A stretch of 64,000 nucleotides of DNA, from the NCBI GenBank assembly GCA_029785825.1, contig JAFLYY010000001.1, positions 1,581,374-1,645,373 on the forward strand, in the 5' to 3' direction. Under the pieces are notes generated by a model, which worked only from the letters and a program-made list of their open reading frames with translations, had not been told where the DNA came from and ran no database searches. A program made the position numbers and the translations under genes. The first letter of the stretch is position 1; every line of letters starts with the position of its first letter. This document shows positions 1-64,000 of this stretch, piece by piece. The stretch is from Nitrososphaerota archaeon. GTDB taxonomy: Archaea; Thermoproteota; Nitrososphaeria; Nitrososphaerales; Gagatemarchaeaceae.

Positions 1-191
1 CTGTAGCGTATACGAAGTCCCGAAGGTACCATGGGAAGCATTCGCTCGAGTCACAAGAGAAAGATAGGCGACAGAGTGAAAACCAGAGCCGTTGATCCGC
101 TTCCGCCTCCACTCATTGGGGCTCCTTGAGCCTGCGGGGTTCGTCGATCTCTGTCGCGCGAAGGCGAAGCCGGTGCTGGCTCTGGACGGGG

Positions 192-581
192 CTAATCCCT
201 CTTGAATTCGAGGGCGGCCGAGTTGATGCAATAGCGGAGCCCTGTGGGCTTCGGGCCGTCGTCGAAGACGTGCCCGAGATGGACGCCGCACGCCCTGCAT
301 GACACCTCGGTCCTGACCATCCCCAGGCTGCGGTCAGCCTCCTCGTTGATTGCTTCCTTCGAGACAGGCTGGAAGAAGCTAGGCCACCCGGTCCCTGACT
401 CGAACTTGGTGCCTGAGTTGAAGAGGGGGACGCCACAGACCACGCATGTGTAAGTACCCTTTTCGTGGTTGTCCCAGTACTTGCCCGTGAATGGTGCCTC
501 GGTTCCCTTGAGGAAACAGACGTTCACCGCCTCCCTATCCAACTGTGCCTTCTTCTTCGCCATCTCTTCCTTACTGAGCAT
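192..581 (-). CDS. msrB: Peptide-methionine (R)-S-oxide reductase MsrB
   Basis: This cytoplasmic repair enzyme reduces the R epimer of methionine sulfoxide in proteins, normally using thioredoxin, and a thioredoxin gene lies about 6 kb away. The 129-residue product is a complete single-domain MsrB. The two structural zinc CxxC pairs are Cys46/Cys49 and Cys95/Cys98, the GTGWPSF signature is near residues 63-69, and the catalytic Cys118 sits in RYCINSA. Cys22 could act as a resolving residue, but this is only a guess. The gene starts with ATG, and a TATA-like tttatac lies about 30 bases upstream at 608-614, consistent with a leaderless transcript. It is divergent from the ParB-like gene. Identification is secure. 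Confidence 0.95.
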
Positions 582-740
582 TACTTCGAAACTGCCGGAA
601 GACGAGTATAAAGTTTCGATTGGTGAAACTTCAGAACGGCCCGGATAGTTTTAAGAGTCTCTCCATATGGTATATCCCAGGAATCCTTGGCCAAGTTCTC
701 CTCTGCGCAACAGGGGTGGAAGGAGCAGACCGGGAGCATC

Positions 741-1589
741 ATGGCCGTAGAGACTTCGAAGCTTTTCGTCGGGAAGACGAATGCCAGGAAATCCCCCGGA
801 GACGTTGGAGACCTTGTCGACTCCATTAAGGAGAAAGGGATACTCGAACCCGTCCTCGTCAGGCCCATAGGCGGTAGGTACGAGCTGGTTGTCGGGTCGA
901 GAAGGTTCGAGGCCGCCAAGATTGTGGGGCTGAAGAAGATGCCCGCCATAGTCAGGCCTATGACTGACGAGGAGGCAATCGTAGTCTCCCTCGTGGAGAA
1001 CATTCAGAGGAGAGACATCGAGCCCGAGGAAGAGTACGACGCCATCATAGCCCTAAGGAAGGTCAATCCGCGTGCCTATGGTTCGTCGGATCAGATAGCA
1101 AAGGCGCTGGGAAAGTCGAGGAGGTACGTTGACGACAGAATAAACGCCGTCGAGGCGATCCGCACGATAAGGAAGGAGACAAGAGCAGACATAGCAGTAA
1201 AACATGCGCCGCTCCAGAGCGAGAGGAAGGAGGGAGTCCTCCCGGTCAGGCATGCGACGTTCCTGCATCGGGCTGAGGAAGCGCCCACGGTCCAGGAGCT
1301 TCCCAAGAGGGAGAGGGCCACCCAGTTGAAGGAGTTGGCTGAGACCATTGCGCCGCTACCGACCCCCGAGGCTGAGAATGTGGTGAGCCATTTCGTGATG
1401 GCCCCCCAGCGCCCTGTGGAGGACATCAAGAAAGAGGCGTCGTATCTCCACGCCGTCAAGCTTGAGATATTGTTGGATCCTAGGGTGGCAGACGGCCTGA
1501 GGAAGGCCGCTGAGGAAAGGAACACCACCATGGAAGCGGTCGCCTCGCTGGCCATTCACTCATGGCTGAGGCAGCAGCGCTACGCGTAG
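741..1589 (+). CDS. ParB/Spo0J-like nuclease-fold DNA-binding protein
   Basis: The 282-residue protein has a ParB N-terminal domain. It carries an ENIQRRDIEPEEE box at about residues 86-98, preceded by GSRRFEAAK (52-60), the counterpart of the bacterial GERRxxA CTP-binding motif, and followed by a KorB-type helix-turn-helix at about 116-140. The C-terminal 40 residues resemble a ribbon-helix-helix or dimerisation segment. No ParA-type ATPase is encoded nearby, so partition function is not implied; many archaeal ParB-like proteins are orphan regulators. The ATG at 741 was chosen because the family alignment starts there and GGAG-like bases precede it; an in-frame start at 687 is possible. A TATA-like tagttttaag lies near 647. 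Confidence 0.8.
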   Translation: MAVETSKLFVGKTNARKSPGDVGDLVDSIKEKGILEPVLVRPIGGRYELVVGSRRFEAAKIVGLKKMPAIVRPMTDEEAIVVSLVENIQRRDIEPEEEYDAIIALRKVNPRAYGSSDQIAKALGKSRRYVDDRINAVEAIRTIRKETRADIAVKHAPLQSERKEGVLPVRHATFLHRAEEAPTVQELPKRERATQLKELAETIAPLPTPEAENVVSHFVMAPQRPVEDIKKEASYLHAVKLEILLDPRVADGLRKAAEERNTTMEAVASLAIHSWLRQQRYA

Positions 1590-1843
1590 GAGCACTACAA
1601 GAAACCGTCGCACGTGGAGCCTGGGAGGACTGGAGCCTGGTATCGGTAGTCGGCTTGGGGTCGCGCTGCCTGAGATTCGTGTTGTATCGCATGTGGCGAT
1701 TCACAGCTGCCACCGGGGAAAGGGGATGCCACCTAGGCGTTCTAATCGAGATGAGGAAGGCCGAATCGCTTGTGCAGGGGTTCGAACCCACTATCTGATT
1801 CCGGAAAGGAAGACTGGGTCCGCGTTCTCGTGGGCGTTCGGCC
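1590..1843. other. Intergenic region without a recognised gene
   Basis: This is a convergent intergenic stretch between the ParB-like gene and the coiled-coil gene. The only notable feature is a T-arm-like GGGGTTCGAACCC at about 1776-1788. It lacks a matching acceptor or D arm upstream, so it is not called as a tRNA. No conserved protein could be recognised in either direction. Confidence 0.4.
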
Positions 1844-2206
1844 TTACCGCCGCTGCTTCATGAGCTCGCCAATCTCCCTGTCTAGCCTGACCACCTCGCT
1901 CTGGTAACGCTCCATCTCCGACTGGTCCCTGTCTATGCTCTGTCTCTTGCTGGTAATCTTCGCCTTCAGGTCGGTGAGGGACCTGTTCGCGGCGTCCATG
2001 GACGAGTTGAGCGTCCGCATCTTGCCGTCCATGTCTGTCTTCTGCGCCTGGAGGTCAGCGTACTGCTTCTCCGTGTTAGCAAGCTGAGCCTGGAGACCAC
2101 GGAGCTCCTGCTCCTGCTTCCTGACACGTTCGTAGTACTCGTTCGCCTTGGTCTCGTTATTCCTTCTCCGTTCCTGGGCGCCTGTAAGCTGGTAGCTCAC
2201 GGGCAC
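1844..2206 (-). CDS. Small coiled-coil protein of unknown function
   Basis: The 120-residue protein is almost entirely predicted alpha-helical coiled coil. It is rich in Glu, Gln, Lys and Arg with heptad-like spacing from about residue 10 to the end. There is no signal peptide, membrane segment or catalytic motif. It could be a structural or scaffolding protein, or a prefoldin-like helix pair, but it lacks a recognisable prefoldin beta hairpin. A TATA-like gatatttatc at 2221-2230 lies just upstream and could also serve the divergent small membrane protein gene. The reading frame is well supported by composition; function is unknown. Confidence 0.65.
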   Translation of the reverse strand: MPVSYQLTGAQERRRNNETKANEYYERVRKQEQELRGLQAQLANTEKQYADLQAQKTDMDGKMRTLNSSMDAANRSLTDLKAKITSKRQSIDRDQSEMERYQSEVVRLDREIGELMKQRR

Positions 2207-2257
2207 GACCTGCCAACTTCGATATTTATCCCTGACAAGAAGGGCTCGGGCTGGAAG

Positions 2258-2434
2258 TTGACCCCAAGAGCGAAGCTGTTGGTCGCGCTCCCCGTGATTG
2301 CGGCCCTGGTAATCGTTCTCGTCTATTTCAGGCTCTTCGACGACCCCGTCATCATCGTGGTCATCTTTGTCCTCTACGTCGCCGTGAGCCTGTGGAACAG
2401 GCGGAAGTTCGGGAAGCAGGCACCTAGGAGCTGA
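2258..2434 (+). CDS. Small two-helix membrane protein
   Basis: This short frame of 58 codons begins with TTG and ends in TGA. Its product has two hydrophobic stretches (about residues 7-22 and 27-42) separated by a short FRLFDDP loop, followed by a basic tail WNRRKFGKQ. That organisation is typical of small archaeal membrane proteins oriented by the positive-inside rule. The TATA-like gatatttatc at 2221-2230 lies about 28 bases before the TTG, as expected for a leaderless gene. The downstream peptidase gene is convergent with a 13-base gap. No family is recognised and the start codon is provisional. Confidence 0.55.
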   Translation: MTPRAKLLVALPVIAALVIVLVYFRLFDDPVIIVVIFVLYVAVSLWNRRKFGKQAPRS

Positions 2435-2447
2435 TGCGGTCCCGCTC

Positions 2448-3137
2448 CTATGGGAGACGAAACCTGTCGTAGGGCTCGATGAGGTCGAGCTCCCTTTCCC
2501 TTTCTCTGGAGTCGGGGCACACCGCTTCCAACTTCTTTTTGAACGCGCGGGAGTGGTTGAACTCTACCAAGTGCGTTAGCTCGTGGAGGATGACATATTC
2601 CCGGAGCCGCTCCGGGAGCGCGGCCAGTTGCCAGCTGAACGACAATCTGCCGCTGCGGGTGCAATACCCCCACTTGTTGATTTCCCTCACATCCACTCTT
2701 GTGGGTTTGGCGCCGACCTTCGGAGCCAGCTCCGCCACCCTACGGACGACATATGCCGAGCTCTCCCGGAGAAACCACCTGCGGACCAGCTCCCTTAGCG
2801 CCCGACTGTCGCTGGTCTGCACTTCGACGACCCCCCTCGCGGGATCGGGAACGAAGCGGTCGGAAGCGCCGTCCCTGTACACCACCCGGAGCAGCTCCCC
2901 GCTGAGCATAACCATGTTCCCGTCGAGGACCCTCTTGGTCCGTGACACACGCACATACTCCCTTCGCAACCATGGCGCCTTTTCCCTGATCGCCGCCTCG
3001 ACGTCGACCCGCCGTCCCCGTGGGAGGGTCACCTCCAGCGTCAGGTCGGGGAGGAAGCGGAAGTAGGTGTACCTCCGGCTCGTCCCTTTGACGACAGAAT
3101 ACACCACTCTCCAGGGGCGGAGGTCGAAGGATGGCAC
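2448..3137 (-). CDS. YgjP-like (DUF45) zinc metallopeptidase
   Basis: The 229-residue cytosolic protein belongs to the YgjP/SprT-like metallopeptidase family. The zinc site is HELTH at residues 185-189 with the third ligand His195 in FNHSRAF. It is preceded by the family block KWGYCT...LSFSWQL at about 155-171, which is usually WGSCS. The N-terminal half forms the beta-rich substrate domain typical of DUF45. Biological substrates of the archaeal members are unknown; some family members have been linked to restriction or stress functions. The start is GTG at 3137, with a possible TATA element (rc of agttaac) about 25 bases upstream. Confidence 0.88.
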   Translation of the reverse strand: MPSFDLRPWRVVYSVVKGTSRRYTYFRFLPDLTLEVTLPRGRRVDVEAAIREKAPWLRREYVRVSRTKRVLDGNMVMLSGELLRVVYRDGASDRFVPDPARGVVEVQTSDSRALRELVRRWFLRESSAYVVRRVAELAPKVGAKPTRVDVREINKWGYCTRSGRLSFSWQLAALPERLREYVILHELTHLVEFNHSRAFKKKLEAVCPDSRERERELDLIEPYDRFRLP

Positions 3138-3375
3138 GGCCGTGTCTCCTCTGTGACTGTAGTTAACTCTGGGGCGCTCCGGTTCTGTCTAACTGACGGT
3201 TGACGTGCGACCTACATCATGAGGACTCCCCTTCTCAGCGCAGATATCGAGTGTCTTCTTCTCCCCTAGCCCGGGGAAGCATCGCCATGAGTTGCCCCAG
3301 TTGGAAGCTCGCCGAACCGTGGCGACCTGTTTTCGGGGCGAGCGACGTCGTTTAAGTGTGGATAGTCCCGCAGCC

Positions 3376-3804
3376 ATGAAAGGCATGAAGCTCCCAGGGC
3401 TAACCAAGCCCCCCAGGGTCTTCGTCGACGCTAAGATACTGAACATGCACGACCCATCCCTCCCGAAAGAAGCATACGTCGGCTACGTCGTCGAAGGAAA
3501 GGGGAGGCGCAATGTCAGGAAGGTAGTGGCGAAAGAGAGTGACGACGCAGAAGTGCTCGCGATAATGTTCGCCATTGAGGAACTGAAGGGCTCGTTGGGG
3601 AGGTTCACCGTGGTGTGCGACCATGAGTCGGTCGTTTCAGAAGCGAGAAGGGACTCGGTTAAGAAGCCGAGTGACCTGCTGAAATCCCTCCGGGAGGTGC
3701 TCCGTGCCAATCCGAAGATACGGCTCGAAGCGCTCCTGTCGAACCCGGCGCACCAGGTAGTCACGGAGTATGTCAACGCCTTGAAGGCAGGGACTACGAG
3801 GTAG
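3376..3804 (+). CDS. RNase H-like fold protein
   Basis: The 142-residue product looks like a divergent type 1 RNase H. A beta strand ends in Asp18 (RVFVDAK), a helix carries Glu59 (DAEVLAIMFAIEEL), and a strand ends in Asp82 (FTVVCDHESVV), giving the D-E-D order of the RNase HI active site. The fourth acidic residue, usually in a NxxAD motif, appears replaced within NPAHQVVTEYV. Activity on RNA-DNA hybrids is therefore plausible but not assured. The ATG at 3376 was chosen because a TATA-like gtttaagtg at 3350-3358 is at the right spacing for a leaderless message. An upstream start at 3292 would precede this promoter. Confidence 0.65.
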   Translation: MKGMKLPGLTKPPRVFVDAKILNMHDPSLPKEAYVGYVVEGKGRRNVRKVVAKESDDAEVLAIMFAIEELKGSLGRFTVVCDHESVVSEARRDSVKKPSDLLKSLREVLRANPKIRLEALLSNPAHQVVTEYVNALKAGTTR

Positions 3805-4030
3805 CCTGGTTCCGGGCATGGGTCCGGCTCCTGAAGTACCCGACAAGAGAGATTGCCCCTCTCGTCAGGCGGAAGTTGATCCGCCACCACTCCACGCCGG
3901 CATCATCCGCGAGAGAGCCGCGGGTCGGCATCCATGTGTAAGAATCCGCGCTTCTCTTTTCCGAGCCTGATGAGCACCCCTCGCTAGGTCTCCTGATCTT
4001 CCTTCGTCATGCGCCCCACAGAAGTCCTCT

Positions 4031-5569
4031 ATGACTAGGGCGTTTCCAAAGCCTGAAAAGTGGTCCGGGTCGACCCTTTGCCGACCGAGGTTGGCTAACC
4101 CTGTTGTGCGTGACATTCTGAAACGGCATATGCAGGTCTGGGCGCTTGGGCACTCGATGGCAGTGCTCGGATGGGACACTGAGACGCATATGCCAGAGGC
4201 AGGGTCGAAGCCTAGGGGAATAGCGTCCGGTCAGCTGGCGGTCCTGGCACAGAAGGCGACGGTGAGCCTCGAGCCACTGGTGAAGAAGGCCGAGAAGGCG
4301 AGGGATCTGGACGACAGGGAGAAAGGGATCGTAAGGGTGCTTCGGAGAAGCCTCGACTATTACCTGAAGGTTCCTCCCGAACTCGTGGACGAGATTCAAC
4401 GAGTGACCACGGAAGCCACCGTGGTGTGGAGGACTGCTCGCAAGAAGTCTGACTTTCGGCTGTTCAGGCCGCACTTGGAGAGAATCGTAGGGCTGGAGAG
4501 AGAGGTAGCTGACAGGCTGGGGTACTCGGGGCACCCCTACAACGCTCTGCTAGACCTCTTCGAGGAAGGATTCACGGTAAATGACGCCGATGGGGTCTAC
4601 GCGGCTCTGATTCCAAAGAGCAGACGCATTCTCGATAAGGTGACGGCCGAAGGGATTTACCCACCGAAGCACCCGTTGGAGTCGGTGGCTTATGATACAG
4701 ACGCCATGATTCGGGTGAACGAGGACGTAGTCAAGCTCCTGAAGATGCCTGCCGACAGGTTCAGGGTAGATGTTTCCACCCACCCGTTCACCACCCAGAT
4801 AGCGTCGGACGACGTGAGGATTACCACTAGGTACGAGGGGAAATCATTCAAGGAATCCCTTTTCAGCACGATTCACGAAAGTGGGCACGCAATCTACGGC
4901 CTTGGAATCGGCGCAAAACTGGCGTATACGCCACTCGCCGACGGTGCCTCCTACGGAGTCCACGAGTCACAATCGCGATTCTGGGAGAACGTGGTCGGCA
5001 GAAGCAGAGAATTCGTCAGGCTCCTCCGCCCGACGCTCGGAACGAACCTCCCGTTCGTCAGGCGCTACGACGATGAACAGCTCTACCTCTATTTCAACAC
5101 AGTAAGGAAGAGTTTCATCAGAGTGGAAGCCGACGAGTTGACCTACAACTTCCACACCGCCGTGAGATATGACGTCGAGAAGAAGATAATCGCAGGCGAG
5201 GTGAAGGTAGGCGAAGTGCCGGAAATCTGGAACGACACCTTCGATGAATATCTGGGAGTCAGGCCGGGGAACGACGCCGAGGGGGCATTGCAGGACGTCC
5301 ACTGGAGCGGAGGTTCCTTCGGGTACTTCGCGACGTACACGCTGGGGAACATAGTGGCCGCTATGATTTGGCACAAGATGAAGGATGGAGGAACGATACG
5401 CGAGTCCTTGGATAAGGGCGACGTAGTCAGCCTCAAGCAATGGTTAGGAACGAACATCCACAGGTACGGCGCCACGTACCCTCCCAAAGCATTCCAGACC
5501 AAAGTCTTCGGAGAGGCGTACAACCCCAACAGACTGTTAGCGTATTTCGAAAAGAAGTTCCTGGCGTAA
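4031..5569 (+). CDS. M32-family metallocarboxypeptidase (carboxypeptidase Taq type)
   Basis: This cytosolic carboxypeptidase removes C-terminal residues and probably supports peptide turnover. The 512-residue reading contains the M32 active-site HESGH at residues 282-286 and the N-terminal LGWDTETHMPEAG segment. The downstream family blocks GVHESQSRFWEN and ELTYNFHTAVRYDVEKK provide the remaining zinc ligand and substrate groove. The length matches characterised relatives at about 500 residues. The N-terminus is uncertain: homology begins around NPVVRDILKRHMQVW, so GTG at 4106 or ATG at 4130 are alternatives to the ATG at 4031. No partner genes are adjacent. Confidence 0.93.
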   Translation: MTRAFPKPEKWSGSTLCRPRLANPVVRDILKRHMQVWALGHSMAVLGWDTETHMPEAGSKPRGIASGQLAVLAQKATVSLEPLVKKAEKARDLDDREKGIVRVLRRSLDYYLKVPPELVDEIQRVTTEATVVWRTARKKSDFRLFRPHLERIVGLEREVADRLGYSGHPYNALLDLFEEGFTVNDADGVYAALIPKSRRILDKVTAEGIYPPKHPLESVAYDTDAMIRVNEDVVKLLKMPADRFRVDVSTHPFTTQIASDDVRITTRYEGKSFKESLFSTIHESGHAIYGLGIGAKLAYTPLADGASYGVHESQSRFWENVVGRSREFVRLLRPTLGTNLPFVRRYDDEQLYLYFNTVRKSFIRVEADELTYNFHTAVRYDVEKKIIAGEVKVGEVPEIWNDTFDEYLGVRPGNDAEGALQDVHWSGGSFGYFATYTLGNIVAAMIWHKMKDGGTIRESLDKGDVVSLKQWLGTNIHRYGATYPPKAFQTKVFGEAYNPNRLLAYFEKKFLA

Positions 5570-5621
5570 CACAACGACCGGCACGAACTTAGTGTCTACT
5601 GGATGGAAGAAGAAGCACTAA

Positions 5622-5655
5622 TTTTAAATAGTATATCACTTAGAGTGATATACTA
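5622..5655 (+). promoter_or_regulatory. TATA box and perfect 27-bp palindromic operator upstream of Hsp20
   Basis: The TATA-like TTTTAAAT occupies 5622-5629. It is overlapped and followed by a perfect inverted repeat with 12-bp arms, TAGTATATCACT at 5629-5640 and AGTGATATACTA at 5644-5655, separated by TAG. The repeat fills the space between the TATA box and the expected start of transcription, seven bases before the hsp20 ATG. Binding of a dimeric winged-helix repressor there would block the transcription machinery. The regulator encoded just downstream at 6210 is an obvious candidate, but that link is inferred. Confidence 0.75.
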
Positions 5656-5661
5656 GGTGAC

Positions 5662-6171
5662 ATGAACATGGCAGACAAGACATGGAAGGAAAGTCCCCGT
5701 GAAGACGAGGAACAAGAATCGAAGTCGCTGGCGCTGCCCGGTTTCGGGGCCGGCGTGCTATTCGAAGACTTCATGAGACCGTTCGACGAACTCGTGCGGC
5801 CGCTGTTCCCGAGCTCTTTCGGCTCTCTCTGGACTGAGTTCGGAGGGAAAGAGCCTAGCATTGACGTACAAGACAGAGGAGACCACTACGTACTGACAGC
5901 GGAACTCCCTGGCTTCGACCGGAAGGATGTCGAGGTCGAAGTCAGCGACAGGGTGCTCGAGTTGAAAGGCGAGAAGAAGACGGACAAAGAGAGCGAGGAC
6001 GGCACCCAGATACGGAGTTCAAAGTCCTACGTCCAGAGGTCCCTGACCCTCCCTGAGGAGATCGTCTCTCAGAAGGTCACCGGGGCTATGAAGAACGGTG
6101 TCCTCGAGCTCAAGCTCCCCAAGAAGGAGCCGGGGCTCGCTGACCGGTACAGGAAGGTGGACCTGAAGTAG
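5662..6171 (+). CDS. hsp20: Small heat-shock protein of the Hsp20/alpha-crystallin family
   Basis: This ATP-independent chaperone holds unfolding proteins in a refoldable state. The 169-residue protein has a variable N-terminal arm to about residue 70. An alpha-crystallin domain follows, with PSIDVQDRGDHYVLTAELPG, RVLELKGEK and the signature GVLELKLPKK near residue 150. The C-terminal tail DRYRKVDLK lacks an obvious IxI oligomerisation motif. The ATG at 5662 directly follows the palindromic operator; ATG at 5668 is an alternative. The winged-helix regulator follows 38 bases later on the same strand, suggesting a heat- or redox-responsive unit. Confidence 0.95.
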   Translation: MNMADKTWKESPREDEEQESKSLALPGFGAGVLFEDFMRPFDELVRPLFPSSFGSLWTEFGGKEPSIDVQDRGDHYVLTAELPGFDRKDVEVEVSDRVLELKGEKKTDKESEDGTQIRSSKSYVQRSLTLPEEIVSQKVTGAMKNGVLELKLPKKEPGLADRYRKVDLK

Positions 6172-6209
6172 GGGAGACCCTACTTCTTTTTTGCTAAAGG
6201 GAACCCAAG

Positions 6210-6872
6210 ATGGAGAGCGAAGAACTGAACAGGATACTCCAGGTAGTCGAGAACCCGGTTAGAAAGAAGATCATCAAGCGGCTGAGTCAGGAGCCCGCCT
6301 ACCAGCTGCAGCTCTCCAAGGAGCTAGGCCTAGGTCAGTCTCTGGTGGCCAAGCACCTGAAGATTATGAGTAATGCCGGCCTGGTTACCAGGTCGCAGGA
6401 GGATAGCGAGAGCGGCGGACCGAAGACGTGGAAGTACTCCCTGGTGAAGGGCGTCTCGATAACAATGGACCTCGGTCCCAATCTTTTCATCGAAAGGGGA
6501 TCTTTGTTCGGACTGGGGCCGAAAAGGAAGAGGTCGGAAGCAGTCCAGAGATTCAGGGACCGCGTTGAAGAGGCCGTCTCCAGTGCGGACGACGCAAAAA
6601 AGCTCGTCAAGCTCTCGGGAGTCCTGGACGACGTGGACGGCAGGATGGAAGAGATCGAAGATGAGAGGACAGAGCTGCTTGCCGTGAGGAACCTTGCCAT
6701 GAGCGAGGCCGCCAGGGTGGCCAGCAGGTTCGAAGAGGTGGACACCCGGAAGGTGCTTCTTCACGTGCTCGACGAGCATGACCGCGAGGTAGGACGCATT
6801 TCCGAAGCGCTGAACCTCAGGGAGTTCTCCGTAAGGTCGATTCTGCGAGAGTTGGAGGATTTCCTTGAATGA
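6210..6872 (+). CDS. ArsR-like winged-helix transcriptional regulator
   Basis: The 220-residue protein starts with an ArsR-type winged-helix domain (about residues 5-75). It reads NPVRKKIIKRLSQEPAYQLQLSKELG followed by the recognition helix LVAKHLKIMSNAGLV and a wing with GPKTWKYSL. The middle is a beta-rich linker, and residues 115-175 form a coiled coil likely used for dimerisation. A second small helical domain (about 180-220) resembles another winged helix (HDREVGRISEALNLREFSVRSILREL). It is encoded 38 bases after hsp20 and probably cotranscribed, so it could autoregulate through the hsp20 palindrome. The archaeal heat-shock regulator Phr is a functional analogue; orthology is not claimed. 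Confidence 0.85.
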   Translation: MESEELNRILQVVENPVRKKIIKRLSQEPAYQLQLSKELGLGQSLVAKHLKIMSNAGLVTRSQEDSESGGPKTWKYSLVKGVSITMDLGPNLFIERGSLFGLGPKRKRSEAVQRFRDRVEEAVSSADDAKKLVKLSGVLDDVDGRMEEIEDERTELLAVRNLAMSEAARVASRFEEVDTRKVLLHVLDEHDREVGRISEALNLREFSVRSILRELEDFLE

Positions 6873-6874
6873 GT

Positions 6875-6890
6875 GCCGGCAGGCGCCGGC
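6875..6890. repeat. GCCGGC hairpin
   Basis: Two GCCGGC arms (6875-6880 and 6885-6890) flank the loop AGGC immediately after the regulator stop codon. A near-identical hairpin occurs at 11319-11336. It may be a transcription terminator stem or a dispersed palindromic element; no poly-T follows. Confidence 0.5.
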
Positions 6891-6937
6891 CATATCCCTA
6901 AATGCGTCAGTACTGCCCTTGATAGCTGGTGTCTAAC

Positions 6938-7378
6938 ATGCCGTATGATGAAGAAGTGAAGAAGATCAACGAAAAGAAGTTCGAAGAGATGCTTAAGCAG
7001 CAAAAGCCTCAGAAGAGCAGTCAGGAGCCCTCCGGGAAGCCCGTAGAGTTGACAGATGCCAACTTCGTCCGGGTAGTCAAGAGCCACCCGTTGGTGGTGG
7101 TCGACTTCTGGGCACCCTGGTGCGGACCCTGCAGGATGGTGTCTCCGGTGCTCGAAGAACTCGCCTCGGAGATGGTCGGCCTAGCGACCTTCGGGAAGCT
7201 CAATGTTGACGATAACCCGGCTATCTCGCAGCAGTTCGAGATTCAGGGAATCCCCACCATCATGGTCTTCAAGGACGGAGAGCCGGTGGATGGGCTGGTG
7301 GGAGCGGCGCCGAAGCAAATGATCGAGGCCAAGATAAGGCCATATGTATCTGGAGCCAAAGGCTCACCTTACCAGTAG
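6938..7378 (+). CDS. Thioredoxin
   Basis: The 146-residue protein is a thioredoxin with the classical active site WCGPC at residues 61-65. It also has the cis-proline segment QGIPTIMVF and a conserved buried Asp in VVDFWAPW. The first 35 residues form a charged helical extension (EEVKKINEKKFEEMLKQQK) that is not part of the fold and is common in archaeal thioredoxins. It would reduce protein disulfides and could supply electrons to the MsrB encoded at 192-581. The ATG at 6938 was preferred to an in-frame GTG at 6929. No thioredoxin reductase is seen in the window. Confidence 0.94.
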   Translation: MPYDEEVKKINEKKFEEMLKQQKPQKSSQEPSGKPVELTDANFVRVVKSHPLVVVDFWAPWCGPCRMVSPVLEELASEMVGLATFGKLNVDDNPAISQQFEIQGIPTIMVFKDGEPVDGLVGAAPKQMIEAKIRPYVSGAKGSPYQ

Positions 7379-7380
7379 AA

Positions 7381-8085
7381 TCAGGGACTTTCCTTTGACG
7401 TGACGTAGGCGAGGCGGGCGTATGGCCTCACGGCCTGAAGTATCTTCAGTTCTGCCTTCCGCAGATGCTCCTCATAGGTGGACCGCTTCATCCCCTGTTT
7501 GAGGGCGATTTCGTCTATGGTAGCGCCTTTGGGCATCTCGTAGTATCCCATCTGGAGGGCCGAAATGAACGCAGACAGTTGCTTCTTGGTCAGAGTACCG
7601 AGAAACTCATCCACGGGGACCGTGATGGCCCCTCTCGCCGACTCCCTGGCGACCACTGATTTCCGCTCCACTTCCACCTTGGACACCTTCGAAAGGGCGG
7701 CCATCGCCTCGCTCAGCGCGTCGTTGGTGAAGGCCAGCAGGCGACAGTATTCGAACCCGCCATGATAGCTGACCGGCATCACAGAGATGCACCCTGCCCA
7801 CTCTATCTTGGCTACAGTAGAGTTGTCAGTGGCGCACTTGCAGCTGATGACAGCCTCCAAGTTCCTAGGCGAGTACCTGTTGAACCTGATGAGGCGCGCC
7901 CCGAGCCCCTTCAGCATCTCCCTCAGGGCTGAGTCGAGCTTCTCGGCGTCATCAACCTTGGATGCCTGGAACTCCAAGATATCGACCTGGAGATTGCACC
8001 ACCTCTGGAAGGTCACGGATGGGAACATCTTGGAGAGGCCGCAGAACGGGAGGGTGTGATCGAGCCTGAGATCGACGTCGAACAC
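7381..8085 (-). CDS. HTH_10 (Bat-like) family transcriptional regulator
   Basis: The 234-residue protein ends in an HTH_10 domain, the C-terminal DNA-binding module of the haloarchaeal bacterio-opsin activator. The segment LTKKQLSAFISALQMGYYE, then IDEIALKQGMKRSTYEEHLRKAELKIL, forms the helix-turn-helix at about residues 170-225. The N-terminal 150 residues contain a beta-rich sensory-type domain with several cysteines (PFCGL, RWCNLQV, SCKCAT) that could bind a metal or sense redox state; this is speculative. Such regulators are greatly expanded in Nitrososphaerota. It is convergent with the thioredoxin gene, and the two stop codons are separated by only two bases. Confidence 0.85.
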   Translation of the reverse strand: MFDVDLRLDHTLPFCGLSKMFPSVTFQRWCNLQVDILEFQASKVDDAEKLDSALREMLKGLGARLIRFNRYSPRNLEAVISCKCATDNSTVAKIEWAGCISVMPVSYHGGFEYCRLLAFTNDALSEAMAALSKVSKVEVERKSVVARESARGAITVPVDEFLGTLTKKQLSAFISALQMGYYEMPKGATIDEIALKQGMKRSTYEEHLRKAELKILQAVRPYARLAYVTSKESP

Positions 8086-8264
8086 GCCTCAGCCGACTTG
8101 GATGCCCCGCTTAACGCTTTCCGAGGTTCCGAAGAGACATCCGAGAGGCAGGCGTCAGAAGACTCTTCCTCTCCCGTTCCACTGCGGCTTGTCTTGCGCG
8201 CGTATTCACATTTGTTCGTGGACAAGATGACGCTCCGCAAATCGACGTCGTGAACTCGGTGCCT

Positions 8265-8651
8265 TTACTTATCTGAAGGGAAGAGTTCCTCGTACAACGA
8301 GACGTCGGAGAAGATAGGGCTCGATGCCATGCCACTCTGCTCCCAAAGGGCCTCGGGAGAGATGGGCTTCATTTCAAGCCCAGCCAAGGTCATCACAAGC
8401 CAGTGGAATGGCATCTGCTGCCCCTGGTACCGTCCCTCGTGTTGTATGGCAGCCCTCATCACGCCCCTGTAGTACTCCCTGAGGTCCACGTCGTTTGAAT
8501 CGGGGTAACTTTTCGGAAAGCCGGTAGCGAACAGGACGGTCGAATCAGAGGGGAGCTCTGTGGTCTCTTCAGACTCGAACTCCTGGTCGACGGCCCAGTC
8601 GGTTTCGACGTCGGGGATTCCAAACCTCTTCTTCAGGCCTTCAATCAACAA
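8265..8651 (-). CDS. Conserved-looking hypothetical protein
   Basis: The 128-residue acidic soluble protein has no recognised domain. It begins with TTG, and a TATA-like tttgattaag (rc, about 8672-8681) lies 25-30 bases upstream. Hydrophobic-core patterning in QMPFHWLVMTLAGLEMKPISPEALWEQ suggests a folded helical C-terminal half. The N-terminal half is rich in Glu, Asp and Ser. No function can be assigned, and the neighbours on either side do not suggest one. Confidence 0.5.
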   Translation of the reverse strand: MLIEGLKKRFGIPDVETDWAVDQEFESEETTELPSDSTVLFATGFPKSYPDSNDVDLREYYRGVMRAAIQHEGRYQGQQMPFHWLVMTLAGLEMKPISPEALWEQSGMASSPIFSDVSLYEELFPSDK

Positions 8652-8753
8652 TGAGGAGTCCCTGCGGCCACTTAATCAAACGTCATTTTTGAAAACGGAT
8701 GAAGAGAGCGTTCATCGGCGTTGAACGGCACTAAAGGGCCGAATGAAAAAGCG

Positions 8754-9245
8754 TCAGGAGAGATACGGCGCCGTCAGTTGGGCCACGAGGTCTACGGATT
8801 CCAGAACATAGGAGCCGTCGCTCCCGATGCCCTCTACTGTGACGTGGTAGGTCTGCCCCGGCGAGACAGAGGCCGTAGACTGGAGGGTGATGTTCGCTAT
8901 GCTGTCCAGTCCGGGTGCGAAGGGCCCAGGGACTCTCCCCGCCGAGGCGTTCCCCACGAAGAGACGGATGCTCGAGAGAGGTGTGGACCCCTGCACGTCC
9001 AGTTTCAGCGTGAGGTAGTCCGGGGTAGCCACCCCAAGCTGATCCGTGGTGTTCATCGTGACGAGCTCCGCGGAGACTATTGAGAAGTGCGGGCATGTGG
9101 TTTGTAAGGGTGTGCACGAGGTCGGAGAGGCAGGGAGCGACTGAATCTGGTACCCCACAGTAGTGGCTTCATAGTTGAGCACCAACCCCACCCCAATCAC
9201 CAGGGCAGTGCAGAGCGCGAAGACCACCAAGCCTCTGGCGTACAC
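8754..9245 (-). CDS. Secreted or membrane-anchored hypothetical protein
   Basis: The 163-residue protein has one N-terminal hydrophobic helix (about residues 4-25, GLVVFALCTALVIGVGLVL) after a short basic start, then an extracellular beta-rich domain. The Cys pair in SCTPLQTTCPHF could form a disulfide, and the sequons NTT, NAS and NIT suit N-glycosylation by AglB. The layout resembles pilin-like or tethered surface proteins, but no class III signal peptide motif is evident. It starts with GTG and follows the threonine dehydratase on the same strand by 32 bases, although a functional link is doubtful. Confidence 0.6.
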   Translation of the reverse strand: MYARGLVVFALCTALVIGVGLVLNYEATTVGYQIQSLPASPTSCTPLQTTCPHFSIVSAELVTMNTTDQLGVATPDYLTLKLDVQGSTPLSSIRLFVGNASAGRVPGPFAPGLDSIANITLQSTASVSPGQTYHVTVEGIGSDGSYVLESVDLVAQLTAPYLS

Positions 9246-9277
9246 AAAGTGCGGTCAGGCGAACCGGGATATCTCCC

Positions 9278-10249
9278 TTACGATTGCTGTGAGGGTGGCG
9301 GCTCCAGGATCTTCCTCAACAGTTCCAGAGATATGTTCCCGCCGGAGACAACCAAGACCACCCTGTCTCCTAGGCCGGGCGCCTTGGCCAGAAGGGGGGC
9401 GAGCGGCGCGGAACCCGACGGCTCAGCGACAATCCGGGCTGTGTTGACCATGGCCTTGGTGGCAGCGAGTAACCACTCTTCTGAAACTGCTATGGCGGAG
9501 TCGACGTACCTTGAACAAGCCTGAAGGGCGAGTGACCCCAGAGCTTGGGGTATGAGGCCATCTGCCAAGGAAGGTTGGGAAGGGACATTCACCACCTTGT
9601 TCGCCTTCAGGGCGGCAGTGAGCTTCGGGGCGTTTTTTGGCTCGACGCCGATTACCCTCGCGCTAACACCTCTCTCCTTGAGGGCGGTCGCGACCCCCGA
9701 GATGAGGCCACCTCCTCCCACTGGTACGAGGACCGAGTCGAAGTCGCTGAGTTGCTCGGAAATCTCCATCCCGCAGGTTCCCTGCCCGGCGACCACCTCT
9801 GGGTCGTCGAAGGGATGAATGAAAGCCGCTCCGGTAGCCCTAGCTATCTCCTTCGCCTTCGCTTCGCGTTCCTCGCTGAACCGCCCCGCCCTCACCACGT
9901 CTGCTCCGTAGTCCTGGATTGCCTCTACCTTTTCCCTCACCGCCGTCTCGGGGACTACGATGGTGCATCTCTTCCCGAGCAGTTTTGAGGAATAGGCTAC
10001 TGCGATGCCGTGATTCCCTGAAGAGGCTGCGACAACATCACTTTCTTTTACCTCAGAGATCTTGTTGTAAGCTCCCCTGATCTTGAAGACCTTAATGGGC
10101 TGAAAGCACTCCAACTTGAGGTACACCTCTCGCCCCGTAAGGCGTGAGAGCGAAGGAGATTCGACCAGAGGGGTCCTGCTGGCGACTCCCGCGATCCTTT
10201 CGGCGGCTGCCTCTATCTCCCTAAGGTGGGGGAACGTTCCCTGCTCCAT
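9278..10249 (-). CDS. Threonine/serine dehydratase (PLP fold type II)
   Basis: This enzyme deaminates L-threonine to 2-oxobutanoate, or serine to pyruvate, feeding isoleucine synthesis or amino-acid catabolism. The 323-residue product has the PLP lysine Lys56 in FKIRGA, the asparagine loop SSGNHG, the phosphate-binding loop VGGGGLISG and the closing segment VVSGGN. It lacks a C-terminal ACT domain, so it resembles the unregulated catabolic form or a serine/threonine racemase-type relative. ATG at 10249 was preferred because homology begins there; an upstream ATG at 10336 would add an atypical basic extension. Confidence 0.92.
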   Translation of the reverse strand: MEQGTFPHLREIEAAAERIAGVASRTPLVESPSLSRLTGREVYLKLECFQPIKVFKIRGAYNKISEVKESDVVAASSGNHGIAVAYSSKLLGKRCTIVVPETAVREKVEAIQDYGADVVRAGRFSEEREAKAKEIARATGAAFIHPFDDPEVVAGQGTCGMEISEQLSDFDSVLVPVGGGGLISGVATALKERGVSARVIGVEPKNAPKLTAALKANKVVNVPSQPSLADGLIPQALGSLALQACSRYVDSAIAVSEEWLLAATKAMVNTARIVAEPSGSAPLAPLLAKAPGLGDRVVLVVSGGNISLELLRKILEPPPSQQS

Positions 10250-10380
10250 CTGCCTCCCCTCCTCGCCCGGGCTAGAAAAGCGGGTTCGCCAGAGCACCGT
10301 ATGTGTTGGATGGATTCGCCGTCTGTGAGGACCCACTCTGCGAGACCGGAAAGCGTAGAGGGCCTGCGCTTCACAGTGCT

Positions 10381-10647
10381 TTAACCAGGACTTTCGCTGA
10401 TTTCCGACTCTGAGTATCCTAGGACGTCGGTAGATCCGGCGTCAATCTTGACCTGGATTAGATGCCGCTTGATCAGGAGGACCCCAGCCGCCAGCTTCAC
10501 GTCGGCCTTCACACTCCAGATGCCATTGTCGCTCATCACCTCGACGAACTTCACCCTGCCGAGCCTCTTGCCGTATCGTTTCTCCATCCATGACTTCGCC
10601 ACCTGCTCGGCGTCGTCCGTGGTTGCAAGCAGAGACACAACCTCCAC
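10381..10647 (-). CDS. Small hypothetical protein
   Basis: The 88-residue soluble protein alternates beta and alpha segments. A helix AEQVAKSWMEKRYGKRL is followed by strands VKFVEVMSDNGIWSVKADVKL and KRHLIQVKIDAGSTDVLGYSESE. This is reminiscent of PepSY-like or cystatin-like small folds, although no family is certain. It ends shortly before the threonine dehydratase start region on the same strand. Composition and the amphipathic pattern support a real gene; function is unknown. Confidence 0.6.
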   Translation of the reverse strand: MEVVSLLATTDDAEQVAKSWMEKRYGKRLGRVKFVEVMSDNGIWSVKADVKLAAGVLLIKRHLIQVKIDAGSTDVLGYSESEISESPG

Positions 10648-10734
10648 ATAGTCACTCTCGCTATATCGCCGCGGGCGTGATTCGTTTGAACAACAGGTTA
10701 GGAAAACTGAACTGAGAAGAGTCTAGCCACCCTT

Positions 10735-11035
10735 AATGGGTCCGATAAAGACCCCCATCAGTTAGGGCAATCTGACCCGTCCCTTGGAACATTATGTTTC
10801 CAACGGGCCGTTGGCGGCATGTTCCGTCTCGCTGGCGCATCCACTTCGGTGCGGACTAGCACATAAGAGGAGGAAACGAACCCTCCAGGGGGCCGCACCA
10901 GCCACGGTGGACATCATGTCAAATCCGATCTTCTGTTTCAGGAAGTATATGATGTCGTTGTGGGGGTTGTGGTGGGTATTTCGCGCGGAGGTCGACACTG
11001 TCGGAGAGCCGCCCTGTCGGACCTTGATTTTTTGG
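10735..11035. ncRNA. Candidate structured non-coding RNA
   Basis: No credible protein is found here, but several helices can be drawn. The ends pair through GGTCCGATA (10739-10747) and TGTCGGACC (11015-11023), with one G-U. Inside lie CCAACG/CGTTGG (10800-10805 and 10809-10814), GGTGCGG/CCGCACC (10849-10855 and 10893-10899) enclosing GGAGG/CCTCC, and GACATCAT/ATGATGTC (10910-10917 and 10949-10956) capped by a further stem. A TATA-like cttatac on the minus strand (11047-11053) lies 24-26 bases before the closing helix, whereas a T6 run follows it on the plus strand (11028-11033), so the strand is unresolved. The universally conserved RNase P and SRP RNA motifs were not found. Confidence 0.5.
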
Positions 11036-11095
11036 TGCCGGCCGAGTATAAGTGGAGGCTAACCAGCTTGGTGCAGGAAAAACGGGCTGGTCAGC

Positions 11096-11275
11096 TCAAC
11101 CTCTGATGGATGAGCTGACCTTCTGCGCCACGTCAGGCGGAATCGACTGCATGCCGTGCGTCAGCTTAGCGTGCACCGCCGCCAGTTGCGTCACTTCATC
11201 CCTGGAGGAGGCACCTTTCACTTCGAAGCCACACTTCATGCCGATGTCCTTGCATTTGAACTCGTAAGCTGCCAA
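11096..11275 (-). CDS. DUF1059 family small protein
   Basis: This 59-residue protein was read directly from the minus strand and starts with TTG. It matches the DUF1059 pattern: FKCKDIGMKCGFEVKG near the N-terminus with two cysteines (Cys8 and Cys15), then a helix DEVTQLAAVHAKLTHGM containing two histidines, and a short tail. The Cys/His set is thought to bind a metal, but the function of the family is unknown. Paralogues are common in Nitrososphaerota and other soil microbes. A TATA-like ccttttacc (rc, 11306-11314) is placed suitably for a leaderless message. Confidence 0.8.
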   Translation of the reverse strand: MAAYEFKCKDIGMKCGFEVKGASSRDEVTQLAAVHAKLTHGMQSIPPDVAQKVSSSIRG

Positions 11276-11318
11276 GTTCTAGTCGGACTTTTTGCTCGCT
11301 GAAGTGGTAAAAGGATTC

Positions 11319-11336
11319 AGCCGGCGGGCGCCGGCT
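11319..11336. repeat. GCCGGC hairpin, second copy
   Basis: A 7-bp stem AGCCGGC/GCCGGCT encloses the loop GGGC. It matches the hairpin at 6875-6890 in both arm sequence and loop length. It lies between the divergent DUF1059 and beta-solenoid genes, so a terminator role is unlikely for this copy. Confidence 0.5.
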
Positions 11337-11526
11337 AGTGGCGGAGCGGAATCGCCCGGGCCACGGCCGATGCTACTTCGGTTCATGCTCGTCCTTCCTT
11401 CTTTTCTCGTCGCTTTCCTTCAACTTACGCTATGCGAACGTCTGGCGGGCCCAGATAGTCAGGGCACCTTCGGTAATCACCAGACGTGAGTCGTCAATAT
11501 ATCGACCGGGGAGGCGAGGTCCGGAC

Positions 11527-12741
11527 GTGAGCGACTTCGCACTGAGAGTCGAGCGTGGGCAGTCGGTTACACTATCAGACGTCGACGGCGACCTCGTCCT
11601 AGAAGGGGGGGTCGTCGTCCCGGCCGCAGGGGTCGTGACAGTCCGGGGTGACGTCCATGTAAGGCAGAGGTCGGTTGTGAAAGGGAGCCTGGAGGCCGAG
11701 TCGGTCATGGGGGACGGCGACCTGCAAGTGGAAGGAGACTTTGAAGCGGAGGAGGTTAGGCTGGGCGACGGTGCGAGCTTGGAGGTGAGAGGGAACCTGA
11801 AATCGGAGAGCGTTGACGTGCCCAACCAGCTGGAGGTCGGAGGAAGAACCGACGTCAGTGACATGCGCGTCGGAGGGACCGCCATCTTGTCAGGAGAAGC
11901 TGCGGCTGAGAATGTGAAGGTCGGAGGGACGCTGAAAGCTAGCTCAACGCTGAAGGCTGAAGACGTCAAAGTAGGAGGGACTCTTGAGGTGAAGGCTCTG
12001 GTCTGTGAAGATGTGACCGTCGGAGGGAGCCTGAAGGCAGAGACCATAGACGCGGAGGGGGTGAAAGTGGGCGGAACTGCCCAGATAACGGGAGAGACGA
12101 GAATCGAAGACCTGGTGGTCGGGGGGACGGCTGAGGTCGGAAGCGGCACCATAGAGGACGCCAGGGTCGGAGGAACCCTGAGCTCGTCAGGTGGAATCTC
12201 GTTCGAAGATGTGGACGTCGGCGGGCGCGTGTCGCTGGCGTCAGGGAAGGGCGGGAGCATATCGGTGGGAGGGACTCTGGAGGTCAGCCGCGACCTCGTC
12301 TTGGATGAGGACCTTGACGTGGGCGGCACGGTCAAGATAGGAGGAGACTTGAAGGCCGAAGACATCTCCGTCGGAGGGGGGCTCGAAGCCGCGAGCGCCC
12401 TCGCAGAAGGGAAACTTGAGACGGGACGAGACCTCCTCACAATCAGGGGGTCGAAGGCAGAGGATGTGGAGATAGGAAGGCGCGGGAAGGTGAAGGGACC
12501 GATAGTGGGCGGGAGGGTCAGGATCAGGGACAACGCGATAGCCGAGGACATTCATGCGGAGGACCTGTGGTTGGGAGACAAATGCTCTGCCCGGGACATC
12601 TACATCCGACGGGGCGAAATCGGGAACGGCTGCGTCGTGTCCGGGAGGGTGCTGTATACTGAGGCTCTTAGGCTTGGAAGAGGCGTAAGCCTGACCATTC
12701 AGCCTGAGAAGGTGACGGAACTCCCGAATCCGCCGCTATGA
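11527..12741 (+). CDS. Bactofilin-like polymer-forming beta-solenoid protein
   Basis: The 404-residue protein is built from at least twelve repeats of about 16-19 residues centred on VGG(T/S/R) (for example VKVGGTLKA and VDVGGRVSL). This pattern forms a right-handed beta-helix as in bactofilins and DUF583/polymer-forming proteins. Bactofilins are usually under 200 residues, so this one is unusually long. No signal peptide or membrane segment is present, implying a cytoplasmic filament or scaffold. GTG at 11527 was chosen because ggggaggcgagg precedes it and a TATA-like aatatatcg lies near 11495. Its stop overlaps the start of the winged-helix gene, indicating translational coupling. Confidence 0.82.
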   Translation: MSDFALRVERGQSVTLSDVDGDLVLEGGVVVPAAGVVTVRGDVHVRQRSVVKGSLEAESVMGDGDLQVEGDFEAEEVRLGDGASLEVRGNLKSESVDVPNQLEVGGRTDVSDMRVGGTAILSGEAAAENVKVGGTLKASSTLKAEDVKVGGTLEVKALVCEDVTVGGSLKAETIDAEGVKVGGTAQITGETRIEDLVVGGTAEVGSGTIEDARVGGTLSSSGGISFEDVDVGGRVSLASGKGGSISVGGTLEVSRDLVLDEDLDVGGTVKIGGDLKAEDISVGGGLEAASALAEGKLETGRDLLTIRGSKAEDVEIGRRGKVKGPIVGGRVRIRDNAIAEDIHAEDLWLGDKCSARDIYIRRGEIGNGCVVSGRVLYTEALRLGRGVSLTIQPEKVTELPNPPL

Positions 12742-13016
12742 GCAAGGTCAAGAGGTCGAAGCTTGACATATATTGTTCGTTGCTCCGCGCGATAGACTCC
12801 TACGGCGGGTCGGGGCGCATCACGCACCTCTCTTACGCATCCAACACCCCCTTGGACAGGACGAGGAAATACCTGCAGTTTCTCGCCGGCAGGGGGTTGC
12901 TTAGGGCCGACGAAGGGGAAGATGGCACTGACTACGTTATGACTCCGAGAGGCTACGAGTTCATGAGGGCCTATGCTGTGGTGGGCGCAATAATCGACGC
13001 CGACAAGGGCGACTAA
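12738..13016 (+). CDS. Winged-helix DNA-binding protein
   Basis: The 92-residue protein is a compact archaeal winged helix. The first helix is KLDIYCSLLRAIDSYG, followed by RITHLSYASNTPLDRTRKYLQFLAGRGLL as the helix-turn-helix, a wing with DYVMTPRGYEFM and a C-terminal helix suited to dimerisation. Its ATG overlaps the TGA of the beta-solenoid gene (ATGA), so both are made from one message. It could regulate the solenoid gene, but no palindrome was identified at that promoter. Confidence 0.82.
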   Translation: MSKVKRSKLDIYCSLLRAIDSYGGSGRITHLSYASNTPLDRTRKYLQFLAGRGLLRADEGEDGTDYVMTPRGYEFMRAYAVVGAIIDADKGD

Positions 13017-13071
13017 GCGCGGTTGACCGAGTGTGCCAGGCTATGAAACGGTTTGAGACGCGGCATCCCGC

Positions 13072-13626
13072 CTAGCTCTGGCGGGCAGGCGCAGTGGAGA
13101 GTCTGGAGGACTTCAAGGCCGCGATTATCTCCTTGCAGAACGCCGGTAGGTCCGCGGGGGACCGCGAGGTAATGATGTTCCTGTCGTTCACCACGGGTCG
13201 GTCGACGTATCTGGCGCCGGCGTTGACCACGTCCTCCTTGATTGAGCTGAAGCAGGTCATAGAAAGATCCTTGGCCAGCCCGGCTGACGCGAGGACCCAC
13301 CCAGCGTGGCAGATGGCCGCTACCACCTTCCCTCTGGCGTGCATCTCCTTCACAAAACCGAGGAGCGAAGGATAGCGCCTCATGTAGTCAGGGGCGTAGC
13401 CTCCGGGGATGATTACGGCGTCGAAGGCGTCGGGCTTTGCTTGGTCGACAGGCATGTCAGGTTTCGCTTCCAGGCCGTGTTTCCCTCTGTAAAGCACGCC
13501 CGAGCCTGTCCCCAGCACGGTAATCTCCGCGTCCGCCTCCTTCAGCCGGTAGTAAGGGTACCAGAACTCGAGGTCCTCGTAGAGGCTTTCCACCAAGATG
13601 GCTACTTTTCTGCCTGACAGCGACAT
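13072..13626 (-). CDS. DJ-1/PfpI superfamily protein
   Basis: The 184-residue protein is a class I glutamine amidotransferase-like fold of the PfpI type. It carries the nucleophile-elbow Cys106 followed by His107 in AICHAGW, the oxyanion loop IIPGGYAPDYMRR, and an acidic residue near position 17-20 that normally interacts with the cysteine. Members act as deglycases, glyoxalases or peptidases; the precise activity cannot be told from sequence. A TATA-like cttatatc (rc, 13650-13657) lies about 27 bases upstream of the ATG, giving a leaderless promoter. Confidence 0.92.
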   Translation of the reverse strand: MSLSGRKVAILVESLYEDLEFWYPYYRLKEADAEITVLGTGSGVLYRGKHGLEAKPDMPVDQAKPDAFDAVIIPGGYAPDYMRRYPSLLGFVKEMHARGKVVAAICHAGWVLASAGLAKDLSMTCFSSIKEDVVNAGARYVDRPVVNDRNIITSRSPADLPAFCKEIIAALKSSRLSTAPARQS

Positions 13627-13659
13627 GACCTGCAGATACCGTTCTGCCGATATAAGGGG

Positions 13660-14300
13660 TTGCGATCAGGAAGGGCAACGGAGTCTGCGGGCGTCCTCGG
13701 GGTCTCCGTTCTCCCATATGGGGGCGGGACTCCTGATTCGAGCGGCTTCACGTGGGCCGATGTTATGGAATGCCCACCCTAAGCCCGGTTGAATTGGTGG
13801 AGAGAGTCGAGGTCTCAGAACGGGCGGCGACATTGTGAGAATCGAGATATGGAAACGGTTCTTCAGCAGAATCGCCGGTGACCGCCTCGCCGGCATCTAC
13901 CGCGCCTCCACCAGTGGATATGGCTGGAGGCGGCAGAGAGGAACATAACGGACTTCTTCGGGGTCCCCAATTCGCGCTCCGAATCTCCGGGGCGCTGCCC
14001 TTCGCGTCTACGTAACTTTCCCATTCCCTTTTGTCGTGGGTCAGAGACGGAAGGTAACGTTACATGCAGCCGTGGGTGGATCGTTGTTCTTGTTGGCTGC
14101 GTAGTCCATGGATGTGCCGTGGGCGTGCATGTGGACTGTGGGGTGCTGCGCTTCACCGCCCTAATCGCGATGCGACCGTTAGGCGCTTATCGGCCCGGCG
14201 GCTGCGACACCCCCCGTTGTTGTTTTGGAATATCATCGCTGAGGTCTTCAGCAGCCGGCGACGTTAGTGGGAGTCACGAAAATGAGTCGTCTGCTGCGAG
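13660..14300. other. Long intergenic region rich in potential hairpins
   Basis: Between the PfpI and polyprenyl synthase genes there are about 700 bases with no convincing protein. Several short hairpins can be drawn: GGAGTC/GACTCC (13680-13685 and 13728-13733) around CCCATATGGG, GCCGG/CCGGC near 13874-13894, GCCTCCA/TGGAGGC (about 13903-13931), AGTCCA/TGGACT (14103-14108 and 14132-14137) and GCTGA/TCAGC (14238-14252). It may contain an RNA gene, but no end-to-end fold or known RNA motif was found. Confidence 0.3.
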
Positions 14301-14340
14301 CGACAGATGTATTACATAACACTCAGCGCTGTAGTCAGCC

Positions 14341-15339
14341 GTGCAGACTCCGGACATCGTTCGGTGGCTGAAGGACTATATCGGACCCGTCAATTCGGCC
14401 CTCGAAGAGTTGTGCCCGCCTGGAGGCGCCACCCCACTTGAGAGGGCAGCCTTCGACGCACTGTCCGTAGGCGGTAAGAGGGTCCGCGGTACCCTGGCGC
14501 TGCTCTGGTGCGAGATGTACTCGGGGGACTATAAGCCGGCTATCAACCTCGCGGCGGCCTATGAGCTCGCCCACGCAAGCGCCCTCATCCAAGATGACAT
14601 CATCGACCGCTCCGAGATGCGGAGGGGGGAGAAATCGATAGGGGCGAGATATGGCCTTGCCACTGCGCTGCTTGCATCAGACCTGCTACTCTTCAACGTC
14701 CCGAAGATGGTCGCCAGGTATGAGAACCTAGAGAGCAGGAGGCTCGCGAGAGTCCTCGACCTGCTCGGAGAGGCGTGCAGGGCGACCACCTGGGGGGAGT
14801 TCATAGACATGGAGATGGCCGGCGACGGGGAGGCCTCGGAAGGGCGCTATGAAGAGATGATCAGGCTCAAGACATCCAGCCTGCTGAGCGCTCCCTGCGC
14901 CAGCGGGGCGCTGGTAGGAGGGGCGTCTGACGAGGGAGCGGCGCTAGCAGAGAGGTTCGGGGAGGAGGTGGGGATGGCCTACCAAATCCAGGACGATGCC
15001 CTTGACCTTGTTGGCGACGAGTCGGAGCTCGGGAAGCCTGTGTTTACGGACATGAGGGGCGGAAAGAAGAGCGTGGTCCTAATGCACTGCATGGATCGAT
15101 GTGGGAGCGAGGACAAGGCGTTCATACGTGGCCTCATGAACCGGACAGGGGCCTACGGCAAGCCAGAGATAGAGAGACTGAGGCGACTTATCAGAGAGCG
15201 AGGTTCCCTCGCCTATGCACGGAAGGAGGTCGAGCGCCACACAGAAGAGGCGAAGCGCATCCTCGGCCCCACCCCAGAAGGCACCGTGAGGTCGCGCCTC
15301 CTTGAGCTGACGGACTACTTGGCAGCGAGATACTACTGA
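14341..15339 (+). CDS. Polyprenyl (geranylgeranyl-type) diphosphate synthase
   Basis: This enzyme condenses isopentenyl diphosphate with allylic diphosphates to make C20 or longer prenyl chains, the precursors of archaeal ether lipids. The 332-residue product has the GGKRVRG motif (44-50), the first Asp-rich motif DDIIDRSEMRR (from Asp85) and the second motif QDDALD (Asp218-Asp222). Small residues (Ser, Ala) occupy the positions four and five before the first Asp pair, compatible with C20 or longer products. It starts with GTG; attacata at about 14309-14316 is a plausible TATA box. Confidence 0.93.
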   Translation: MQTPDIVRWLKDYIGPVNSALEELCPPGGATPLERAAFDALSVGGKRVRGTLALLWCEMYSGDYKPAINLAAAYELAHASALIQDDIIDRSEMRRGEKSIGARYGLATALLASDLLLFNVPKMVARYENLESRRLARVLDLLGEACRATTWGEFIDMEMAGDGEASEGRYEEMIRLKTSSLLSAPCASGALVGGASDEGAALAERFGEEVGMAYQIQDDALDLVGDESELGKPVFTDMRGGKKSVVLMHCMDRCGSEDKAFIRGLMNRTGAYGKPEIERLRRLIRERGSLAYARKEVERHTEEAKRILGPTPEGTVRSRLLELTDYLAARYY

Positions 15340-15611
15340 CCAGCAACGGCGAATAGAAACCTTCCTTCTTGGACGTCCCATGCTCATCCGTTCGGGGGAA
15401 AGCCATTGTGGTTTTCGGAGGACGCCCCGTGGTCTCCGCCGACGCCGACAACAGGACTCTCGAAGGGGATGCGGAATGTGCCGGCGAGGCGGGGGCCCAC
15501 GTGGGCGACCTTATGAGGCGGAAGTATAGGGTCGGGATGCTCGAGGGCTCGGCGAATGTGACCGGGGCGGCTGGCGTGCCGCTAATAAGCCCCCAAAGCC
15601 GGCTTCGACCG

Positions 15612-16241
15612 TTGGCCAAGAGTTTAGGGTCGCCGGAGGAAATTGCCCAGACGATAAAGAGGCTTTACGAGCGCGGGCTTGTCTCTGGCGTAGGCGGGAA
15701 CGCCAGCGTGATTGTCCGGCCGAAGGAGCAGGTCTTGATCACCCCAGCAGGGTTCTTCAAGGGCGGGGTCGCAAGTGGTGACATTGTAAAGGTGAACTTA
15801 GACGGGAAGGTGTCCGGAGGCGGCACCCCTTCGAGCGAACTTCCCACCCACCTCTTGGCCTACAGGCTGAGGGGCGACATCTGCGCCATCGTCCATGCCC
15901 ACCCACCAGCCGCAGTGGGGCTCGTCACAGCTGGACTTCAGATACCGGTCATGACCCCCGAGCACGCAGTCATGGTCAGACGTCTGGAGACTGTTGACTT
16001 CGCCACCCCAGGAGCGGCTGGCGCGGCGGCCGTGGCCGAGAGCTTGAAGGTATGCGACGTGGTGGGGGTACGGAACCATGGCTTCTTCTCGCTCGGAAAA
16101 GACCTGCACGAAGCGGCGTCCAGGCTCGAGGTCCTCGAAGAGAGCGCCAGGGTTTACCTCGCGGGGAAGCTGGCCGGAGGCGTCACCGGGTTGACAGAGG
16201 TGGAGCAGAAGAGAATCAGAGGGGCGTACGGCCGCGAGTAG
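15612..16241 (+). CDS. Class II aldolase / fuculose-phosphate aldolase-like protein
   Basis: The core protein of about 209 residues has the zinc site of class II aldolases: Glu76 in SSELPTH, His95 and His97 in HAHPPA, and a third His in the VRNHGFFSLG motif. It could cleave fuculose- or rhamnulose-type phosphates, or act as a methylthioribulose-phosphate dehydratase; the substrate is not evident. Homology begins shortly after the TTG at 15612, but in-frame ATG codons at 15513 and 15540 and GTG at 15576 are alternatives. An MFS transporter follows immediately and may import or export a related compound. Confidence 0.85.
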   Translation: MAKSLGSPEEIAQTIKRLYERGLVSGVGGNASVIVRPKEQVLITPAGFFKGGVASGDIVKVNLDGKVSGGGTPSSELPTHLLAYRLRGDICAIVHAHPPAAVGLVTAGLQIPVMTPEHAVMVRRLETVDFATPGAAGAAAVAESLKVCDVVGVRNHGFFSLGKDLHEAASRLEVLEESARVYLAGKLAGGVTGLTEVEQKRIRGAYGRE

Positions 16242-16266
16242 CCAAGCAGGCGTCGATACTTCCCGT

Positions 16267-17499
16267 CTGGGCAGGGCTAGAGCCCTAGCGTTCACCTCCC
16301 TCGGCCATTTCATAAACGACGGCTCGGTCTTCCTCCTTCCTCTGATCGTCGATCTTCTTGGAAGCCAGCACGGAGCCACACACTTTGAACAGGCAATTCT
16401 GCTCTTCTTGTTCTACTTCAGCTCGATGGCGTCCAGTGTTTTTGTCGGCAGGCGGGCAGACAAGACAGGGGCGCCCGGGATGTTGATGGCAGTCGGGATT
16501 GCGTGTCTGGGGGTGGGGCTGATCGGGTTCTTTGCTACAATGATCTACACGGCAGGCACCGAGCTCTTCACCCTGGCCCTGCTCTTCGACTCCGTCATGG
16601 GGTTCGGGAGCGCGTTCTATCATCCCCTAGGAGGGAGCATCCTGCAGTCCTCGTTCGACCGCGACAACACTGGAAGGGCCCTGGGCTTGAACGGGGCCCT
16701 GGGGAGCGTCGGCAGAGCGCTGTACCCGCTGATTTACGGGGCAGCAGTCTTGATGGTCACGATACCCGACTCGGTGGCGGCCTTTGGGCTTGTCGGTGTC
16801 GTTGCGGCGGTTCTCATATGGGTCGGACTCGGGGCGGCCAGGACGGGCAGGAAGCAGGAGGGACGAGAAGGTCAACCTCTCCGGAGGTCGCTCACCAGGC
16901 CGATGGTAATCCTGATGATAATCACCTTCATCAGGTCGGCGGCGATATTCGGGGTTGCCGCGTACGTACAGATATTCCTCACCGCCCAGAGGGGAGTGGG
17001 AGTAGGGTCCCTTCTTGGAGTCCTGACGGCTATCTACTTCGCTCCAGCCATCGTGGGGCAGCCTCTGTTCGGATGGCTCATGGACAGAGTCGACCATAGG
17101 CTGATTATGGCTGTATCAGCGGCCGGCGCCTCCACATCCATTGTGGGCTTCGTCAGCGCGGGTGGAGCCATGAGCTACGCCTTCCTCTCCCTCTTCGGAT
17201 TCTTCGCGTACACAGGGTTTCCAGTACTGCTGTCCCTCGCGGCGGACTATGCGCCTGCTGGAGCCTCGAGCCTGGGCAACTCACTGGTCTGGGGGTTGGG
17301 GACCACAGGGGGGAATGCGCTGGGTCCCCTGATGGTATACGCGTTGGTGCTCAACGACTACGGCAGGCTCGGCGCTACCTTCGAGTATATGGCTGTCTTG
17401 GCGCTGGTTTCCGCTGTAGGCGCGGTTCTGATTCCGAAACCCAAGGAGAGAAAAAGCGATCCCGGGACAGAGGTGAGGCTCGTCGAGAGGACCGCGTGA
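16267..17499 (+). CDS. MFS transporter with non-canonical start
   Basis: This is a twelve-helix major facilitator with the first-helix motif LGHFINDGSVFLLPL and the loop 2-3 motif GRRADKTG. Homology extends upstream of the first ordinary start codon (TTG at 16408) by about 45 residues, through helix 1. Between the in-frame stop at 16192 and 16408 there is no ATG, GTG or TTG, so CTG at 16267 is the best guess. A frameshift or sequence error is possible. The class II aldolase stop lies 26 bases upstream. The substrate is unknown. Confidence 0.8.
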   Translation: MGRARALAFTSLGHFINDGSVFLLPLIVDLLGSQHGATHFEQAILLFLFYFSSMASSVFVGRRADKTGAPGMLMAVGIACLGVGLIGFFATMIYTAGTELFTLALLFDSVMGFGSAFYHPLGGSILQSSFDRDNTGRALGLNGALGSVGRALYPLIYGAAVLMVTIPDSVAAFGLVGVVAAVLIWVGLGAARTGRKQEGREGQPLRRSLTRPMVILMIITFIRSAAIFGVAAYVQIFLTAQRGVGVGSLLGVLTAIYFAPAIVGQPLFGWLMDRVDHRLIMAVSAAGASTSIVGFVSAGGAMSYAFLSLFGFFAYTGFPVLLSLAADYAPAGASSLGNSLVWGLGTTGGNALGPLMVYALVLNDYGRLGATFEYMAVLALVSAVGAVLIPKPKERKSDPGTEVRLVERTA

Positions 17500-17518
17500 T
17501 AAGACAATCCCGAAATCG

Positions 17519-17992
17519 TCAAAGCGCCTTCGGGGGCTTCAGATGCTTCCGTAAGAGGTACGGAGCGACGTGCGTCCCGTACTTCTCCTTCAGGCTCTTC
17601 GGAAGAAAACGGTATGCTCTGACCACCTTCCTGCATTTCGGTGCGCCGCACCTGCACTTCATCCTGAAACCGGGCCAGTCCACGTCGGTGGAGTAGTCAA
17701 ATGTCAGTTCCTCCCACTTCCGGATATCCCTGGCGGCTATGACTGACATGCCCGAGACCACACAGGTGGGCTCGCAGGAGTGGTTCAGATACCATTCGAT
17801 TCCGTTCTTCTTCGGCACGATGTATCTGTCGTAGTCGACCTGTATAGTGTATGGCCACACGTCATGTGGTATGTTCCAAATCCACTTCGTCTTCCCCTGG
17901 AACCTGACCACCACCTCCGAACGCCTGATGGCTCGCGCCGCGAAAATCCCCTTTCCTTTGGGCCCCGCGTCTCCCACCTTGAAGCGAGTCAA
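17519..17992 (-). CDS. SET-domain protein lysine methyltransferase
   Basis: The 157-residue protein is a minimal SET domain. It shows GPKGKGIFA (10-18) for S-adenosylmethionine binding, the pseudoknot motif NHSCEPTC (from Asn70), ELTFDY ending in the catalytic Tyr100, and a post-SET zinc cluster CRCGAPKC (Cys113, Cys115, Cys120) that would use Cys73 as fourth ligand. It probably methylates lysines of a chromatin or ribosomal protein. SET proteins are known in some archaea but their targets are largely unknown. Its start overlaps the end of the upstream MFS gene by four bases, so the two are likely cotranscribed. Confidence 0.9.
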   Translation of the reverse strand: MTRFKVGDAGPKGKGIFAARAIRRSEVVVRFQGKTKWIWNIPHDVWPYTIQVDYDRYIVPKKNGIEWYLNHSCEPTCVVSGMSVIAARDIRKWEELTFDYSTDVDWPGFRMKCRCGAPKCRKVVRAYRFLPKSLKEKYGTHVAPYLLRKHLKPPKAL

Positions 17993-19275
17993 GGACCTTT
18001 ACCTCCTCGAATGGGCACTCTCGGGCGCTCAGGGAGGAACCGGAACATCAACGCGACGCAGACCAGCGTCCCGACGAGACTTGCCAATATGGGGGCATCG
18101 TAGCCCAGATACTGGTAGAGGAACCCCCCGATTATCGGCGCTGGGAAGGCGACCAGCCCCCTAAAGGCTGCCACCTTCCCCCCAACCCCTCCTCGAGTCT
18201 TCGGTGGGGCGTGGGTCATCAGGAGGGAGGAGACCCCCGGGACCCAGGTGGTGACCGAGACCCCGAAGACGACGGAGAAGACTAGGAACTCGGAAAGGCT
18301 GTTCGAGAACATCCAGCCAGTCATCAGCACGGTTCCAAGGGCTTCGGAGGCTATCAGAGTCTTCTTCGGCCCGAGCCGGATCAGGAGCCGAGTGGCAGGG
18401 TATTGTGAAGCCAGCATGGCCAGGTACCACACTGCCACCAGGAGACCTATCTCTTGTGGGGAGAAGTGGAACTGATCTTGGGCCATGGCATAGATGATGT
18501 TGGAGCTGATGCCGAAGGCGAAGGCATCGGTTGCGAGCGCGCCGTAGTATCCCCATGCCGACCTTGGGAACGTGAACGCCTCTCTGAGCGAGAATCTCGG
18601 ACCCTGTTCGGGCTCAGCGGTCATGGTGTGCTTCGTCTCCGAGAGTTCCCTCCAGTAGAGAAAAAGGTCCAGTGACTCGAGAAGCGCGGCCGCGGCGAAG
18701 ATTGCCAGGTAACCAGTGGTTCCAGCCACCGAGCCCGCCAGGGCAGGGGACACCACGCCGGGGACAGTCCCCAGGAAGAACACCAAGCTGTAGGCGACGT
18801 CCATCTTGTGGGGGTCGAGGGCGACCGACTCTGCAACCATGGCCTGTGATGCGGGGCTTCCCATAATCGACACGCCGTAGAGGATGAACGCAACGAGGAC
18901 CAGATACCGGTTCCCAGTTAACGCGGTCCCCACGAAGCATAGCATGGATGCTACTGTAGTCGCGCTTCCCAGCATAATCGAGCCCTTTCTGCTGTGGAGG
19001 TCAGAGTAGTGGCCGGCGAGAGGCTGGATGAAAGTTGCACCTGCGCCCGAGAAGCGGCTTCCCACAGCCTGGAGAATCCCAATGGCTGGAATTCCGAGCC
19101 CGATGGATAGGGGGAAGAGCTGGAGGGCAAAGTTGAGCATGCCGATGTAGACCCCAGAGACTAGACCGGTGACCGCGATTACCCTGATGTTCCTGTTCAG
19201 CAACAGCACACGGGAGACGCCGAGCACGCCCTGCTTCTGGTTGTCCACTTGGAAGCCGCCGCGAAGGGCGGTCAA
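17989..19275 (-). CDS. MFS transporter
   Basis: The 428-residue polytopic membrane protein has about twelve hydrophobic segments and the MFS loop 2-3 motif AGHYSDLHSRKG, with a central cytoplasmic loop after helix 6 (WRELSETKHTMTAEPEQG). It looks like a drug- or metabolite-export permease, but no substrate can be inferred. The downstream SET-domain gene overlaps by four bases, an odd pairing. A second unrelated MFS gene lies convergently at 16267-17499. Confidence 0.9.
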   Translation of the reverse strand: MTALRGGFQVDNQKQGVLGVSRVLLLNRNIRVIAVTGLVSGVYIGMLNFALQLFPLSIGLGIPAIGILQAVGSRFSGAGATFIQPLAGHYSDLHSRKGSIMLGSATTVASMLCFVGTALTGNRYLVLVAFILYGVSIMGSPASQAMVAESVALDPHKMDVAYSLVFFLGTVPGVVSPALAGSVAGTTGYLAIFAAAALLESLDLFLYWRELSETKHTMTAEPEQGPRFSLREAFTFPRSAWGYYGALATDAFAFGISSNIIYAMAQDQFHFSPQEIGLLVAVWYLAMLASQYPATRLLIRLGPKKTLIASEALGTVLMTGWMFSNSLSEFLVFSVVFGVSVTTWVPGVSSLLMTHAPPKTRGGVGGKVAAFRGLVAFPAPIIGGFLYQYLGYDAPILASLVGTLVCVALMFRFLPERPRVPIRGGKGP

Positions 19276-19560
19276 GAGCCCGGGTTATCCTTTGCAGCTC
19301 ATAGCACACAAGACGCCCATGTCGGTCTGCGCCGCGGCGCCTGCGATTCGGTCGGGGGTTCGGCTCTCCAGGGCGGATGTCCAATGCGAAGTACTCCAGC
19401 CGGGGAGCGCAAGGGGGGAGAGGGACGTGCACATCCTGGTCAAGAGTACGTCGGGATGGCGGAGACGTTCCCCAGCGGCTAGAACCGGCTCGCTAGGAAC
19501 GGCTGATGTCGGGAGCGTAGTCCAGCTCAGGGTTATCTGAGACTTCATGGTGACTTGTTT
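19276..19560. other. Intergenic region without a recognised gene
   Basis: This stretch separates the divergent MFS and dph2 genes. Apart from GC-rich sequence and weak purine runs, no protein, RNA gene or repeat was recognised. Confidence 0.4.
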
Positions 19561-19578
19561 CGCGGCCTTAAGGCCGCG
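19561..19578. repeat. Perfect 18-bp palindrome
   Basis: The sequence CGCGGCCTTAAGGCCGCG is identical to its reverse complement. It lies about 45 bases before the dph2 TATA box (19622-19629). It could be a protein-binding site or, with a TTAA loop, a 7-bp hairpin. Confidence 0.6.
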
Positions 19579-19675
19579 CTCTTCTGGCGTATGTCAGTAC
19601 GGTGCCGTCCGCTTCCCCCAAGTATATAACAGGCCTCGGAAGGCGCTTCTCGAAACCGCATCCGAGAAATGCCCC

Positions 19676-20707
19676 ATGACTGTGAAAATCGATGAAAACA
19701 AGGTATTCAGGATAATCGAGACCAAGAATCCCAAGGTGATTCTGGTCAACGCCCCCGGGGGTCTGCTGAGGCAGACCAAGGAGCTGATGGAGCGGGTGAG
19801 AGAGAGATATGGTGTGACTGCCATTCTGTCGGGAGACAGCTGTTTCGGCATCTGTGACACTGTCGACGATGAAGTGGGAAAACTTCAAGCGGATTTGGCG
19901 TTACATATTGGGCACAACGCGGCTATCGAACGGGCCGGCGAGTACACTTACCTGATTGATGCCGTTGACGACGTGGAGTTCGCTGGAGTGATAGAGAAGG
20001 CCACGAAAGCTCTCGCCCCCTACAGGCGCGTAGGGCTAGCCACGTTCAGCCAGCACCTCCATCAGCTCCGCCCCGTGAGGGAGGCCCTGGAGGCCAGGGG
20101 ATTCCAGGTCAGGGTAGGGAAGGGCAACAAGCTAATGCTTGAAGGGCAAGTCTTCGGCTGCGACTTCTCCACCGCATTCCCGATCCGGGACGAAGTGGAC
20201 GCGTTCGCCCTCCTAGGGGAGAGCGAATTCCACGCGGTGGGGCTGGCGCTGGCGACAGGGAAACCCACCTTCATGCTGGACCCATACATGGAAGAGGTGA
20301 CCGACATGAAGGAGGCTGCAGAGGAGAGGTTGAAGAAGGCGATACTCGCAGTTTACAAGGCCAGGGACGCGAGGGTCTTCGGAGTCATCACCGGGCTGAA
20401 GGAGGGACAGAAGATGCTCGGGAGGAGCAGGTGGATATCAAAGCGACTCGAAATGAACGGGAGAAAGGTAATCCAATTAGCTATGAGCGAGGTGACCGCC
20501 GAGCGACTTGCACCGCACCGGGAGATAGAGGCGTTCGTCCAGACAGCGTGCCCGCGGATTTCCATTGATGGGTTCACCTTCGACAGGCCGGTCCTTTCGA
20601 TCCCCCAGGCGGACGCACTAGTTGCGCTTATTGAGGGGAGGGAAATGGGGGAGTTCCTTGAGCGCGCGAAGTGGATTGAGCTCACGGTGGGGCTGATTAA
20701 GAAATGA
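19676..20707 (+). CDS. dph2: Diphthamide biosynthesis 3-amino-3-carboxypropyltransferase Dph2
   Basis: This unusual radical SAM-like enzyme transfers the 3-amino-3-carboxypropyl group of S-adenosylmethionine to a histidine of elongation factor 2, the first step of diphthamide synthesis. The 343-residue protein keeps all three iron-sulfur cysteines: Cys56 (GDSCFGICD), Cys162 (VFGCDFS) and Cys292 (QTACPRIS), spaced as in the Pyrococcus enzyme. The ATG at 19676 gives the family length. A strong TATA box gtatataac at 19622-19629 lies 47 bases upstream, leaving a short leader. Its stop overlaps the csl4 start (ATGA). Confidence 0.95.
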   Translation: MTVKIDENKVFRIIETKNPKVILVNAPGGLLRQTKELMERVRERYGVTAILSGDSCFGICDTVDDEVGKLQADLALHIGHNAAIERAGEYTYLIDAVDDVEFAGVIEKATKALAPYRRVGLATFSQHLHQLRPVREALEARGFQVRVGKGNKLMLEGQVFGCDFSTAFPIRDEVDAFALLGESEFHAVGLALATGKPTFMLDPYMEEVTDMKEAAEERLKKAILAVYKARDARVFGVITGLKEGQKMLGRSRWISKRLEMNGRKVIQLAMSEVTAERLAPHREIEAFVQTACPRISIDGFTFDRPVLSIPQADALVALIEGREMGEFLERAKWIELTVGLIKK

Positions 20708-21291
20708 AAGAGGCAAAGAGGGTCCAGGGGGTCCTCCCGGGAGACAGGCTGGCGGTGTCTGAGGAGTTCCTCCCAGGCTCCCACACCTACGACTCTTCGG
20801 GGCTAATCAGATCCTTGACGGCGGGGTCTGTGGTGAAGGACGCAAAGAGCATGGAGATATCGGTTAAGCCGGCAGCGGAGCCCGAACTGTTCAGGGTGGA
20901 CGATTGGGTCACCGGACAGGTAGAGGCAACCCAGGCGAACTCGGCCAATGTGCATATCTTCTTCCATAACGGAAAGCCCAACCACAAGGACTTCTCCGGG
21001 ATGCTCTCGCTCAGGGGGTTGTCTGGGGGCGGGAGGGGGGAGAGAGGGGCAAGGAGGACGACCCCGGTGAAGTCGGGGGACATAGTCAGGTGCAGGGTGT
21101 TCAGCCTGGTCAATGGTATCATCCACCTCAACATCGACGAGCCAGACATGGGGGTGGTGTCAGCGCTCTGCGGCATCTGTGGGAAGCCCCTCCAAAGGGG
21201 GAGCGCGACGAAGGTGAAGTGCGACGAGTGCGGCAACGTCGAGGATAGGAAGCGGACAAGGGATTTCGGGACCGTTCCGATAGAGCCTTAG
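20704..21291 (+). CDS. csl4: Exosome complex subunit Csl4
   Basis: Csl4 caps the archaeal RNA exosome and helps recruit substrates and DnaG. The 195-residue product has the N-terminal RPL27-like domain (GVLPGDRLAVSEEFLPGSHTYD), a central S1 RNA-binding domain and a C-terminal zinc ribbon with CGICGKPL and CDECGN. A glycine-arginine-rich loop in the S1 domain is somewhat longer than usual. The gene overlaps dph2 by four bases and precedes rpoL and tfs, an order conserved in many archaea that links RNA decay to transcription. Confidence 0.94.
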   Translation: MKEAKRVQGVLPGDRLAVSEEFLPGSHTYDSSGLIRSLTAGSVVKDAKSMEISVKPAAEPELFRVDDWVTGQVEATQANSANVHIFFHNGKPNHKDFSGMLSLRGLSGGGRGERGARRTTPVKSGDIVRCRVFSLVNGIIHLNIDEPDMGVVSALCGICGKPLQRGSATKVKCDECGNVEDRKRTRDFGTVPIEP

Positions 21292-21364
21292 TCGGAAGCC
21301 GACCTACTTGAGACGAGTGTTCCTATTTCCTTAAAAGCTCGAGACAGGGGGCCCGTCAGGCAAA

Positions 21365-21652
21365 ATGCAGGTCCAGACCATCAGTGAAGACGAGAAGGGG
21401 CTTACGGTCGAGATCACAGGGGAGGACTACTCACTCGCGGAAATCGTCCACCATGAGCTCCTAGAGGAGAAGAGCGTCACCTTCGCAGGGGTAATCCCTC
21501 CGCACCCATTGATCAAGAAGCTGGTACTGAAGGTCAGGGCCCAGAGGATGAAGCCCGAGAAGGCTTTCGCAAACAGTGTCGAAAGGGCGATGGAGACCAC
21601 CAAGGAGCTCTACGGCGGAGTGAAGAAAGCACTCGGTGGTGGATCTTCGTGA
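21365..21652 (+). CDS. rpoL: DNA-directed RNA polymerase subunit L (Rpb11-like)
   Basis: The 95-residue product is the archaeal RpoL subunit, which pairs with RpoD to form the alpha-like assembly platform of RNA polymerase. Diagnostic features are GEDYSLAEIVHHELLE and FAGVIPPHPLIKKLVLKVR, followed by the C-terminal dimerisation helix. A TATA-like ccttaaaag near 21331-21339 lies about 28 bases before the ATG, so it has its own promoter besides the csl4 operon. Its stop overlaps the tfs GTG start. Confidence 0.95.
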   Translation: MQVQTISEDEKGLTVEITGEDYSLAEIVHHELLEEKSVTFAGVIPPHPLIKKLVLKVRAQRMKPEKAFANSVERAMETTKELYGGVKKALGGGSS

Positions 21653-22005
21653 CGCTGAAGTTCTGTCCCAAATGCGGAACCAGACTCAAGCTCAAGGAAG
21701 ACAAGAGCGCTAAAGGTGTAAAGACGCTAACGTTTCTCTGCGAGAATTGTGGTTGGAAAGACCCGAAAGCCGGTAAGACCGTGACCCAGGCGACCGAGGA
21801 AGAACTGTCAGCCACGCCGCAGATTAAGGTGGTCGGGGAGAGAGAGGAGAAGCTCAACTCTCTTCCCACGACAAAGATAGAGTGCCCGAAGTGCGGTCAC
21901 AACGAAGCGTTCTGGTGGTTCCTTCAGACGAGGAGCGGAGACGAACCTCCGACCCAGTTCTACCGCTGTGTGAAATGCAACCACACGTGGAGATCATACA
22001 GCTGA
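21649..22005 (+). CDS. tfs: Transcription factor S (TFS)
   Basis: TFS rescues backtracked RNA polymerase by stimulating transcript cleavage, like TFIIS. The 118-residue protein has an N-terminal zinc ribbon (CPKCG at 6-9 and CENCG at 30-33). The C-terminal catalytic ribbon has CPKCG...CVKCN and the acidic tip QTRSGDEPPTQFYRC that reaches into the polymerase pore. The GTG start overlaps the rpoL TGA, so the two are translationally coupled. All catalytic residues are present. Confidence 0.96.
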   Translation: MTLKFCPKCGTRLKLKEDKSAKGVKTLTFLCENCGWKDPKAGKTVTQATEEELSATPQIKVVGEREEKLNSLPTTKIECPKCGHNEAFWWFLQTRSGDEPPTQFYRCVKCNHTWRSYS

Positions 22006-22015
22006 CTTTCGTCCT

Positions 22016-23011
22016 TTGGCGCCGAATCAAACTAGGCTCCAACGTTCACTGACTCGTTATTGTGGGATGGAGAAGGCGAGAGTCGGCGTCGGGTACAAGT
22101 CGCTGACCGGCAGTGAAACAGCCTTCGTGAGACCCGACGCCAGGTTCTCGACTGCGAGCGTCTTCAAGATCTTCGTCTTGGTCGACTTCTTCCGGCGCTG
22201 CTTGGAGCGTAATCTCGACCCTGACACCCGCGTCCCCCTCAAGGACGCTGACAGGTCCCCCGGCTCGGGGGTCCTGCAGTACCTGGGAGAAGGCGCTGCG
22301 CTCCGGCTCCGGGACTATGGCAGACTGATGATGATAATCAGTGACAACACGGCAGCGGATGTCCTCTTCGATTATCTGGGCCCAGACAGCGTGGCTGACA
22401 CGGTCTCGTGGCTCGGGCTCGAGAATACTGTCGTGAAGTCTGGCTGCAAGGACATCCTAACCTACGAACAGGGCACTGCTGAAGTGAAGCGCAAACTCGG
22501 GCTTCTTGGGCTGGACTCAAGGAGGCTCGACCGTCAGGAGGCTCTTGCCCTCCTCAGGAAGAACATCCACAGACTCTCTGGGGTCCGCCCCCTAAAGGAG
22601 CTCGAAGCGTCCCTCTCCGACGAAGAGAGAAAGGCCCCCTCAAACAAGTTCTGTGAGGACGACCTTACCTCTCCCAGGGACCTGATTACGACTCTGGAGC
22701 GGGTCTACAGCGAACGGGTTCTCGGGAAGTTCACTGGGGAGTTCCTCGATATCATGGCCATGTGCGAGACGGGTCTGAACAGAATAAGGCGGGGCATTCC
22801 CCGGGACGCGATGCTGGCTCACAAGACCGGGACGGTAAGGGGGGTGGTCAACGATGCCGGCATAGTGATCAGGGGCCGGGAAGCCTACGCCCTAGTGGTC
22901 CTGGTGAATGGGATTCAGGCAGGTGCAAGTGGAGGCTGCGTGAGGAAGGGAGAGAAGATCATAGCCGACATCTCCGCAATGGCGTGGAAGGCGGAGAAGG
23001 CGCGGAGTTAG
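22016..23011 (+). CDS. Class A beta-lactamase-like serine hydrolase
   Basis: The roughly 330-residue protein has the three motifs of penicillin-recognising serine hydrolases in order: SxxK at Ser48-Lys51, SDN at 109-111 and KTG at 270-272. The omega-loop glutamate of true class A beta-lactamases is not clear in the region that should carry ExxLN. No signal peptide is present, so it appears cytoplasmic. Archaeal members may act on peptides or lactones rather than antibiotics. TTG at 22016 fits the family start, but ATG at 22067 is an alternative. It follows tfs closely but is probably unrelated in function. Confidence 0.82.
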   Translation: MAPNQTRLQRSLTRYCGMEKARVGVGYKSLTGSETAFVRPDARFSTASVFKIFVLVDFFRRCLERNLDPDTRVPLKDADRSPGSGVLQYLGEGAALRLRDYGRLMMIISDNTAADVLFDYLGPDSVADTVSWLGLENTVVKSGCKDILTYEQGTAEVKRKLGLLGLDSRRLDRQEALALLRKNIHRLSGVRPLKELEASLSDEERKAPSNKFCEDDLTSPRDLITTLERVYSERVLGKFTGEFLDIMAMCETGLNRIRRGIPRDAMLAHKTGTVRGVVNDAGIVIRGREAYALVVLVNGIQAGASGGCVRKGEKIIADISAMAWKAEKARS

Positions 23012-23038
23012 AAACCATCAAGCGGATTGCACCGCCGT

Positions 23039-23596
23039 TCAGACGTCGTCTCTGGTAAGGATTTCCACGGCGTCTCCTCCCGCTATCAGGATGTCGGCAC
23101 TGGCCGCGGGGATGGAAGCCACGTCTTCTGCGTCGAAGGGCCCGTAGCGTCTCATGTCGAGACCCACCAGCTCGTTGACGTGTCTGACGAACCTCACGGT
23201 TACGTTCCTCTGGTTCTCGGTCGCGTGAGCGAACTCGACGAAGGACGGCTGGCCGGAAGAGACGGCATCTACCAGGGTCTGGAAACGCCTCTGGAATCTC
23301 TGCTCTGCTGAGCACACATACCTCTCCTCGGGGAGGAGCTGCAGGACTGCGTTCTGTTTCATAGCCTTTCTCGTCCTCACCTTTAGGAGCTGGCTCACCA
23401 TCGACTCGATGAGCCTAGTCTGGGTGGCGGCCAGCCTGACGGCGACCTCGGAGGCCCCCGCCCCCGCCGACCTCTTGAGCTTCTGGCTGTACTCGGAGAC
23501 CTCTGAGTAGAAGTCCCCGGAGAGGGGTAAGAGCCCAGTCGACTGGTTCTCCGAGTCGAGGGTCCTTCTCAGACGGTCGAGGGTGGCCTCAGGCAT
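23039..23596 (-). CDS. GINS complex subunit (Gins51/Gins15 type)
   Basis: GINS links MCM helicase to primase and GAN/Cdc45 in the archaeal replisome. The 185-residue product has the helical A domain with the LLPEERYVCSAEQRF region. The small C-terminal B domain (VTVRFVRHVNELVGLDMRRYGPFDAEDVASIP...DILIAGGDAVEI) follows; this A-then-B order is typical of Gins51. It lies directly downstream of priS with an 8-base overlap, an arrangement widespread in archaea. No Gins23 gene is in the window; some archaea use Gins51 homotetramers. Confidence 0.88.
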   Translation of the reverse strand: MPEATLDRLRRTLDSENQSTGLLPLSGDFYSEVSEYSQKLKRSAGAGASEVAVRLAATQTRLIESMVSQLLKVRTRKAMKQNAVLQLLPEERYVCSAEQRFQRRFQTLVDAVSSGQPSFVEFAHATENQRNVTVRFVRHVNELVGLDMRRYGPFDAEDVASIPAASADILIAGGDAVEILTRDDV

Positions 23597-24704
23597 CTGG
23601 AACGACCTCCCCTAGGCCTCTTGTTAAAATCTGAACGGCGGCGTAGGTCGGTAGTTCGACGGTCGAGGACCTGAACGGCCCAAACTCCTTGTGTCTGACG
23701 CTAAACCGTGGATAGAATGACACCGTAACTGTCACGGGCTTCTGTGTGAGGACGACCGGGTCTGTCTGAGGGTCGAACTCTTCCATTGATCCCACCCTCA
23801 TCTTCGACATCCCCGTGTTCCCGTGGAGGGTTCCTGCCAGCCTGAATACCCTGTGAATGTCGGTAGTCACAGAGGAATCCACCAAGGCGCGCTGAGACGA
23901 TATCGCTTCTGACACGAGCTTCTGGAAGGTTCCCTGGTACACCTCCCTCCGCTTGTCGACGTACCCTGTTATCCTCTTGGTCCATCCTGCGCCCTGGAGG
24001 CCGGGCTGCGCCCGCCGCCGGAGGGTCGACGCTATCGTCTGGGTTAGGGGAAGCGAAGACCCCCTAACGTACTCGGCAACTTCTCCCCGCGCCACCTGAT
24101 CGAGCTGGTCGAATCTGGCGTCGAACACATGGAGGTGGTATCCTCTGTTCCCGGAAAAGTAGACTCTGACCGCCCCTGGGTCGACTCCAAAGTCGTCGGT
24201 GAGGAAACCCACGACTCGTCGGGTGTGGTCCGCGGCGGCCTCGAGGCAGGTCTGACAGGTTCCGTGGAACTCGGCCGTGGGTCCTCCGCACTTCGAGCAC
24301 CTCGCGGCCCGGGGAAGCTTCCCTGAAGTGAAACATTTCTCGCAGTACCAGACGTCGTGCCCTCTCTTACACGCAGTGGGGATGTCTGTGGCGTCGATGT
24401 CGAAAATCAGCTCCGCCCCCAGCCATCCCTTCTCCTCAATGGGTCTAGTTGGGAGCTCATAGCGGGCATTGGAACAGTAAACCGACGATGGAGAGTGCTT
24501 CACAATCTCCGCAAGCGCTTCCCCTTCGCTCTTGAATGAGAGGTGCCTTATCATCCCTCCCCCGAATAGGATGTAGCCGAACTCCCTGGATGCAATCTCC
24601 CCCGGGAATTCAATGGTCGACCGGCCTTTCTCGAAGTAGAACTGCTTGTAGGCCATGCGCAGGAAGGCGGAAGTCTTTTCGTTCATCCGAAACGACTGCA
24701 TCAT
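23589..24704 (-). CDS. priS: DNA primase small (catalytic) subunit PriS
   Basis: PriS synthesises RNA or DNA primers and is the catalytic subunit of the eukaryote-type primase. The 371-residue protein has the metal-binding pair Asp102/Asp104 in FDIDATD and the nucleotide-binding SGNRGYHLHV at 184-193. A zinc-binding insertion has Cys121, Cys124, Cys136 and Cys139, plus a further CxxC at 150-153. The start is ATG at 24704; ATG at 24686 is an alternative. It is followed by the GINS gene with an 8-base overlap. The PriL partner is not in the window. Confidence 0.94.
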   Translation of the reverse strand: MMQSFRMNEKTSAFLRMAYKQFYFEKGRSTIEFPGEIASREFGYILFGGGMIRHLSFKSEGEALAEIVKHSPSSVYCSNARYELPTRPIEEKGWLGAELIFDIDATDIPTACKRGHDVWYCEKCFTSGKLPRAARCSKCGGPTAEFHGTCQTCLEAAADHTRRVVGFLTDDFGVDPGAVRVYFSGNRGYHLHVFDARFDQLDQVARGEVAEYVRGSSLPLTQTIASTLRRRAQPGLQGAGWTKRITGYVDKRREVYQGTFQKLVSEAISSQRALVDSSVTTDIHRVFRLAGTLHGNTGMSKMRVGSMEEFDPQTDPVVLTQKPVTVTVSFYPRFSVRHKEFGPFRSSTVELPTYAAVQILTRGLGEVVPDA

Positions 24705-24745
24705 CAGGCGCGGAAGATAAAGAATCCGTGTCGCCGGGGACAGGC

Positions 24746-25660
24746 GTGGAGAGCCACAGGGTCGGAAGAGACAAGGTCCACTATCTCTGGAGCCGAGATC
24801 ACAGACCGGTCCTCCGGATTGTCCCCGGGGATGAGGTCGCCTTCGAGATAAACGACGTCAGCTCCTGGCAGGTGACCAGGGACTCCGTCGCCGAAAGACC
24901 AAGGTTCGACCAGTCCAAGCTCTATCCCCTGTCAGGACCAGTGCACGTCGAGGGGGCTGAGCCCGGGGACACCCTCCTGGTGGACGTTCTTGGGGTAGAG
25001 AACGACGACTTTGGGTGGTCCATCATACTTCCCGGGGAAGGACTCCTCGAGGAGTTCCAGGAACCGTACCTGTACAAATGGAATCTCGTCCGGAAAGACT
25101 ATGCCCTCTTCGAGAAAGGGATCAAGGTCCCCCTGCGTCCTTTCTGTGGCGTGATGGGGGTGGCACCCCCGGAGCATGGCGCCTGGGCCGTGATGCCTCC
25201 AGGAAAACATGGTGGGAATTTGGACATCAAACACCTTACAACAGGGAGCAGGCTGGAGCTCCCTGTCTGGGTGGACGGGGCGCTTTTCTCCACTGGGGAC
25301 CTGCACGCAGCCATGGGAGATGGCGAGGTCTGCGTGAGTGCCATCGAATCCGCCGGGAGAGCCAGGTTCAGGTTCGGCTTGGCGAAGGAAACCGGACTGC
25401 GGTGGCCGAGGTACTATTCAAAGGGGGAGCAGCAGTCGAAGAGAGGGTACTATGTGACCACCGGCATCGGCCCTGACCTCATGACGGCCTCCAAGTCTGC
25501 CGTCCGAGGAATGATTGACCATCTAATTGGGGCCTATGACATTAGGCGGGAAGAGGCGTATATCCTCTGCAGCGTCGCGGCAGACCTCAAGATACACGAG
25601 GTGGTAGACGCCCCCAACTGGGTCGTAGGTGCCTCCATCCCGCTGGACATCTTCCCCTGA
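24746..25660 (+). CDS. Acetamidase/formamidase family protein
   Basis: The 304-residue protein matches the FmdA/AmdA family that hydrolyses formamide, acetamide or related short amides to ammonia and an acid. Family landmarks are DVLGVENDDFGWSII, the CGVMGVAPPEHG loop, the glycine-rich GGNLDIKHLTTGSRLELPVWVDGALFSTGDLHAAMGDGE split across residues about 155-195, and PNWVVGASIPLDIF at the end. It may release ammonium as a nitrogen source, an inference from family activity. GTG at 24746 fits the family start; it is divergent from priS. Confidence 0.92.
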   Translation: MESHRVGRDKVHYLWSRDHRPVLRIVPGDEVAFEINDVSSWQVTRDSVAERPRFDQSKLYPLSGPVHVEGAEPGDTLLVDVLGVENDDFGWSIILPGEGLLEEFQEPYLYKWNLVRKDYALFEKGIKVPLRPFCGVMGVAPPEHGAWAVMPPGKHGGNLDIKHLTTGSRLELPVWVDGALFSTGDLHAAMGDGEVCVSAIESAGRARFRFGLAKETGLRWPRYYSKGEQQSKRGYYVTTGIGPDLMTASKSAVRGMIDHLIGAYDIRREEAYILCSVAADLKIHEVVDAPNWVVGASIPLDIFP

Positions 25661-25744
25661 AGAGAAACTCATTCCCCTGTAGGGCCTTCGTGCCGTCACC
25701 CTACCCGGGCTGTTATATCGGGCGCGGGGCCCTTAGCGGTCGCC

Positions 25745-26332
25745 TTGAGGATCCCCCTTGAGTCGTACCTGAAGTATGGGGCCATGAAGGTGTACTCGCT
25801 GGTGGTCGGCCTTCCTTTCTCTCCTCTCGACTTCGACCTCGGTCGGCTCGCCCGGGGCGAGTGGAATGCGTCGGTGGACAGGTTCCGACTCTGGTATCTT
25901 CCTTCGGAGAGTGATGCTGAAAGCCCTCAGTGCTATCTGATGGTCCGCAAGCTCGATCCGCGGGATGGCGTACTGCTCTACTGTCATGCGGTGGTCAACC
26001 TGAGCGGGGACGGTTCATCGAACTTCGACCTCGGGATTATGAGCAATGATGAGGTGAGAGCCAATGCCATGCTCAGGTCGGTGCTAGGCGTCCCACCTTC
26101 CTATCATAGGAGGAAACATGTCCGGGTCATCGAAGATAGATGGAGGGGCGACAAAGCGACGGTTATGCGGTTCCTGGCCAACGTCCACTCTGCGTTGGCG
26201 AGCGGTAACCCAGACTTACGAGGGAAGGATCGTCCTCTGGAAATCCGGCCTTCTCCCGAGATGATGGGCGAGCTGAAGCGCGGTATGGCCGCCTGGTGGG
26301 GCCGGCCGGGCGATGGGGTTGGATACCCCTAA
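25745..26332 (+). CDS. Hypothetical protein
   Basis: The 195-residue soluble protein is not recognised. It has a mixed alpha/beta composition with basic stretches (YHRRKHVRVIEDRW) and a C-terminal amphipathic helix EMMGELKRGMAAWWG. It starts with TTG, 27 bases downstream of a TATA-like gttatatc at 25711-25718, which supports expression as a leaderless gene. The next gene encodes a secreted protein, but no link is evident. Confidence 0.6.
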   Translation: MRIPLESYLKYGAMKVYSLVVGLPFSPLDFDLGRLARGEWNASVDRFRLWYLPSESDAESPQCYLMVRKLDPRDGVLLYCHAVVNLSGDGSSNFDLGIMSNDEVRANAMLRSVLGVPPSYHRRKHVRVIEDRWRGDKATVMRFLANVHSALASGNPDLRGKDRPLEIRPSPEMMGELKRGMAAWWGRPGDGVGYP

Positions 26333-26349
26333 AAGACCGACCTCACTGC

Positions 26350-27891
26350 ATGAGCATCTTGACCGTGGGGGGGAGCCGATGCATCTCGCTTCTGCTCCTT
26401 CCCCTCCTCTTGCATGTCCCCGTCCTTGCCCCGCCAGTGCTACCATCAGGATTGACCGAGAGCCCGGTCATCCTTTCCTCCGGGTACTATGTCTACTTCC
26501 CCATAGATGCCTACATGAACGGGACCGTGGTCAGCTATTCTCTGACGAGCAACGCGAGCGTCACCACTGCCTTCTTGACGTCTACTCAGCTCGCTGAGTT
26601 CGGTTCCGGGCAGGTCTTCAGCTCCATGGCCTATCATAACGGCTCGAGCGACTCCCAGACTTTACAGGTCACCGCCGGCTCCTATGACATACTCGTCTAT
26701 GCGTATGACGACGGCGTCAACGCGACCCTGTCGCTGACGGTCTACCCCAACAACCCGTTGGGGCTCGGGCCCCTCGCTCCTCCAGAGCCATCGGGTATAG
26801 CGACTTACGGGATTGCGAACCAGTCGGGGACCGACACACCCTATGCAGTAGCCTCGACCGATGTGGTGGGGGTCGCTGTCGTATCCGCCCTGGATGCGTA
26901 CAACGCCACGGCCGGGTCCGTAGGAGCGAACCCGTCGGGAGCGACTTTGCAATTGAACTCGATGCTGGTCGTGGACGAACGGGGAGGCGGGAGCCAGGTC
27001 TACTGGTGCCAGAATACCCCAGACTTCGTTACTGCGACGTCACAGGTAGCTCTTGCCGACAATGTCTGGAACTCCAGCGTCAGCGGCTTTCTCTCGAATG
27101 AATCCGTCACATCGGAGGGAGGGGGCGGGTATGTGTCGGTACTCCAGCAGCAGGGAGCCACTGAATACTACTACGCCTATGAGAAATCCAACTATACTTA
27201 CTCGCTCCCACTAGCGATTGCGCTCTTCGTAAACGCGACTGCCGTTCCGGGGACCGGGGTCCTAGTGCAGTTTGGGGCGCAGATGAGTGGTGTGGTGAGG
27301 ACAGACTGGTTCGATAACGTCACGATTCACGACCCATCGGTCACCGACGCCTACTTCTTCACTGCCGGAAACTACACAACCCCAACCGGCACCTTCTACG
27401 ATACGGAGTTGGTCTTTGGGGGAGAGGGAGGAGGAGAGTCTACCATGTTCACCCGGTTGTCGGCGGGCCTCGGGCTGTACTATGCTAACGGCACCTCCAC
27501 ATACCTGAACGCGTTCCCATCGTATTTCAGCTTCGGCCAAGACACAGCCGAGTCCGCGGGGGACATCGCTGTTCAGTACCTGGGAGAAGGCAGGGCAGAG
27601 GTATCTGTGGGGACCCCCGATTATACCTACCTTGGGGCGGCTTCGGGGACGTTCTCCCTCCAGGCGGTGGAGGCGCTCCTCGCGTCTCCGGGGACCAATT
27701 CTACCGTGTTGTCGGAGTCGAGTTCTTCCACCGTAGGAAGTGGAATCCCCGAGTTCCCCTACCAACTCGCGGGCGTCGCGATATTCGCAGCCCTGGTTTC
27801 CCTCTCCTATCTCAGAGCCAGGAGGAAAATCATCTACTCGCCAAACGGCCTCCGGACTTCCAACCAGAAGGAGGTTCATCAAGGGACATGA
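26350..27891 (+). CDS. Secreted, sequon-rich surface protein with C-terminal EFP anchor
   Basis: The 513-residue protein has a cleavable-type signal peptide (about residues 8-32), a large extracellular beta-rich domain and a C-terminal tail. The tail consists of GIPEFPYQ, one transmembrane helix (LAGVAIFAALVSLSYL) and basic residues RARRK. At least a dozen N-X-S/T sequons (NGT, NAS, NGS, NAT, NYT and others) suggest heavy N-glycosylation, presumably by the AglB encoded at 43451-45886. The PEF-helix-Arg tail resembles archaeal PEF-CTERM sorting signals. The domain function is unknown. ATG at 26350 was chosen because it starts the signal peptide. Confidence 0.8.
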   Translation: MSILTVGGSRCISLLLLPLLLHVPVLAPPVLPSGLTESPVILSSGYYVYFPIDAYMNGTVVSYSLTSNASVTTAFLTSTQLAEFGSGQVFSSMAYHNGSSDSQTLQVTAGSYDILVYAYDDGVNATLSLTVYPNNPLGLGPLAPPEPSGIATYGIANQSGTDTPYAVASTDVVGVAVVSALDAYNATAGSVGANPSGATLQLNSMLVVDERGGGSQVYWCQNTPDFVTATSQVALADNVWNSSVSGFLSNESVTSEGGGGYVSVLQQQGATEYYYAYEKSNYTYSLPLAIALFVNATAVPGTGVLVQFGAQMSGVVRTDWFDNVTIHDPSVTDAYFFTAGNYTTPTGTFYDTELVFGGEGGGESTMFTRLSAGLGLYYANGTSTYLNAFPSYFSFGQDTAESAGDIAVQYLGEGRAEVSVGTPDYTYLGAASGTFSLQAVEALLASPGTNSTVLSESSSSTVGSGIPEFPYQLAGVAIFAALVSLSYLRARRKIIYSPNGLRTSNQKEVHQGT

Positions 27892-27967
27892 AGCCGTCGC
27901 GGTGGGGGTATCCGTGTCGTTGGCCATGGCCCTTGTTGCCCTGGCGCCTTGGGAGGAAGGGGCACGT

Positions 27968-28303
27968 CTACTTGGGTTCTTCTTCCTCGTAGACTGACTC
28001 GTACTTCTCTGTCTTGGGGACAATGCAGAGGAACTCTGCGTCCCCCTTCCCGGTGTTCCTGTACCAATGAAAGACCCCCTTTGGGATGAAGACCGAGTCC
28101 CCGGCCTTCACTTCGTGGACTTCGTTCCCAATCCCCACTTCGTATCTCCCCCTCAGGACGTACTGTTCGTGTTCGATGTCAGGGTGGTAATGCCTTGGGA
28201 TGCTCCCTCCGGACTCGATGGTGAACTTCCGCATCTCGAAGTTGGGGACCCCATCGCGCCGGTCTAGGAGCCATTCTATCTCCGTTTTCACCGCCTTCTG
28301 CAC
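27968..28303 (-). CDS. Cupin-domain protein
   Basis: The 111-residue protein is a single cupin barrel. Motif 1 is seen as GGSIPRHYHPDIEHEQYVLRG, with three histidines and a glutamate positioned to hold a metal. Motif 2 is GDSVFIPKGVFHWYRNTG. It may be a small dioxygenase, isomerase or sensor; substrate is unknown. A TATA-like gttaaacc (rc, 28329-28336) lies about 28 bases before the start. The acidic C-terminal tail EEEEPK is unusual but not informative. Confidence 0.9.
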   Translation of the reverse strand: MQKAVKTEIEWLLDRRDGVPNFEMRKFTIESGGSIPRHYHPDIEHEQYVLRGRYEVGIGNEVHEVKAGDSVFIPKGVFHWYRNTGKGDAEFLCIVPKTEKYESVYEEEEPK

Positions 28304-28606
28304 CTTCTCTGGCCTGACGGTCCCCGCTGGTTTAACAGTCGTGGTTCTTCTGAGTCACATCCTGATTTTTTAACGTGCCGTCGTACGCCTGTGACAGTAA
28401 AGCTTGAGACGCGACTACGACAAACGGGTCCTCTGTGACCCTGAGTCGTCGACCCGGGGGCGGACCGAGGCCGGGCTTTGGAAGATCGGTGTCACTCCGC
28501 TCCTTTCCTGGCTCTCTGGGGGATTCACACCCGCGACCTCGAAGCCAGTGGGGGTGAAGGCCTCTCCACTCGGCAAGGATGACCTGTCTGGTTGAAGAGA
28601 GGTCGG
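28304..28606. other. Intergenic region with a decayed tRNA-like segment
   Basis: On the minus strand, 28515-28580 resembles part of a tRNA: a D-arm-like GCCGAGTGGAGAGGC, then a variable-region-like AGGTC and a T-arm-like GCGGG-TGTGAAT-CCCCC. The universal TTC of the T loop is lost, the anticodon stem does not pair and the acceptor ends do not match. It is either coincidence or a tRNA remnant. Nothing else is seen. Confidence 0.3.
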
Positions 28607-28894
28607 CTAAGCAGTGCTAGCCGGGTCCTTCCGGTCCGTTCGTGCATCCGGGATTTTTTCTGGTCCCCTCACTACTGGGACAGGGGTGACGGGCCGCGTG
28701 ATGCCTCTCCGACGCCCAAGCACTGAAGGACTAACCAAGATTGTTAGGCTCGTGAACATAAGCCCGAGGACGGAAGCCAGGAACATAGCGACGTAAGCAG
28801 ACTGCGCCAGCAAGTTCGCAGATACTTCGCCGATTCCGACCGCTGACACGAAGAGTGTTGATATGAAGAGCACTGACCAGTGATAGGGGGTCAA
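28607..28894 (-). CDS. Small membrane protein
   Basis: The 95-residue protein has two hydrophobic helices (about residues 8-22 and 30-53) followed by a basic, proline-rich cytoplasmic tail GRRRGITRPVTPVPVVRGP. No family is recognised. The positive tail predicts that both termini lie inside. The neighbours, a cupin and an amidohydrolase, give no functional hint. Confidence 0.6.
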   Translation of the reverse strand: MTPYHWSVLFISTLFVSAVGIGEVSANLLAQSAYVAMFLASVLGLMFTSLTILVSPSVLGRRRGITRPVTPVPVVRGPEKIPDARTDRKDPASTA

Positions 28895-29035
28895 GTTGCT
28901 TCCGCTAGTCCGATGAGTTGTAATGAGCCGGCCCCGAAGGTTGACCCTTCTCCGAGGGCGTTCATGACAAGGGAAAAATTGCTCCGCTGATAATAACTGA
29001 GATGGACCCGGAATCCATAGGCTATCGGTGACCCT

Positions 29036-30214
29036 CTAGAGGAACTTCCCTGCTTTCATCACCCTGACGACTGCCTCCGGGGACAGAGCTCGGATGTCCT
29101 TCAGGGGATTCCCCTTGACCAACACCAAGTCCGCCCGGTACCCTGGTTTGAGCACCCCCGCGTCCTCCAGCCCCATGCACTCGGCCGCCCTCGACGTTGC
29201 CGCCACCAGGGCTTCCCTGTTCCCAAGGAACTTCGCCTCCTCGGCGATTTCCTCGAAGTTCCGCCCGTGCGGTCTCGCCGCGTCCCCCACTATGTCAGAC
29301 CCCATCACGACCTTCACCCCCTTCTCCTTGGCGACCGTCATGTCGTCGGACAGGTGCCTTTTCACCATCTCGTTGTACTTGTTCTTGTAGGCGGGATTGG
29401 AGTAGGTCACCAGCGTAGGGACGTAGTAAGTCCCCTTCCTGCTCATCTCCGAGGCGAGTGCTTCCGTAAGCCCTAGCCCGTGCTCGATGGAATCGACCCC
29501 GCAGGCGACCGCCCTCTCTATCGCCTCCTCCCCGTAAGCGTGGGCCGCGACCTTGAGCCCAAGCCGCTTCGACTCGTCTACGATGGCGCGGGTCTCTTCT
29601 TCTGTGAAGTTCGGCTTGACTTTCACTCCGCGGGAGAAGGCTCCCGACGCATAGAACTTCACGACCTTCCCACCGTCCCTCGCCACCATCCTGACCGCCC
29701 TCCGGCACTCCCAGGGGCCGTCGCAGAAATATGAGTACGACGCGAGCTCCTGTGCCAGTTTCAGAGGAAAAGCAGGCGGGTCGTCGTCCCCTCCTGTCAG
29801 AGCCAGCGCCCTGGAGCAGGACACGACTTCAGGGCCCTCGATAGATCCCTCTGCCACCGCCTGCGCCAGATAGACCCCTCCCTTCGTTCCCAGATCGCGG
29901 ACGGCTGTAAAACCGGCATGCAGGAGCCTCTTTAGGTCTCCTGCCCCCCGGAGGACGGCGAGCGCGTCGGGGACCATCGCCCAGTCGTTGACCCCCTGGC
30001 CTTTGGAGGAGTAGAAGTGGACGTGGGCGTCCATCAGCCCCGGTATGATGGTGATGTCTTCTATCTCCATCTTCTTCGCACCTCTGGGCTCCTCCACCGA
30101 ACCCCTCTCTCCGAACTCGAGCACCACCCCTTTCTCTGTGTCTACCTTGACCTCGATGTGGGGATGGAGAACCTTCCCATCGAACGCCCTCCCCTTGATG
30201 ATGAGGATCGACAA
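29036..30214 (-). CDS. Amidohydrolase (imidazolonepropionase/prolidase-like)
   Basis: This is a metal-dependent hydrolase of the amidohydrolase superfamily, about 392 residues. The metal site is visible as HVHF after the first barrel strand, the Lys in VVKFYASGAF that is normally carboxylated, His in AAHAYGEEA, His in SIEHGLGL and Asp in MGSDIVG. The closest described relatives hydrolyse cyclic imides or Xaa-Pro dipeptides. TTG at 30214 fits the family start; in-frame ATG codons at 30253 and 30268 would add a cysteine-containing leader that looks non-native. The gene is monocistronic. Confidence 0.9.
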   Translation of the reverse strand: MSILIIKGRAFDGKVLHPHIEVKVDTEKGVVLEFGERGSVEEPRGAKKMEIEDITIIPGLMDAHVHFYSSKGQGVNDWAMVPDALAVLRGAGDLKRLLHAGFTAVRDLGTKGGVYLAQAVAEGSIEGPEVVSCSRALALTGGDDDPPAFPLKLAQELASYSYFCDGPWECRRAVRMVARDGGKVVKFYASGAFSRGVKVKPNFTEEETRAIVDESKRLGLKVAAHAYGEEAIERAVACGVDSIEHGLGLTEALASEMSRKGTYYVPTLVTYSNPAYKNKYNEMVKRHLSDDMTVAKEKGVKVVMGSDIVGDAARPHGRNFEEIAEEAKFLGNREALVAATSRAAECMGLEDAGVLKPGYRADLVLVKGNPLKDIRALSPEAVVRVMKAGKFL

Positions 30215-30510
30215 GCCCCGAAGGCCGCACCCGGCATGGGCACCCAATAACATCTGCGCCGGCATCATGCAGGACAGTCTGAGGCGTCAGACGCCCGGTT
30301 CGGCTTATGCCGGGCCACAACCCTTCTTCGCGCAAGACTTCTCAGCATAAATGCAGATCACGGCACGGTTCCTATCGATACCCATCTCTCGTACTTCTCG
30401 CGGCTGCTTGGCTCTCGACTGGCGGAAGCCGGTCAGGGACGCCCCAGAAGAACGAGAAGCGTTGAAGAGAAGACGATAAGACCAAAGGGCCCGCGCGTGC
30501 CCCTTCCTGT

Positions 30511-30831
30511 ATGCCCCCGCCAAGGGACAGGTGGATTGAAAACCGCCGCCACGTCAGGAACTACCCTCATCGCAGGTCGGTCCACATCCCGCGGTCGACC
30601 TTGAAATCGCTTCCGAGGGTCTGTGCGGCCTGCGGCCAATCAGACGAGGGGCAGTTGGTGGTAGACCACGTCAATAGAGACTCTCTCGACAACAGACGGC
30701 GGAACCTCCGGGTCCTTTGCCGGAGTTGCCATAGAGACAAGACGCCAGTTGATTCTCCATTCAGAGGGTTTGTCGAATACGACGCCCGGAGGGCTGACCA
30801 AGCGAAGCGCTCTTGCTTCGTACTGGGATGA
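30511..30831 (+). CDS. HNH endonuclease
   Basis: The 106-residue protein carries an HNH nuclease fold. A zinc knuckle pair is formed by Cys38/Cys41 and Cys70/Cys73, and the catalytic block is VVDHVNRD (His53), Asn65 in RRRNLRVLC and His74. The N-terminal 30 residues are very basic and likely bind DNA or RNA. No restriction methylase, phage or transposon gene is adjacent, so it may be a stand-alone homing-type or repair nuclease. A TATA-like cgataagacc lies about 30 bases upstream of the ATG. Confidence 0.85.
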   Translation: MPPPRDRWIENRRHVRNYPHRRSVHIPRSTLKSLPRVCAACGQSDEGQLVVDHVNRDSLDNRRRNLRVLCRSCHRDKTPVDSPFRGFVEYDARRADQAKRSCFVLG

Positions 30832-31020
30832 CCAGCGCGTGATAATCTTCAGGCATGTTTACTGGCCAGGTCGGCCGATGTCAGGCGTTACGGAGTGCCG
30901 GAACGTCATCTTTGGAGACTTGAGAGCTTGCCCTTCACCTTGCCTAGCGAGGCCGCGTCCCGGGCGGTGACCCCTCGCGTGACTGGGGGTGTGTAGTCGT
31001 TTCTCAATAGCAGCATGGCT

Positions 31021-31980
31021 CTAGTTGAACTCTCCGAGCCTCTTCATGACCGTCATCGCCCTGAGGGTAATCATCTTGCTCGAATGCCCGGGCCGCTCCA
31101 GAGAGAACGGAGTGTAGTGCTTCTCGTACTTGGACCGCCACCGGGGCCACCTCTCGTCGTGGAAGTCCGGATGCACCGCATCCAATGCCCACCTGCCATC
31201 CTCCCCCCGCTTCCGCTCCAGCCGTGATATCGCAGGCTTCATGCGGCGGTCGTCGCCATACCCCAGCGCCGTCATGAATTCGAGGCCAACGAGGACGTCA
31301 TAGTAATAGTGGTAGGGGAAATGGAACCGGAGCCATGGTTCGTAGCGGGATCCCTGCTTAGACAACCTCCTCTCCAAGAAGAATGCGGCCCCTCTCTCCA
31401 CGGCCGCCTTCATCCCTCTGCTCCACCTCTGTTTCGGGTACGCCGCGAAGGCGCTCATCCCCTCCCAGGCGTCGATGGTCCCGGTCTTCGATGGGAAGCA
31501 GTGCCATCCACCGTCTGGCTTTTGCCTCCTGACTAGGAGGTCGAGGGCGCTCCTCACCCTCGGGTCGTCGATGTAGCCGAACTTGATTAGGGCCCTTGCG
31601 GTGTTCCCTATCAGACAGTGCTCGCTCTCCTTCGCCCCCGGGGTGTCGAACCCTCCATCGTCCCTCGCGTACGTCTCCGCCCAGAGCGAGCAAGATTTCG
31701 CGACTCTCGGGTCGTCCCGCGTAACTCCCAAGTCAGACAGCGTCAGGAGCATCCAGTTGGTGGAGATGTACTTTGGGAGGTAGAGGTTGTTCTCATCTCC
31801 GAGCCAGCGGCCGTCAGGCCGCTGCTTAGAGAGTATCTCGGCCGCCCACCCCGCTTTCGTGGCCCTCGCCCTCGCCTCCTCGACGTCCTTCGAACTCGCC
31901 CCGTCTACCAAATCCCTCATCGCCAAGTATCGAACCGCCGGCTGGGACGGTTCGAGCAGCCAGTCCAATGCGTTCTTCAA
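31021..31980 (-). CDS. Squalene cyclase/prenyltransferase-like alpha-toroid protein
   Basis: The 319-residue protein has the alpha/alpha-barrel repeats of the prenyltransferase and squalene-oxidase repeat family. QW-like motifs appear as KQRPDGRWLGD, RDDGGFDTPG, RRQKPDGGWHCFPS and KRGEDGRWALD. The DxDD motif of squalene-hopene cyclases is absent and only one domain is present, so triterpene cyclisation is unlikely. It may bind or modify a polyprenyl or peptide substrate. It starts with TTG; a TATA-like cataaaacc (rc, about 32003-32011) is correctly spaced. Confidence 0.85.
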   Translation of the reverse strand: MKNALDWLLEPSQPAVRYLAMRDLVDGASSKDVEEARARATKAGWAAEILSKQRPDGRWLGDENNLYLPKYISTNWMLLTLSDLGVTRDDPRVAKSCSLWAETYARDDGGFDTPGAKESEHCLIGNTARALIKFGYIDDPRVRSALDLLVRRQKPDGGWHCFPSKTGTIDAWEGMSAFAAYPKQRWSRGMKAAVERGAAFFLERRLSKQGSRYEPWLRFHFPYHYYYDVLVGLEFMTALGYGDDRRMKPAISRLERKRGEDGRWALDAVHPDFHDERWPRWRSKYEKHYTPFSLERPGHSSKMITLRAMTVMKRLGEFN

Positions 31981-32065
31981 CGCGCGACATCGGCGAACGG
32001 GTTTTATGAATTGACCGATTGCGAAGTGGGAGCCTCGTGAGGTTCGCGGTGTCTCTGAAATCCTG

Positions 32066-32272
32066 TTAGTGAGCCCATCGATTCTCTCTGCCCGATGTCG
32101 GTCCGCCCGCCTCCTCCTTGAAGCCGGGGGGCCCGGAGACAGCAGCCAACATCGATAGTGCGAGGAAGATCACCCCCGCCGCCAGAAGGACCACAGCGGC
32201 GATGCGATTCTCAATCGCGACGACTGCCGTTATCAGGAACACGAGCCCGATTGAAAGAGAGTACTCCCTCAT
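32066..32272 (-). CDS. Small membrane protein
   Basis: The 68-residue protein contains two adjacent hydrophobic helices (about residues 6-20 and 23-45) and a short polar tail. No family is recognised. Hydrophobic composition and codon pattern support a genuine small membrane protein, but the evidence is limited. Confidence 0.45.
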   Translation of the reverse strand: MREYSLSIGLVFLITAVVAIENRIAAVVLLAAGVIFLALSMLAAVSGPPGFKEEAGGPTSGRENRWAH

Positions 32273-32561
32273 CCAGTTTGGAAACTTCGACCGACTTCGC
32301 CCTTCCAGCCTGTCGCGCGGTCCCCATATTGGCTTTCGTCAGTCAAGGCTCCGGCACGGACGAGTCAGGCTTAGCCATTTTGGGTTTAACCAGATGCCGG
32401 ACCTAGATGCGTTGTGCGTAAGAAGTGGCATAGCCGGCGCGATCGTCTTAGTCGGCGTCGTCATGGTCGAAGTAGACCTGCGCCGCTTCGGAGTCCAGCA
32501 CTAACGCGCTCGCGCCGGAGGAACAGAACTTCTTAATCGGTCGGGGGCGGTAGCCCCCTCG

Positions 32562-32981
32562 TTGCGCTTCGAGGTCTCGCTGGTCGTCCGAACATCCCGG
32601 AACAGGGCCTATGCCGCATACACCGACTTCGAAGCCATGCCGAAGTGGTCGAAGCAGATGAGAGCGGTGACGGTGACAAGGAATGAGGGAGGGCGGGTCA
32701 CCATAGGTATCACTATGGCGTCAGGCAAGCGGGCATCCAGGGACATACGACTCGTCACCCCTGCAAGGGTCGAGTCTGATGGGGAGACTAGGTTCACTTT
32801 GGCCAAAAGCACAGTGGAATTTGAAGAAACGACCGGGGGGACCAGGGTGACTGCTCTACTGGAGGTCAGATTCAAGGGGCACTGGGGGTGGATTTTGAAG
32901 ACCAGAGGGAAGATGGAGGCCGAGGCGTCGGCCATGGAAGAGTTGGAGGCGTTTGCCAAGTACGCAGAAAGCACCCTCTAA
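32562..32981 (+). CDS. SRPBCC/polyketide-cyclase-like protein
   Basis: The 139-residue protein has the START/Bet v1-like helix-grip order. A first strand FEVSLVVRTSRNRAYAAYTD is followed by EAMPKWSKQMRAVTV, a run of antiparallel strands and a long C-terminal helix with MEAEASAMEELEAFAKYAE. Such domains bind hydrophobic ligands or act as aromatase/cyclase modules. It starts with TTG and a TATA-like cttaatc lies 29 bases upstream. A second SRPBCC protein is encoded at 38506-38910. Confidence 0.85.
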   Translation: MRFEVSLVVRTSRNRAYAAYTDFEAMPKWSKQMRAVTVTRNEGGRVTIGITMASGKRASRDIRLVTPARVESDGETRFTLAKSTVEFEETTGGTRVTALLEVRFKGHWGWILKTRGKMEAEASAMEELEAFAKYAESTL

Positions 32982-33385
32982 CGTGCCCGTGGGTCGCTCA
33001 GGAAATGGTTTCAAAGAGCGGGCATATGCTTCGGGGCGACTGACTGCCGGACATCGGTAAAGCGACGTCGAGATGCCTGTGAAGGAACTGGCTGAGGGGC
33101 GCCGCTGGACGGGCGGTTACTTGGAAGGAGTCCTGGCCCCGAATCCGTGCTTGGAGTCGTGTAGGTTCAAGTCGGGTCGGACATGTAGCTTGGGTGGCGG
33201 AAATCAAGAGGAGCGAGACCGGCCAAGCCCTTCGCACGGGTGAAAGGCGTCGCCGAGGAGCAGAAAGGGGTCGGTGTTCTGGGCGTCACGAAAACTGATC
33301 TAGTAAACGGTTCTAGACTCGCCGACTTCTCCGGGTTCGACGGCTTCGGTGACGGATGGGCTTTGGCCAGCTCCCTCGGCGACCG
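32982..33385. other. Intergenic region without a recognised gene
   Basis: About 400 bases separate the SRPBCC gene and the end of the aminotransferase gene. A hairpin TGCCCG/CGGGCA (about 32982-33023) follows the SRPBCC stop and may be its terminator. A T-arm-like GTAGGTTCAAGTC near 33163 is not part of a foldable tRNA. No other feature was found. Confidence 0.35.
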
Positions 33386-34408
33386 TCAGGTCCTGTTGAA
33401 GAACTTAGAGAGCTCTTCCAGCCCGAGAACCAAGGTTTCTTCGTCGACTGTGAAGCAGAGCCGGAACGTCTTGGGAGCGCCGAAGAAGTCACCGGGCGAG
33501 ACGAGGACCCCTGTCTTGGCGAAGAGCTCCCTCGCCAAGGTAACCGAACCAGGGCCATTCCTGTAGCGAACTAAGCAGAACGGTGTCACCCCGATCTCGG
33601 CAGAAACTCCTTCGGTTTCGGCCAGGAACTTCCTTACGAGCCTCGTGTTGGCCGAGAGCAACTTGCGCGCGCGGTCCGCGAACCTTTGCCTGTTCTTGAG
33701 GACCTGGGTCGCAATCCACAGCGAATACTCGGAGTCGTGGCCACTCACCGACCATTTCGCGTACAACAGCCTCTTGGAACTTCGTTTGTCAGCTACTACC
33801 CACCCGACCCGGAGCCTTCCCAGGCCGAAGAACTTCGTCATGGTGCTGCAAACGACCGCGCCAGGGATCTTTCCGAAGACTGTCGCCTGCGGACCAGAAG
33901 AAGCGAATCCTTTGTAGGTCTCGTTGACGAAGACAACTGTTCCCTTCGATGCTATCCAGTCCGTGTAGCTTCCGTCCAGCAGTCGTCCCGTGGGATTATT
34001 GGGATCAGTTAGGCCGACAATCACCCCGCCCCCGCGAGAGGACGCGAGGCTGCTTGACACCTCCAGTCCGAGGGCTTTCGGCACTGTGAACATGGCGGGA
34101 TAGTTAGGCCGGGGGACCAGCGCCTTGCGACCGGCGCCAAGGGTGGAATAGACAAGGAAGATGGCCTCGGAAGCGCCTGCCGTGGGCACGACGTTTTCGG
34201 GTTCGACCCCGTAGAGGGTCGCGACCTCCTCGGCAAACTCCAGCTCGCGGAAGTGGTCGTTCTTCTCGAGACCGTAGTCGTGGTAGGCAGTGTCCACTCC
34301 CATCTCCGACAGGTCGGGCTCGCTCAGGCCGCTTGAAGAAAGATTGTACTTCGCTTTCGGCCCCAGGCCGAGCACCCAACTGAACAGTCTGTCTTCTGTG
34401 GGGTTCAA
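33386..34408 (-). CDS. Class I/II aminotransferase
   Basis: The 340-residue PLP enzyme belongs to the fold type I aminotransferases. Visible landmarks are TAGASEAIFLVY for the phosphate-binding turn, the PNNPTGRLL motif, NETYKGF with the pyridine-interacting Asp replaced by Asn or Glu, and the Schiff-base Lys in STMTKFFGLGRLRVGW. The C-terminal Arg in TFRLCFTVD binds the substrate carboxylate. It may act in histidinol-phosphate or aromatic amino-acid metabolism, but specificity cannot be read. The SemiSWEET gene lies ten bases upstream on the same strand. Confidence 0.9.
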   Translation of the reverse strand: MNPTEDRLFSWVLGLGPKAKYNLSSSGLSEPDLSEMGVDTAYHDYGLEKNDHFRELEFAEEVATLYGVEPENVVPTAGASEAIFLVYSTLGAGRKALVPRPNYPAMFTVPKALGLEVSSSLASSRGGGVIVGLTDPNNPTGRLLDGSYTDWIASKGTVVFVNETYKGFASSGPQATVFGKIPGAVVCSTMTKFFGLGRLRVGWVVADKRSSKRLLYAKWSVSGHDSEYSLWIATQVLKNRQRFADRARKLLSANTRLVRKFLAETEGVSAEIGVTPFCLVRYRNGPGSVTLARELFAKTGVLVSPGDFFGAPKTFRLCFTVDEETLVLGLEELSKFFNRT

Positions 34409-34418
34409 GTGACCACCG

Positions 34419-34703
34419 TCAGTGGACCTGTGGCGGCTGGCTGCGCATCCCGTACTTGAGCTTCACGGCGAGCAGGAGGCTGAGGAGGACGAAGTTGGTC
34501 GCATTCCAGACCGTCACCGATAGGAGCTGGAGGTAGAACCCATAGGCGAGCCAGAGGACGGTGCCTCCCAGAGAGAAGAAGTTGAAGGTCAGGCTAATCT
34601 CCTGGGCGTCCTTGAGCTTCCAGACCCTGAAGATCTGGGGGACATAGCCGGTCGCGACCATGAACCCCGCCACGAGGCCGACGAGTTCGATGCTGGAAAC
34701 CAA
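34419..34703 (-). CDS. SemiSWEET/MtN3-like transporter
   Basis: The 94-residue membrane protein is a three-helix bundle with the PQ-loop motif GYVPQIFRVWKLKDAQEIS (Pro22-Gln23) and the conserved Asn in FNFFSLGGTVLWLAYG. SemiSWEETs dimerise to form a sugar uniporter. It starts with TTG and is followed after ten bases by an aminotransferase gene, so the two may be cotranscribed. Confidence 0.9.
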   Translation of the reverse strand: MVSSIELVGLVAGFMVATGYVPQIFRVWKLKDAQEISLTFNFFSLGGTVLWLAYGFYLQLLSVTVWNATNFVLLSLLLAVKLKYGMRSQPPQVH

Positions 34704-34985
34704 TCAGTGGAGGCGCTCCAGGGTCGAGCCAAAAACATTAGGGTTCAGGGAGCGGTGTTCGATGGCGCGAACCGGAACGAGCGGCGGTCGGTGGCTCTGG
34801 CGGGCGAACTCTTCGTTTTTCGGTCTGTTTGGTGGGTTCGTCCCCCAGGTCGCTCGCTCTCTTGTACTCGGAGCAGCCAGGGTTTTCCTGCTCTTCCTCA
34901 GACGGCTTCGGGCGAGGTATTCCAGGTCGGCCACTGTCGTCTGACGAAACAGGTTTTCAACCCAAACCCTGGTGGGCTGTCTTCC

Positions 34986-35573
34986 TTGGAGCTCTCAACG
35001 CAGGGACGGAACCTCACCGCTGCCGTCGTCGGCGGGCTGGTGGTCGGGACGGCCCTGGCCTTTGTAACATTAGACGGCATTCCCCTGACCGTACTCCTCC
35101 TCCAGTACAATGGGCTGGTGGCGGCGGGATGGGTGTGGCAGCTGGTCACGTCGATAATCGTGGCACCCCCGACATGGCAGGGCGCGGTCGACGTGGGGTT
35201 CAACGCCATGGCGCTGCTCTGGCTCGACGGGTTCTTTTCTCTGGCATATAGCAAGAACCAGTACTACGGCGTCTTCTTATTGACAGCCGTCGCGGGGAAC
35301 ATTGCGAGTCTGGCTAACGGGCCCAGAGAGCTCAGCTTCGGAGCTTCGGGCGGGATCTTCGGGCTCCTCGCAGGAGTCATAACGTTCGACCTGGCCACAA
35401 ACCGGAGGCTCAACCTCGCTCTCATCGCCTGGTTCACAGTCGTCTTCGTCTTCAGCAGTTTTCTTTTCGCGCGCGTGGACTGGCTCGCCCACGTCGGAGG
35501 GGCGCTCGTCGGCCTGGCGTTAGGATATGCGGTGGGTGTCCGGAGAAGATCGGAAGAGACGAGTTCTCAGTAG
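34986..35573 (+). CDS. Rhomboid-family intramembrane serine protease
   Basis: The 195-residue, six-helix membrane protein has the rhomboid catalytic dyad. Ser121 lies in GASGGIFG on helix 4 and His169 in DWLAHVGGALVG on helix 6; an Asn in the helix 2 region DVGFNAMALLW corresponds to the oxyanion-hole position. It would cleave transmembrane substrates such as signal anchors. TTG at 34986 gives a compact six-helix core; the open frame upstream to 34707 has no membrane character and is probably not translated. Confidence 0.85.
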   Translation: MELSTQGRNLTAAVVGGLVVGTALAFVTLDGIPLTVLLLQYNGLVAAGWVWQLVTSIIVAPPTWQGAVDVGFNAMALLWLDGFFSLAYSKNQYYGVFLLTAVAGNIASLANGPRELSFGASGGIFGLLAGVITFDLATNRRLNLALIAWFTVVFVFSSFLFARVDWLAHVGGALVGLALGYAVGVRRRSEETSSQ

Positions 35574-35792
35574 CCGGCACTGGTGGGGGCTGGCCCCCCT
35601 TCATCCGAGGTCGGGTTCTAATCGGTTCAGACGTTGAACCGTGCTTTCGTTAGAGCCTCGCCGATTCTTATCGCGGCCCTCTGGCAAGGCAGTCAGGGGT
35701 CGAACGTTTGGCGGTCCGCTTCTCGCGGACGCCTGCCGGAGAACACCGCTGTTCGGCCGGGTGGGTGCTTGAGTCTTCCACCTCGCCTTCGA

Positions 35793-36845
35793 CTATGTTT
35801 GAAGAGACAAGACGTGGTTGAAGTCAACAATGGCGTTGAACGATGCGTTCGGATTTTGTTCTGTAGACCGTCTGTCGAGCGACGGTTCGGCGACCACTCG
35901 GGCCCTTGGGTACCATGTACAACTTAGCCTGATCTCCTTTTCGAGCCATTCTATCTTCTCGCGTTTCCTCCTCCAGAAGAGGTTCTCCCAGCGATAGTGG
36001 AAAGCGAGGTCCCCATACCCTGGATAACTTGCATTGAAGAAACCGAGCACCCTCTCGGCCGGGACCAGGCGCCTATCGAACAGCAGGCGCGACATGATCT
36101 TCCTCTCCCAGGGAGGGACAAGCTCGAGCGCATCGAAGAAATAGAAGTTCTCGTACAGGATTCCCTGTAGTGAGGCCGATGCCGTATAGTTTGTCTAGCT
36201 CCTTCGCGACGGCCTGTCCGGGGTAGCCCCTCAGTGCGACCTCATCGACTGCCCCATCAGCGAACTGCTCGGATATCTTCGTGACCGATTTCGCCCGGCA
36301 CCCCACCTTTAGGAGCCTGAGCTCGTCTACCTTCGATTTGGCGACGGTGCCTGGAGGCCAGAAGACTGAGTGGGTGCGCCCGTCGAACGACATTCTCTGG
36401 CCGAAGCTGAAGAACAGGTTCTCCAACATCTGTGCTGCCCTCCGGATGGTCGCGTTCTGGAGGGCGATGTATATCATCAAAGACTCGTAGAGGGAGTTTG
36501 CTGCGCGGGGTTCATCCCCCTCCATCGCCTGATGGGACCCCGAAGACGCTCGTCGCCAGCGTATCTCGTCGTGAACTCCGAGATATCCTAATCGAAGTTG
36601 AACATCCAGCGGACCTCCGCCACTAGTTCGTCGAAGTACTCCTGGTTCAGGCTGTCTCTCGAAAAGACAGCCAACCTCGCGCTAGGCCTGCTGGTCGTCC
36701 CTTCGTTCCTGAACTTGAGGCCTGGGGCTTCCCCCTTCCAAAGCATGGTCGCCCAACAGCGCCCCTCCTCCCATGTGGTGTTGGAAGAAGGGAAGTGTGA
36801 GGGTTTGTGGAAGTTGGCGCCGAAGTTGTATGGGGGACGAGGCAT
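35793..36845 (-). pseudogene. Broken HhH-GPD family DNA glycosylase (AlkA/OGG-like)
   Basis: Three consecutive minus-strand segments together make one archaeal 3-methyladenine/8-oxoguanine glycosylase-like protein. The N-terminal part starts at ATG 36845 (MPRPPYNFGANFHKP) and reads to an in-frame TAG at 36588-36590. The same frame continues with DISEFTTRYAGDERLRGPIRRWRGM. The frame then shifts near 36495-36512 to NSLYESLMIYIALQNATIRR and on to the hairpin LDKLYGIG, and shifts again near 36168-36182 to GILYENFYFFDALELVPPWERKIMSRLLFD. Three independent lesions argue for true decay rather than one sequencing error. It lies 32 bases downstream of the deoxyribosyltransferase-like gene. Confidence 0.75.
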
Positions 36846-36877
36846 CAGGAGGAGGGACTTGTTCTCGGAAAGGTTCG

Positions 36878-37795
36878 TCAAGAGATGATTGTCTGTCCGA
36901 GTTCGCTCGCCGAACCGCACAGTTTCGAACCCACCAGGGACTGCTCGATCATCAGGTTGACCCGGCTTCCGAGGTCCCCCAGCGTCCTTGTGTCAGTCCG
37001 CAGACCAAACACCGGCTTGTACTTTGAGTATGCATAACCGCAGTCCCAGGCGAGCTCGCTGTTACAGTCAGAGCCCTCCAGCAGGGCGACCAAGGCATCG
37101 CATTCGTTCAGGGACCGAACCTTCTCCCTGAAAAGGGCCGGCCAAACATCTTCTCGCCCCGACGTGAGATTCTCCCTGACACCTTTCGCCCCTGGAGGGA
37201 ACTTGACGTCGAGACCCAGGGCGGAGAGGTTTCGCTTGAGTTCTTTGGTGGACTTCCACTCTGTAGCCGTGAAGTATGGTGCTGTAAGGTGCACCTTGTG
37301 TATGCTTCTCCGCAAGGTGGGAGGTGCGTAGTAGGTCTTGGTAACACCCGATTCGTCAATCTTTGCTATGGCACGGGCCACCTGGTTCCGAAGGGCACCG
37401 AAATCGCCGCACGTTGTGCTTTCGAACAGGCACTCCTTCAGAAGGGGGTTCAGCGAGCCCCGGATGTCCGTCCTCAGGCACAGGACGAGCTTGTCCCTCG
37501 CATAGGCGTATCCTGTCTCCCAGGCCGTCCCCGAACTCACTTCCCCAGCCGCACCCTCGCCAAGCATGACGACCCCCTGAGAGATATCGACGCCCTCTCT
37601 GTCGGAGATGAAGACCGCCTTCCGCAGGTCGCCTCCCGGAGGGTTGGCCCGCAGGGCCCCCTCCGACTCATGCCCTGGGTTGTAGACACCGGCCCCCGCT
37701 TCGCTGAGAAGAGACTCCACCTGCTCGTCCCACCATCTGCCTTGGACTGTGAACAAACCACCCCCGTTCAGGTAGAACCTAACCTTGCTTGGCAC
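36878..37795 (-). CDS. Tandem nucleoside 2-deoxyribosyltransferase-like protein
   Basis: The 305-residue cytosolic protein contains two copies of the nucleoside 2-deoxyribosyltransferase fold. The first ends in SSGTAWETGYAYARDKLVLCLRTD, with the usual catalytic-type Glu. The second has NSELAWDCGYAYSKYKPVFGLRTD, with Asp in its place. Family enzymes exchange bases between deoxynucleosides; related folds also occur as NAD- or nucleotide-cleaving effectors. Fusion of an apparently active and a divergent copy is unusual and suggests a pseudo-dimer. It is followed by the broken DNA glycosylase gene, hinting at a former base-salvage or repair pair. Confidence 0.78.
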   Translation of the reverse strand: MPSKVRFYLNGGGLFTVQGRWWDEQVESLLSEAGAGVYNPGHESEGALRANPPGGDLRKAVFISDREGVDISQGVVMLGEGAAGEVSSGTAWETGYAYARDKLVLCLRTDIRGSLNPLLKECLFESTTCGDFGALRNQVARAIAKIDESGVTKTYYAPPTLRRSIHKVHLTAPYFTATEWKSTKELKRNLSALGLDVKFPPGAKGVRENLTSGREDVWPALFREKVRSLNECDALVALLEGSDCNSELAWDCGYAYSKYKPVFGLRTDTRTLGDLGSRVNLMIEQSLVGSKLCGSASELGQTIIS

Positions 37796-37883
37796 CGATA
37801 GTTCACGACTCGAAGATTATTTCAGTATTGCCGCGGGCTGCCCTGGCATAACCCGGCTGAAGACCGTCGGCCAGGCACGTTCT

Positions 37884-38303
37884 TCATGCTGGCCCCGAGG
37901 AAGCCGAGGTGCTCTGAAACTCCTTCTCCTCCCACATGTCATACGCTGTCGCCGAAGACGATGCCTGGGTGACGATAGCCAAAGCGGTCGCAACGTGCAT
38001 GAGGCTTAGTGCACCCACGAAAGCGCCACCCCAAGAGAGCATCAACCCGACTCCAAGGACTATCCCTAGAGCCACTTGGAAGAGGGCCAGATACCATGTC
38101 GCCCTCGTGATTCGTTTGATCCTGCTGGGGCATGACGAGCGGGCAGCACCTCTGTAGACCTCAAAGGCCAGGCCGAGGATCACCAGAGCTGTGCTGACAT
38201 GGACAGCGAGGTTCACCTCGTCCCCCAGCGGCGAAAAGAGGATGAAAATTATCTGGAAGAAAGCGACCCAGATTATCAGGTACATCGGCTTCCAGAGCTC
38301 CAT
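37884..38303 (-). CDS. Four-helix membrane protein
   Basis: The 139-residue protein has four hydrophobic helices (beginning MYLIIWVAFFQIIFILF). A basic loop RGAARSSCPSRIKRITRATW and a polar tail are also present. It resembles cytochrome b561-like or DUF-type four-helix proteins, with conserved-looking His in VHVSTALV and LMHVATALA that might bind heme; this is speculative. ATG at 38303 follows a TATA-like ctttaaag (rc, 38326-38333) at leaderless spacing, so an upstream start at 38414 is rejected. Confidence 0.65.
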   Translation of the reverse strand: MELWKPMYLIIWVAFFQIIFILFSPLGDEVNLAVHVSTALVILGLAFEVYRGAARSSCPSRIKRITRATWYLALFQVALGIVLGVGLMLSWGGAFVGALSLMHVATALAIVTQASSSATAYDMWEEKEFQSTSASSGPA

Positions 38304-38505
38304 GGCGTAGGAGATGCGTGCTTCGTGCTTTAAAGGCGAAAGGGCCAGCGACTCCCGCTCGTCTTGGTTATCGAAGGCGTGATGTTCGCTTTCACCTTTG
38401 GACTTCCACTGCAACTTTCGTCAGCTCCGACCGTTGGGAGCTGCCGGGCCGTTGCTCCAGCCGTGGCGCTCGCTTTTTCTATGGCCCGGAGCCGGTTTCT
38501 TGGAG

Positions 38506-38910
38506 ATGCGGTTCGAAGAGACGAAGGAGTTCGAAGGAGACGCGACAGAAGTCTGGAAGCGGGCTTCTGCCGTCACCGAGATCCCAAAGTATTGGCGTGG
38601 GACTCGGACGCTTGAGGTGACGGGCGAGAGCCGAGGCGCGGCGCGCGTCAAGATCAGATTCGCATTCGGCGGATCAGGAGAGGCAGACATCTCCACTGAC
38701 GAAGCGAAGCGGGTGCTTACGATCGACTACACGGCAGGTCCATTCACAGGGAAGCAGACGGTCGAAGTAGCCGACAGAAAAATAATCACCGTGTGGGATG
38801 TGAAGTTCAGGGGAGCCTTTCGCCTCGTGTCGAGATGGAACGAAAAGCACTTCAAGTCGGGAACGGCGCATGCTTTGGAGAGGCTTACGAATCCTGGGAA
38901 CCAGGCCTGA
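38506..38910 (+). CDS. SRPBCC-family protein
   Basis: The 134-residue protein has the helix-grip pattern: MRFEETKEFEGDATEVWKRAS, then EIPKYWRGTRTLEV, a set of beta strands and a C-terminal helix NEKHFKSGTAHALERL. It resembles ligand-binding SRPBCC proteins and the homologue at 32562-32981, although the two are clearly divergent. The ligand is unknown. ATG at 38506 is preceded by a weak purine-rich ribosome-binding site (ggag). Confidence 0.8.
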   Translation: MRFEETKEFEGDATEVWKRASAVTEIPKYWRGTRTLEVTGESRGAARVKIRFAFGGSGEADISTDEAKRVLTIDYTAGPFTGKQTVEVADRKIITVWDVKFRGAFRLVSRWNEKHFKSGTAHALERLTNPGNQA

Positions 38911-39051
38911 CGGTCGACTGGTTGCGCCCCTTCCTGTGAAACCGCGAGCTGATTGTATGGATACCTTCACCAAAGACCTGACCTGTTCAAGAACGAAACG
39001 CCCAACGCTTAATATCCAACCCGGAAGAGCCTCCGCGAAGGCTGCCATCGA

Positions 39052-39807
39052 TTGTTCCTGGCCAAAAGCGCAAGCACAACCGAATGGAGAGCCATCTCCG
39101 CTGCCGTCAAGACCCTAGTCGAGGAGGCAACCTTCGACGCGACAAGCGAAGGTTTGACATTCAGGGCCATGGACCCGTCTCATGTAGCTCTGGTCGACCT
39201 CACCCTACCTAATTCGTCTTTTTCCTCTTACTCTTGCCAGAAACCCACCAAGTTCAGCGTCAGGGTCGAAGACCTAGTGAAGCTCGTCGGAAGAGGCGAT
39301 TCTAGAGACAGTCTCGAGATTCGTGATACCGAAGAAGACAGCCTGGCTTTCACCTTTCAGAACGGATACAAGCGCGAGTTCACTATCCACCTGATAGAAA
39401 GCACTGCTGCCTCTGCCCCTCTGCCAAAGCTCGAGTTGGAGACAAAAGCCACCCTCACGAAGTCGATACTAGACAAGATCCTCGCAGATATGTCAGTGGT
39501 GGCCGACCAGGTCACGATTCAGGCGACCAAGGACAAACTCACTTTCAGTGGCAAGTCTGACATTGGAAAAGCCGATGTGTCTTTGAGTAAGAACGATGCG
39601 GACGTGCTGAAACTTGAGTCTTCTGCAGACAGCAAAGCGTCGTTCAGCATCGAATATATTCAAAGCATCTTGAAAGCGCTTTCCAGTATCGCAGATACCG
39701 TGGACTTGGCGTACAGCTCGAAGAAACCGCTCGTGCTAACCTTCGCCCTCAATTCACAGGGAGCTAAGCTTCTTTTCTATCTGGCTCCCAGAGTTAGCAG
39801 CGACTAA
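39052..39807 (+). CDS. pcn: Sliding clamp PCNA
   Basis: PCNA encircles DNA and tethers PolD, ligase and FEN1. The 251-residue product has the usual two-domain, six-fold-pseudosymmetric organisation. The N-terminal part contains EATFDATSEGLTFRAMDPSHVALVDL, an interdomain connector runs around residues 115-130, and the C-terminal block is KKPLVLTFALNSQGAKLLFYLAPR. A single clamp gene implies a homotrimer as in euryarchaea and Nitrososphaerota. It starts with TTG; a TATA-like cttaatat at 39009-39016 is 36 bases upstream. The PolD subunit at the right edge ends in a PIP box. Confidence 0.97.
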   Translation: MFLAKSASTTEWRAISAAVKTLVEEATFDATSEGLTFRAMDPSHVALVDLTLPNSSFSSYSCQKPTKFSVRVEDLVKLVGRGDSRDSLEIRDTEEDSLAFTFQNGYKREFTIHLIESTAASAPLPKLELETKATLTKSILDKILADMSVVADQVTIQATKDKLTFSGKSDIGKADVSLSKNDADVLKLESSADSKASFSIEYIQSILKALSSIADTVDLAYSSKKPLVLTFALNSQGAKLLFYLAPRVSSD

Positions 39808-39918
39808 CTGCCATTCTGGCCGCACTCCAGCCGCTTGGGGAAGCCTGAGCCCCAGATCAGGACGACGCTGCCTTTTCGGTTCCTTCACTGAATTCCCGCT
39901 CGTGGGGTCAGGCAAGCT

Positions 39919-41634
39919 TCAGCGGGGGCCGGCGGAGGAGGAGCCCCTTTGCATCCTCCTAGCCAGTGCGTAAGCCACGGCGACCATCGCGGTCAAAACC
40001 GCTATCGCCAGGGTCGAGAACGGGAACTCTGATATCCCATGGCCGCTCGTGGCGCTCGCGGTCGAGCTGCTCGTCGTGGACGAGCGCACGGTCGTGGTAT
40101 GACTGGTCGTCGTCTGGGTTGACGAAGTCGATGTGCTGGTGGTAACCGAGCTCGAGGTCGATGTCGTTATCGTGGAAGTCGTGGAGAGGGTGGTCGACGT
40201 GGTACTGGTCGAAGACGTAGTAACCGAAGTGGTACTCGTCGAAGATGTGGTGATCGTCCCGGATACTGTGCTCCCTGAGGTGTAATTGACACCGCCGTTT
40301 ACTATCCAAAGGTTCTGCCCCCCTCCTGCGACAGGTGGGACGGTCACCGTAGTATTCCAGAAGCCCTCGGCGTTGGCGGTGGTGCCGCTACCCATCTCGA
40401 CCGCGGTGGAGAGGCGCGTCCCTATCCAGAAAGTGACAGTAGAACCTGCGTATGAGTTGTTCCCCGCGATGTAAAGCGTCCCGCCGACCTGGGCCTTGAC
40501 TGGGGGAAGATCCTTCACGGTAATCGAGCCGACTGTCCCAGTGGTCCCCGTGTCGTTGCCGTAAAGCTGGCCTTTGACTAAAGCCCCATCCGTGGTGTCG
40601 ACCGGCTTCCCCGAGGAACTGTAAGACACGATTTCAGCTATCCCACGGCTGAACTCCTTGAACACCGGTGAGTTCAGGGCCTCCTGGTTGGCGTTGATGA
40701 CGGTACCTGGGTGGCTGGCGTTGACCGCGAAGAGGAGAATGGGGATGGCGACATATGGACCGTAGGGCGCGGAGGGATTGATCACCTGCCTAGTGTCGAC
40801 CATGGGGCATGTCCCGGAGGCGTAGAGTCCATGGGCGGTACATCCGGCGGTGAACGAACCACTCCCTGTTGGGACGCTCTTGATCCACATGACTGTGGTG
40901 GTTGTGTTGACCCCGAGCCACGGATGAGTCGTGTAGGTGGCGTTGATGTCCACATAGCTGTTGGCCGGGAACCCTCCCCCACTCACGGTGACTGCAGCCC
41001 CGGCAGGCCCCATCGTAGTGCTGAAGAATACAGCGACAAGCCCCGGCTGAGGATTGACGGTGCCGAGGGTTGAAGCCACGGCCCCTGTGGAGCCATCGTA
41101 GATTTTGACGAAGTGGTACGAGCCGCTGATGGCTATGGCGATGGGTCCCGCGACGACTGGGACCCCGGACCTCGTGGAGCCGATGTAGAAGGTCTCTGTC
41201 TTGCCCAGCCCGACGCTCCCAGAGACCGCCTTCCAGGCATCGGTGGTATTGCTGAAATCGGCGGTGTTGAAAGTGGGCCCGTACTGGACATCATTGGTCC
41301 CGATATCGGCGAACCCGTTGGTGCTCATGTAGAGCTGGAACTGGGCGCCCGAGAAGGTCACGCCCGCCAGGTCGATGGCGAAGACCCCGGCTGGCGAGAG
41401 AGCGACGCCGTCCTTAGAGGTCACCAGGCTGCTACCGGCTATCACCGACTCGTTGGATGAAGCGATGTTGAGCGCCGAGGGACGGGGAACGGAATTCACG
41501 TCCCCTATCTGGGCGTTTCCAGTGGACGCATGGGTGGTGCCTGCGGAGATAGCAGGCAGAAGGGCAGAGAAGACAAGGATGAGTGCGATGGATGACCCCG
41601 ACAGGCGAAGCCGCCCGGCGGTCGGGCCGTTCAT
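39919..41634 (-). CDS. Secreted Ser/Thr-rich surface protein with C-terminal EFP anchor
   Basis: The 571-residue protein has an N-terminal signal peptide (LSGSSIALILVFSALLPAIS), about 420 residues of extracellular beta-sandwich sequence with IPT/Ig-like character (GAAVTVSGGGFPANSYVDI) and at least eight N-glycosylation sequons. A Thr/Ser-only stalk (about residues 460-530) follows. The tail is ISEFPFSTLAIAVLTAMVAVAY plus ARRMQRG. The layout matches a cell-surface or S-layer-associated protein held by its C-terminal helix, and it shares the EFP tail with the protein at 26350-27891. Confidence 0.8.
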   Translation of the reverse strand: MNGPTAGRLRLSGSSIALILVFSALLPAISAGTTHASTGNAQIGDVNSVPRPSALNIASSNESVIAGSSLVTSKDGVALSPAGVFAIDLAGVTFSGAQFQLYMSTNGFADIGTNDVQYGPTFNTADFSNTTDAWKAVSGSVGLGKTETFYIGSTRSGVPVVAGPIAIAISGSYHFVKIYDGSTGAVASTLGTVNPQPGLVAVFFSTTMGPAGAAVTVSGGGFPANSYVDINATYTTHPWLGVNTTTTVMWIKSVPTGSGSFTAGCTAHGLYASGTCPMVDTRQVINPSAPYGPYVAIPILLFAVNASHPGTVINANQEALNSPVFKEFSRGIAEIVSYSSSGKPVDTTDGALVKGQLYGNDTGTTGTVGSITVKDLPPVKAQVGGTLYIAGNNSYAGSTVTFWIGTRLSTAVEMGSGTTANAEGFWNTTVTVPPVAGGGQNLWIVNGGVNYTSGSTVSGTITTSSTSTTSVTTSSTSTTSTTLSTTSTITTSTSSSVTTSTSTSSTQTTTSHTTTVRSSTTSSSTASATSGHGISEFPFSTLAIAVLTAMVAVAYALARRMQRGSSSAGPR

Positions 41635-41781
41635 GTAGAGATGTGAGAAGCAGGCGTCCTTTAACGCTTGTCTTCGACGCTTATCTTGGGAACGGCTATG
41701 CCGGAAGCTCTGAGGTCGTCTTCGGCCGAGCCAAGCTTAAATGCACGGGAGGAAACGGGGGCAATCCGCTTCAGTGAGAAG

Positions 41782-42060
41782 TTGAAGTTTCCAAAAGAGA
41801 TTCGCAGGAACTGCCCTTGGTGCAACAAGCACACCATACATTCCGTGTCGCTCTACAAGAGAGGGAAGGAACGCGCAGGATCGTGGGGTGCCAGGAGGCA
41901 GGCCGGCAGGAAGCGCGGTTACGGTGGACAAAAGTTCCCCGAACTGATACGCACGGCCAAAACCACCAAGAAGGCGACTTTGAGGCTGAAATGCCGGGAG
42001 TGCAACCGCGAGATGATGACCGATGGAATCAGGCTGAGGAAGGCGGAGATAGCGGCGTGA
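41782..42060 (+). CDS. rpl44e: 50S ribosomal protein L44e
   Basis: The 92-residue product begins KFPKEIRRNCPWCNKHTIH and ends with LKCRECNREMMTDGIRLRKAEI, giving the zinc pairs CPWC (11-14) and CREC. It is a component of the large subunit near the E site. TTG at 41782 was chosen because L44e proteins start with this KFPKE segment, and TATA-like cttaaatg lies at 41736-41743. The stop codon overlaps the GTG start of the S27e gene, as is common in archaea. Confidence 0.95.
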   Translation: MKFPKEIRRNCPWCNKHTIHSVSLYKRGKERAGSWGARRQAGRKRGYGGQKFPELIRTAKTTKKATLRLKCRECNREMMTDGIRLRKAEIAA

Positions 42061-42254
42061 AGCGCGACAGGGAGCCCATCCCCAAGACGAGGAGTGCCTT
42101 CCTGCTCGTCAAGTGCCCTGACTGTGGAGAGGAGAGGATACTCTTCTCGAACGCGGCAAAGGATGTGGGATGCCAAGGGTGCGGGAGGAAACTCGCCGAG
42201 AGCCGTGGCGGCAAGTCTGTGGTCCTTGCCACTATCGTGAAGCGACTGGGTTAA
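42057..42254 (+). CDS. rps27e: 30S ribosomal protein S27e
   Basis: The 65-residue product is S27e, with its C4 zinc ribbon Cys20/Cys23 (KCPDCG) and Cys39/Cys42 (GCQGCG) and the family end SVVLATIVKRLG. It uses a GTG start overlapping the L44e stop (GTGA), so translation is coupled. It is followed by aIF2-alpha and Nop10, a conserved archaeal translation cluster. Confidence 0.95.
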   Translation: MKRDREPIPKTRSAFLLVKCPDCGEERILFSNAAKDVGCQGCGRKLAESRGGKSVVLATIVKRLG

Positions 42255-42451
42255 GCCAGCCGCCCAGTTCTAGGCATCGAAGAACTTCAATCAGCAATGC
42301 GCCGTGGCGTATCCTGAGGACGCAAGTATGCCCTGGGACTGCTCCCAGAGGGTCGGACGGATTGTAGCACTTTATGATTTAGACGATGATGGTGCGGCAG
42401 GGGGCCATCTCGGACCAAAACGACAAATACCACTAAAATCCTCGACTTCAC

Positions 42452-43249
42452 ATGAGCCAGGAGAGGCCCCTTCCGGACCCGGGCGAGATTGTCGTCTGCA
42501 CGGTCAGGGAGATTACGTCTCATGGTATCTACGTCAACCTAGACCAGTATGATGGCACCAATGGGTTCCTCCACGTCTCCGAGATATCTACCGGGTGGGT
42601 CAGAAACATCGACAGAGTGGCGAAGGTCTCTCAGAAGCTCATATTGAAGGTCGTCAGGATCAACAGGATGAGGAGGGAGATCGACCTCTCGCTTAGGCAG
42701 GTCACCAATGAGGAAAGGCGCCAGAAGGTCATAGACTGGAAGAGGGAGGAGAGGGCGCTGACCATCGTCCAGGCGGCAGGAAAGAAGCTAGGAGTAGACG
42801 AGCCGGGAGAGAGGCAACTGAGACGCAAGCTGGAGGAGGGGTTCGGGACCCTATACGTGTCTCTTGAGACCGCCGCAAAAAGAGGGGCGGAGGCGCTAGC
42901 GCCTGCAGGGCTGTCGGACAGGGAGGCGAAGGCGGTGGCTGAGCTAGCTGCGGAGAAGATAATCCCCCCGAAGTACGAGGTTGGGGCGCTCGTAGAGGTG
43001 TCATCGAGGTCCCCTGAGGGGATAGAACAAGTCAAGAAGACGCTGGTTGCGGCCGCCAGCGGACAGTCGGCGGAGGTCCATATCACCTACGCCGGCGCGC
43101 CACACTATAGAATCAGAATAACGGCGGACGACTACAAGCAGGCTGAGAAGGTCATGGACTCGGTTCTCGAGAAGATCAAGGATGGGGTCGGGAAGCATGA
43201 TGCCTTCAGCTTCAAGCGCGAGATATCAAGGAAGTATGGCGGTAGTTAA
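42452..43249 (+). CDS. eif2a: Translation initiation factor aIF2 subunit alpha
   Basis: aIF2 delivers initiator tRNA to the small ribosomal subunit. The 265-residue alpha subunit has an N-terminal S1 domain (GEIVVCTVREITSHGIYVNL, FLHVSEIS), a central helical domain (VTNEERRQKVIDWKREERA) and a C-terminal alpha/beta domain that contacts the gamma subunit. The 197-base gap after S27e contains its own TATA-like element (acaaatac, 42423-42430). It overlaps the Nop10 gene by one base. Confidence 0.96.
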   Translation: MSQERPLPDPGEIVVCTVREITSHGIYVNLDQYDGTNGFLHVSEISTGWVRNIDRVAKVSQKLILKVVRINRMRREIDLSLRQVTNEERRQKVIDWKREERALTIVQAAGKKLGVDEPGERQLRRKLEEGFGTLYVSLETAAKRGAEALAPAGLSDREAKAVAELAAEKIIPPKYEVGALVEVSSRSPEGIEQVKKTLVAAASGQSAEVHITYAGAPHYRIRITADDYKQAEKVMDSVLEKIKDGVGKHDAFSFKREISRKYGGS

Positions 43250-43431
43250 TGAAGAGCTTGATGCTGAAGTGTGGCAGGTGCGGCAGATACACTCTGGCTG
43301 AGCAGTGCCGGAGCTGTGGAGAGAGGACTGTCACGGTCCACCCGGCGAGATACTCGCCTGACGACAGATATGCGAGATATCGGACCCAACTGGCGTATGC
43401 AGACAGAGCCGACCCAACGGTTGCCGTCTGA
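43249..43431 (+). CDS. nop10: H/ACA ribonucleoprotein subunit Nop10
   Basis: Nop10 joins Cbf5, Gar1 and L7Ae in the H/ACA pseudouridylation particle. The 60-residue protein has its zinc ribbon Cys8/Cys11 and Cys20/Cys23, then the conserved HPARYSPDDRYARYR segment that wraps Cbf5. It follows aIF2-alpha with a one-base overlap of stop and start, the usual archaeal arrangement. Confidence 0.96.
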   Translation: MKSLMLKCGRCGRYTLAEQCRSCGERTVTVHPARYSPDDRYARYRTQLAYADRADPTVAV

Positions 43432-43450
43432 CGGGGCGGTCGGTGGCCCA

Positions 43451-45886
43451 CTAAGTGTAGTTGCCTGGTACGAGCTGGTAGAGCAGGATTGTGTTAAAGC
43501 ATTGGAGGCTCGCGTCTCCAGGACATGGGTTGCCGGCCGAGGTCCCGTTGATTCCGGATTCAGCCGCCCCAAAGCTGGGTGAGACGTAAGCCAGTCTGAA
43601 AGGTCCCGAGCTGTCAGAGGGGAAGTTGAACGTACCTGGGTAGGAGAAGGCCTCGTAGGGGGGCGCACCGTTGCTCGCCTGCTGGTAGGACTGCGAGAAG
43701 GAGCAATAGAACACTTGAGCGCAGATGGTCCCGGTGTTGGCCGAACTGGGAACGATCCATCCGGCGAGGTTGAACGGCAGTAGCTGGCCGAAGAGGCTGT
43801 CCTGCATTGCGTAGGGGGTCAGGTTGAAGTCGTCAGTCCCGATGCATGTGCTCGTCCCGGCCGAGGGGCATTCGAGGTAGAGCGACTCGTTCAGACCACC
43901 GATGCGTATGAACCATTGCTTCTTGCTTTCGTCCCCGCCACCCGCGGTGAAGCCTCCGCTGGCGGGAACCTGCAGGATGAAGAAGTTTGTTGTCCCAGTA
44001 GTTTGAGATACGACCGGCATGATGCTCCCAGTGATGAAGATGGCGACGTAGGTTGGCCTACCACCCCCCATCTTTTCGGCCATAGCCGCTGCCTGGGTGA
44101 CGTTGGACATCAGGAGCCGGCCGACCTGTGCTATCTGGGTGCTGTTGATGGTGGCGTTGTCCACCACGGTAGTCCTGTTCCCCATGACCGCAAACCAGTA
44201 ACCGTAGTCCCACCAAGCGATTATGACGGAATTTGTTGGGGTGTTCTGTCTCGTCCACTGGAGGGTTTGGATCCAATCGTTGAACGCTGCCCTAGAGTAG
44301 ATAGTGGCCCCGTTGACCAGACTCACTCCGGAGTCGGCTGGACTGTTGTCACAGAAGAGTTGGCCGCTGGTGGTGCAGGGGATGGGGTTGGGAATCCAAT
44401 AGGAACCGGCTGGGAGGACGAGGAGTGCTATCACGGCTATCGAAAAGACCACCTTCATCTCGCTGCGCGAGGTCGGGGCCTGCTTCTTCTTGACCAGGGC
44501 GATGGTGTTCGGTTTGGCTATGGCGAAGGCGAGCTCGGCGAATCCTATTCCACCGAGTATTCCTAGTGCTATAGAGGAGTAAACGAGGAGGCGGGAGAAA
44601 GCTGCGGAGAAATAGATCCCGGACAGCCCAAAGACCAGGGCGTAAACCATCGGCAGCCCCTTCCGCCTGAATGCCACCAGGGCCCCGGCGATAGCGAAGG
44701 CCATGATTATAGCATATGAGGTGAAGTAGTCGCCACCGGTAGGGACGGCCTGTTCAGCCACAGACTGGAGCAAGGGGCTGGAAGTCCGCGACCAGGGGGC
44801 GATGACTGCCAGGTACCTTCCCGAGAGGCTGCCGACGGCGCCGAAGCTTAGCAGTGCGACGCCGGCTAGGACAAAAGCGAACAGGAATTTGATGAGCGTC
44901 GACCGGTACTCGGTGGGTTTCGTCCAGGTCTTAATCCACTGGGCAACCAGTAGGAAGGCCGTTCCTCCGATCAGACCGAGTCCGACAGGGTTGGTGACTA
45001 TCTCCACCCCCGGCCTGGGGAATATGGCGCTGAAGAAGAGGGCCGAGGCCGTGAACGATAGCGCGGGGAGGGTGTACTGAGAAAGGTCGAGGTCCAGGAA
45101 GGGAAGGACCATGAAGACGAGTGCGAAGCCGTCGGTGAAGAAGTCGCCTCCGCCCCAGGCTGTGTTCGCGTATCCTATCATGATGCCCGCGGCCAGGGCG
45201 CGGAGCACCTTGCTCCGGGCACCCCTCTCCTTATCGAAGACCGTGAGCATGAAGTAACTCGCGGCGACGAATAGGAGTATTGCCAGCGGTTCTGACTTGA
45301 ACCACCCCAAGTTCCCTCTCTCAATCAGGGGCGGAGAAACGGCGAAGACGAGGGCGGCGAAGAGGCCTGCCGCGTCCCCTGCGATTTTCCTCACTAGAAA
45401 ATAGAAGAGGACGGCGGTGAGCGCCCCGAAGAAGACCGGCAGAACTATCAAGAGATTGTAAAGCGTTATCGGGACTCCGAAGACATCGTGGACCAGGAGG
45501 TAGAGCATGGCTCCGGCGACCTGGAGCCCTCCCTGCGAGGTAGCGGCCACGTTCCGTCCCCATGGGAACCAGGTCTGGATGTCGTGCCAGAAGAAGTAAC
45601 CCTGCAAATTGTGGCAGGCGGTGTAGACCGTCGGGCCGCAGTTGGGGGGGTTGGCAAAGAAAGCTGCGTAAAGCCCCTCTTGATGAGCGAGGTTGACTAT
45701 GTGCTGGGCCGCGTAGTAGTCATAGTAGGGGTCGAATTCGTTCAGATAGAACCCGTACTTCGCCGCGTAGGCTCTTATGAGGACGGCGATGGTGAACACG
45801 ATTGAGAGTACCATGGACAGCATGATAGCCCGGCGCGAAATGGTCGGGCGCCTCAGCGTTGCGCGCAGGGCGTCAGAGGTACCCAA
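43451..45886 (-). CDS. aglB: AglB/STT3-type oligosaccharyltransferase
   Basis: This membrane enzyme transfers lipid-linked oligosaccharide to Asn in N-X-S/T sequons of exported proteins. The 811-residue product has about 13 transmembrane helices with the catalytic acidic motif NEFDPYYDYY (Asp52) in the first external loop. The soluble C-terminal domain starts near residue 490 and carries the WWDYG motif near residue 557, which reads the sequon. A TATA-like ggttaaaatag (rc, about 45908-45918) lies about 25-30 bases before the ATG. Two sequon-rich secreted proteins in this window are likely substrates. Confidence 0.95.
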   Translation of the reverse strand: MGTSDALRATLRRPTISRRAIMLSMVLSIVFTIAVLIRAYAAKYGFYLNEFDPYYDYYAAQHIVNLAHQEGLYAAFFANPPNCGPTVYTACHNLQGYFFWHDIQTWFPWGRNVAATSQGGLQVAGAMLYLLVHDVFGVPITLYNLLIVLPVFFGALTAVLFYFLVRKIAGDAAGLFAALVFAVSPPLIERGNLGWFKSEPLAILLFVAASYFMLTVFDKERGARSKVLRALAAGIMIGYANTAWGGGDFFTDGFALVFMVLPFLDLDLSQYTLPALSFTASALFFSAIFPRPGVEIVTNPVGLGLIGGTAFLLVAQWIKTWTKPTEYRSTLIKFLFAFVLAGVALLSFGAVGSLSGRYLAVIAPWSRTSSPLLQSVAEQAVPTGGDYFTSYAIIMAFAIAGALVAFRRKGLPMVYALVFGLSGIYFSAAFSRLLVYSSIALGILGGIGFAELAFAIAKPNTIALVKKKQAPTSRSEMKVVFSIAVIALLVLPAGSYWIPNPIPCTTSGQLFCDNSPADSGVSLVNGATIYSRAAFNDWIQTLQWTRQNTPTNSVIIAWWDYGYWFAVMGNRTTVVDNATINSTQIAQVGRLLMSNVTQAAAMAEKMGGGRPTYVAIFITGSIMPVVSQTTGTTNFFILQVPASGGFTAGGGDESKKQWFIRIGGLNESLYLECPSAGTSTCIGTDDFNLTPYAMQDSLFGQLLPFNLAGWIVPSSANTGTICAQVFYCSFSQSYQQASNGAPPYEAFSYPGTFNFPSDSSGPFRLAYVSPSFGAAESGINGTSAGNPCPGDASLQCFNTILLYQLVPGNYT

Positions 45887-45904
45887 ATCTGGGGGTGCGA
45901 GTCT

Positions 45905-45918
45905 GTTTGGGCTATTTT
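45905..45918 (-). promoter_or_regulatory. Probable aglB TATA box
   Basis: On the minus strand, ggttaaaatag provides a TATA-like element about 25 bases before the aglB start codon, as expected for a leaderless archaeal transcript. Confidence 0.5.
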
Positions 45919-46058
45919 AACCGTCTCTTTTTTGGACTCGGCAGCTTGGGTCGCAGGCCCGTATAGTTTTCCCTGACGTGGGTCCCGGCGCGTTCTCTTA
46001 GGTAGAATTATCTAGCTCTGTGGCTTCCTTCTGGTCCCGAAGGGCAGTTGGTCTGTTT

Positions 46059-46472
46059 CTACTGCTTTTTCAACAGCTTCTCTAGAAAAGCGGCGTATGA
46101 CTTCGCGTCGAGGAGCGACGTCCTCTCGACGGCAAGGTTCAAGGGTTCCACCTCCACCAGCCACCCATCCCCATAGGGGGACTTGTTCACCAGCTCGGGG
46201 TGGGTGTCGAGGCTGTCGTTGGCCTTCGTTACTTTGCCTGATATGGGAGAATAGACTTCTGAGACAGCCTTTATCGACTCCACTGTTCCCATGGATTTGC
46301 TCTGTTGCACGTTACCCCCTGGCTTCGGAATGGTGACGTAGACTATATCATTCAGGGTCTTGGCCGCGTAGTCGGTGATCCCAACCCTCACGGTCCCGCC
46401 CTCGACCTTAGCCCATTCGTGCTCTTCTGTATAGAACAGGTCTTCGGGGACGCGGTAGCCCTGGACGTCCAA
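46059..46472 (-). CDS. gcvH: Glycine cleavage system H protein
   Basis: GcvH shuttles the aminomethyl group on a lipoyl arm between the P, T and L proteins. The 137-residue product has the YTEEHEWAKVE start and the lipoylated Lys68 in ESIKAVSEVYSP, with the conserved end region NKSPYGDGWLVEVEP. It follows gcvT by 23 bases and is presumably cotranscribed. The P and L proteins are not in this window. Together with GlyA it points to active glycine and one-carbon metabolism. Confidence 0.95.
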   Translation of the reverse strand: MDVQGYRVPEDLFYTEEHEWAKVEGGTVRVGITDYAAKTLNDIVYVTIPKPGGNVQQSKSMGTVESIKAVSEVYSPISGKVTKANDSLDTHPELVNKSPYGDGWLVEVEPLNLAVERTSLLDAKSYAAFLEKLLKKQ

Positions 46473-46495
46473 CGGGCAAGCGCCACCCCGTGGGT

Positions 46496-47608
46496 CTAAT
46501 TACGTTTCTCCCTCTTCCATCCGTAGAGTCTCTCGTCATAGAAGGGGGGCTTGACGGTCATCCCAGGCTGGCCCGTGCCCCTGATGATGACGCTCACTCT
46601 CGAGCCGGGCTCGGTCCTGTCGGTCTCCACCCTACAGAGTGCCACCCCTTTGCGGAGGATGGGGGAGAAGGTGCCGCTGGTAACTGTCCCTAATCTCTCG
46701 GAGCCATTGACCACGTCGAACCCGTGCCTTGGAATGCCCGAATCGAGGACGAGCCCTCTCCTGACCAAGTGGGGGGGCGACCTGGCGCGTTCTTTCAGCG
46801 CCTCTGAGCCGACATACCCCTCCTTTCCGGTGGTGAGAACCCAGGCCAGATCGGCTTCGAACGGATCGGTGTCTTGGTCGATGTCGGAGCCATGAAGCGG
46901 TAAACCTGCCTCCAGCCTAAGAGAGTCCCGGGCGCTGAGACCACATGGGACCGAAGTCTCGGCGAGCTTCTCCCAGACCTTCATCGCCCCTTCAGGCCTC
47001 TCGGCGGTGGCACCGTAAACGATGACTTCGAACCCGTCCTCCCCCGTGTAGCCCGTCCTGGAGACAATCGCCTTTGACCCTGCGACCTCGGTCTCCGCAC
47101 ACCTGAAGCGTTTGACCTGGGTGAGGTCGAGGAAAGTAAGCGGTTGGAGGGAGGAAATAGCCTGCGGGCCCTGGATGGCGATCATGGCAGTAGACCCGGT
47201 TCTGTCGTCGATGGAGAAGTCCCGAGGAGCACGAGACTCCATGTGTTTGATGTCAGCCGTGGCGTTGGCAGCGTTCACCACGACGATGTACCTGTCGTCG
47301 GCCAGCTTCTCGATTATCAGATCGTCGATGATTCCGCCCTGGTCGTTAAGAAAGAGGGTGTAGAATGCCTTCCCCGGAGGCTGGGAAGCGACAGCGGTAG
47401 GGACGAGCCCTTCGAGGAACCTAGTCGCGGCGGGCCCCCCGATGCTGAGCCTCGCCATGTGCGATACGTCGAATATCCCTGAGGTGTTCCTGACGGCGAG
47501 GTGTTCGTCAATGGTCGCAGAGTACCACAGCGGCATATCATAGCCTGCGAACTCGGCGAGCTTGGCATGCTTTGAGTGGTAGCCGTAGAGCTGGGTAGTC
47601 CTGAGCAT
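46496..47608 (-). CDS. gcvT: Aminomethyltransferase (glycine cleavage T protein)
   Basis: The T protein releases ammonia from the aminomethyl-lipoyl intermediate and makes methylenetetrahydrofolate or its archaeal counterpart. The 370-residue product has the N-terminal GYDMPLWYSATIDEHLAVRNTSGIFDVSHM block, including the catalytic-type Asp in FDVSHM. The folate-binding R-TGYTGEDGFEV segment and the C-terminal barrel with RRGLVLDSG are also present. The ATG at 47608 lies 24 bases from a shared TATA box that also serves cofE. The gcvT-gcvH pair is an operon. Confidence 0.95.
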   Translation of the reverse strand: MLRTTQLYGYHSKHAKLAEFAGYDMPLWYSATIDEHLAVRNTSGIFDVSHMARLSIGGPAATRFLEGLVPTAVASQPPGKAFYTLFLNDQGGIIDDLIIEKLADDRYIVVVNAANATADIKHMESRAPRDFSIDDRTGSTAMIAIQGPQAISSLQPLTFLDLTQVKRFRCAETEVAGSKAIVSRTGYTGEDGFEVIVYGATAERPEGAMKVWEKLAETSVPCGLSARDSLRLEAGLPLHGSDIDQDTDPFEADLAWVLTTGKEGYVGSEALKERARSPPHLVRRGLVLDSGIPRHGFDVVNGSERLGTVTSGTFSPILRKGVALCRVETDRTEPGSRVSVIIRGTGQPGMTVKPPFYDERLYGWKREKRN

Positions 47609-47631
47609 GGCGGCCCGCGGACCCCCGACTC

Positions 47632-47639
47632 TATTTAAG
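47632..47639. promoter_or_regulatory. Bidirectional TATA box shared by gcvT and cofE
   Basis: The near-palindromic TATTTAAG lies 24 bases from the gcvT ATG on the minus strand and 26 bases from the cofE TTG on the plus strand. Only 56 bases separate the two start codons and no other TATA-like sequence is present, so one element appears to serve both leaderless genes. Confidence 0.65.
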
Positions 47640-47664
47640 GGGGGAGAGCCCGACGGCCTCGGAC

Positions 47665-48438
47665 TTGATTTCTCTGGTCCCCGTGAAAGTCCCAGTCAGG
47701 AAGACTAGGTTCAATCTGACGGCTCTGATAGACGGGAAGGTCGGGGACGAGCTTAGGGACGGCGACGTGTTGGTGATCTCGAGCAAGTTCGTCGCCATGG
47801 CGGAAGGGAGGGTGGTGAAGCTGAAGACGGTGAATCCAGGGGCGGCTGCGAGGGAGCTGGCGGAGAAGTACATGATGGACCCGAGGCTCTGTGAAGTAGT
47901 CGTCCGTGAATCGGACAGGCTCCTCGGGGGGATTCCGGGATTCCTTCTCGCAAGCAAGGACGGGCTTCTGACCCCCAACGCAGGGATTGACAAGTCGAAC
48001 GTCGCCCACGGCGCTATCATCCTCTACCCTCGGAGGCCCGAGGAGTCAGCTAGGACCATCAGAGAGGCGCTGAGGTTCTCCAAGGGGGTATCGATCGGGG
48101 TCGTAATCTGCGACAGTAGGCTCTCCCCTACACGGAGGGGGACCACCGGGGTCGCTGTCGCCGCGTCGGGAATAGAGGCCGTACAAGACATGAGGGGGAG
48201 GACTGACCTGTTCGGCAATGTCCTCAAGGTGACATCGCAGGCGGTGGCCGACGACCTGAGCTCAGCGGCGGAGGTGCTGATGGGGGAGTCGGACGAGTCT
48301 ACGCCAATCATACTTGTCAGGGGTCTGAAGAGGAGCATCAGGAAGGACGCCGAGTATGGGGGCCGCGGATTCGCCATTTCGGTTGATGATGATGTCTTTC
48401 TCCGGAGCCTGGGGTATTCGGGGCGCGAATACGCCTAA
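47665..48438 (+). CDS. cofE: Coenzyme F420-0:L-glutamate ligase CofE
   Basis: CofE adds glutamate residues to F420-0, using GTP, to make the redox cofactor F420. The 257-residue product shows the family blocks GDVLVISSKFVAMAEGR, KDGLLTPNAGIDKSNV and VVICDSRLSPTRRGTTGVAVAASG, plus the C-terminal metal- and GTP-binding region ADDLSSAAEVLMGESD. It begins with TTG. The presence of CofE implies that the organism makes F420, as many Nitrososphaerota do. Confidence 0.95.
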   Translation: MISLVPVKVPVRKTRFNLTALIDGKVGDELRDGDVLVISSKFVAMAEGRVVKLKTVNPGAAARELAEKYMMDPRLCEVVVRESDRLLGGIPGFLLASKDGLLTPNAGIDKSNVAHGAIILYPRRPEESARTIREALRFSKGVSIGVVICDSRLSPTRRGTTGVAVAASGIEAVQDMRGRTDLFGNVLKVTSQAVADDLSSAAEVLMGESDESTPIILVRGLKRSIRKDAEYGGRGFAISVDDDVFLRSLGYSGREYA

Positions 48439-48463
48439 ATGCACGTCTCGGCGCGGTGGGGCG

Positions 48464-48640
48464 TTGACTTACGAGATTGCTTGCAACGCCTGTGGAGCGC
48501 CGTTGTATTCTGGTTTCGATCTGAGGTCCCCAGCCGACGTCCTGAAGGCGTCGGAGTTCCGGTGCAGGAAGTGCGGCGTGAAGCTTGCTACCGTGAAGTT
48601 CGCGGTCGAAGTCAGGAAGATAGACGGCTCTTTCGATTAG
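48464..48640 (+). CDS. Small zinc-ribbon protein
   Basis: The 58-residue protein has two CxxC pairs, Cys7/Cys10 (CNACG) and Cys34/Cys37 (CRKCG), flanking a short helical insertion, and ends in a beta strand KFAVEVRKIDGSFD. TTG at 48464 was chosen because TATA-like cctaaatg at 48433-48440 lies about 27 bases upstream, within the end of cofE. Function is unknown; similar small zinc ribbons are frequent near archaeal replication and transcription genes. Confidence 0.7.
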   Translation: MTYEIACNACGAPLYSGFDLRSPADVLKASEFRCRKCGVKLATVKFAVEVRKIDGSFD

Positions 48641-48680
48641 GCAGAGCAGGCGCGCCTTTCGTTTTGGGGGGCCGGTAGAA

Positions 48681-50744
48681 ATGGGCCCGGGGTACACTCT
48701 GGTAATCTGTGAGAAGCCCGACGCCGCCCGGAGGGTGGCCGATGCTCTCTCTGGGGGAAGGAGCCGGCCTGAGACGGTTGGAGGAACCACGGCATTCAGG
48801 TTCGTCCGGAAAGGAGAAGAGTTTGTGGTCTGCGCCGCCCAAGGACACCTCTATGGAGTCTCTGATCCCTGTGAAGAGAGAGTGGTCTATCCCGTCTTCG
48901 ACGTAGAGTGGTACATCCTGGACCAGCTGGATAAGGACAGCACTGGGGCAGAGAGAAGAATCGCTGCTGTGAGGAGGCTGGCAACGGGGGCGACCAGGTT
49001 CGTCAACGCCTGTGACTTCGACGTTGAGGGAGAGACCATAGGGTTCAACCTGTTGAAGTACGCCTGCGGGGGGAAGGAGAGGGACGCGCTGAGGGCGAAG
49101 TTCTCGACTCTCACGGAAGAAGACTTGGTGAGGGCCTTTGATGGACTGGAGCATCAGTGGTCCCAAGGGCTAGCGAAGGCAGGGAGGGCGAGGCACGCCA
49201 TAGACTTCCTGTGGGGAATTAACCTTTCCAGAGCGTTGTCGCAGTCACCGCTGGGAGGCGGGACGCAGTACAGGACAATCAGTGTTGGGAGGGTGCAGGG
49301 ACCGACCCTCGGGTTCATTGTGGAGCGGGAACGGGAGATACTCGGGTTCGTGCCTGTCCCATACTGGAAGGTTATGGGGACATTCGAGAAGAAAGGAAAG
49401 AGGATTGTGGCGCCCTATGCCGAAGAGAGGGTTCCCGTACGGGCTGTTGCGGAGCGGGCGCAGCGTGATTGCCTTGGAGGAGTCGGGGTGGTGGAGTGGG
49501 TGAGGAAGAGTTTGACCCTGGCGAATCCGCCAGTCCTGTTTAACATAGGCGACCTGCAGAAGGAGGCATACAGGGCGTTCGGGTTCCCGCCCGGGAGGAC
49601 GATGCGGATTGCCGAGCGGCTGTACCTTGATGCGTTGATATCGTATCCGCGAACCGGCAGCCAAAAGCTCCCCCCGTCCATCGACTGCCGAAAGATAGTC
49701 AGAGGGATAGAGAGGATGCCCGAATATGCAACCGTGGCCTCGGAGGTCCTGAAGTCGGGGGCGAGGCCGGCGGAGGGAAGCAAATCTGACCCAGCTCACC
49801 CCGCAATCCACCCGACCGGAGAGAAACCGAGGCACGCCCTGGGCGCTGCGGAATCATCACTCCTGGACCTAATCATCCGGAGGTTCCTAGCCGCCTTCGG
49901 CCCCCCTGCCAGGAAAGAGACGGTCGAAGCATCGCTGGCTGTTGGGGTGCATAGATTCAGGGCGGCAGGGAGCAGGACGCTGTCCGCAGGTTGGATGAAG
50001 CAATATGGAAGATATGCGGCATCCAGGGACGTCGAGCTCCCACAGATAGAGGAGGGGGAGAGGTTCAGAGTAGGGGATGTGAAGGTGGAGGAGAAGTTCG
50101 GGCAAAGGCCGCCGAGGTACAGCCAGAGCACTCTCCTGGAGAAGATGGAAAGGGAGGGGATAGGGACGAAGGCGACGCGGGCGGACATCGTCGGGACTGT
50201 GCTTGGAAGGGGATATGCGTCAGGGGAGTGGCTCGAAGTGACAGAGCTCGGATTCGCTGTGGCGGAGGCTATCGAAAAATACGCCCCTTCGATCGCAGGA
50301 ACGGGGCTGACTAGAGAGATAGAAGAGAGGCTCGCCGCCGTAGAGGAGGGGAAGGAAACCGAAGCATCCCTGGTCAGGGAGACAATCAGAGCCCTATCGG
50401 AGCAGCTGGCGGAGCTAAGCGCCAATGAGGAGTGGGTCGGGAGAGAGCTTGGGTCGGCCCTCTCCGCCGTGGCCCCAAAACAGACGGCCCTGGGGATATG
50501 CCCGGTCTGCAAGACGGGGGAACTGAAGGTCGTACGTTCCAGGACAACGAAGAAACGGTTCGCAGGATGCTCGAACTACCCGTCGAGGTGTAGGGCGTCA
50601 GCCCCTCTTCCGCAGAGGGGGAGCATTAGGGCCACGGCGAAACCGTGCGAGCGTTGCTCTTGGCCCGTCGTATATGTGGCTGGAGGGAGGCACCCTTGGA
50701 AGCTCTGTGTCAACCCTGCCTGTCCGGGGAGGAACAAGTCATGA
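48681..50744 (+). CDS. topA: DNA topoisomerase I (type IA)
   Basis: This enzyme relaxes negatively supercoiled DNA by single-strand passage. The 687-residue protein has the TOPRIM domain (VICEKPDAARRVADAL and the metal triad NACDFDVEGE near residues 110-117). The catalytic Tyr322 lies in SYPRTGS, and the gate and winged-helix domains include IGTKATRADIV. C-terminal zinc ribbons follow (CPVCKTGELKV...GCSNYPSRC, CERCSWPVVY...CVNPAC). No reverse-gyrase helicase domain is attached. Its stop overlaps the next small zinc-finger gene (ATGA). Confidence 0.95.
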   Translation: MGPGYTLVICEKPDAARRVADALSGGRSRPETVGGTTAFRFVRKGEEFVVCAAQGHLYGVSDPCEERVVYPVFDVEWYILDQLDKDSTGAERRIAAVRRLATGATRFVNACDFDVEGETIGFNLLKYACGGKERDALRAKFSTLTEEDLVRAFDGLEHQWSQGLAKAGRARHAIDFLWGINLSRALSQSPLGGGTQYRTISVGRVQGPTLGFIVEREREILGFVPVPYWKVMGTFEKKGKRIVAPYAEERVPVRAVAERAQRDCLGGVGVVEWVRKSLTLANPPVLFNIGDLQKEAYRAFGFPPGRTMRIAERLYLDALISYPRTGSQKLPPSIDCRKIVRGIERMPEYATVASEVLKSGARPAEGSKSDPAHPAIHPTGEKPRHALGAAESSLLDLIIRRFLAAFGPPARKETVEASLAVGVHRFRAAGSRTLSAGWMKQYGRYAASRDVELPQIEEGERFRVGDVKVEEKFGQRPPRYSQSTLLEKMEREGIGTKATRADIVGTVLGRGYASGEWLEVTELGFAVAEAIEKYAPSIAGTGLTREIEERLAAVEEGKETEASLVRETIRALSEQLAELSANEEWVGRELGSALSAVAPKQTALGICPVCKTGELKVVRSRTTKKRFAGCSNYPSRCRASAPLPQRGSIRATAKPCERCSWPVVYVAGGRHPWKLCVNPACPGRNKS

Positions 50745-50947
50745 AATGCGACGTCTGTGGGCGGGAGGGGGTGTCGGACCTCTGCGCCGGCCATGGCGCC
50801 GCGAGGGAGAACCTGAAGGCAGCCTATCCTCTATGGGTTAGGGCGTATGGGGGGATGGAATGGAAGGACTATTTGGATAACGTTATACATAACGTTCAAA
50901 CGGGCCGATGGGTAAAAGAGGTAGCAGTGCTACTGCGTGGTGGTTAG
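50741..50947 (+). CDS. Small zinc-finger protein downstream of topA
   Basis: The 68-residue protein starts with a treble-clef-like zinc knuckle, MKCDVCGREGVSDLCAGHG (Cys3, Cys6, Cys15 and His18), followed by a helical part LKAAYPLWVRAYGGMEWKDYLDNVI. Its ATG overlaps the topA TGA and its TAG is immediately followed by the membrane-protein ATG, so three genes are tightly coupled. It could be an accessory subunit of the topoisomerase or a nucleic-acid-binding adaptor; no experimental function is known to me. Confidence 0.75.
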   Translation: MKCDVCGREGVSDLCAGHGAARENLKAAYPLWVRAYGGMEWKDYLDNVIHNVQTGRWVKEVAVLLRGG

Positions 50948-51355
50948 ATGCTAAGAGAAGCGATTCGGCTGGCGTACAGGAAGAGCGTGGGGACCCTAAA
51001 GGACGGGGTAGAGGGGCTCAGCTCTTCGGTCACCCAGGGAGGCGGCATGGTCCCGATTCTCTACGTGGTGTTCCTGGTCTGCCTGATGTCGGGGTTCATC
51101 GATGCGCTGGCATATCCTGTCCCCAATCAGAGCTACATTCCCCTCCCGAGCACGGTCGCCATGACAATACCAGAGGCCGTGGTAGACGCCATGATCATAC
51201 TGCTGGGAGGCGCAGGTATCTATCTGACGTACATGAGCGGGAGGCAGACGGCGAAGTCCAGGGCGGTCAACCTCTACCTTGGGCTGGCGCTGTTAATGCT
51301 CGTAGTTTCGCTCTTCGCCGGCATACAGATGGCTATACTGAAAGGGTTCGGATAG
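50948..51355 (+). CDS. Three-helix membrane protein in the topA operon
   Basis: The 135-residue protein has a 30-residue amphipathic, positively charged N-terminus (IRLAYRKSVGTLKDGVEGL) and three hydrophobic helices. No domain is recognised. It starts directly after the stop codon of the zinc-finger gene, so it is cotranslated with it. Its end overlaps the convergent RecA-like gene by 23 bases. A role in linking chromosome topology to the membrane can be imagined but is speculation. Confidence 0.75.
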   Translation: MLREAIRLAYRKSVGTLKDGVEGLSSSVTQGGGMVPILYVVFLVCLMSGFIDALAYPVPNQSYIPLPSTVAMTIPEAVVDAMIILLGGAGIYLTYMSGRQTAKSRAVNLYLGLALLMLVVSLFAGIQMAILKGFG

Positions 51356-51938
51356 ATAGAGTTCCTCCTGGCCAGGCGGACCCCCTAACGGCCCTGACAA
51401 TGAGCGTCGCTCCATCGGATTGGGCGGAAGCTGTCACGTCAGAGAGCCCGGAGATGGGCCTTGCAGAGCCTGTCTTGGGGAGCCCCTCCCGCCTGTACAT
51501 GCTCAGAAGGACCACCTTTGAGTTGGTCCGGGCAAAGTAGGAGAGACTTGCCAGGGTGAAAGCCGCCTTCCTCCCCCGGGAACTCCCGTCCTCGGCTGCG
51601 AGGAGGTGATATAGGCTGTTCAGGCTATCCACGATTATCACGTCCTGGTGGAAGCCGAAAAGTCCGGAGAGGTCGTCTTCGATGGGGAGGCCGGGGCTAG
51701 GTACCCTGAGAACAGATGTGCGAGCGCCGTTCCCGAGGGGAGAGAGGACATAATCGGCATTGGAGGCATAGAAGGCGTCGAGGTCAAGGATGGCGCAGGT
51801 GGACCCTGTGGCGGCGACGAGCCCGAGCGTAGTTCGGGCGAACTCGAGGTTGGGACGTCTCCCGTCGAGGAGGAATGTCACGGTCTTCCCTACAAGCGGC
51901 CCAAAAAAGGACCGTGACTGCTCAGCGCTAAAGCTCAA
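51333..51938 (-). CDS. RecA/KaiC-fold protein lacking a Walker A motif
   Basis: The 201-residue protein has the strand order of RadA/KaiC-type ATPases. A strand TVTFLLDG leads to where the P-loop should be, but the sequence there is GRRPNLEFARTTL instead of GxxxxGKT. This is followed by the helix-strand CAILDLDAFYAS and a Walker B-like strand DVIIVDSLNSLYHLL with the usual small-residue continuation. It is therefore probably a non-hydrolysing paralogue that binds DNA or a RadA partner. It is divergent from the YqgF-like gene, with a TATA-like region between them. Confidence 0.65.
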   Translation of the reverse strand: MSFSAEQSRSFFGPLVGKTVTFLLDGRRPNLEFARTTLGLVAATGSTCAILDLDAFYASNADYVLSPLGNGARTSVLRVPSPGLPIEDDLSGLFGFHQDVIIVDSLNSLYHLLAAEDGSSRGRKAAFTLASLSYFARTNSKVVLLSMYRREGLPKTGSARPISGLSDVTASAQSDGATLIVRAVRGSAWPGGTLSIRTLSV

Positions 51939-51968
51939 TAGAGTAACAGGGGATATCTAAGTTCATAT

Positions 51969-52592
51969 TTGAAACTGGGCCGTATCTGCGTGGTGACGTC
52001 GAAGGCAAACGCCTACTTCGCCCTGGCGACGCGACTAAGGAAGGCTGGGCTCCCCTTCTCGAGCGCCCTTCCTGACTCGGACCTCGAGGACTGCGATCTG
52101 GTGCTCACTACCGCGGGGGAAGCAGGAGGGTTCGGGGGAAGGGGTATGTCGTTGGAGAGCCTGGATGCGGACCCGGGAGTATTCAAGGGGCAAGTTCTTT
52201 CTCGTCTCAAAGAAGAAAGGGAGGTGGTCCTGGTTGGGGTCGACCCAGGGGAAAGGATTGGTCTTGCTGCCTTCTATGGTCAGACTGAGCTGGCTTTCGA
52301 CACCCTTGGTTCACGAGCGGCGGTCTGCTCCAGGGTGAAGGCATTCGCCAAAGGGATCCCAAGGAGCAGGTTGCTGGTGAGGGTTGGGGACGGCGACAGG
52401 CGCCTGGCGGGGAAACTAGTGGAAGAACTCGTGGGGGAGGTCCCTGAAGCCACCGTAGAGCTCGTGGATGAGTCTGGAACCTCTGCGGGAGGCTCGAAAA
52501 CTCGTGGGATGCAGCGGGATGAAATCGCGGCTGCGAGGATAGCATTCAGGAAGGGAGAGGTCGTCAGTCCCGGGACCAGAAACCGCGGCTAA
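51969..52592 (+). CDS. RuvC/YqgF-like RNase H-fold nuclease
   Basis: The 207-residue protein contains a YqgF/RuvC-like domain from about residue 86. The first catalytic Asp92 is in VLVGVDPGERIGLAAF, a Glu lies in the VDESGTSAGG segment that matches the YqgF DERxTS motif, and the last acidic group is in RDEIAAARIA. The 85-residue N-terminal extension has a Rossmann-like pattern (CVVTSKANAYFALATRLRKAG). Bacterial YqgF processes pre-16S rRNA and RuvC resolves Holliday junctions; which role applies here is unknown. It starts with TTG and converges with the XPD-like gene. Confidence 0.7.
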   Translation: MKLGRICVVTSKANAYFALATRLRKAGLPFSSALPDSDLEDCDLVLTTAGEAGGFGGRGMSLESLDADPGVFKGQVLSRLKEEREVVLVGVDPGERIGLAAFYGQTELAFDTLGSRAAVCSRVKAFAKGIPRSRLLVRVGDGDRRLAGKLVEELVGEVPEATVELVDESGTSAGGSKTRGMQRDEIAAARIAFRKGEVVSPGTRNRG

Positions 52593-54420
52593 GTGATTCG
52601 ATGGACCCCGGGGTCATGTCCCCCACGACCAAGTCTTTGCTGAGCCATGACGGCATCAGCTCCTTCGCCGCCGGGCTCCCGAACCTTTCGTCCAAGAAGA
52701 AGACCAGTCCCCTCTTCCCTGGGTTCCGGACGTGCCTGCCGGCGGCCTGGTAGGCTCGGCGCAGCGCCGGGAGCCGGGACAACATGAGAAAAGAGTCCCG
52801 CTCCCCGACCCTCTTCAGGCAGGCGTACTCGGCGTACATCACTGGTGAGGGTGGAGGGAGGGCGAGCCCCACCACCACGATTGACCCCATGAGCCCGCCT
52901 TCGAAGTCTTCCCCCTCAGAGAAACGCCCCCCTTGGACGGCAAAGAGAACGGAGTCGGCCGAAGACCTGAAGGAATCGAATATGTCGGTGGCCTGGGCGT
53001 TGGAGAGGCCTGGGGCCTCGGTCACCATGTTCCTCCCCACCACCCTCTTCTTGACCAGGTCGAATACGGCACCCAGGACGGCATAGGATGGGGCGAACAC
53101 GCCGACCCCGGAAGCAGTGGACCTGATTACAGCCGCCACGCGATCCGCTATCTTCGAGTACATCTGTGGAGTCCTTTGTTTGTAACGGGTGGAGGTCCCG
53201 GTGTCGACGGCTGTCTTCACGGTGACTAATGGTTCGGTTGACGCGTGATAGGTCCTGACAGACCCGGGATTGAGGCCAATAGACCTGGCAAAGACTGCAG
53301 ATGGGCTGACTGTGGCCGAGAGGAGGACTGCGCTCCTGAACTCCCTGAGATAGTCTGAGGTATCTCTGACAGGGTCCGGATCAATGAGGCCGAAAGACTC
53401 CTCCCACTTCACCAAGATGGACTGCCCTGACGACGAGAGTTTGGAGAGGAACTCGCCGACCCGAAGGATGAGGGAAGGAAGTCTCCGCTCGTAGACAACG
53501 GAACTCCAGGCTGTCCCCGAGCTCGCGCTCAACTCGTAGGCGAGGTTTTGTAACCAAGCGACTCCCCGATCGTGGCGGAACCTGGCCAGGACGTCATCCC
53601 TGTCGAGCATCCACCCCGTCCGCTCCTTCGCTACCTCCGAAAAGATGTGCAGTAGCGACGTCAGCGACGACGCAGCTTCTTCCATCAGCATGGCCTTCGC
53701 CTCTCGGATAGCTCCCTCGACCTGGTCCATGGTGAGAGTCGCAGAACTTAGGCCCCTGTAGAACTCCCTGAGGTTATGCGCTTCATCTACCGCCAGTATG
53801 ACCTTCTTCCTCTCCAGCGAGTTGCGGTCGAAGAGGAGTGGGGATGCCTTGGGGTCGAAGGCATATTGATAGGGGACCACAGCCACGACGGCCTGGGCGA
53901 CAGCGAGTCTCGCCACCTCGTAGGGGCAGACATAGGCTGCCTCGGACCGACGTATCAACTCGGTCTGGCTCGGAGCCAGGAGGAGGACGTCTTTCACCAA
54001 GGCGTCGAACCCATTCGTGAGTGTGACGTTCATGAAATAAGAGCAGAGGTTGTTGCTCACGTTGAATGTGCAGTACCATCCGAAGGACTCCTGAGGGACC
54101 GCCCTCCCCCGCCTGAGGAGGCAGTAATCATACTTGGAAAGCATGCAAGCCCCAGCGAAGGGGTGCTTCGGCTGGAGTCGAGAGATCTCCTCAACCACCC
54201 TGTTGACTTGGCGCTTGGTCCTGCAGGCGTAGACCACCTTGCACCCCGTCTCCTCGGCCGCAGCCAGGGCTCCGGCGAGGACGGCCGCGGTCTTGCCGAA
54301 ACCGCTCATCGCCTCGGCCACCAAGACCTCACCGTCGAGGCATGCACTATAGACCCGCTGAGCCAACTCCTTTTGGCCCGGTCGGTATGACGGGTAGGCG
54401 AACCTCCCTTCTATTCCCAC
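52564..54420 (-). CDS. XPD/Rad3-like iron-sulfur DNA helicase
   Basis: This superfamily 2 helicase (618 residues) probably unwinds DNA 5' to 3' in repair or replication restart. It has motif I AMSGFGKTAAV (37-44), the DEAH box VDEAHNL near residue 214, and motif VI QAAGRHVRNPGKRG. Cysteines Cys100, Cys117, Cys126 and Cys165 are placed to hold the iron-sulfur cluster of the XPD/FancJ family, with spacing wider than in Sulfolobus XPD. It is the last gene of a long leftward operon and overlaps the YqgF-like gene by 29 bases at its end. Confidence 0.92.
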   Translation of the reverse strand: MGIEGRFAYPSYRPGQKELAQRVYSACLDGEVLVAEAMSGFGKTAAVLAGALAAAEETGCKVVYACRTKRQVNRVVEEISRLQPKHPFAGACMLSKYDYCLLRRGRAVPQESFGWYCTFNVSNNLCSYFMNVTLTNGFDALVKDVLLLAPSQTELIRRSEAAYVCPYEVARLAVAQAVVAVVPYQYAFDPKASPLLFDRNSLERKKVILAVDEAHNLREFYRGLSSATLTMDQVEGAIREAKAMLMEEAASSLTSLLHIFSEVAKERTGWMLDRDDVLARFRHDRGVAWLQNLAYELSASSGTAWSSVVYERRLPSLILRVGEFLSKLSSSGQSILVKWEESFGLIDPDPVRDTSDYLREFRSAVLLSATVSPSAVFARSIGLNPGSVRTYHASTEPLVTVKTAVDTGTSTRYKQRTPQMYSKIADRVAAVIRSTASGVGVFAPSYAVLGAVFDLVKKRVVGRNMVTEAPGLSNAQATDIFDSFRSSADSVLFAVQGGRFSEGEDFEGGLMGSIVVVGLALPPPSPVMYAEYACLKRVGERDSFLMLSRLPALRRAYQAAGRHVRNPGKRGLVFFLDERFGSPAAKELMPSWLSKDLVVGDMTPGSIESLSRGFWSRD

Positions 54421-54443
54421 GCGATATAGGGGGCCCTGCCTAT

Positions 54444-55751
54444 TTAGCGCCCAACATCGTCGGCGATGGTGGCGAGAAACCGGGGGTCATTGAAAAGCCT
54501 GACTGACGCCCTCGCCACTGCGTCCCTCCTCTCCGTTGAGGTGTAAACTCTTAGGATGTCCATGAACCCGGCTATGGACCCGACTAGGGAGAGGTCGGTC
54601 AGTGGTATCGCCCTGAGAACTCGCTTCCTCCCTTCGGCCCTGAGCAGACCAATGGTCTTGAGGACCTCCTTCGAGTATGTGTAGGGGACCGATGGGGTCG
54701 TCGGGACGTCGAGGAAGAGGTCCCCCGGGTTTGTCCCCGCTGCCCTAGCGATTCCGGAGACCGCCCGGCCCCTGGCTTCTTCGTCGGAGAACACGCTCCC
54801 AACCTTTACCTCCCTCCTCTGGATGACTCGTTCGAAGGCGCACTTCACCAAGCGCCTGTCGCGGAAGCCGAGGGCTAACCGCCTCGCTTCTCGTAGGGTC
54901 GAGTTGGAGGGCTCGAGGGTGACCAGTTTGTGGAGGACCACCTCGTCTGTGAGATCAAGGTAGCTTTCCATGTCTGTTAGGTCGGTCAACCCGAGCACTT
55001 CGTCGGCGAGCTTCATGGCGCGGATGAGCATTAGCTCAGCAGCCCGGACTGTCCTGTGGAAGTAGACGGCCTTGAACATCTCGTAGCGGGCGAGCAGGAG
55101 CGCCTCGTAGGCGTATAGGGCCGCATCGTCAATCACCAGATGCCCCCCGGCTACGTGGAGAGAATCAATCACCCGCTGAGTGTCGACCTTGCCGTACTCA
55201 ACTCCGGTAAAGTAAGAGTCGCGAGGGAGATAGTCCATCATGTCGGCACTGAGGCTTCCTGCGATCATCTCGTTCATGAATGGCGGCTTGGATCTCAGCT
55301 GCCCTACGGCGAACTCAGACATACTCTTCGGAGAGAACCCGTTCCTGCGGAGAATGTCGCCGACCGAGGTCTTGAGTATCACCCGTTGGGAGATGTCCTC
55401 GTGCGACCTGATCTTCCCCCCAGAGAGGACTTCCTCGTACATGTGTGAGAAGGGGCCGTGCCCCACGTCGTGGAGAAGCGCCGCTACTCTCACTTCCTGC
55501 ACCTCGTCCCCCTCCAACTGAGAGGTGCGCACCAGCGACTCTGCGATCTGACCGGCGACGTGCATCGTCCCCACCACGTGCTCGAACCTGGTGTGGGTGG
55601 CGCCTGGGTAGACGAGGTAGGACCCCGCAAGTTGATGGATCCGCCGGAGACGCTGGACGAAGGGAGAGTCGATGAGTTCCTTCTCTACGGCGGTCATCCT
55701 GACATACCCGTGGACCGGATCCCTGATTTCTGCAACGGGGCGCGGCTTCAA
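54444..55751 (-). CDS. HD-domain phosphohydrolase (dGTPase/SAMHD1-like)
   Basis: The 435-residue protein begins IRDPVHGYVRMTAVEKELID, typical of the archaeal/bacterial HD family related to SAMHD1. The metal-binding HD site includes His58 in TRFEHVVG and His94-Asp95 plus His98 in LLHDVGHGPFSHMYE. It likely hydrolyses deoxynucleoside triphosphates. It sits 25 bases after thymidylate kinase and 23 bases before the XPD-like helicase, which fits a nucleotide-pool and DNA-maintenance operon. Confidence 0.92.
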   Translation of the reverse strand: MKPRPVAEIRDPVHGYVRMTAVEKELIDSPFVQRLRRIHQLAGSYLVYPGATHTRFEHVVGTMHVAGQIAESLVRTSQLEGDEVQEVRVAALLHDVGHGPFSHMYEEVLSGGKIRSHEDISQRVILKTSVGDILRRNGFSPKSMSEFAVGQLRSKPPFMNEMIAGSLSADMMDYLPRDSYFTGVEYGKVDTQRVIDSLHVAGGHLVIDDAALYAYEALLLARYEMFKAVYFHRTVRAAELMLIRAMKLADEVLGLTDLTDMESYLDLTDEVVLHKLVTLEPSNSTLREARRLALGFRDRRLVKCAFERVIQRREVKVGSVFSDEEARGRAVSGIARAAGTNPGDLFLDVPTTPSVPYTYSKEVLKTIGLLRAEGRKRVLRAIPLTDLSLVGSIAGFMDILRVYTSTERRDAVARASVRLFNDPRFLATIADDVGR

Positions 55752-55776
55752 CCGGCCTTGGAGCCGCCCGGCCGTC

Positions 55777-56433
55777 TTAAATGGTTCTACGCTTCACTTC
55801 CATGACCGTTGAGACGATGGAGGCGATCGACTTCCCAACGTCTTCGATGTCCCTGTCGGCGTCGATGACAGTCCACCCGAACTTCGCGGCCAGTCTGAGA
55901 TAGGCACCGCGTGCCTTCTCCTGGAGCTGCCGGTTGCTCTCATAGGAGTCCTTTCCCCTTCCCCTCCGGGGCATGACATTTTCCAAGGGTGCGTCGAGAA
56001 CGAGGGTGACGTCAGGCTCAGGGAGGCCCGACTCGAGAGACATCAGCCATTTCAAGTCGAGACCTATTGAAATCCCGTATGCCAGGTTAGATCCGCTGTA
56101 TCTGTCGACTATGACTGCGTCGGTTTTCGAGATGAATTCCTGCAGCTCTGCCTTCTTCTCCCATCTGTTGGCCGCGTAGAGCATGGCCCTTGCCTGCGGG
56201 GGGTAGGACACCCTCCCAGCTAGGAACCTGCGGATCTCCTTCCCGATGGCCGTCTCATAGGCGGGGAATGACAGGGCGCGGCTTGAGAGCCCTTCGGCCC
56301 GAAGGTGCGACAACAGGAGGGATGTCTGCGTCATCTTGCCGACGGCGTCTACCCCCTCAATGGCCACGAAAGCGCCAAGAGGACGGCTCATGAACCGGGG
56401 CGCTCCCAGAGCCCCTAAATCCGTTTTGTTCAT
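55777..56433 (-). CDS. tmk: Thymidylate kinase
   Basis: Tmk phosphorylates dTMP to dTDP with ATP. The 218-residue product has the P-loop EGVDAVGK (26-33), the DRY motif in VIVDRYSGSNLAYG, and a lid segment with RRGRGKDSYESN. ATG at 56433 overlaps the stop of the DUF2070 gene; an internal ATG at 56391 would match the length of other kinases more closely. The downstream gene is a deoxynucleotide phosphohydrolase, a sensible partner for controlling dNTP pools. Confidence 0.93.
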   Translation of the reverse strand: MNKTDLGALGAPRFMSRPLGAFVAIEGVDAVGKMTQTSLLLSHLRAEGLSSRALSFPAYETAIGKEIRRFLAGRVSYPPQARAMLYAANRWEKKAELQEFISKTDAVIVDRYSGSNLAYGISIGLDLKWLMSLESGLPEPDVTLVLDAPLENVMPRRGRGKDSYESNRQLQEKARGAYLRLAAKFGWTVIDADRDIEDVGKSIASIVSTVMEVKRRTI

Positions 56434-58211
56434 GCGATCATCGATAGGACCAACAGGGCCGCAATTGCGGCCACCGCAAACCGGAAGTACCTGCTGGAAA
56501 ACCTCGAACTCGACTGCGTTATGGCTGCGAACTCCTCCAGTGCCTTCGACCCGAACACGTTGACCCTGCTGGTCTTCTTTACGGAGCCGTACTCGGCTGG
56601 AGCGAGTCTTGAGTCGGCGAGCTTCGCGAGCTTCACTCCGAGCTCTGCGATGGAAGCGACGGGTGTTGCCTCGCCTAGGGCCTCGTATCCCCTCTCCACA
56701 GTCAGTCCTCTTGCTGCGAGGTTGTGGCTGTCAGAGGTACAGAGTTCGACGAGTGTGTATCCGGCAGACTCGAGGGCTGTGGCCACCTGAGCCCTGAGTG
56801 TTGGGACTGCGTTGTTGGCGTCAGCGAGTATCAACGCGAACTTTGAACCTCTTGACCGCAGCATGAAGAGGGCAATGCCATTCTCTGTGATGTCACTGTG
56901 CGCCGAGAACCCCACCTCGCTCGAATGGGCATATGCAACGTCGAAGGCCTCGGGGGTGGCCCTCTTCATTTCCCTGAAGAGCTCTTTCCAACCGGGGTCC
57001 GTGGTCTCGGGAGTCTCCAGGTCGCGGGCAATCGAATTGTGGGCGTCCACCACAGATGCGTCGAATCCCGCTTCCAATGCCTGGCGAGAAAGGTCTGTCT
57101 CGACTCTGGTATCAAGGTCGTCGGAACCGAAGGGGGCGAAGGAGATGGTTAGGAGCATGTCGTCGGAGAAGGATGAAGCACTGACGGTGGCCTTGCCGAC
57201 CCGGGAGTGGATGGGTCCACGCAGGAGCGAGTCGCTGGCCGACGGGATGGACTTCGCTAGCTCCTTGAGTTCAGAGGCGTACTTCTGTGTGTCTGCCCTA
57301 GTAGCAAGATTCCGCTCGTGCCCTCCGGGGCGGTGCAGCGTCATGGTTCTCCCAAGGTCGCGGAACTCCCTGGAGATGACCCCCGGGAGGTCGTAGCTGC
57401 CGACGGGATGGAAGGGACCGGGGTGGACACCGGGAAACACGAGGAACGTGTCCCCCGTGCTGGTCCTGAACCGGAAGACCTCCGTTTCCACCTCCACCAC
57501 CTCCGAGTGGGCGGCGATAATCTCCTCCAAGTCGCTGGCGTCTCCGGCGGTCCAGGTCTTCATGAACGCCTGGAAGAGGTGAAGGGCACCGTAACCGAGG
57601 CTTGTCTTTGATCTCTTCAGAAGAAGAGGAAAAGCGAAGATGACTCCTAGAGAAAGCGCCCCTGAGATTAGTGCAATTGTGTCCAAGTGGGCGGAGAGCT
57701 CGGTATACCTGAGGATGAAGAGGGTGGAAGCCGGATGGATGGCCGCCAGGGCGAGGGAGAGGGCGCTTTTCCTAGTGAAGACCCCATAGATGATGAGATA
57801 TTCCAGCCCGGTGCAGACGAAAGCGCCATACAGATAGATGTTGGTGAGTGGGTCCGAGGACCGGACTGCCCAGGCGTAGGTTGCGCCTACTAGGATGAGG
57901 ATAAGCCAGAGGACTCCGCCGGCGAGGACCAGGGCCAGCGTCCGGCGGAAGCTCGCGAAGCTCCGCTTGTCTTCAAGGCGAAGGGCGCCCGAGACGACGG
58001 CAGCGGAGAGTACGGCAGCGGAAAGCGACAAAGCGAAGGTTATGGCGGCGCCTGACCAACTGGAGAGGAGCGAGATGGTTAGCGAGACTGCTCCGACGTA
58101 CACAAGAAGGCGTGGGGCCGAAGGGAGGACAAAGAGGTGCCTGTATCTGCTTGCTAGGGCTTCGGTGGCCGCGTTTCGGCTCGAGTCACGCGAAGAAGGC
58201 GTTGAGGACAA
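56430..58211 (-). CDS. DUF2070 family membrane protein
   Basis: The 593-residue archaeal protein has seven N-terminal transmembrane helices (about residues 35-205) and one at the very C-terminus. Between them is a large soluble domain with the family signature VFPGVHPGPFHPVGSYDLPG and conserved Asp/His residues (SLLRGPIHS, DAHNSIA, CTSDSHNLAARG). These look like a metal-dependent hydrolase site related to DUF2070. Function is unproven. It overlaps the sec61-beta gene by 26 bases at its start and tmk by four at its end; association with secretion genes is common in archaea. Confidence 0.9.
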   Translation of the reverse strand: MSSTPSSRDSSRNAATEALASRYRHLFVLPSAPRLLVYVGAVSLTISLLSSWSGAAITFALSLSAAVLSAAVVSGALRLEDKRSFASFRRTLALVLAGGVLWLILILVGATYAWAVRSSDPLTNIYLYGAFVCTGLEYLIIYGVFTRKSALSLALAAIHPASTLFILRYTELSAHLDTIALISGALSLGVIFAFPLLLKRSKTSLGYGALHLFQAFMKTWTAGDASDLEEIIAAHSEVVEVETEVFRFRTSTGDTFLVFPGVHPGPFHPVGSYDLPGVISREFRDLGRTMTLHRPGGHERNLATRADTQKYASELKELAKSIPSASDSLLRGPIHSRVGKATVSASSFSDDMLLTISFAPFGSDDLDTRVETDLSRQALEAGFDASVVDAHNSIARDLETPETTDPGWKELFREMKRATPEAFDVAYAHSSEVGFSAHSDITENGIALFMLRSRGSKFALILADANNAVPTLRAQVATALESAGYTLVELCTSDSHNLAARGLTVERGYEALGEATPVASIAELGVKLAKLADSRLAPAEYGSVKKTSRVNVFGSKALEEFAAITQSSSRFSSRYFRFAVAAIAALLVLSMIA

Positions 58212-58347
58212 TCGAGACCGCTATCAAGGCAATCGACCCGATGAGGACTATCTCCGGCCTGATCTTCACGCCCTGGGTTTCTTCGTTGAAGAAGGTGAGA
58301 AGACCTGCGCTAGATGCCGGCATCGGGGCGTTGTCTTTCTTGCTCAT
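58186..58347 (-). CDS. secG: Preprotein translocase subunit Sec61-beta
   Basis: This 53-residue gene is short and was read directly from the minus strand. The product starts MSKKDNAPMPASSAGLLTFF, the characteristic Sec61-beta N-terminus, and ends with one transmembrane helix IVLIGSIALIAVSIVLNAFF. It is the small subunit of the SecYE-beta protein-conducting channel. Its end overlaps the DUF2070 start by 26 bases, indicating cotranslation. It lies 46 bases after the ABC permease stop on the same strand. Confidence 0.93.
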   Translation of the reverse strand: MSKKDNAPMPASSAGLLTFFNEETQGVKIRPEIVLIGSIALIAVSIVLNAFFA

Positions 58348-58393
58348 CGAAGGGCTCGACTCCTCCGACGCTTCTTAAGCCTAACGCCTCGTC

Positions 58394-59806
58394 TCAGACG
58401 AACCCGGTTTCAGTGAGCCGGGTGACTACCTTGCCCCAAAACCTCCCGCTCATGGTTATGGCGGCAGCCAGCATGATGAGAATGGCCCCGCCCTCGAATG
58501 CGATCGCGGGCAAGACGGTGGCGATGGAGACCAGGATGAAGACCGCAACAAATGGGAGTACGGTGGACGTCTGTCTGATGCTGAACTGTGCGGCCATCGT
58601 CAGGTCGTCCCCCTTGACCTGGATTGGGGCGACGTAGGCGGCCCAAAGTATCTCCAAGACGAAGGACCCAGGGACGACGGCCACAACTACCGCGAGGGCT
58701 CCGAGTGCCTCGCCATGTCCTAGCATGTAGAGAGCCGCGTCCGCCACCGCGAAGGGGACGAGGATGAGCATTAGGGATGCCACTCTTGACATTATCAAGT
58801 GCCTGAAGTAGGTGGCGGCCGGAAGGGACGTCAGAGAGAGCCAAATCCGCTCGTTGGTTATGGCAGACTGTGATAGGAAAAACGATAGGAATGCCAAGGC
58901 GATGGACACGCCGATGGCGGCCGGGACCGAGTCGGAGCCCCCTGTGAACGGCTGCGGAGACCCGGTGTAGAAGAACACAAAAACAAAGTAGGCAGCCGCC
59001 GCCGCGCAAGTGGTGATGATGACCCAGCGGAGTCTTACCCGCCTCGAGACGTACCTTGAACTTCCGGCCATGTTCATCCTGCCTGCGAGGGAGATCGAGG
59101 AGAGGTTCATCGAATATATCGCACCTATAGGGCTCGTTCCTGCGTAGCTCGTCGGTGACTTCACGTCGGTGGAAGTCGACCTCACCAGGCTCCGCATCAT
59201 GTCGAGCTCTATCCTGGACAGCCCCCTGAAGGCGGACGCTGTGGTCACTACCGCAAGTGCGACCAGAGTAGCCGTCCCGCCCAATATGTTTCCGTTGAAG
59301 GCCGAACCAGGGGTCAATGGAAAGCCCGTGAAGGCGAAGAGGGTCCAGATGGCGAGGGCCGCCGAGAGCCCCGCCCTCACCCTGGCGGTCATGGCTGGGG
59401 CGATCACTCCCAGTGAAGTAGCCGTCAACGCCAGAGCCATCAGGTCGACCAGTATGAGAGCGGAGTGGAATGACTCGTAGAAGTAGCCGAACATGAGCAG
59501 TATAGTAACTCCGAATGTGATGAACTGCGAGAAGAAGATGGATGCTGACAGGTCCCTCGTCGAGAGAGGGAGAGTGAAAAGATAGTCCCGGTCTGACTTC
59601 AGAACCATCACGCCTCCGGTGGCCAAGGCCATCGCGAGGAAGAGGGCGATTATCGCAGTCCCATAGTAGCTGAGGATGATGCCTCCAGTCTGGGCCGGGA
59701 TGGCTCGAGAGACCCCGACATAGTACACCAAGAGGACCGCCATCAGTATTAGGAACGGTCTGGAGTAGCGGGTCCGGATGATGAACTTCAGGAGGCTAAG
59801 CTGCAC
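58394..59806 (-). CDS. ABC-2 type transporter permease
   Basis: The 470-residue integral membrane protein has about twelve hydrophobic segments in two halves and the arrangement of large ABC-2/ABC exporter permeases. Its start overlaps the ATP-binding subunit gene by 11 bases, so the two form one transporter. The substrate is not evident; drug, lipid or peptide export is typical for such pairs. A short basic loop [17 protein letters not shown] follows the second helix, a region that normally contacts the ATPase. Confidence 0.88.
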
Positions 59807-60521
59807 CGGTCATCATCCTCGCCACCACCTTCTCTATGGGCTCCTCTGGCGTCCCCTTCTTCCTGAGCTCCTCAATGGTCCCCTCCCACAGGAACATCCC
59901 CTTCGATATCATCACGACGCTGTCTGTCAGTCTGTTGGCGATAGACATTATGTGAGTGGAGATGAGGTGTGTCCCCTCCAGCCTGTCGAGGAGGCCAATC
60001 ACCGTCTCCTGGGTGGGGATGTCGAGGTAGTTGAGAGGCTCATCGAGTAGGAGGACCTTGGGAGAGTGAATCAGAGAAAGGGCGATGGCAAGTTTCTGTG
60101 TGTTACCTCTCGAAAGCCTCCCCACGTTCGACCGCTCGTACTGCCTGAGGTCGAGCTCGTCCAAAAGGAAGTCAGTCCGTCCCCTGACGTCTGTGACACC
60201 CCTGAGGGCACCGATGTATTCTAGGTTCTCCCTCACCGAAAGCATCCTGTAGGGGAGCGCGTCCTCGGGAAGGTACCCCACCGCCGACTTCGCCGCCCTG
60301 CTGTCGGGAGGAGAACCGAGGATTTTGACGGAACCCGAGTCCGGGCGCAGAGAGCCGATGAGCAGTTTGAGCGTGGTCGACTTCCCGGCGCCGTTAGGTC
60401 CCAGCAGCGCGAACCTCCCTCCTATTGGGATTTCGAAGCTCAAGTCGTTCAGAGCCGGGATTGAGCCGTAAGCCTTGCTGACGTGGGAGAGCTGGATACA
60501 GAGCCCGTTCGACGTGGCCAT
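59796..60521 (-). CDS. ABC transporter ATP-binding protein
   Basis: The 241-residue ATPase carries Walker [10 protein letters not shown] (39-47), a Q-loop region, the signature [10 protein letters not shown], Walker [13 protein letters not shown] and the switch His in ISTHI. It energises the permease encoded immediately downstream. A TATA-like tttatac (rc, 60548-60554) lies about 30 bases before the ATG and marks the promoter of the long leftward operon that continues through Sec61-beta to the XPD-like helicase. Confidence 0.95.
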
Positions 60522-60545
60522 TGGCGTTTCACCTTCGCGAGCTCG

Positions 60546-60589
60546 GCGTATAAACAGACGGGCTGAGTTCCTCCAAATGTATAATTAAC
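60546..60589. promoter_or_regulatory. Divergent promoter region of the ABC operon and glyA
   Basis: Two separate TATA-like elements face away from each other: tttatac on the minus strand (60548-60554) for the ABC ATPase, and gtataattaac on the plus strand (60579-60589) for glyA. Each lies about 25-30 bases from its start codon, consistent with leaderless transcripts. Confidence 0.6.
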
Positions 60590-60609
60590 GTGAGAAATCT
60601 TCACGCCCC

Positions 60610-61899
60610 ATGTCGTCGTATGAGTCAGAGTTCAATTCGGTGACCGACGAAATCCGCGCCCACGAACGGTGGTTCTCACAGAGCCTCCCGATGATAGCCA
60701 GTGAGAACCTCGCCTCCGAGCCGGTGCGAAAGGTCCTGTCCTCGGATCTGGGCCACAGGTACGCCGAAGGGTGGCCCGGGGAGAGGGTCTACGCTGGATG
60801 CAAATACATCGACCAGATTGAGCTTCGGGCAATCGCCCTCGGAAAGAAGCTGTTCAGGGCGGAGCACCTCGACGTCAGGCCGGTGTCCGGAGTCAACGCG
60901 AACTTGGCCGTCTACTCGGCACTCACGTCTGCAGGAGACATGATGGTGGCTATGTCTGTACCCAACGGAGGACACATCTCTCATGGGAAGAAGGATTTCG
61001 GTGGGACGGCCGGGTTGGTTCACTCCCTCGATGTGTCATATTTCGCGTTCGACAAGGAAGCGATGAACATAGATGTGGACGCGACGAAGAAACGTATCGC
61101 CGCTCTTCCATCGCTTAAGCTAGCGATGTTTGGGTGTAGCCTGTTCCTGTTCCCGCACCCAGTCAAAGAACTCGCACAAGCCATCCACGACAAGGGAGGG
61201 TCCATCTGCTACGATGCGGCTCACGTAGCCGGGCTCATAGCGGGCGGAGAGTTTCAGGACCCACTCAGGGAAGGGGCCCAGGTGATGACGATGAGCACCC
61301 ACAAAGTCCTCTTCGGGCCTCAGGGAGGAGCCATAGCGTCGACCGCGGAGTTGGCAGAGCCGCTGAAGAAGGCGGTCTTCCCAGGGACGACGAGTAGCCA
61401 CCACCTCAATAACGTGGCGGCCAAGGCCATGGTCTTCGCGGAGTTCCTTCAGTTCGGCCAGAAGTACGCCAAAGACGTCGTAGCAAACGCCCAGACATTG
61501 GCGGGGAGACTCGCCGAGCTTGGCGAGAAGGTGCTGGGAGAGAAGGGCGGCTACACCATGTCACACCAAGTGGCACTCGACGTGATGCGGTATACTGATG
61601 GCGGGGTCATTGAGAAACGTTTAGAGGATCAGAACATCATCTGCAACCGAGAGCCCATCCCCGGCGACCTGCAGGCGGGAAGGCACTACATGAACCCGGG
61701 GGGAATCAGGCTGGGTGTCTCCGAACTGACGAGGCTGGGGATGGGGAGGTCCGAGATGAAGGAAGTTGCAGAGTTGGTGCACCTGGGCCTGGGCGGGGCG
61801 AAGAAGGAGGAGGTCGTTGAGAGGATAAAGGAGCTCAGGAAGGGGTTCCAGAAGGTCAAGTATTCTTTCAGGGACACACCTGCTTATTCATTCGGCTAG
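60610..61899 (+). CDS. glyA: Serine hydroxymethyltransferase
   Basis: GlyA interconverts serine and glycine, moving a one-carbon unit to the tetrahydropterin carrier. The 429-residue PLP enzyme has the N-terminal SLPMIASENLAS, the GHRYAEGWPGERVYAGCKYID segment, YDAAHVAG and the Schiff-base Lys232 in STHKVLFGPQGG. The C-terminal half is archaeal in type. It links functionally to gcvT-gcvH in this window. Its end overlaps the convergent PolD gene by 12 bases. Confidence 0.96.
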   Translation: MSSYESEFNSVTDEIRAHERWFSQSLPMIASENLASEPVRKVLSSDLGHRYAEGWPGERVYAGCKYIDQIELRAIALGKKLFRAEHLDVRPVSGVNANLAVYSALTSAGDMMVAMSVPNGGHISHGKKDFGGTAGLVHSLDVSYFAFDKEAMNIDVDATKKRIAALPSLKLAMFGCSLFLFPHPVKELAQAIHDKGGSICYDAAHVAGLIAGGEFQDPLREGAQVMTMSTHKVLFGPQGGAIASTAELAEPLKKAVFPGTTSSHHLNNVAAKAMVFAEFLQFGQKYAKDVVANAQTLAGRLAELGEKVLGEKGGYTMSHQVALDVMRYTDGGVIEKRLEDQNIICNREPIPGDLQAGRHYMNPGGIRLGVSELTRLGMGRSEMKEVAELVHLGLGGAKKEEVVERIKELRKGFQKVKYSFRDTPAYSFG

Positions 61900-64000
61900 A
61901 GCGGGCTTCAAGAAGTCGGTCAACTCGAGCTGATCAGCCTTCCTCGGACCCTGGAAGAGCTGGTCCAACTCCCTCTGGAGCATATCCAGCCGGCTCCTGA
62001 GATATGAGTCGACGTCGTAGTCGCGGGCGAGCTTCTGGGCGATGTAGAGGTATTTTTCGACCGATGCCCGGGTGAGCGTCCCTTTGATTTCCCCACCGCA
62101 GCTTGGGCACTTGGCCGCGAGAGGCGGGCGTCGCAGGGTCAAGCCGCAGCTCCTGCATTTGAAGGCCTGGGTGGCGTACTTCTTCGCGTTCCCCATGATG
62201 TCCCTGATGAGGTGGGTCTTGATGATGGATTCCACCACGTCCCGGGTCGACACCGCTTCCACCAGGGAAGCGACTTCTATCTGCTTCGCGATTTTCTCGT
62301 TGAGCGTCCGAAGGGTGGAGTAGGACGCCCTGGGGCGCTTAATCGTTATAGAGCTGGTGGGGTGGGTGAATCTGTAGCCGTAGAACTGCGTGTCGCTCTC
62401 AAGGCGCGACCCGATGCTCTCTATCATAGCAGCGACCGAAGCCGCCGGCGGGGATTCTAGGGTCTTCTCGTAGAACTCGAGGGGATAGGATGCAACGATG
62501 TCGAAGTTGTGGGCCTGCTCGTCGACTTCGGCAGGGAGAATCACCGGTTGGATGAGCAGTGGTGTATCCATGTACCCACCGATTTGCGCCGGGACGTACT
62601 GGAGCGAGAAGTTCAGCAACGCGTCGAGCAGCAGGAGGAGAGAGTCCCCGTCCCCGTCGCAGTCCCGCCTCTTCGCCGAGTGCCAGTAGGGGTTGGCGAG
62701 GCAGACCTCCGTGGCGGAGAAACCGACGATCCTTCCTACGACTCCCACAGACGTATGAGGCGCGAGCCCGATGATGAGCTTCCCCAGCAAGTCGTCAGGC
62801 TTTGCCACGTGGTAGAATGTGTCGAGACCGTAGAGACTCTGCAGCTCGTCGTCGACGCACTGAGCCATTTTGACAAGGTCGTTCCCGATGTCGGCTGGGA
62901 CGATGATGTCCTGGGGCTTTAGTTCAAGGACTTGGTCGTCTCGTTGAAGCGGTGCTCCGTCGGTGTCGCGCTCGTATCCGAGGCGGAAGAGGGTCCCCAA
63001 ATCCCCCTTTACGTCCCTGGGCCTGAAATGCGTAAGGGGCTCGTTAGTCGCGTCAATCCGCAGGGTGCCGTCCTTGTAGACGAACACCCCGTGCCTGCTC
63101 CTGATGATTCCCTTTTCCAGGGCCTCGGGGACCTTCGAGACGCTCGTCAGTCCCCTCACACACTTCACCGGTTTGGTAGACGAGTAGGGGATTTTCGCCC
63201 TGATGCCTTCTAGTTTCGAGCGGAAATCGAAGTCGAACTTGGAGTAGGGGAGGGTCTTCGTCTTGCAGTTCGGGCACGCTATATCCTGAGTGGCGGCGCT
63301 GCACCTTGGGCAGGCCATGTAAGGCTCGGTCTCCTCTCCGCAGACCTGACATCTCGCGTCGAGCCGCCTCTCTCCGCATTTCCGGCAGTACAGGTTGATG
63401 ACCTCGATTTCTACCCGGCCTACCTTGGCGGCTGAGAAGACATCCCTCATCGACCCCCCCTCGTATCCGACCGGGAAGAGCGCGTGCACCGGAGGCTTCA
63501 TCCGCCTCATCATGGCCTTCTCTGGTCTCCCCACCCTGATACCAATGGTGGTGGTGCTCTGGCGCCCCAGCTGTATCCCTGAGAGGTGCCTTACGTAATC
63601 GGGGTCTTCGACGGGGATCATGAGATCGGGTTCGTCGAGCCTGAGGAGGGTCCGGAGGACGAGTGCAGCATCCCCTCGTACCACGGCTGTGCCCCCTTCC
63701 ATTGTGTGTTCGATTAAACATGTATTGAGGACCCAGCGTGTGTGGGGGACCTCGGCGTCGATGACGACGGTATGGCCTTCCAACTTTGCGCTCTTCCTCA
63801 GTCCGGCTAGGTCGGATGATCCCACCCGGTCTAAGCGAGGGGTGTGGAAGGGATGGAGTGGTATGCCGAGCGACCTGGAGATTGCGATAGCCTCTGCGGC
63901 CGTGGGGAACGTTGTCGGGGAAGCCGCGAGCGCTCGCGCTCTTTCCAGCGCCAGGCCTGTGGCTGCGAGGAGATTATCGGCTCCTGGAATCCCGGCTAGC
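61888..64000 (-). CDS. polC: DNA polymerase D large subunit DP2 (C-terminal part, cut by window edge)
   Basis: DP2 is the catalytic subunit of PolD. About 704 residues are visible, and the open frame runs off the right end of the window without a start codon; full-length DP2 is usually over 1,000 residues. Catalytic acidic residues lie in RRDCDGDGDSLLLLLDALLNFS, which spans the usual intein insertion site and is intein-free. Zinc modules CRKCGERRLDARCQVCG, CPRCS...CPNCK and a late CGLTLRRPPLAAKCPSCGG are present. The last residues QLELTDFLKPA form a PIP box for PCNA. It converges with glyA. Confidence 0.95.
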   Translation of the reverse strand, partial: LAGIPGADNLLAATGLALERARALAASPTTFPTAAEAIAISRSLGIPLHPFHTPRLDRVGSSDLAGLRKSAKLEGHTVVIDAEVPHTRWVLNTCLIEHTMEGGTAVVRGDAALVLRTLLRLDEPDLMIPVEDPDYVRHLSGIQLGRQSTTTIGIRVGRPEKAMMRRMKPPVHALFPVGYEGGSMRDVFSAAKVGRVEIEVINLYCRKCGERRLDARCQVCGEETEPYMACPRCSAATQDIACPNCKTKTLPYSKFDFDFRSKLEGIRAKIPYSSTKPVKCVRGLTSVSKVPEALEKGIIRSRHGVFVYKDGTLRIDATNEPLTHFRPRDVKGDLGTLFRLGYERDTDGAPLQRDDQVLELKPQDIIVPADIGNDLVKMAQCVDDELQSLYGLDTFYHVAKPDDLLGKLIIGLAPHTSVGVVGRIVGFSATEVCLANPYWHSAKRRDCDGDGDSLLLLLDALLNFSLQYVPAQIGGYMDTPLLIQPVILPAEVDEQAHNFDIVASYPLEFYEKTLESPPAASVAAMIESIGSRLESDTQFYGYRFTHPTSSITIKRPRASYSTLRTLNEKIAKQIEVASLVEAVSTRDVVESIIKTHLIRDIMGNAKKYATQAFKCRSCGLTLRRPPLAAKCPSCGGEIKGTLTRASVEKYLYIAQKLARDYDVDSYLRSRLDMLQRELDQLFQGPRKADQLELTDFLKPALAE

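Follow-up and report, generated by a model that had tools for sequence, protein, structure and literature searches.

A palindromic candidate operator and an ArsR-type regulator in an hsp20 operon of a Nitrososphaerota archaeon

According to the excerpt of a 2023 paper on which we draw, only certain Euryarchaeota have been shown to possess a transcription factor dedicated to heat shock, and neither the Phr nor the HSR1 regulon includes the thermosome (PMC10653856). Both factors are assigned to arCOG01684 (PMC5852551). In the cited excerpts, Phr, whose regulon in Pyrococcus furiosus has been described (PMC10746257), represses hsp20 from a site lying over its start (PMC9133787) and is associated with the elements TTTA, TGGTAA and AAAA (PMC9133787, PMC6316755). 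HSR1 of Archaeoglobus fulgidus shares an operon with hsp20 and has the site CTAAC-N5-GTTAG, from which repression below heat-shock temperature has been proposed (PMC9133787), and SurR is described with the site GTTn3AACn5GTT and a CxxC redox switch (PMC12162507). The cited portion of a paper listing Thaumarchaeota chaperones mentions no regulator (PMC4084955), and the library we searched listed no paper on such a heat-shock regulator in this archaeal group.

Here we present a locus within a 64,000-nucleotide stretch of DNA (hereafter the window) in which hsp20 is followed on the same strand, after 38 bp, by the gene for an ArsR-type protein, regulator A (Table 1). A preliminary description of this DNA had placed a perfect 12+3+12 palindrome between the TATA box and hsp20, and our analysis confirmed it. 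We consider it probable that this palindrome is the operator of regulator A, which would repress hsp20 and its own gene and be released under proteotoxic stress.

Table 1 The hsp20–regulator operon and its promoter, with positions counted within the window
Feature	Position	Strand	Basis
TATA-like box of the hsp20 promoter, TTTTAAAT	5622-5629	+	read from sequence
Perfect inverted repeat, TAGTATATCACT-TAG-AGTGATATACTA, 12+3+12	5629-5655	.	read from sequence, with shuffles
GGTGA, probable ribosome binding site	5656-5660	+	read from sequence
hsp20, small heat-shock protein, 169 aa counted from 5662	5662-6171	+	Pfam HSP20, 71.2 bits (cut-off 20.8)
Possible partial terminator: hairpin and T6 spanning the hsp20 stop codon	6165-6192	+	sequence and relatives
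Regulator A, ArsR-type winged helix	6210-6872	+	Pfam HTH_5 and homology; palindrome binding predicted

In the 64-kb window, the palindrome is the sole perfect inverted repeat with arms longer than 9 bp (loop of up to 8). Dinucleotide shuffling of the full 64 kb produced arms of at least 12 in 3 of 60 runs, and shuffling of the 91-bp intergenic stretch in 0 of 20,000. The palindrome alone is thus about a 1-in-20 event per 64 kb, and the case for it rests on its position and conservation. The conserved unit of the putative operator is better taken as the 23-mer GTATATCAC-N5-GTGATATAC (5631-5653), which in relatives has AC-N5-GT at its centre and TATA in its outer portions; when 11 hsp20 sites were aligned and inspected by eye, each was adjoined by a TATA-like A/T run. 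With the spacing typical between an archaeal TATA box and the transcription start, hsp20 transcription would begin near 5650, so that the site would span roughly -20 to +3. Ribosome sites resembling GGTGA or GGAGG also precede hsp20 in the aligned relatives. The GGTGA suits the second ATG, at 5668, rather than that at 5662, and the second ATG is probably the true hsp20 start.

A 1.5-kb stretch holds 3 sites that combine a hairpin with a T-run, where 1.4 would be expected, which makes the hairpin at the hsp20 stop codon weak by itself. A run of at least six T occurs in the hsp20–regulator gap in 7 of 9 aligned rows, with G029 weak and G036 having none (G numbers denote genomes). A partial terminator here may keep hsp20 output above that of the regulator; the T-run could also uncouple hsp20 from the regulator, which would count against a one-operon repressor model. 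Downstream of regulator A lies a thioredoxin gene (6929-7378), adjoined on the opposite strand by the gene for an HTH_10 regulator whose N-terminal domain is of the HVO_A0563 type (7381-8085).

Regulator A had been described as an ArsR-like winged-helix protein, and its Pfam HTH_5 score of 41.6 bits (cut-off 22) bears this out. The best curated model is Phr (NF053602; 63.3 bits, far under its cut-off of 320); the curated SurR model scores 46 bits (cut-off 250) and the ArsR/SmtB model NF033788 42.5 bits, under its cut-off of 55. Residues 3-183 align to 2p4w, an entry whose title gives only the arsR family and which we take to be Phr of P. furiosus, and residues 11-218 align to structure entries of PF0095 (SurR). 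Of the G022 and G024 regulators, the G022 protein was scored, and its best model is SurR. Homology thus points to regulator A being distantly related to Phr and SurR. There is no cysteine among its 220 residues, so it has neither a CxxC redox switch nor a thiol metal site. A single-sequence structure model is poor (pLDDT 55) and contains two long helices at 126-173 and 177-219; the dimerising coiled coil of the preliminary description is not directly visible in it.

We compared 61 genomes: that of the window (G000), 36 others of the same family and 24 others of the same order. Ten carry an A-type regulator (G000, G010, G012, G022, G024, G029, G031, G035 and G036, with G044 included in the count). 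Conservation of the palindrome before hsp20 in relatives had been set as one half of the test of the preliminary description, and it was found: the operator lies upstream of hsp20 with at most one mismatch in all ten of these genomes, and 0 of the 51 genomes lacking an A-type regulator have an hsp20-linked match within 2 mismatches (coordinates compared by eye in both cases). The association has a Fisher value of 1.1e-11, which ignores kinship and incomplete genomes; the ten genomes are related, and independent events are fewer than ten. All eight zero-mismatch places are upstream of hsp20, one of them (G012:C29, at a contig end) judged by first codons; this second G012 site is counted as a place and not as a genome. 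The eight one-mismatch places comprise three before hsp20, two before a thermosome gene and three without such a gene, the last assigned by inspection at G034:C11 and by coordinates only in G053 and G043. The AC-N5-GT letters are kept even in G029, G012 and G031, whose arms pair at only 7 of 9 positions.

At up to 2 mismatches, the degenerate 23-mer occurs at 33 places in the 37 genomes of the family against 9 for its reversed control (summed by hand). In the 24 genomes outside the family it does not exceed the control (40 against 50 places), so weak matches there carry no meaning alone. Within the genome of the window the degenerate 23-mer has three further places, all with 3 mismatches, against 2 for the reversed control, and the search for other copies of the palindrome that had been suggested at the outset returned none for the 21-bp core at up to 3 mismatches. 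That the genome holds a single such site counts against the repressor model. The plasmid sequences searched contained no match.

In two genomes of the set, G009 and G030, the operator and hsp20 have been deleted along with roughly three quarters of regulator A, with the flanking genes retained; the two junctions are alike and may represent a single event. A C-terminal remnant of regulator A lies between the carboxypeptidase and thioredoxin genes in both (L043 in G009, L042 in G030). The operon order in G022 and G024 is operator-hsp20-dnaK-regulator, with dnaK called by Pfam HSP70 (711 bits) in G022 and by sequence reading only in G024.

The genome of the window also encodes a paralogue of the regulator, paralogue B (G000:C1:298425-299072), which is 41% identical to regulator A and has a similar recognition helix. 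In the tree, from which the partial second regulator copy of G031 is omitted, A (98/94) and B (98/95) form sister clades within the family of the window, and the single hsp20-linked copy of G044, which has a TAC-type site, falls outside both. The residue before a conserved Q (glycine in A, serine in B) was considered as the determinant of operator specificity and rejected, because G044 and G051 share GQQLVT and their sites differ. Directly upstream of the regulator gene in G042, G047, G056 and G060 is a site with one AAC arm and one TAC arm, and the gene divergent from the regulator in G042 and G047 is a thermosome gene. G051 has a perfect GTGTACAAC-N5-GTTGTGTAC upstream of its regulator gene, and several B promoters retain a GTATACAAC-like half-site. 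The regulator homologue of G046 (L085) is located between two thermosome genes, with CTAAC-like, HSR1-like half-sites upstream.

A sister motif, TATAMACC-N5-GTTGTATAC, is found with at most one mismatch at 18 distinct places in the 61 genomes and at 0 in the reversed control. Twelve of these places belong to thermosome genes (for some, the assignment rests on coordinates or first codons), three to grpE, one to a second hsp20, and two have no assigned gene (G034:C7, at a contig end, and G052:C2). The pattern was built on thermosome promoters, so the thermosome matches are partly circular; the grpE and hsp20 matches are not. At sister sites, dnaK follows grpE in G034 (by Pfam) and G036 (by sequence). 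Across 30 loci, GTTGTATA is present near the thermosome start codon at 17 of 17 within the family and 0 of 13 outside it, with three of the 17 matches just past the first in-frame ATG, probably not the true start. Both thermosome promoters of the window's genome (L205 and L206) retain only this right arm. In the family thermosome promoters (L096-L109 in relatives), GTTGTATA(C) forms the right arm of AAC/ACC-N5-GTT, and the left arm is fused with the TATA box. Two further chaperonin-like genes of G022 are without GTTGTATA, which is thus not universal. The genome of the window holds the full AAC-N5-GTT palindrome at only one weak place, with 3 mismatches, and its grpE promoter and two other hsp20 promoters have no operator site. 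At L226, L227 and L100, an AAC-N5-GTT palindrome separates grpE(-dnaK) from a divergently oriented gene that, judged from its sequence only, resembles RIO-type kinases.

From the presence of the sister motif in B-only genomes, paralogue B would be the protein that binds it. We propose tentatively, rating it close to even and slightly on the doubtful side, that a Phr/HSR1-like ancestor duplicated at the base of the family and that the copies split the chaperones between them. Regulator A would have taken TAC/CAC-N5-GTA/GTG at hsp20 (and dnaK in some genomes), and B would have taken AAC-N5-GTT, with one arm fused with the TATA box, at the thermosome (and grpE-dnaK in some). Of the compact switch envisaged in the preliminary description, the comparison supports that the candidate operator tracks the regulator of its own operon; the switch would not stand alone, but would be part of a broader set of chaperone genes under related control.

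In the proposed mechanism, a dimer of regulator A would sit on GTATATCAC-N5-GTGATATAC, between the TATA box and the hsp20 start codon. There it would cover the transcription start and exclude RNA polymerase, so that hsp20 and the regulator gene are repressed; heat or another proteotoxic stress would cause the repressor to release the operator, and the reset would be automatic because the induced operon yields more repressor. Support for this model comes from the conservation of the site, its tie to regulator A, its joint loss with hsp20 and most of the regulator, the G022 and G024 operons, the sites upstream of homologous regulator genes, the chaperone-linked sites, the homology to Phr and SurR and the analogy with Phr. 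Against it, besides the single site in the genome and the T-run, stand the site-free grpE and two other hsp20 promoters of the window's genome, the low Phr score, the SurR best model of the G022 regulator and the kinship of the ten genomes. The first reading was partly supported, and it appears largely right in kind, pairing an operator with a repressor from the same operon.

Paralogue B could instead be the main binder of both the hsp20 site and the thermosome promoters, leaving the adjacent gene to do something else. Its likeness to A, recognition helix included, would allow this, and B-only genomes retain the sister motif at thermosome genes; however, a TAC/CAC-type site precedes hsp20 only in genomes with A or the G044 copy, and G009 and G030 lost the hsp20 operator together with A although both still have B, which makes this reading improbable. 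It is less far-fetched, if still unlikely, that regulator and operator work as proposed in response to a signal other than heat, such as redox, metal or another stress. The thioredoxin gene that follows regulator A would suit such a signal, as would its relative SurR, which senses sulfur redox in the excerpt cited (PMC12162507), but a cysteine-free protein offers no CxxC and no thiol metal site, and the linked genes throughout are chaperones.

We give very little credence to a third reading, in which the palindrome works in the transcript, folding into a hairpin that serves as an RNA thermometer in the hsp20 leader. The repeat does form a perfect hairpin immediately 5' of the ribosome site. 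Yet the adjoining TATA box would put the transcription start near the 3' edge of the palindrome and leave most of it untranscribed, relatives conserve the AC-N5-GT letters even where pairing of the arms is imperfect, and sites of the same build occur in divergent promoters and fused with TATA boxes. The repressor model remains our preferred reading.

Eight of the 61 genomes, spread over four other families of the order, were found to encode archaeal AmoA, against 0 of the 37 genomes of the window's family; on this basis the order is probably Nitrososphaerales, and the host is probably a non-ammonia-oxidising member of it. Since the order includes AmoA-bearing ammonia oxidisers, the locus leads to the prediction that a duplicated chaperone regulon exists beyond Euryarchaeota. 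Together with its relatives it offers a testable regulator–operator pair in an order that counts ammonia oxidisers among its members, and it connects the promoters of hsp20, dnaK, grpE and the thermosome with a single class of operator. Confirmation would show that a single regulator family can control the main archaeal chaperones. Under the duplication proposal, a heat-shock regulon that controls the chaperonin would exist outside Euryarchaeota, and the locus would provide a natural example of, and a test system for, operator specificity diverging after regulator duplication.

Of the known systems, SurR (PF0095, Thermococcales) resembles regulator A in length and homology, and its AAC-N5-GTT is shared with the sister motif; in contrast to the CxxC and the sulfur and hydrogen genes of SurR, regulator A has no cysteine and is linked to chaperone genes. 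The likeness to Phr of P. furiosus lies in the aligned region, in the best curated model and in repression of hsp20 from a start-overlapping site in Phr, whereas the Phr elements are unlike the operator letters here and the score falls well short of the Phr cut-off. The thermosome-linked sites differ from the Phr and HSR1 regulons, which are without the thermosome in the excerpt cited (PMC10653856). HSR1 is likened through its published site and operon description and not through its protein sequence: in both cases an ArsR-type regulator and hsp20 share one operon preceded by an AC-N5-GT site. The preliminary description had called the operator distinct in sequence from that of Phr; it is not wholly distinct from known ones, because it shares the AC-N5-GT core of the HSR1 site in the excerpted description (PMC9133787), and the regulator would itself be a distant Phr/SurR relative. 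The regulator gene comes first in the HSR1 operon and last here, the third base and flanks of the HSR1 site differ from the GTATATC/CTATAC-like arms found here, and compared with HSR1 there are here a second paralogue and sites at thermosome and grpE-dnaK promoters.
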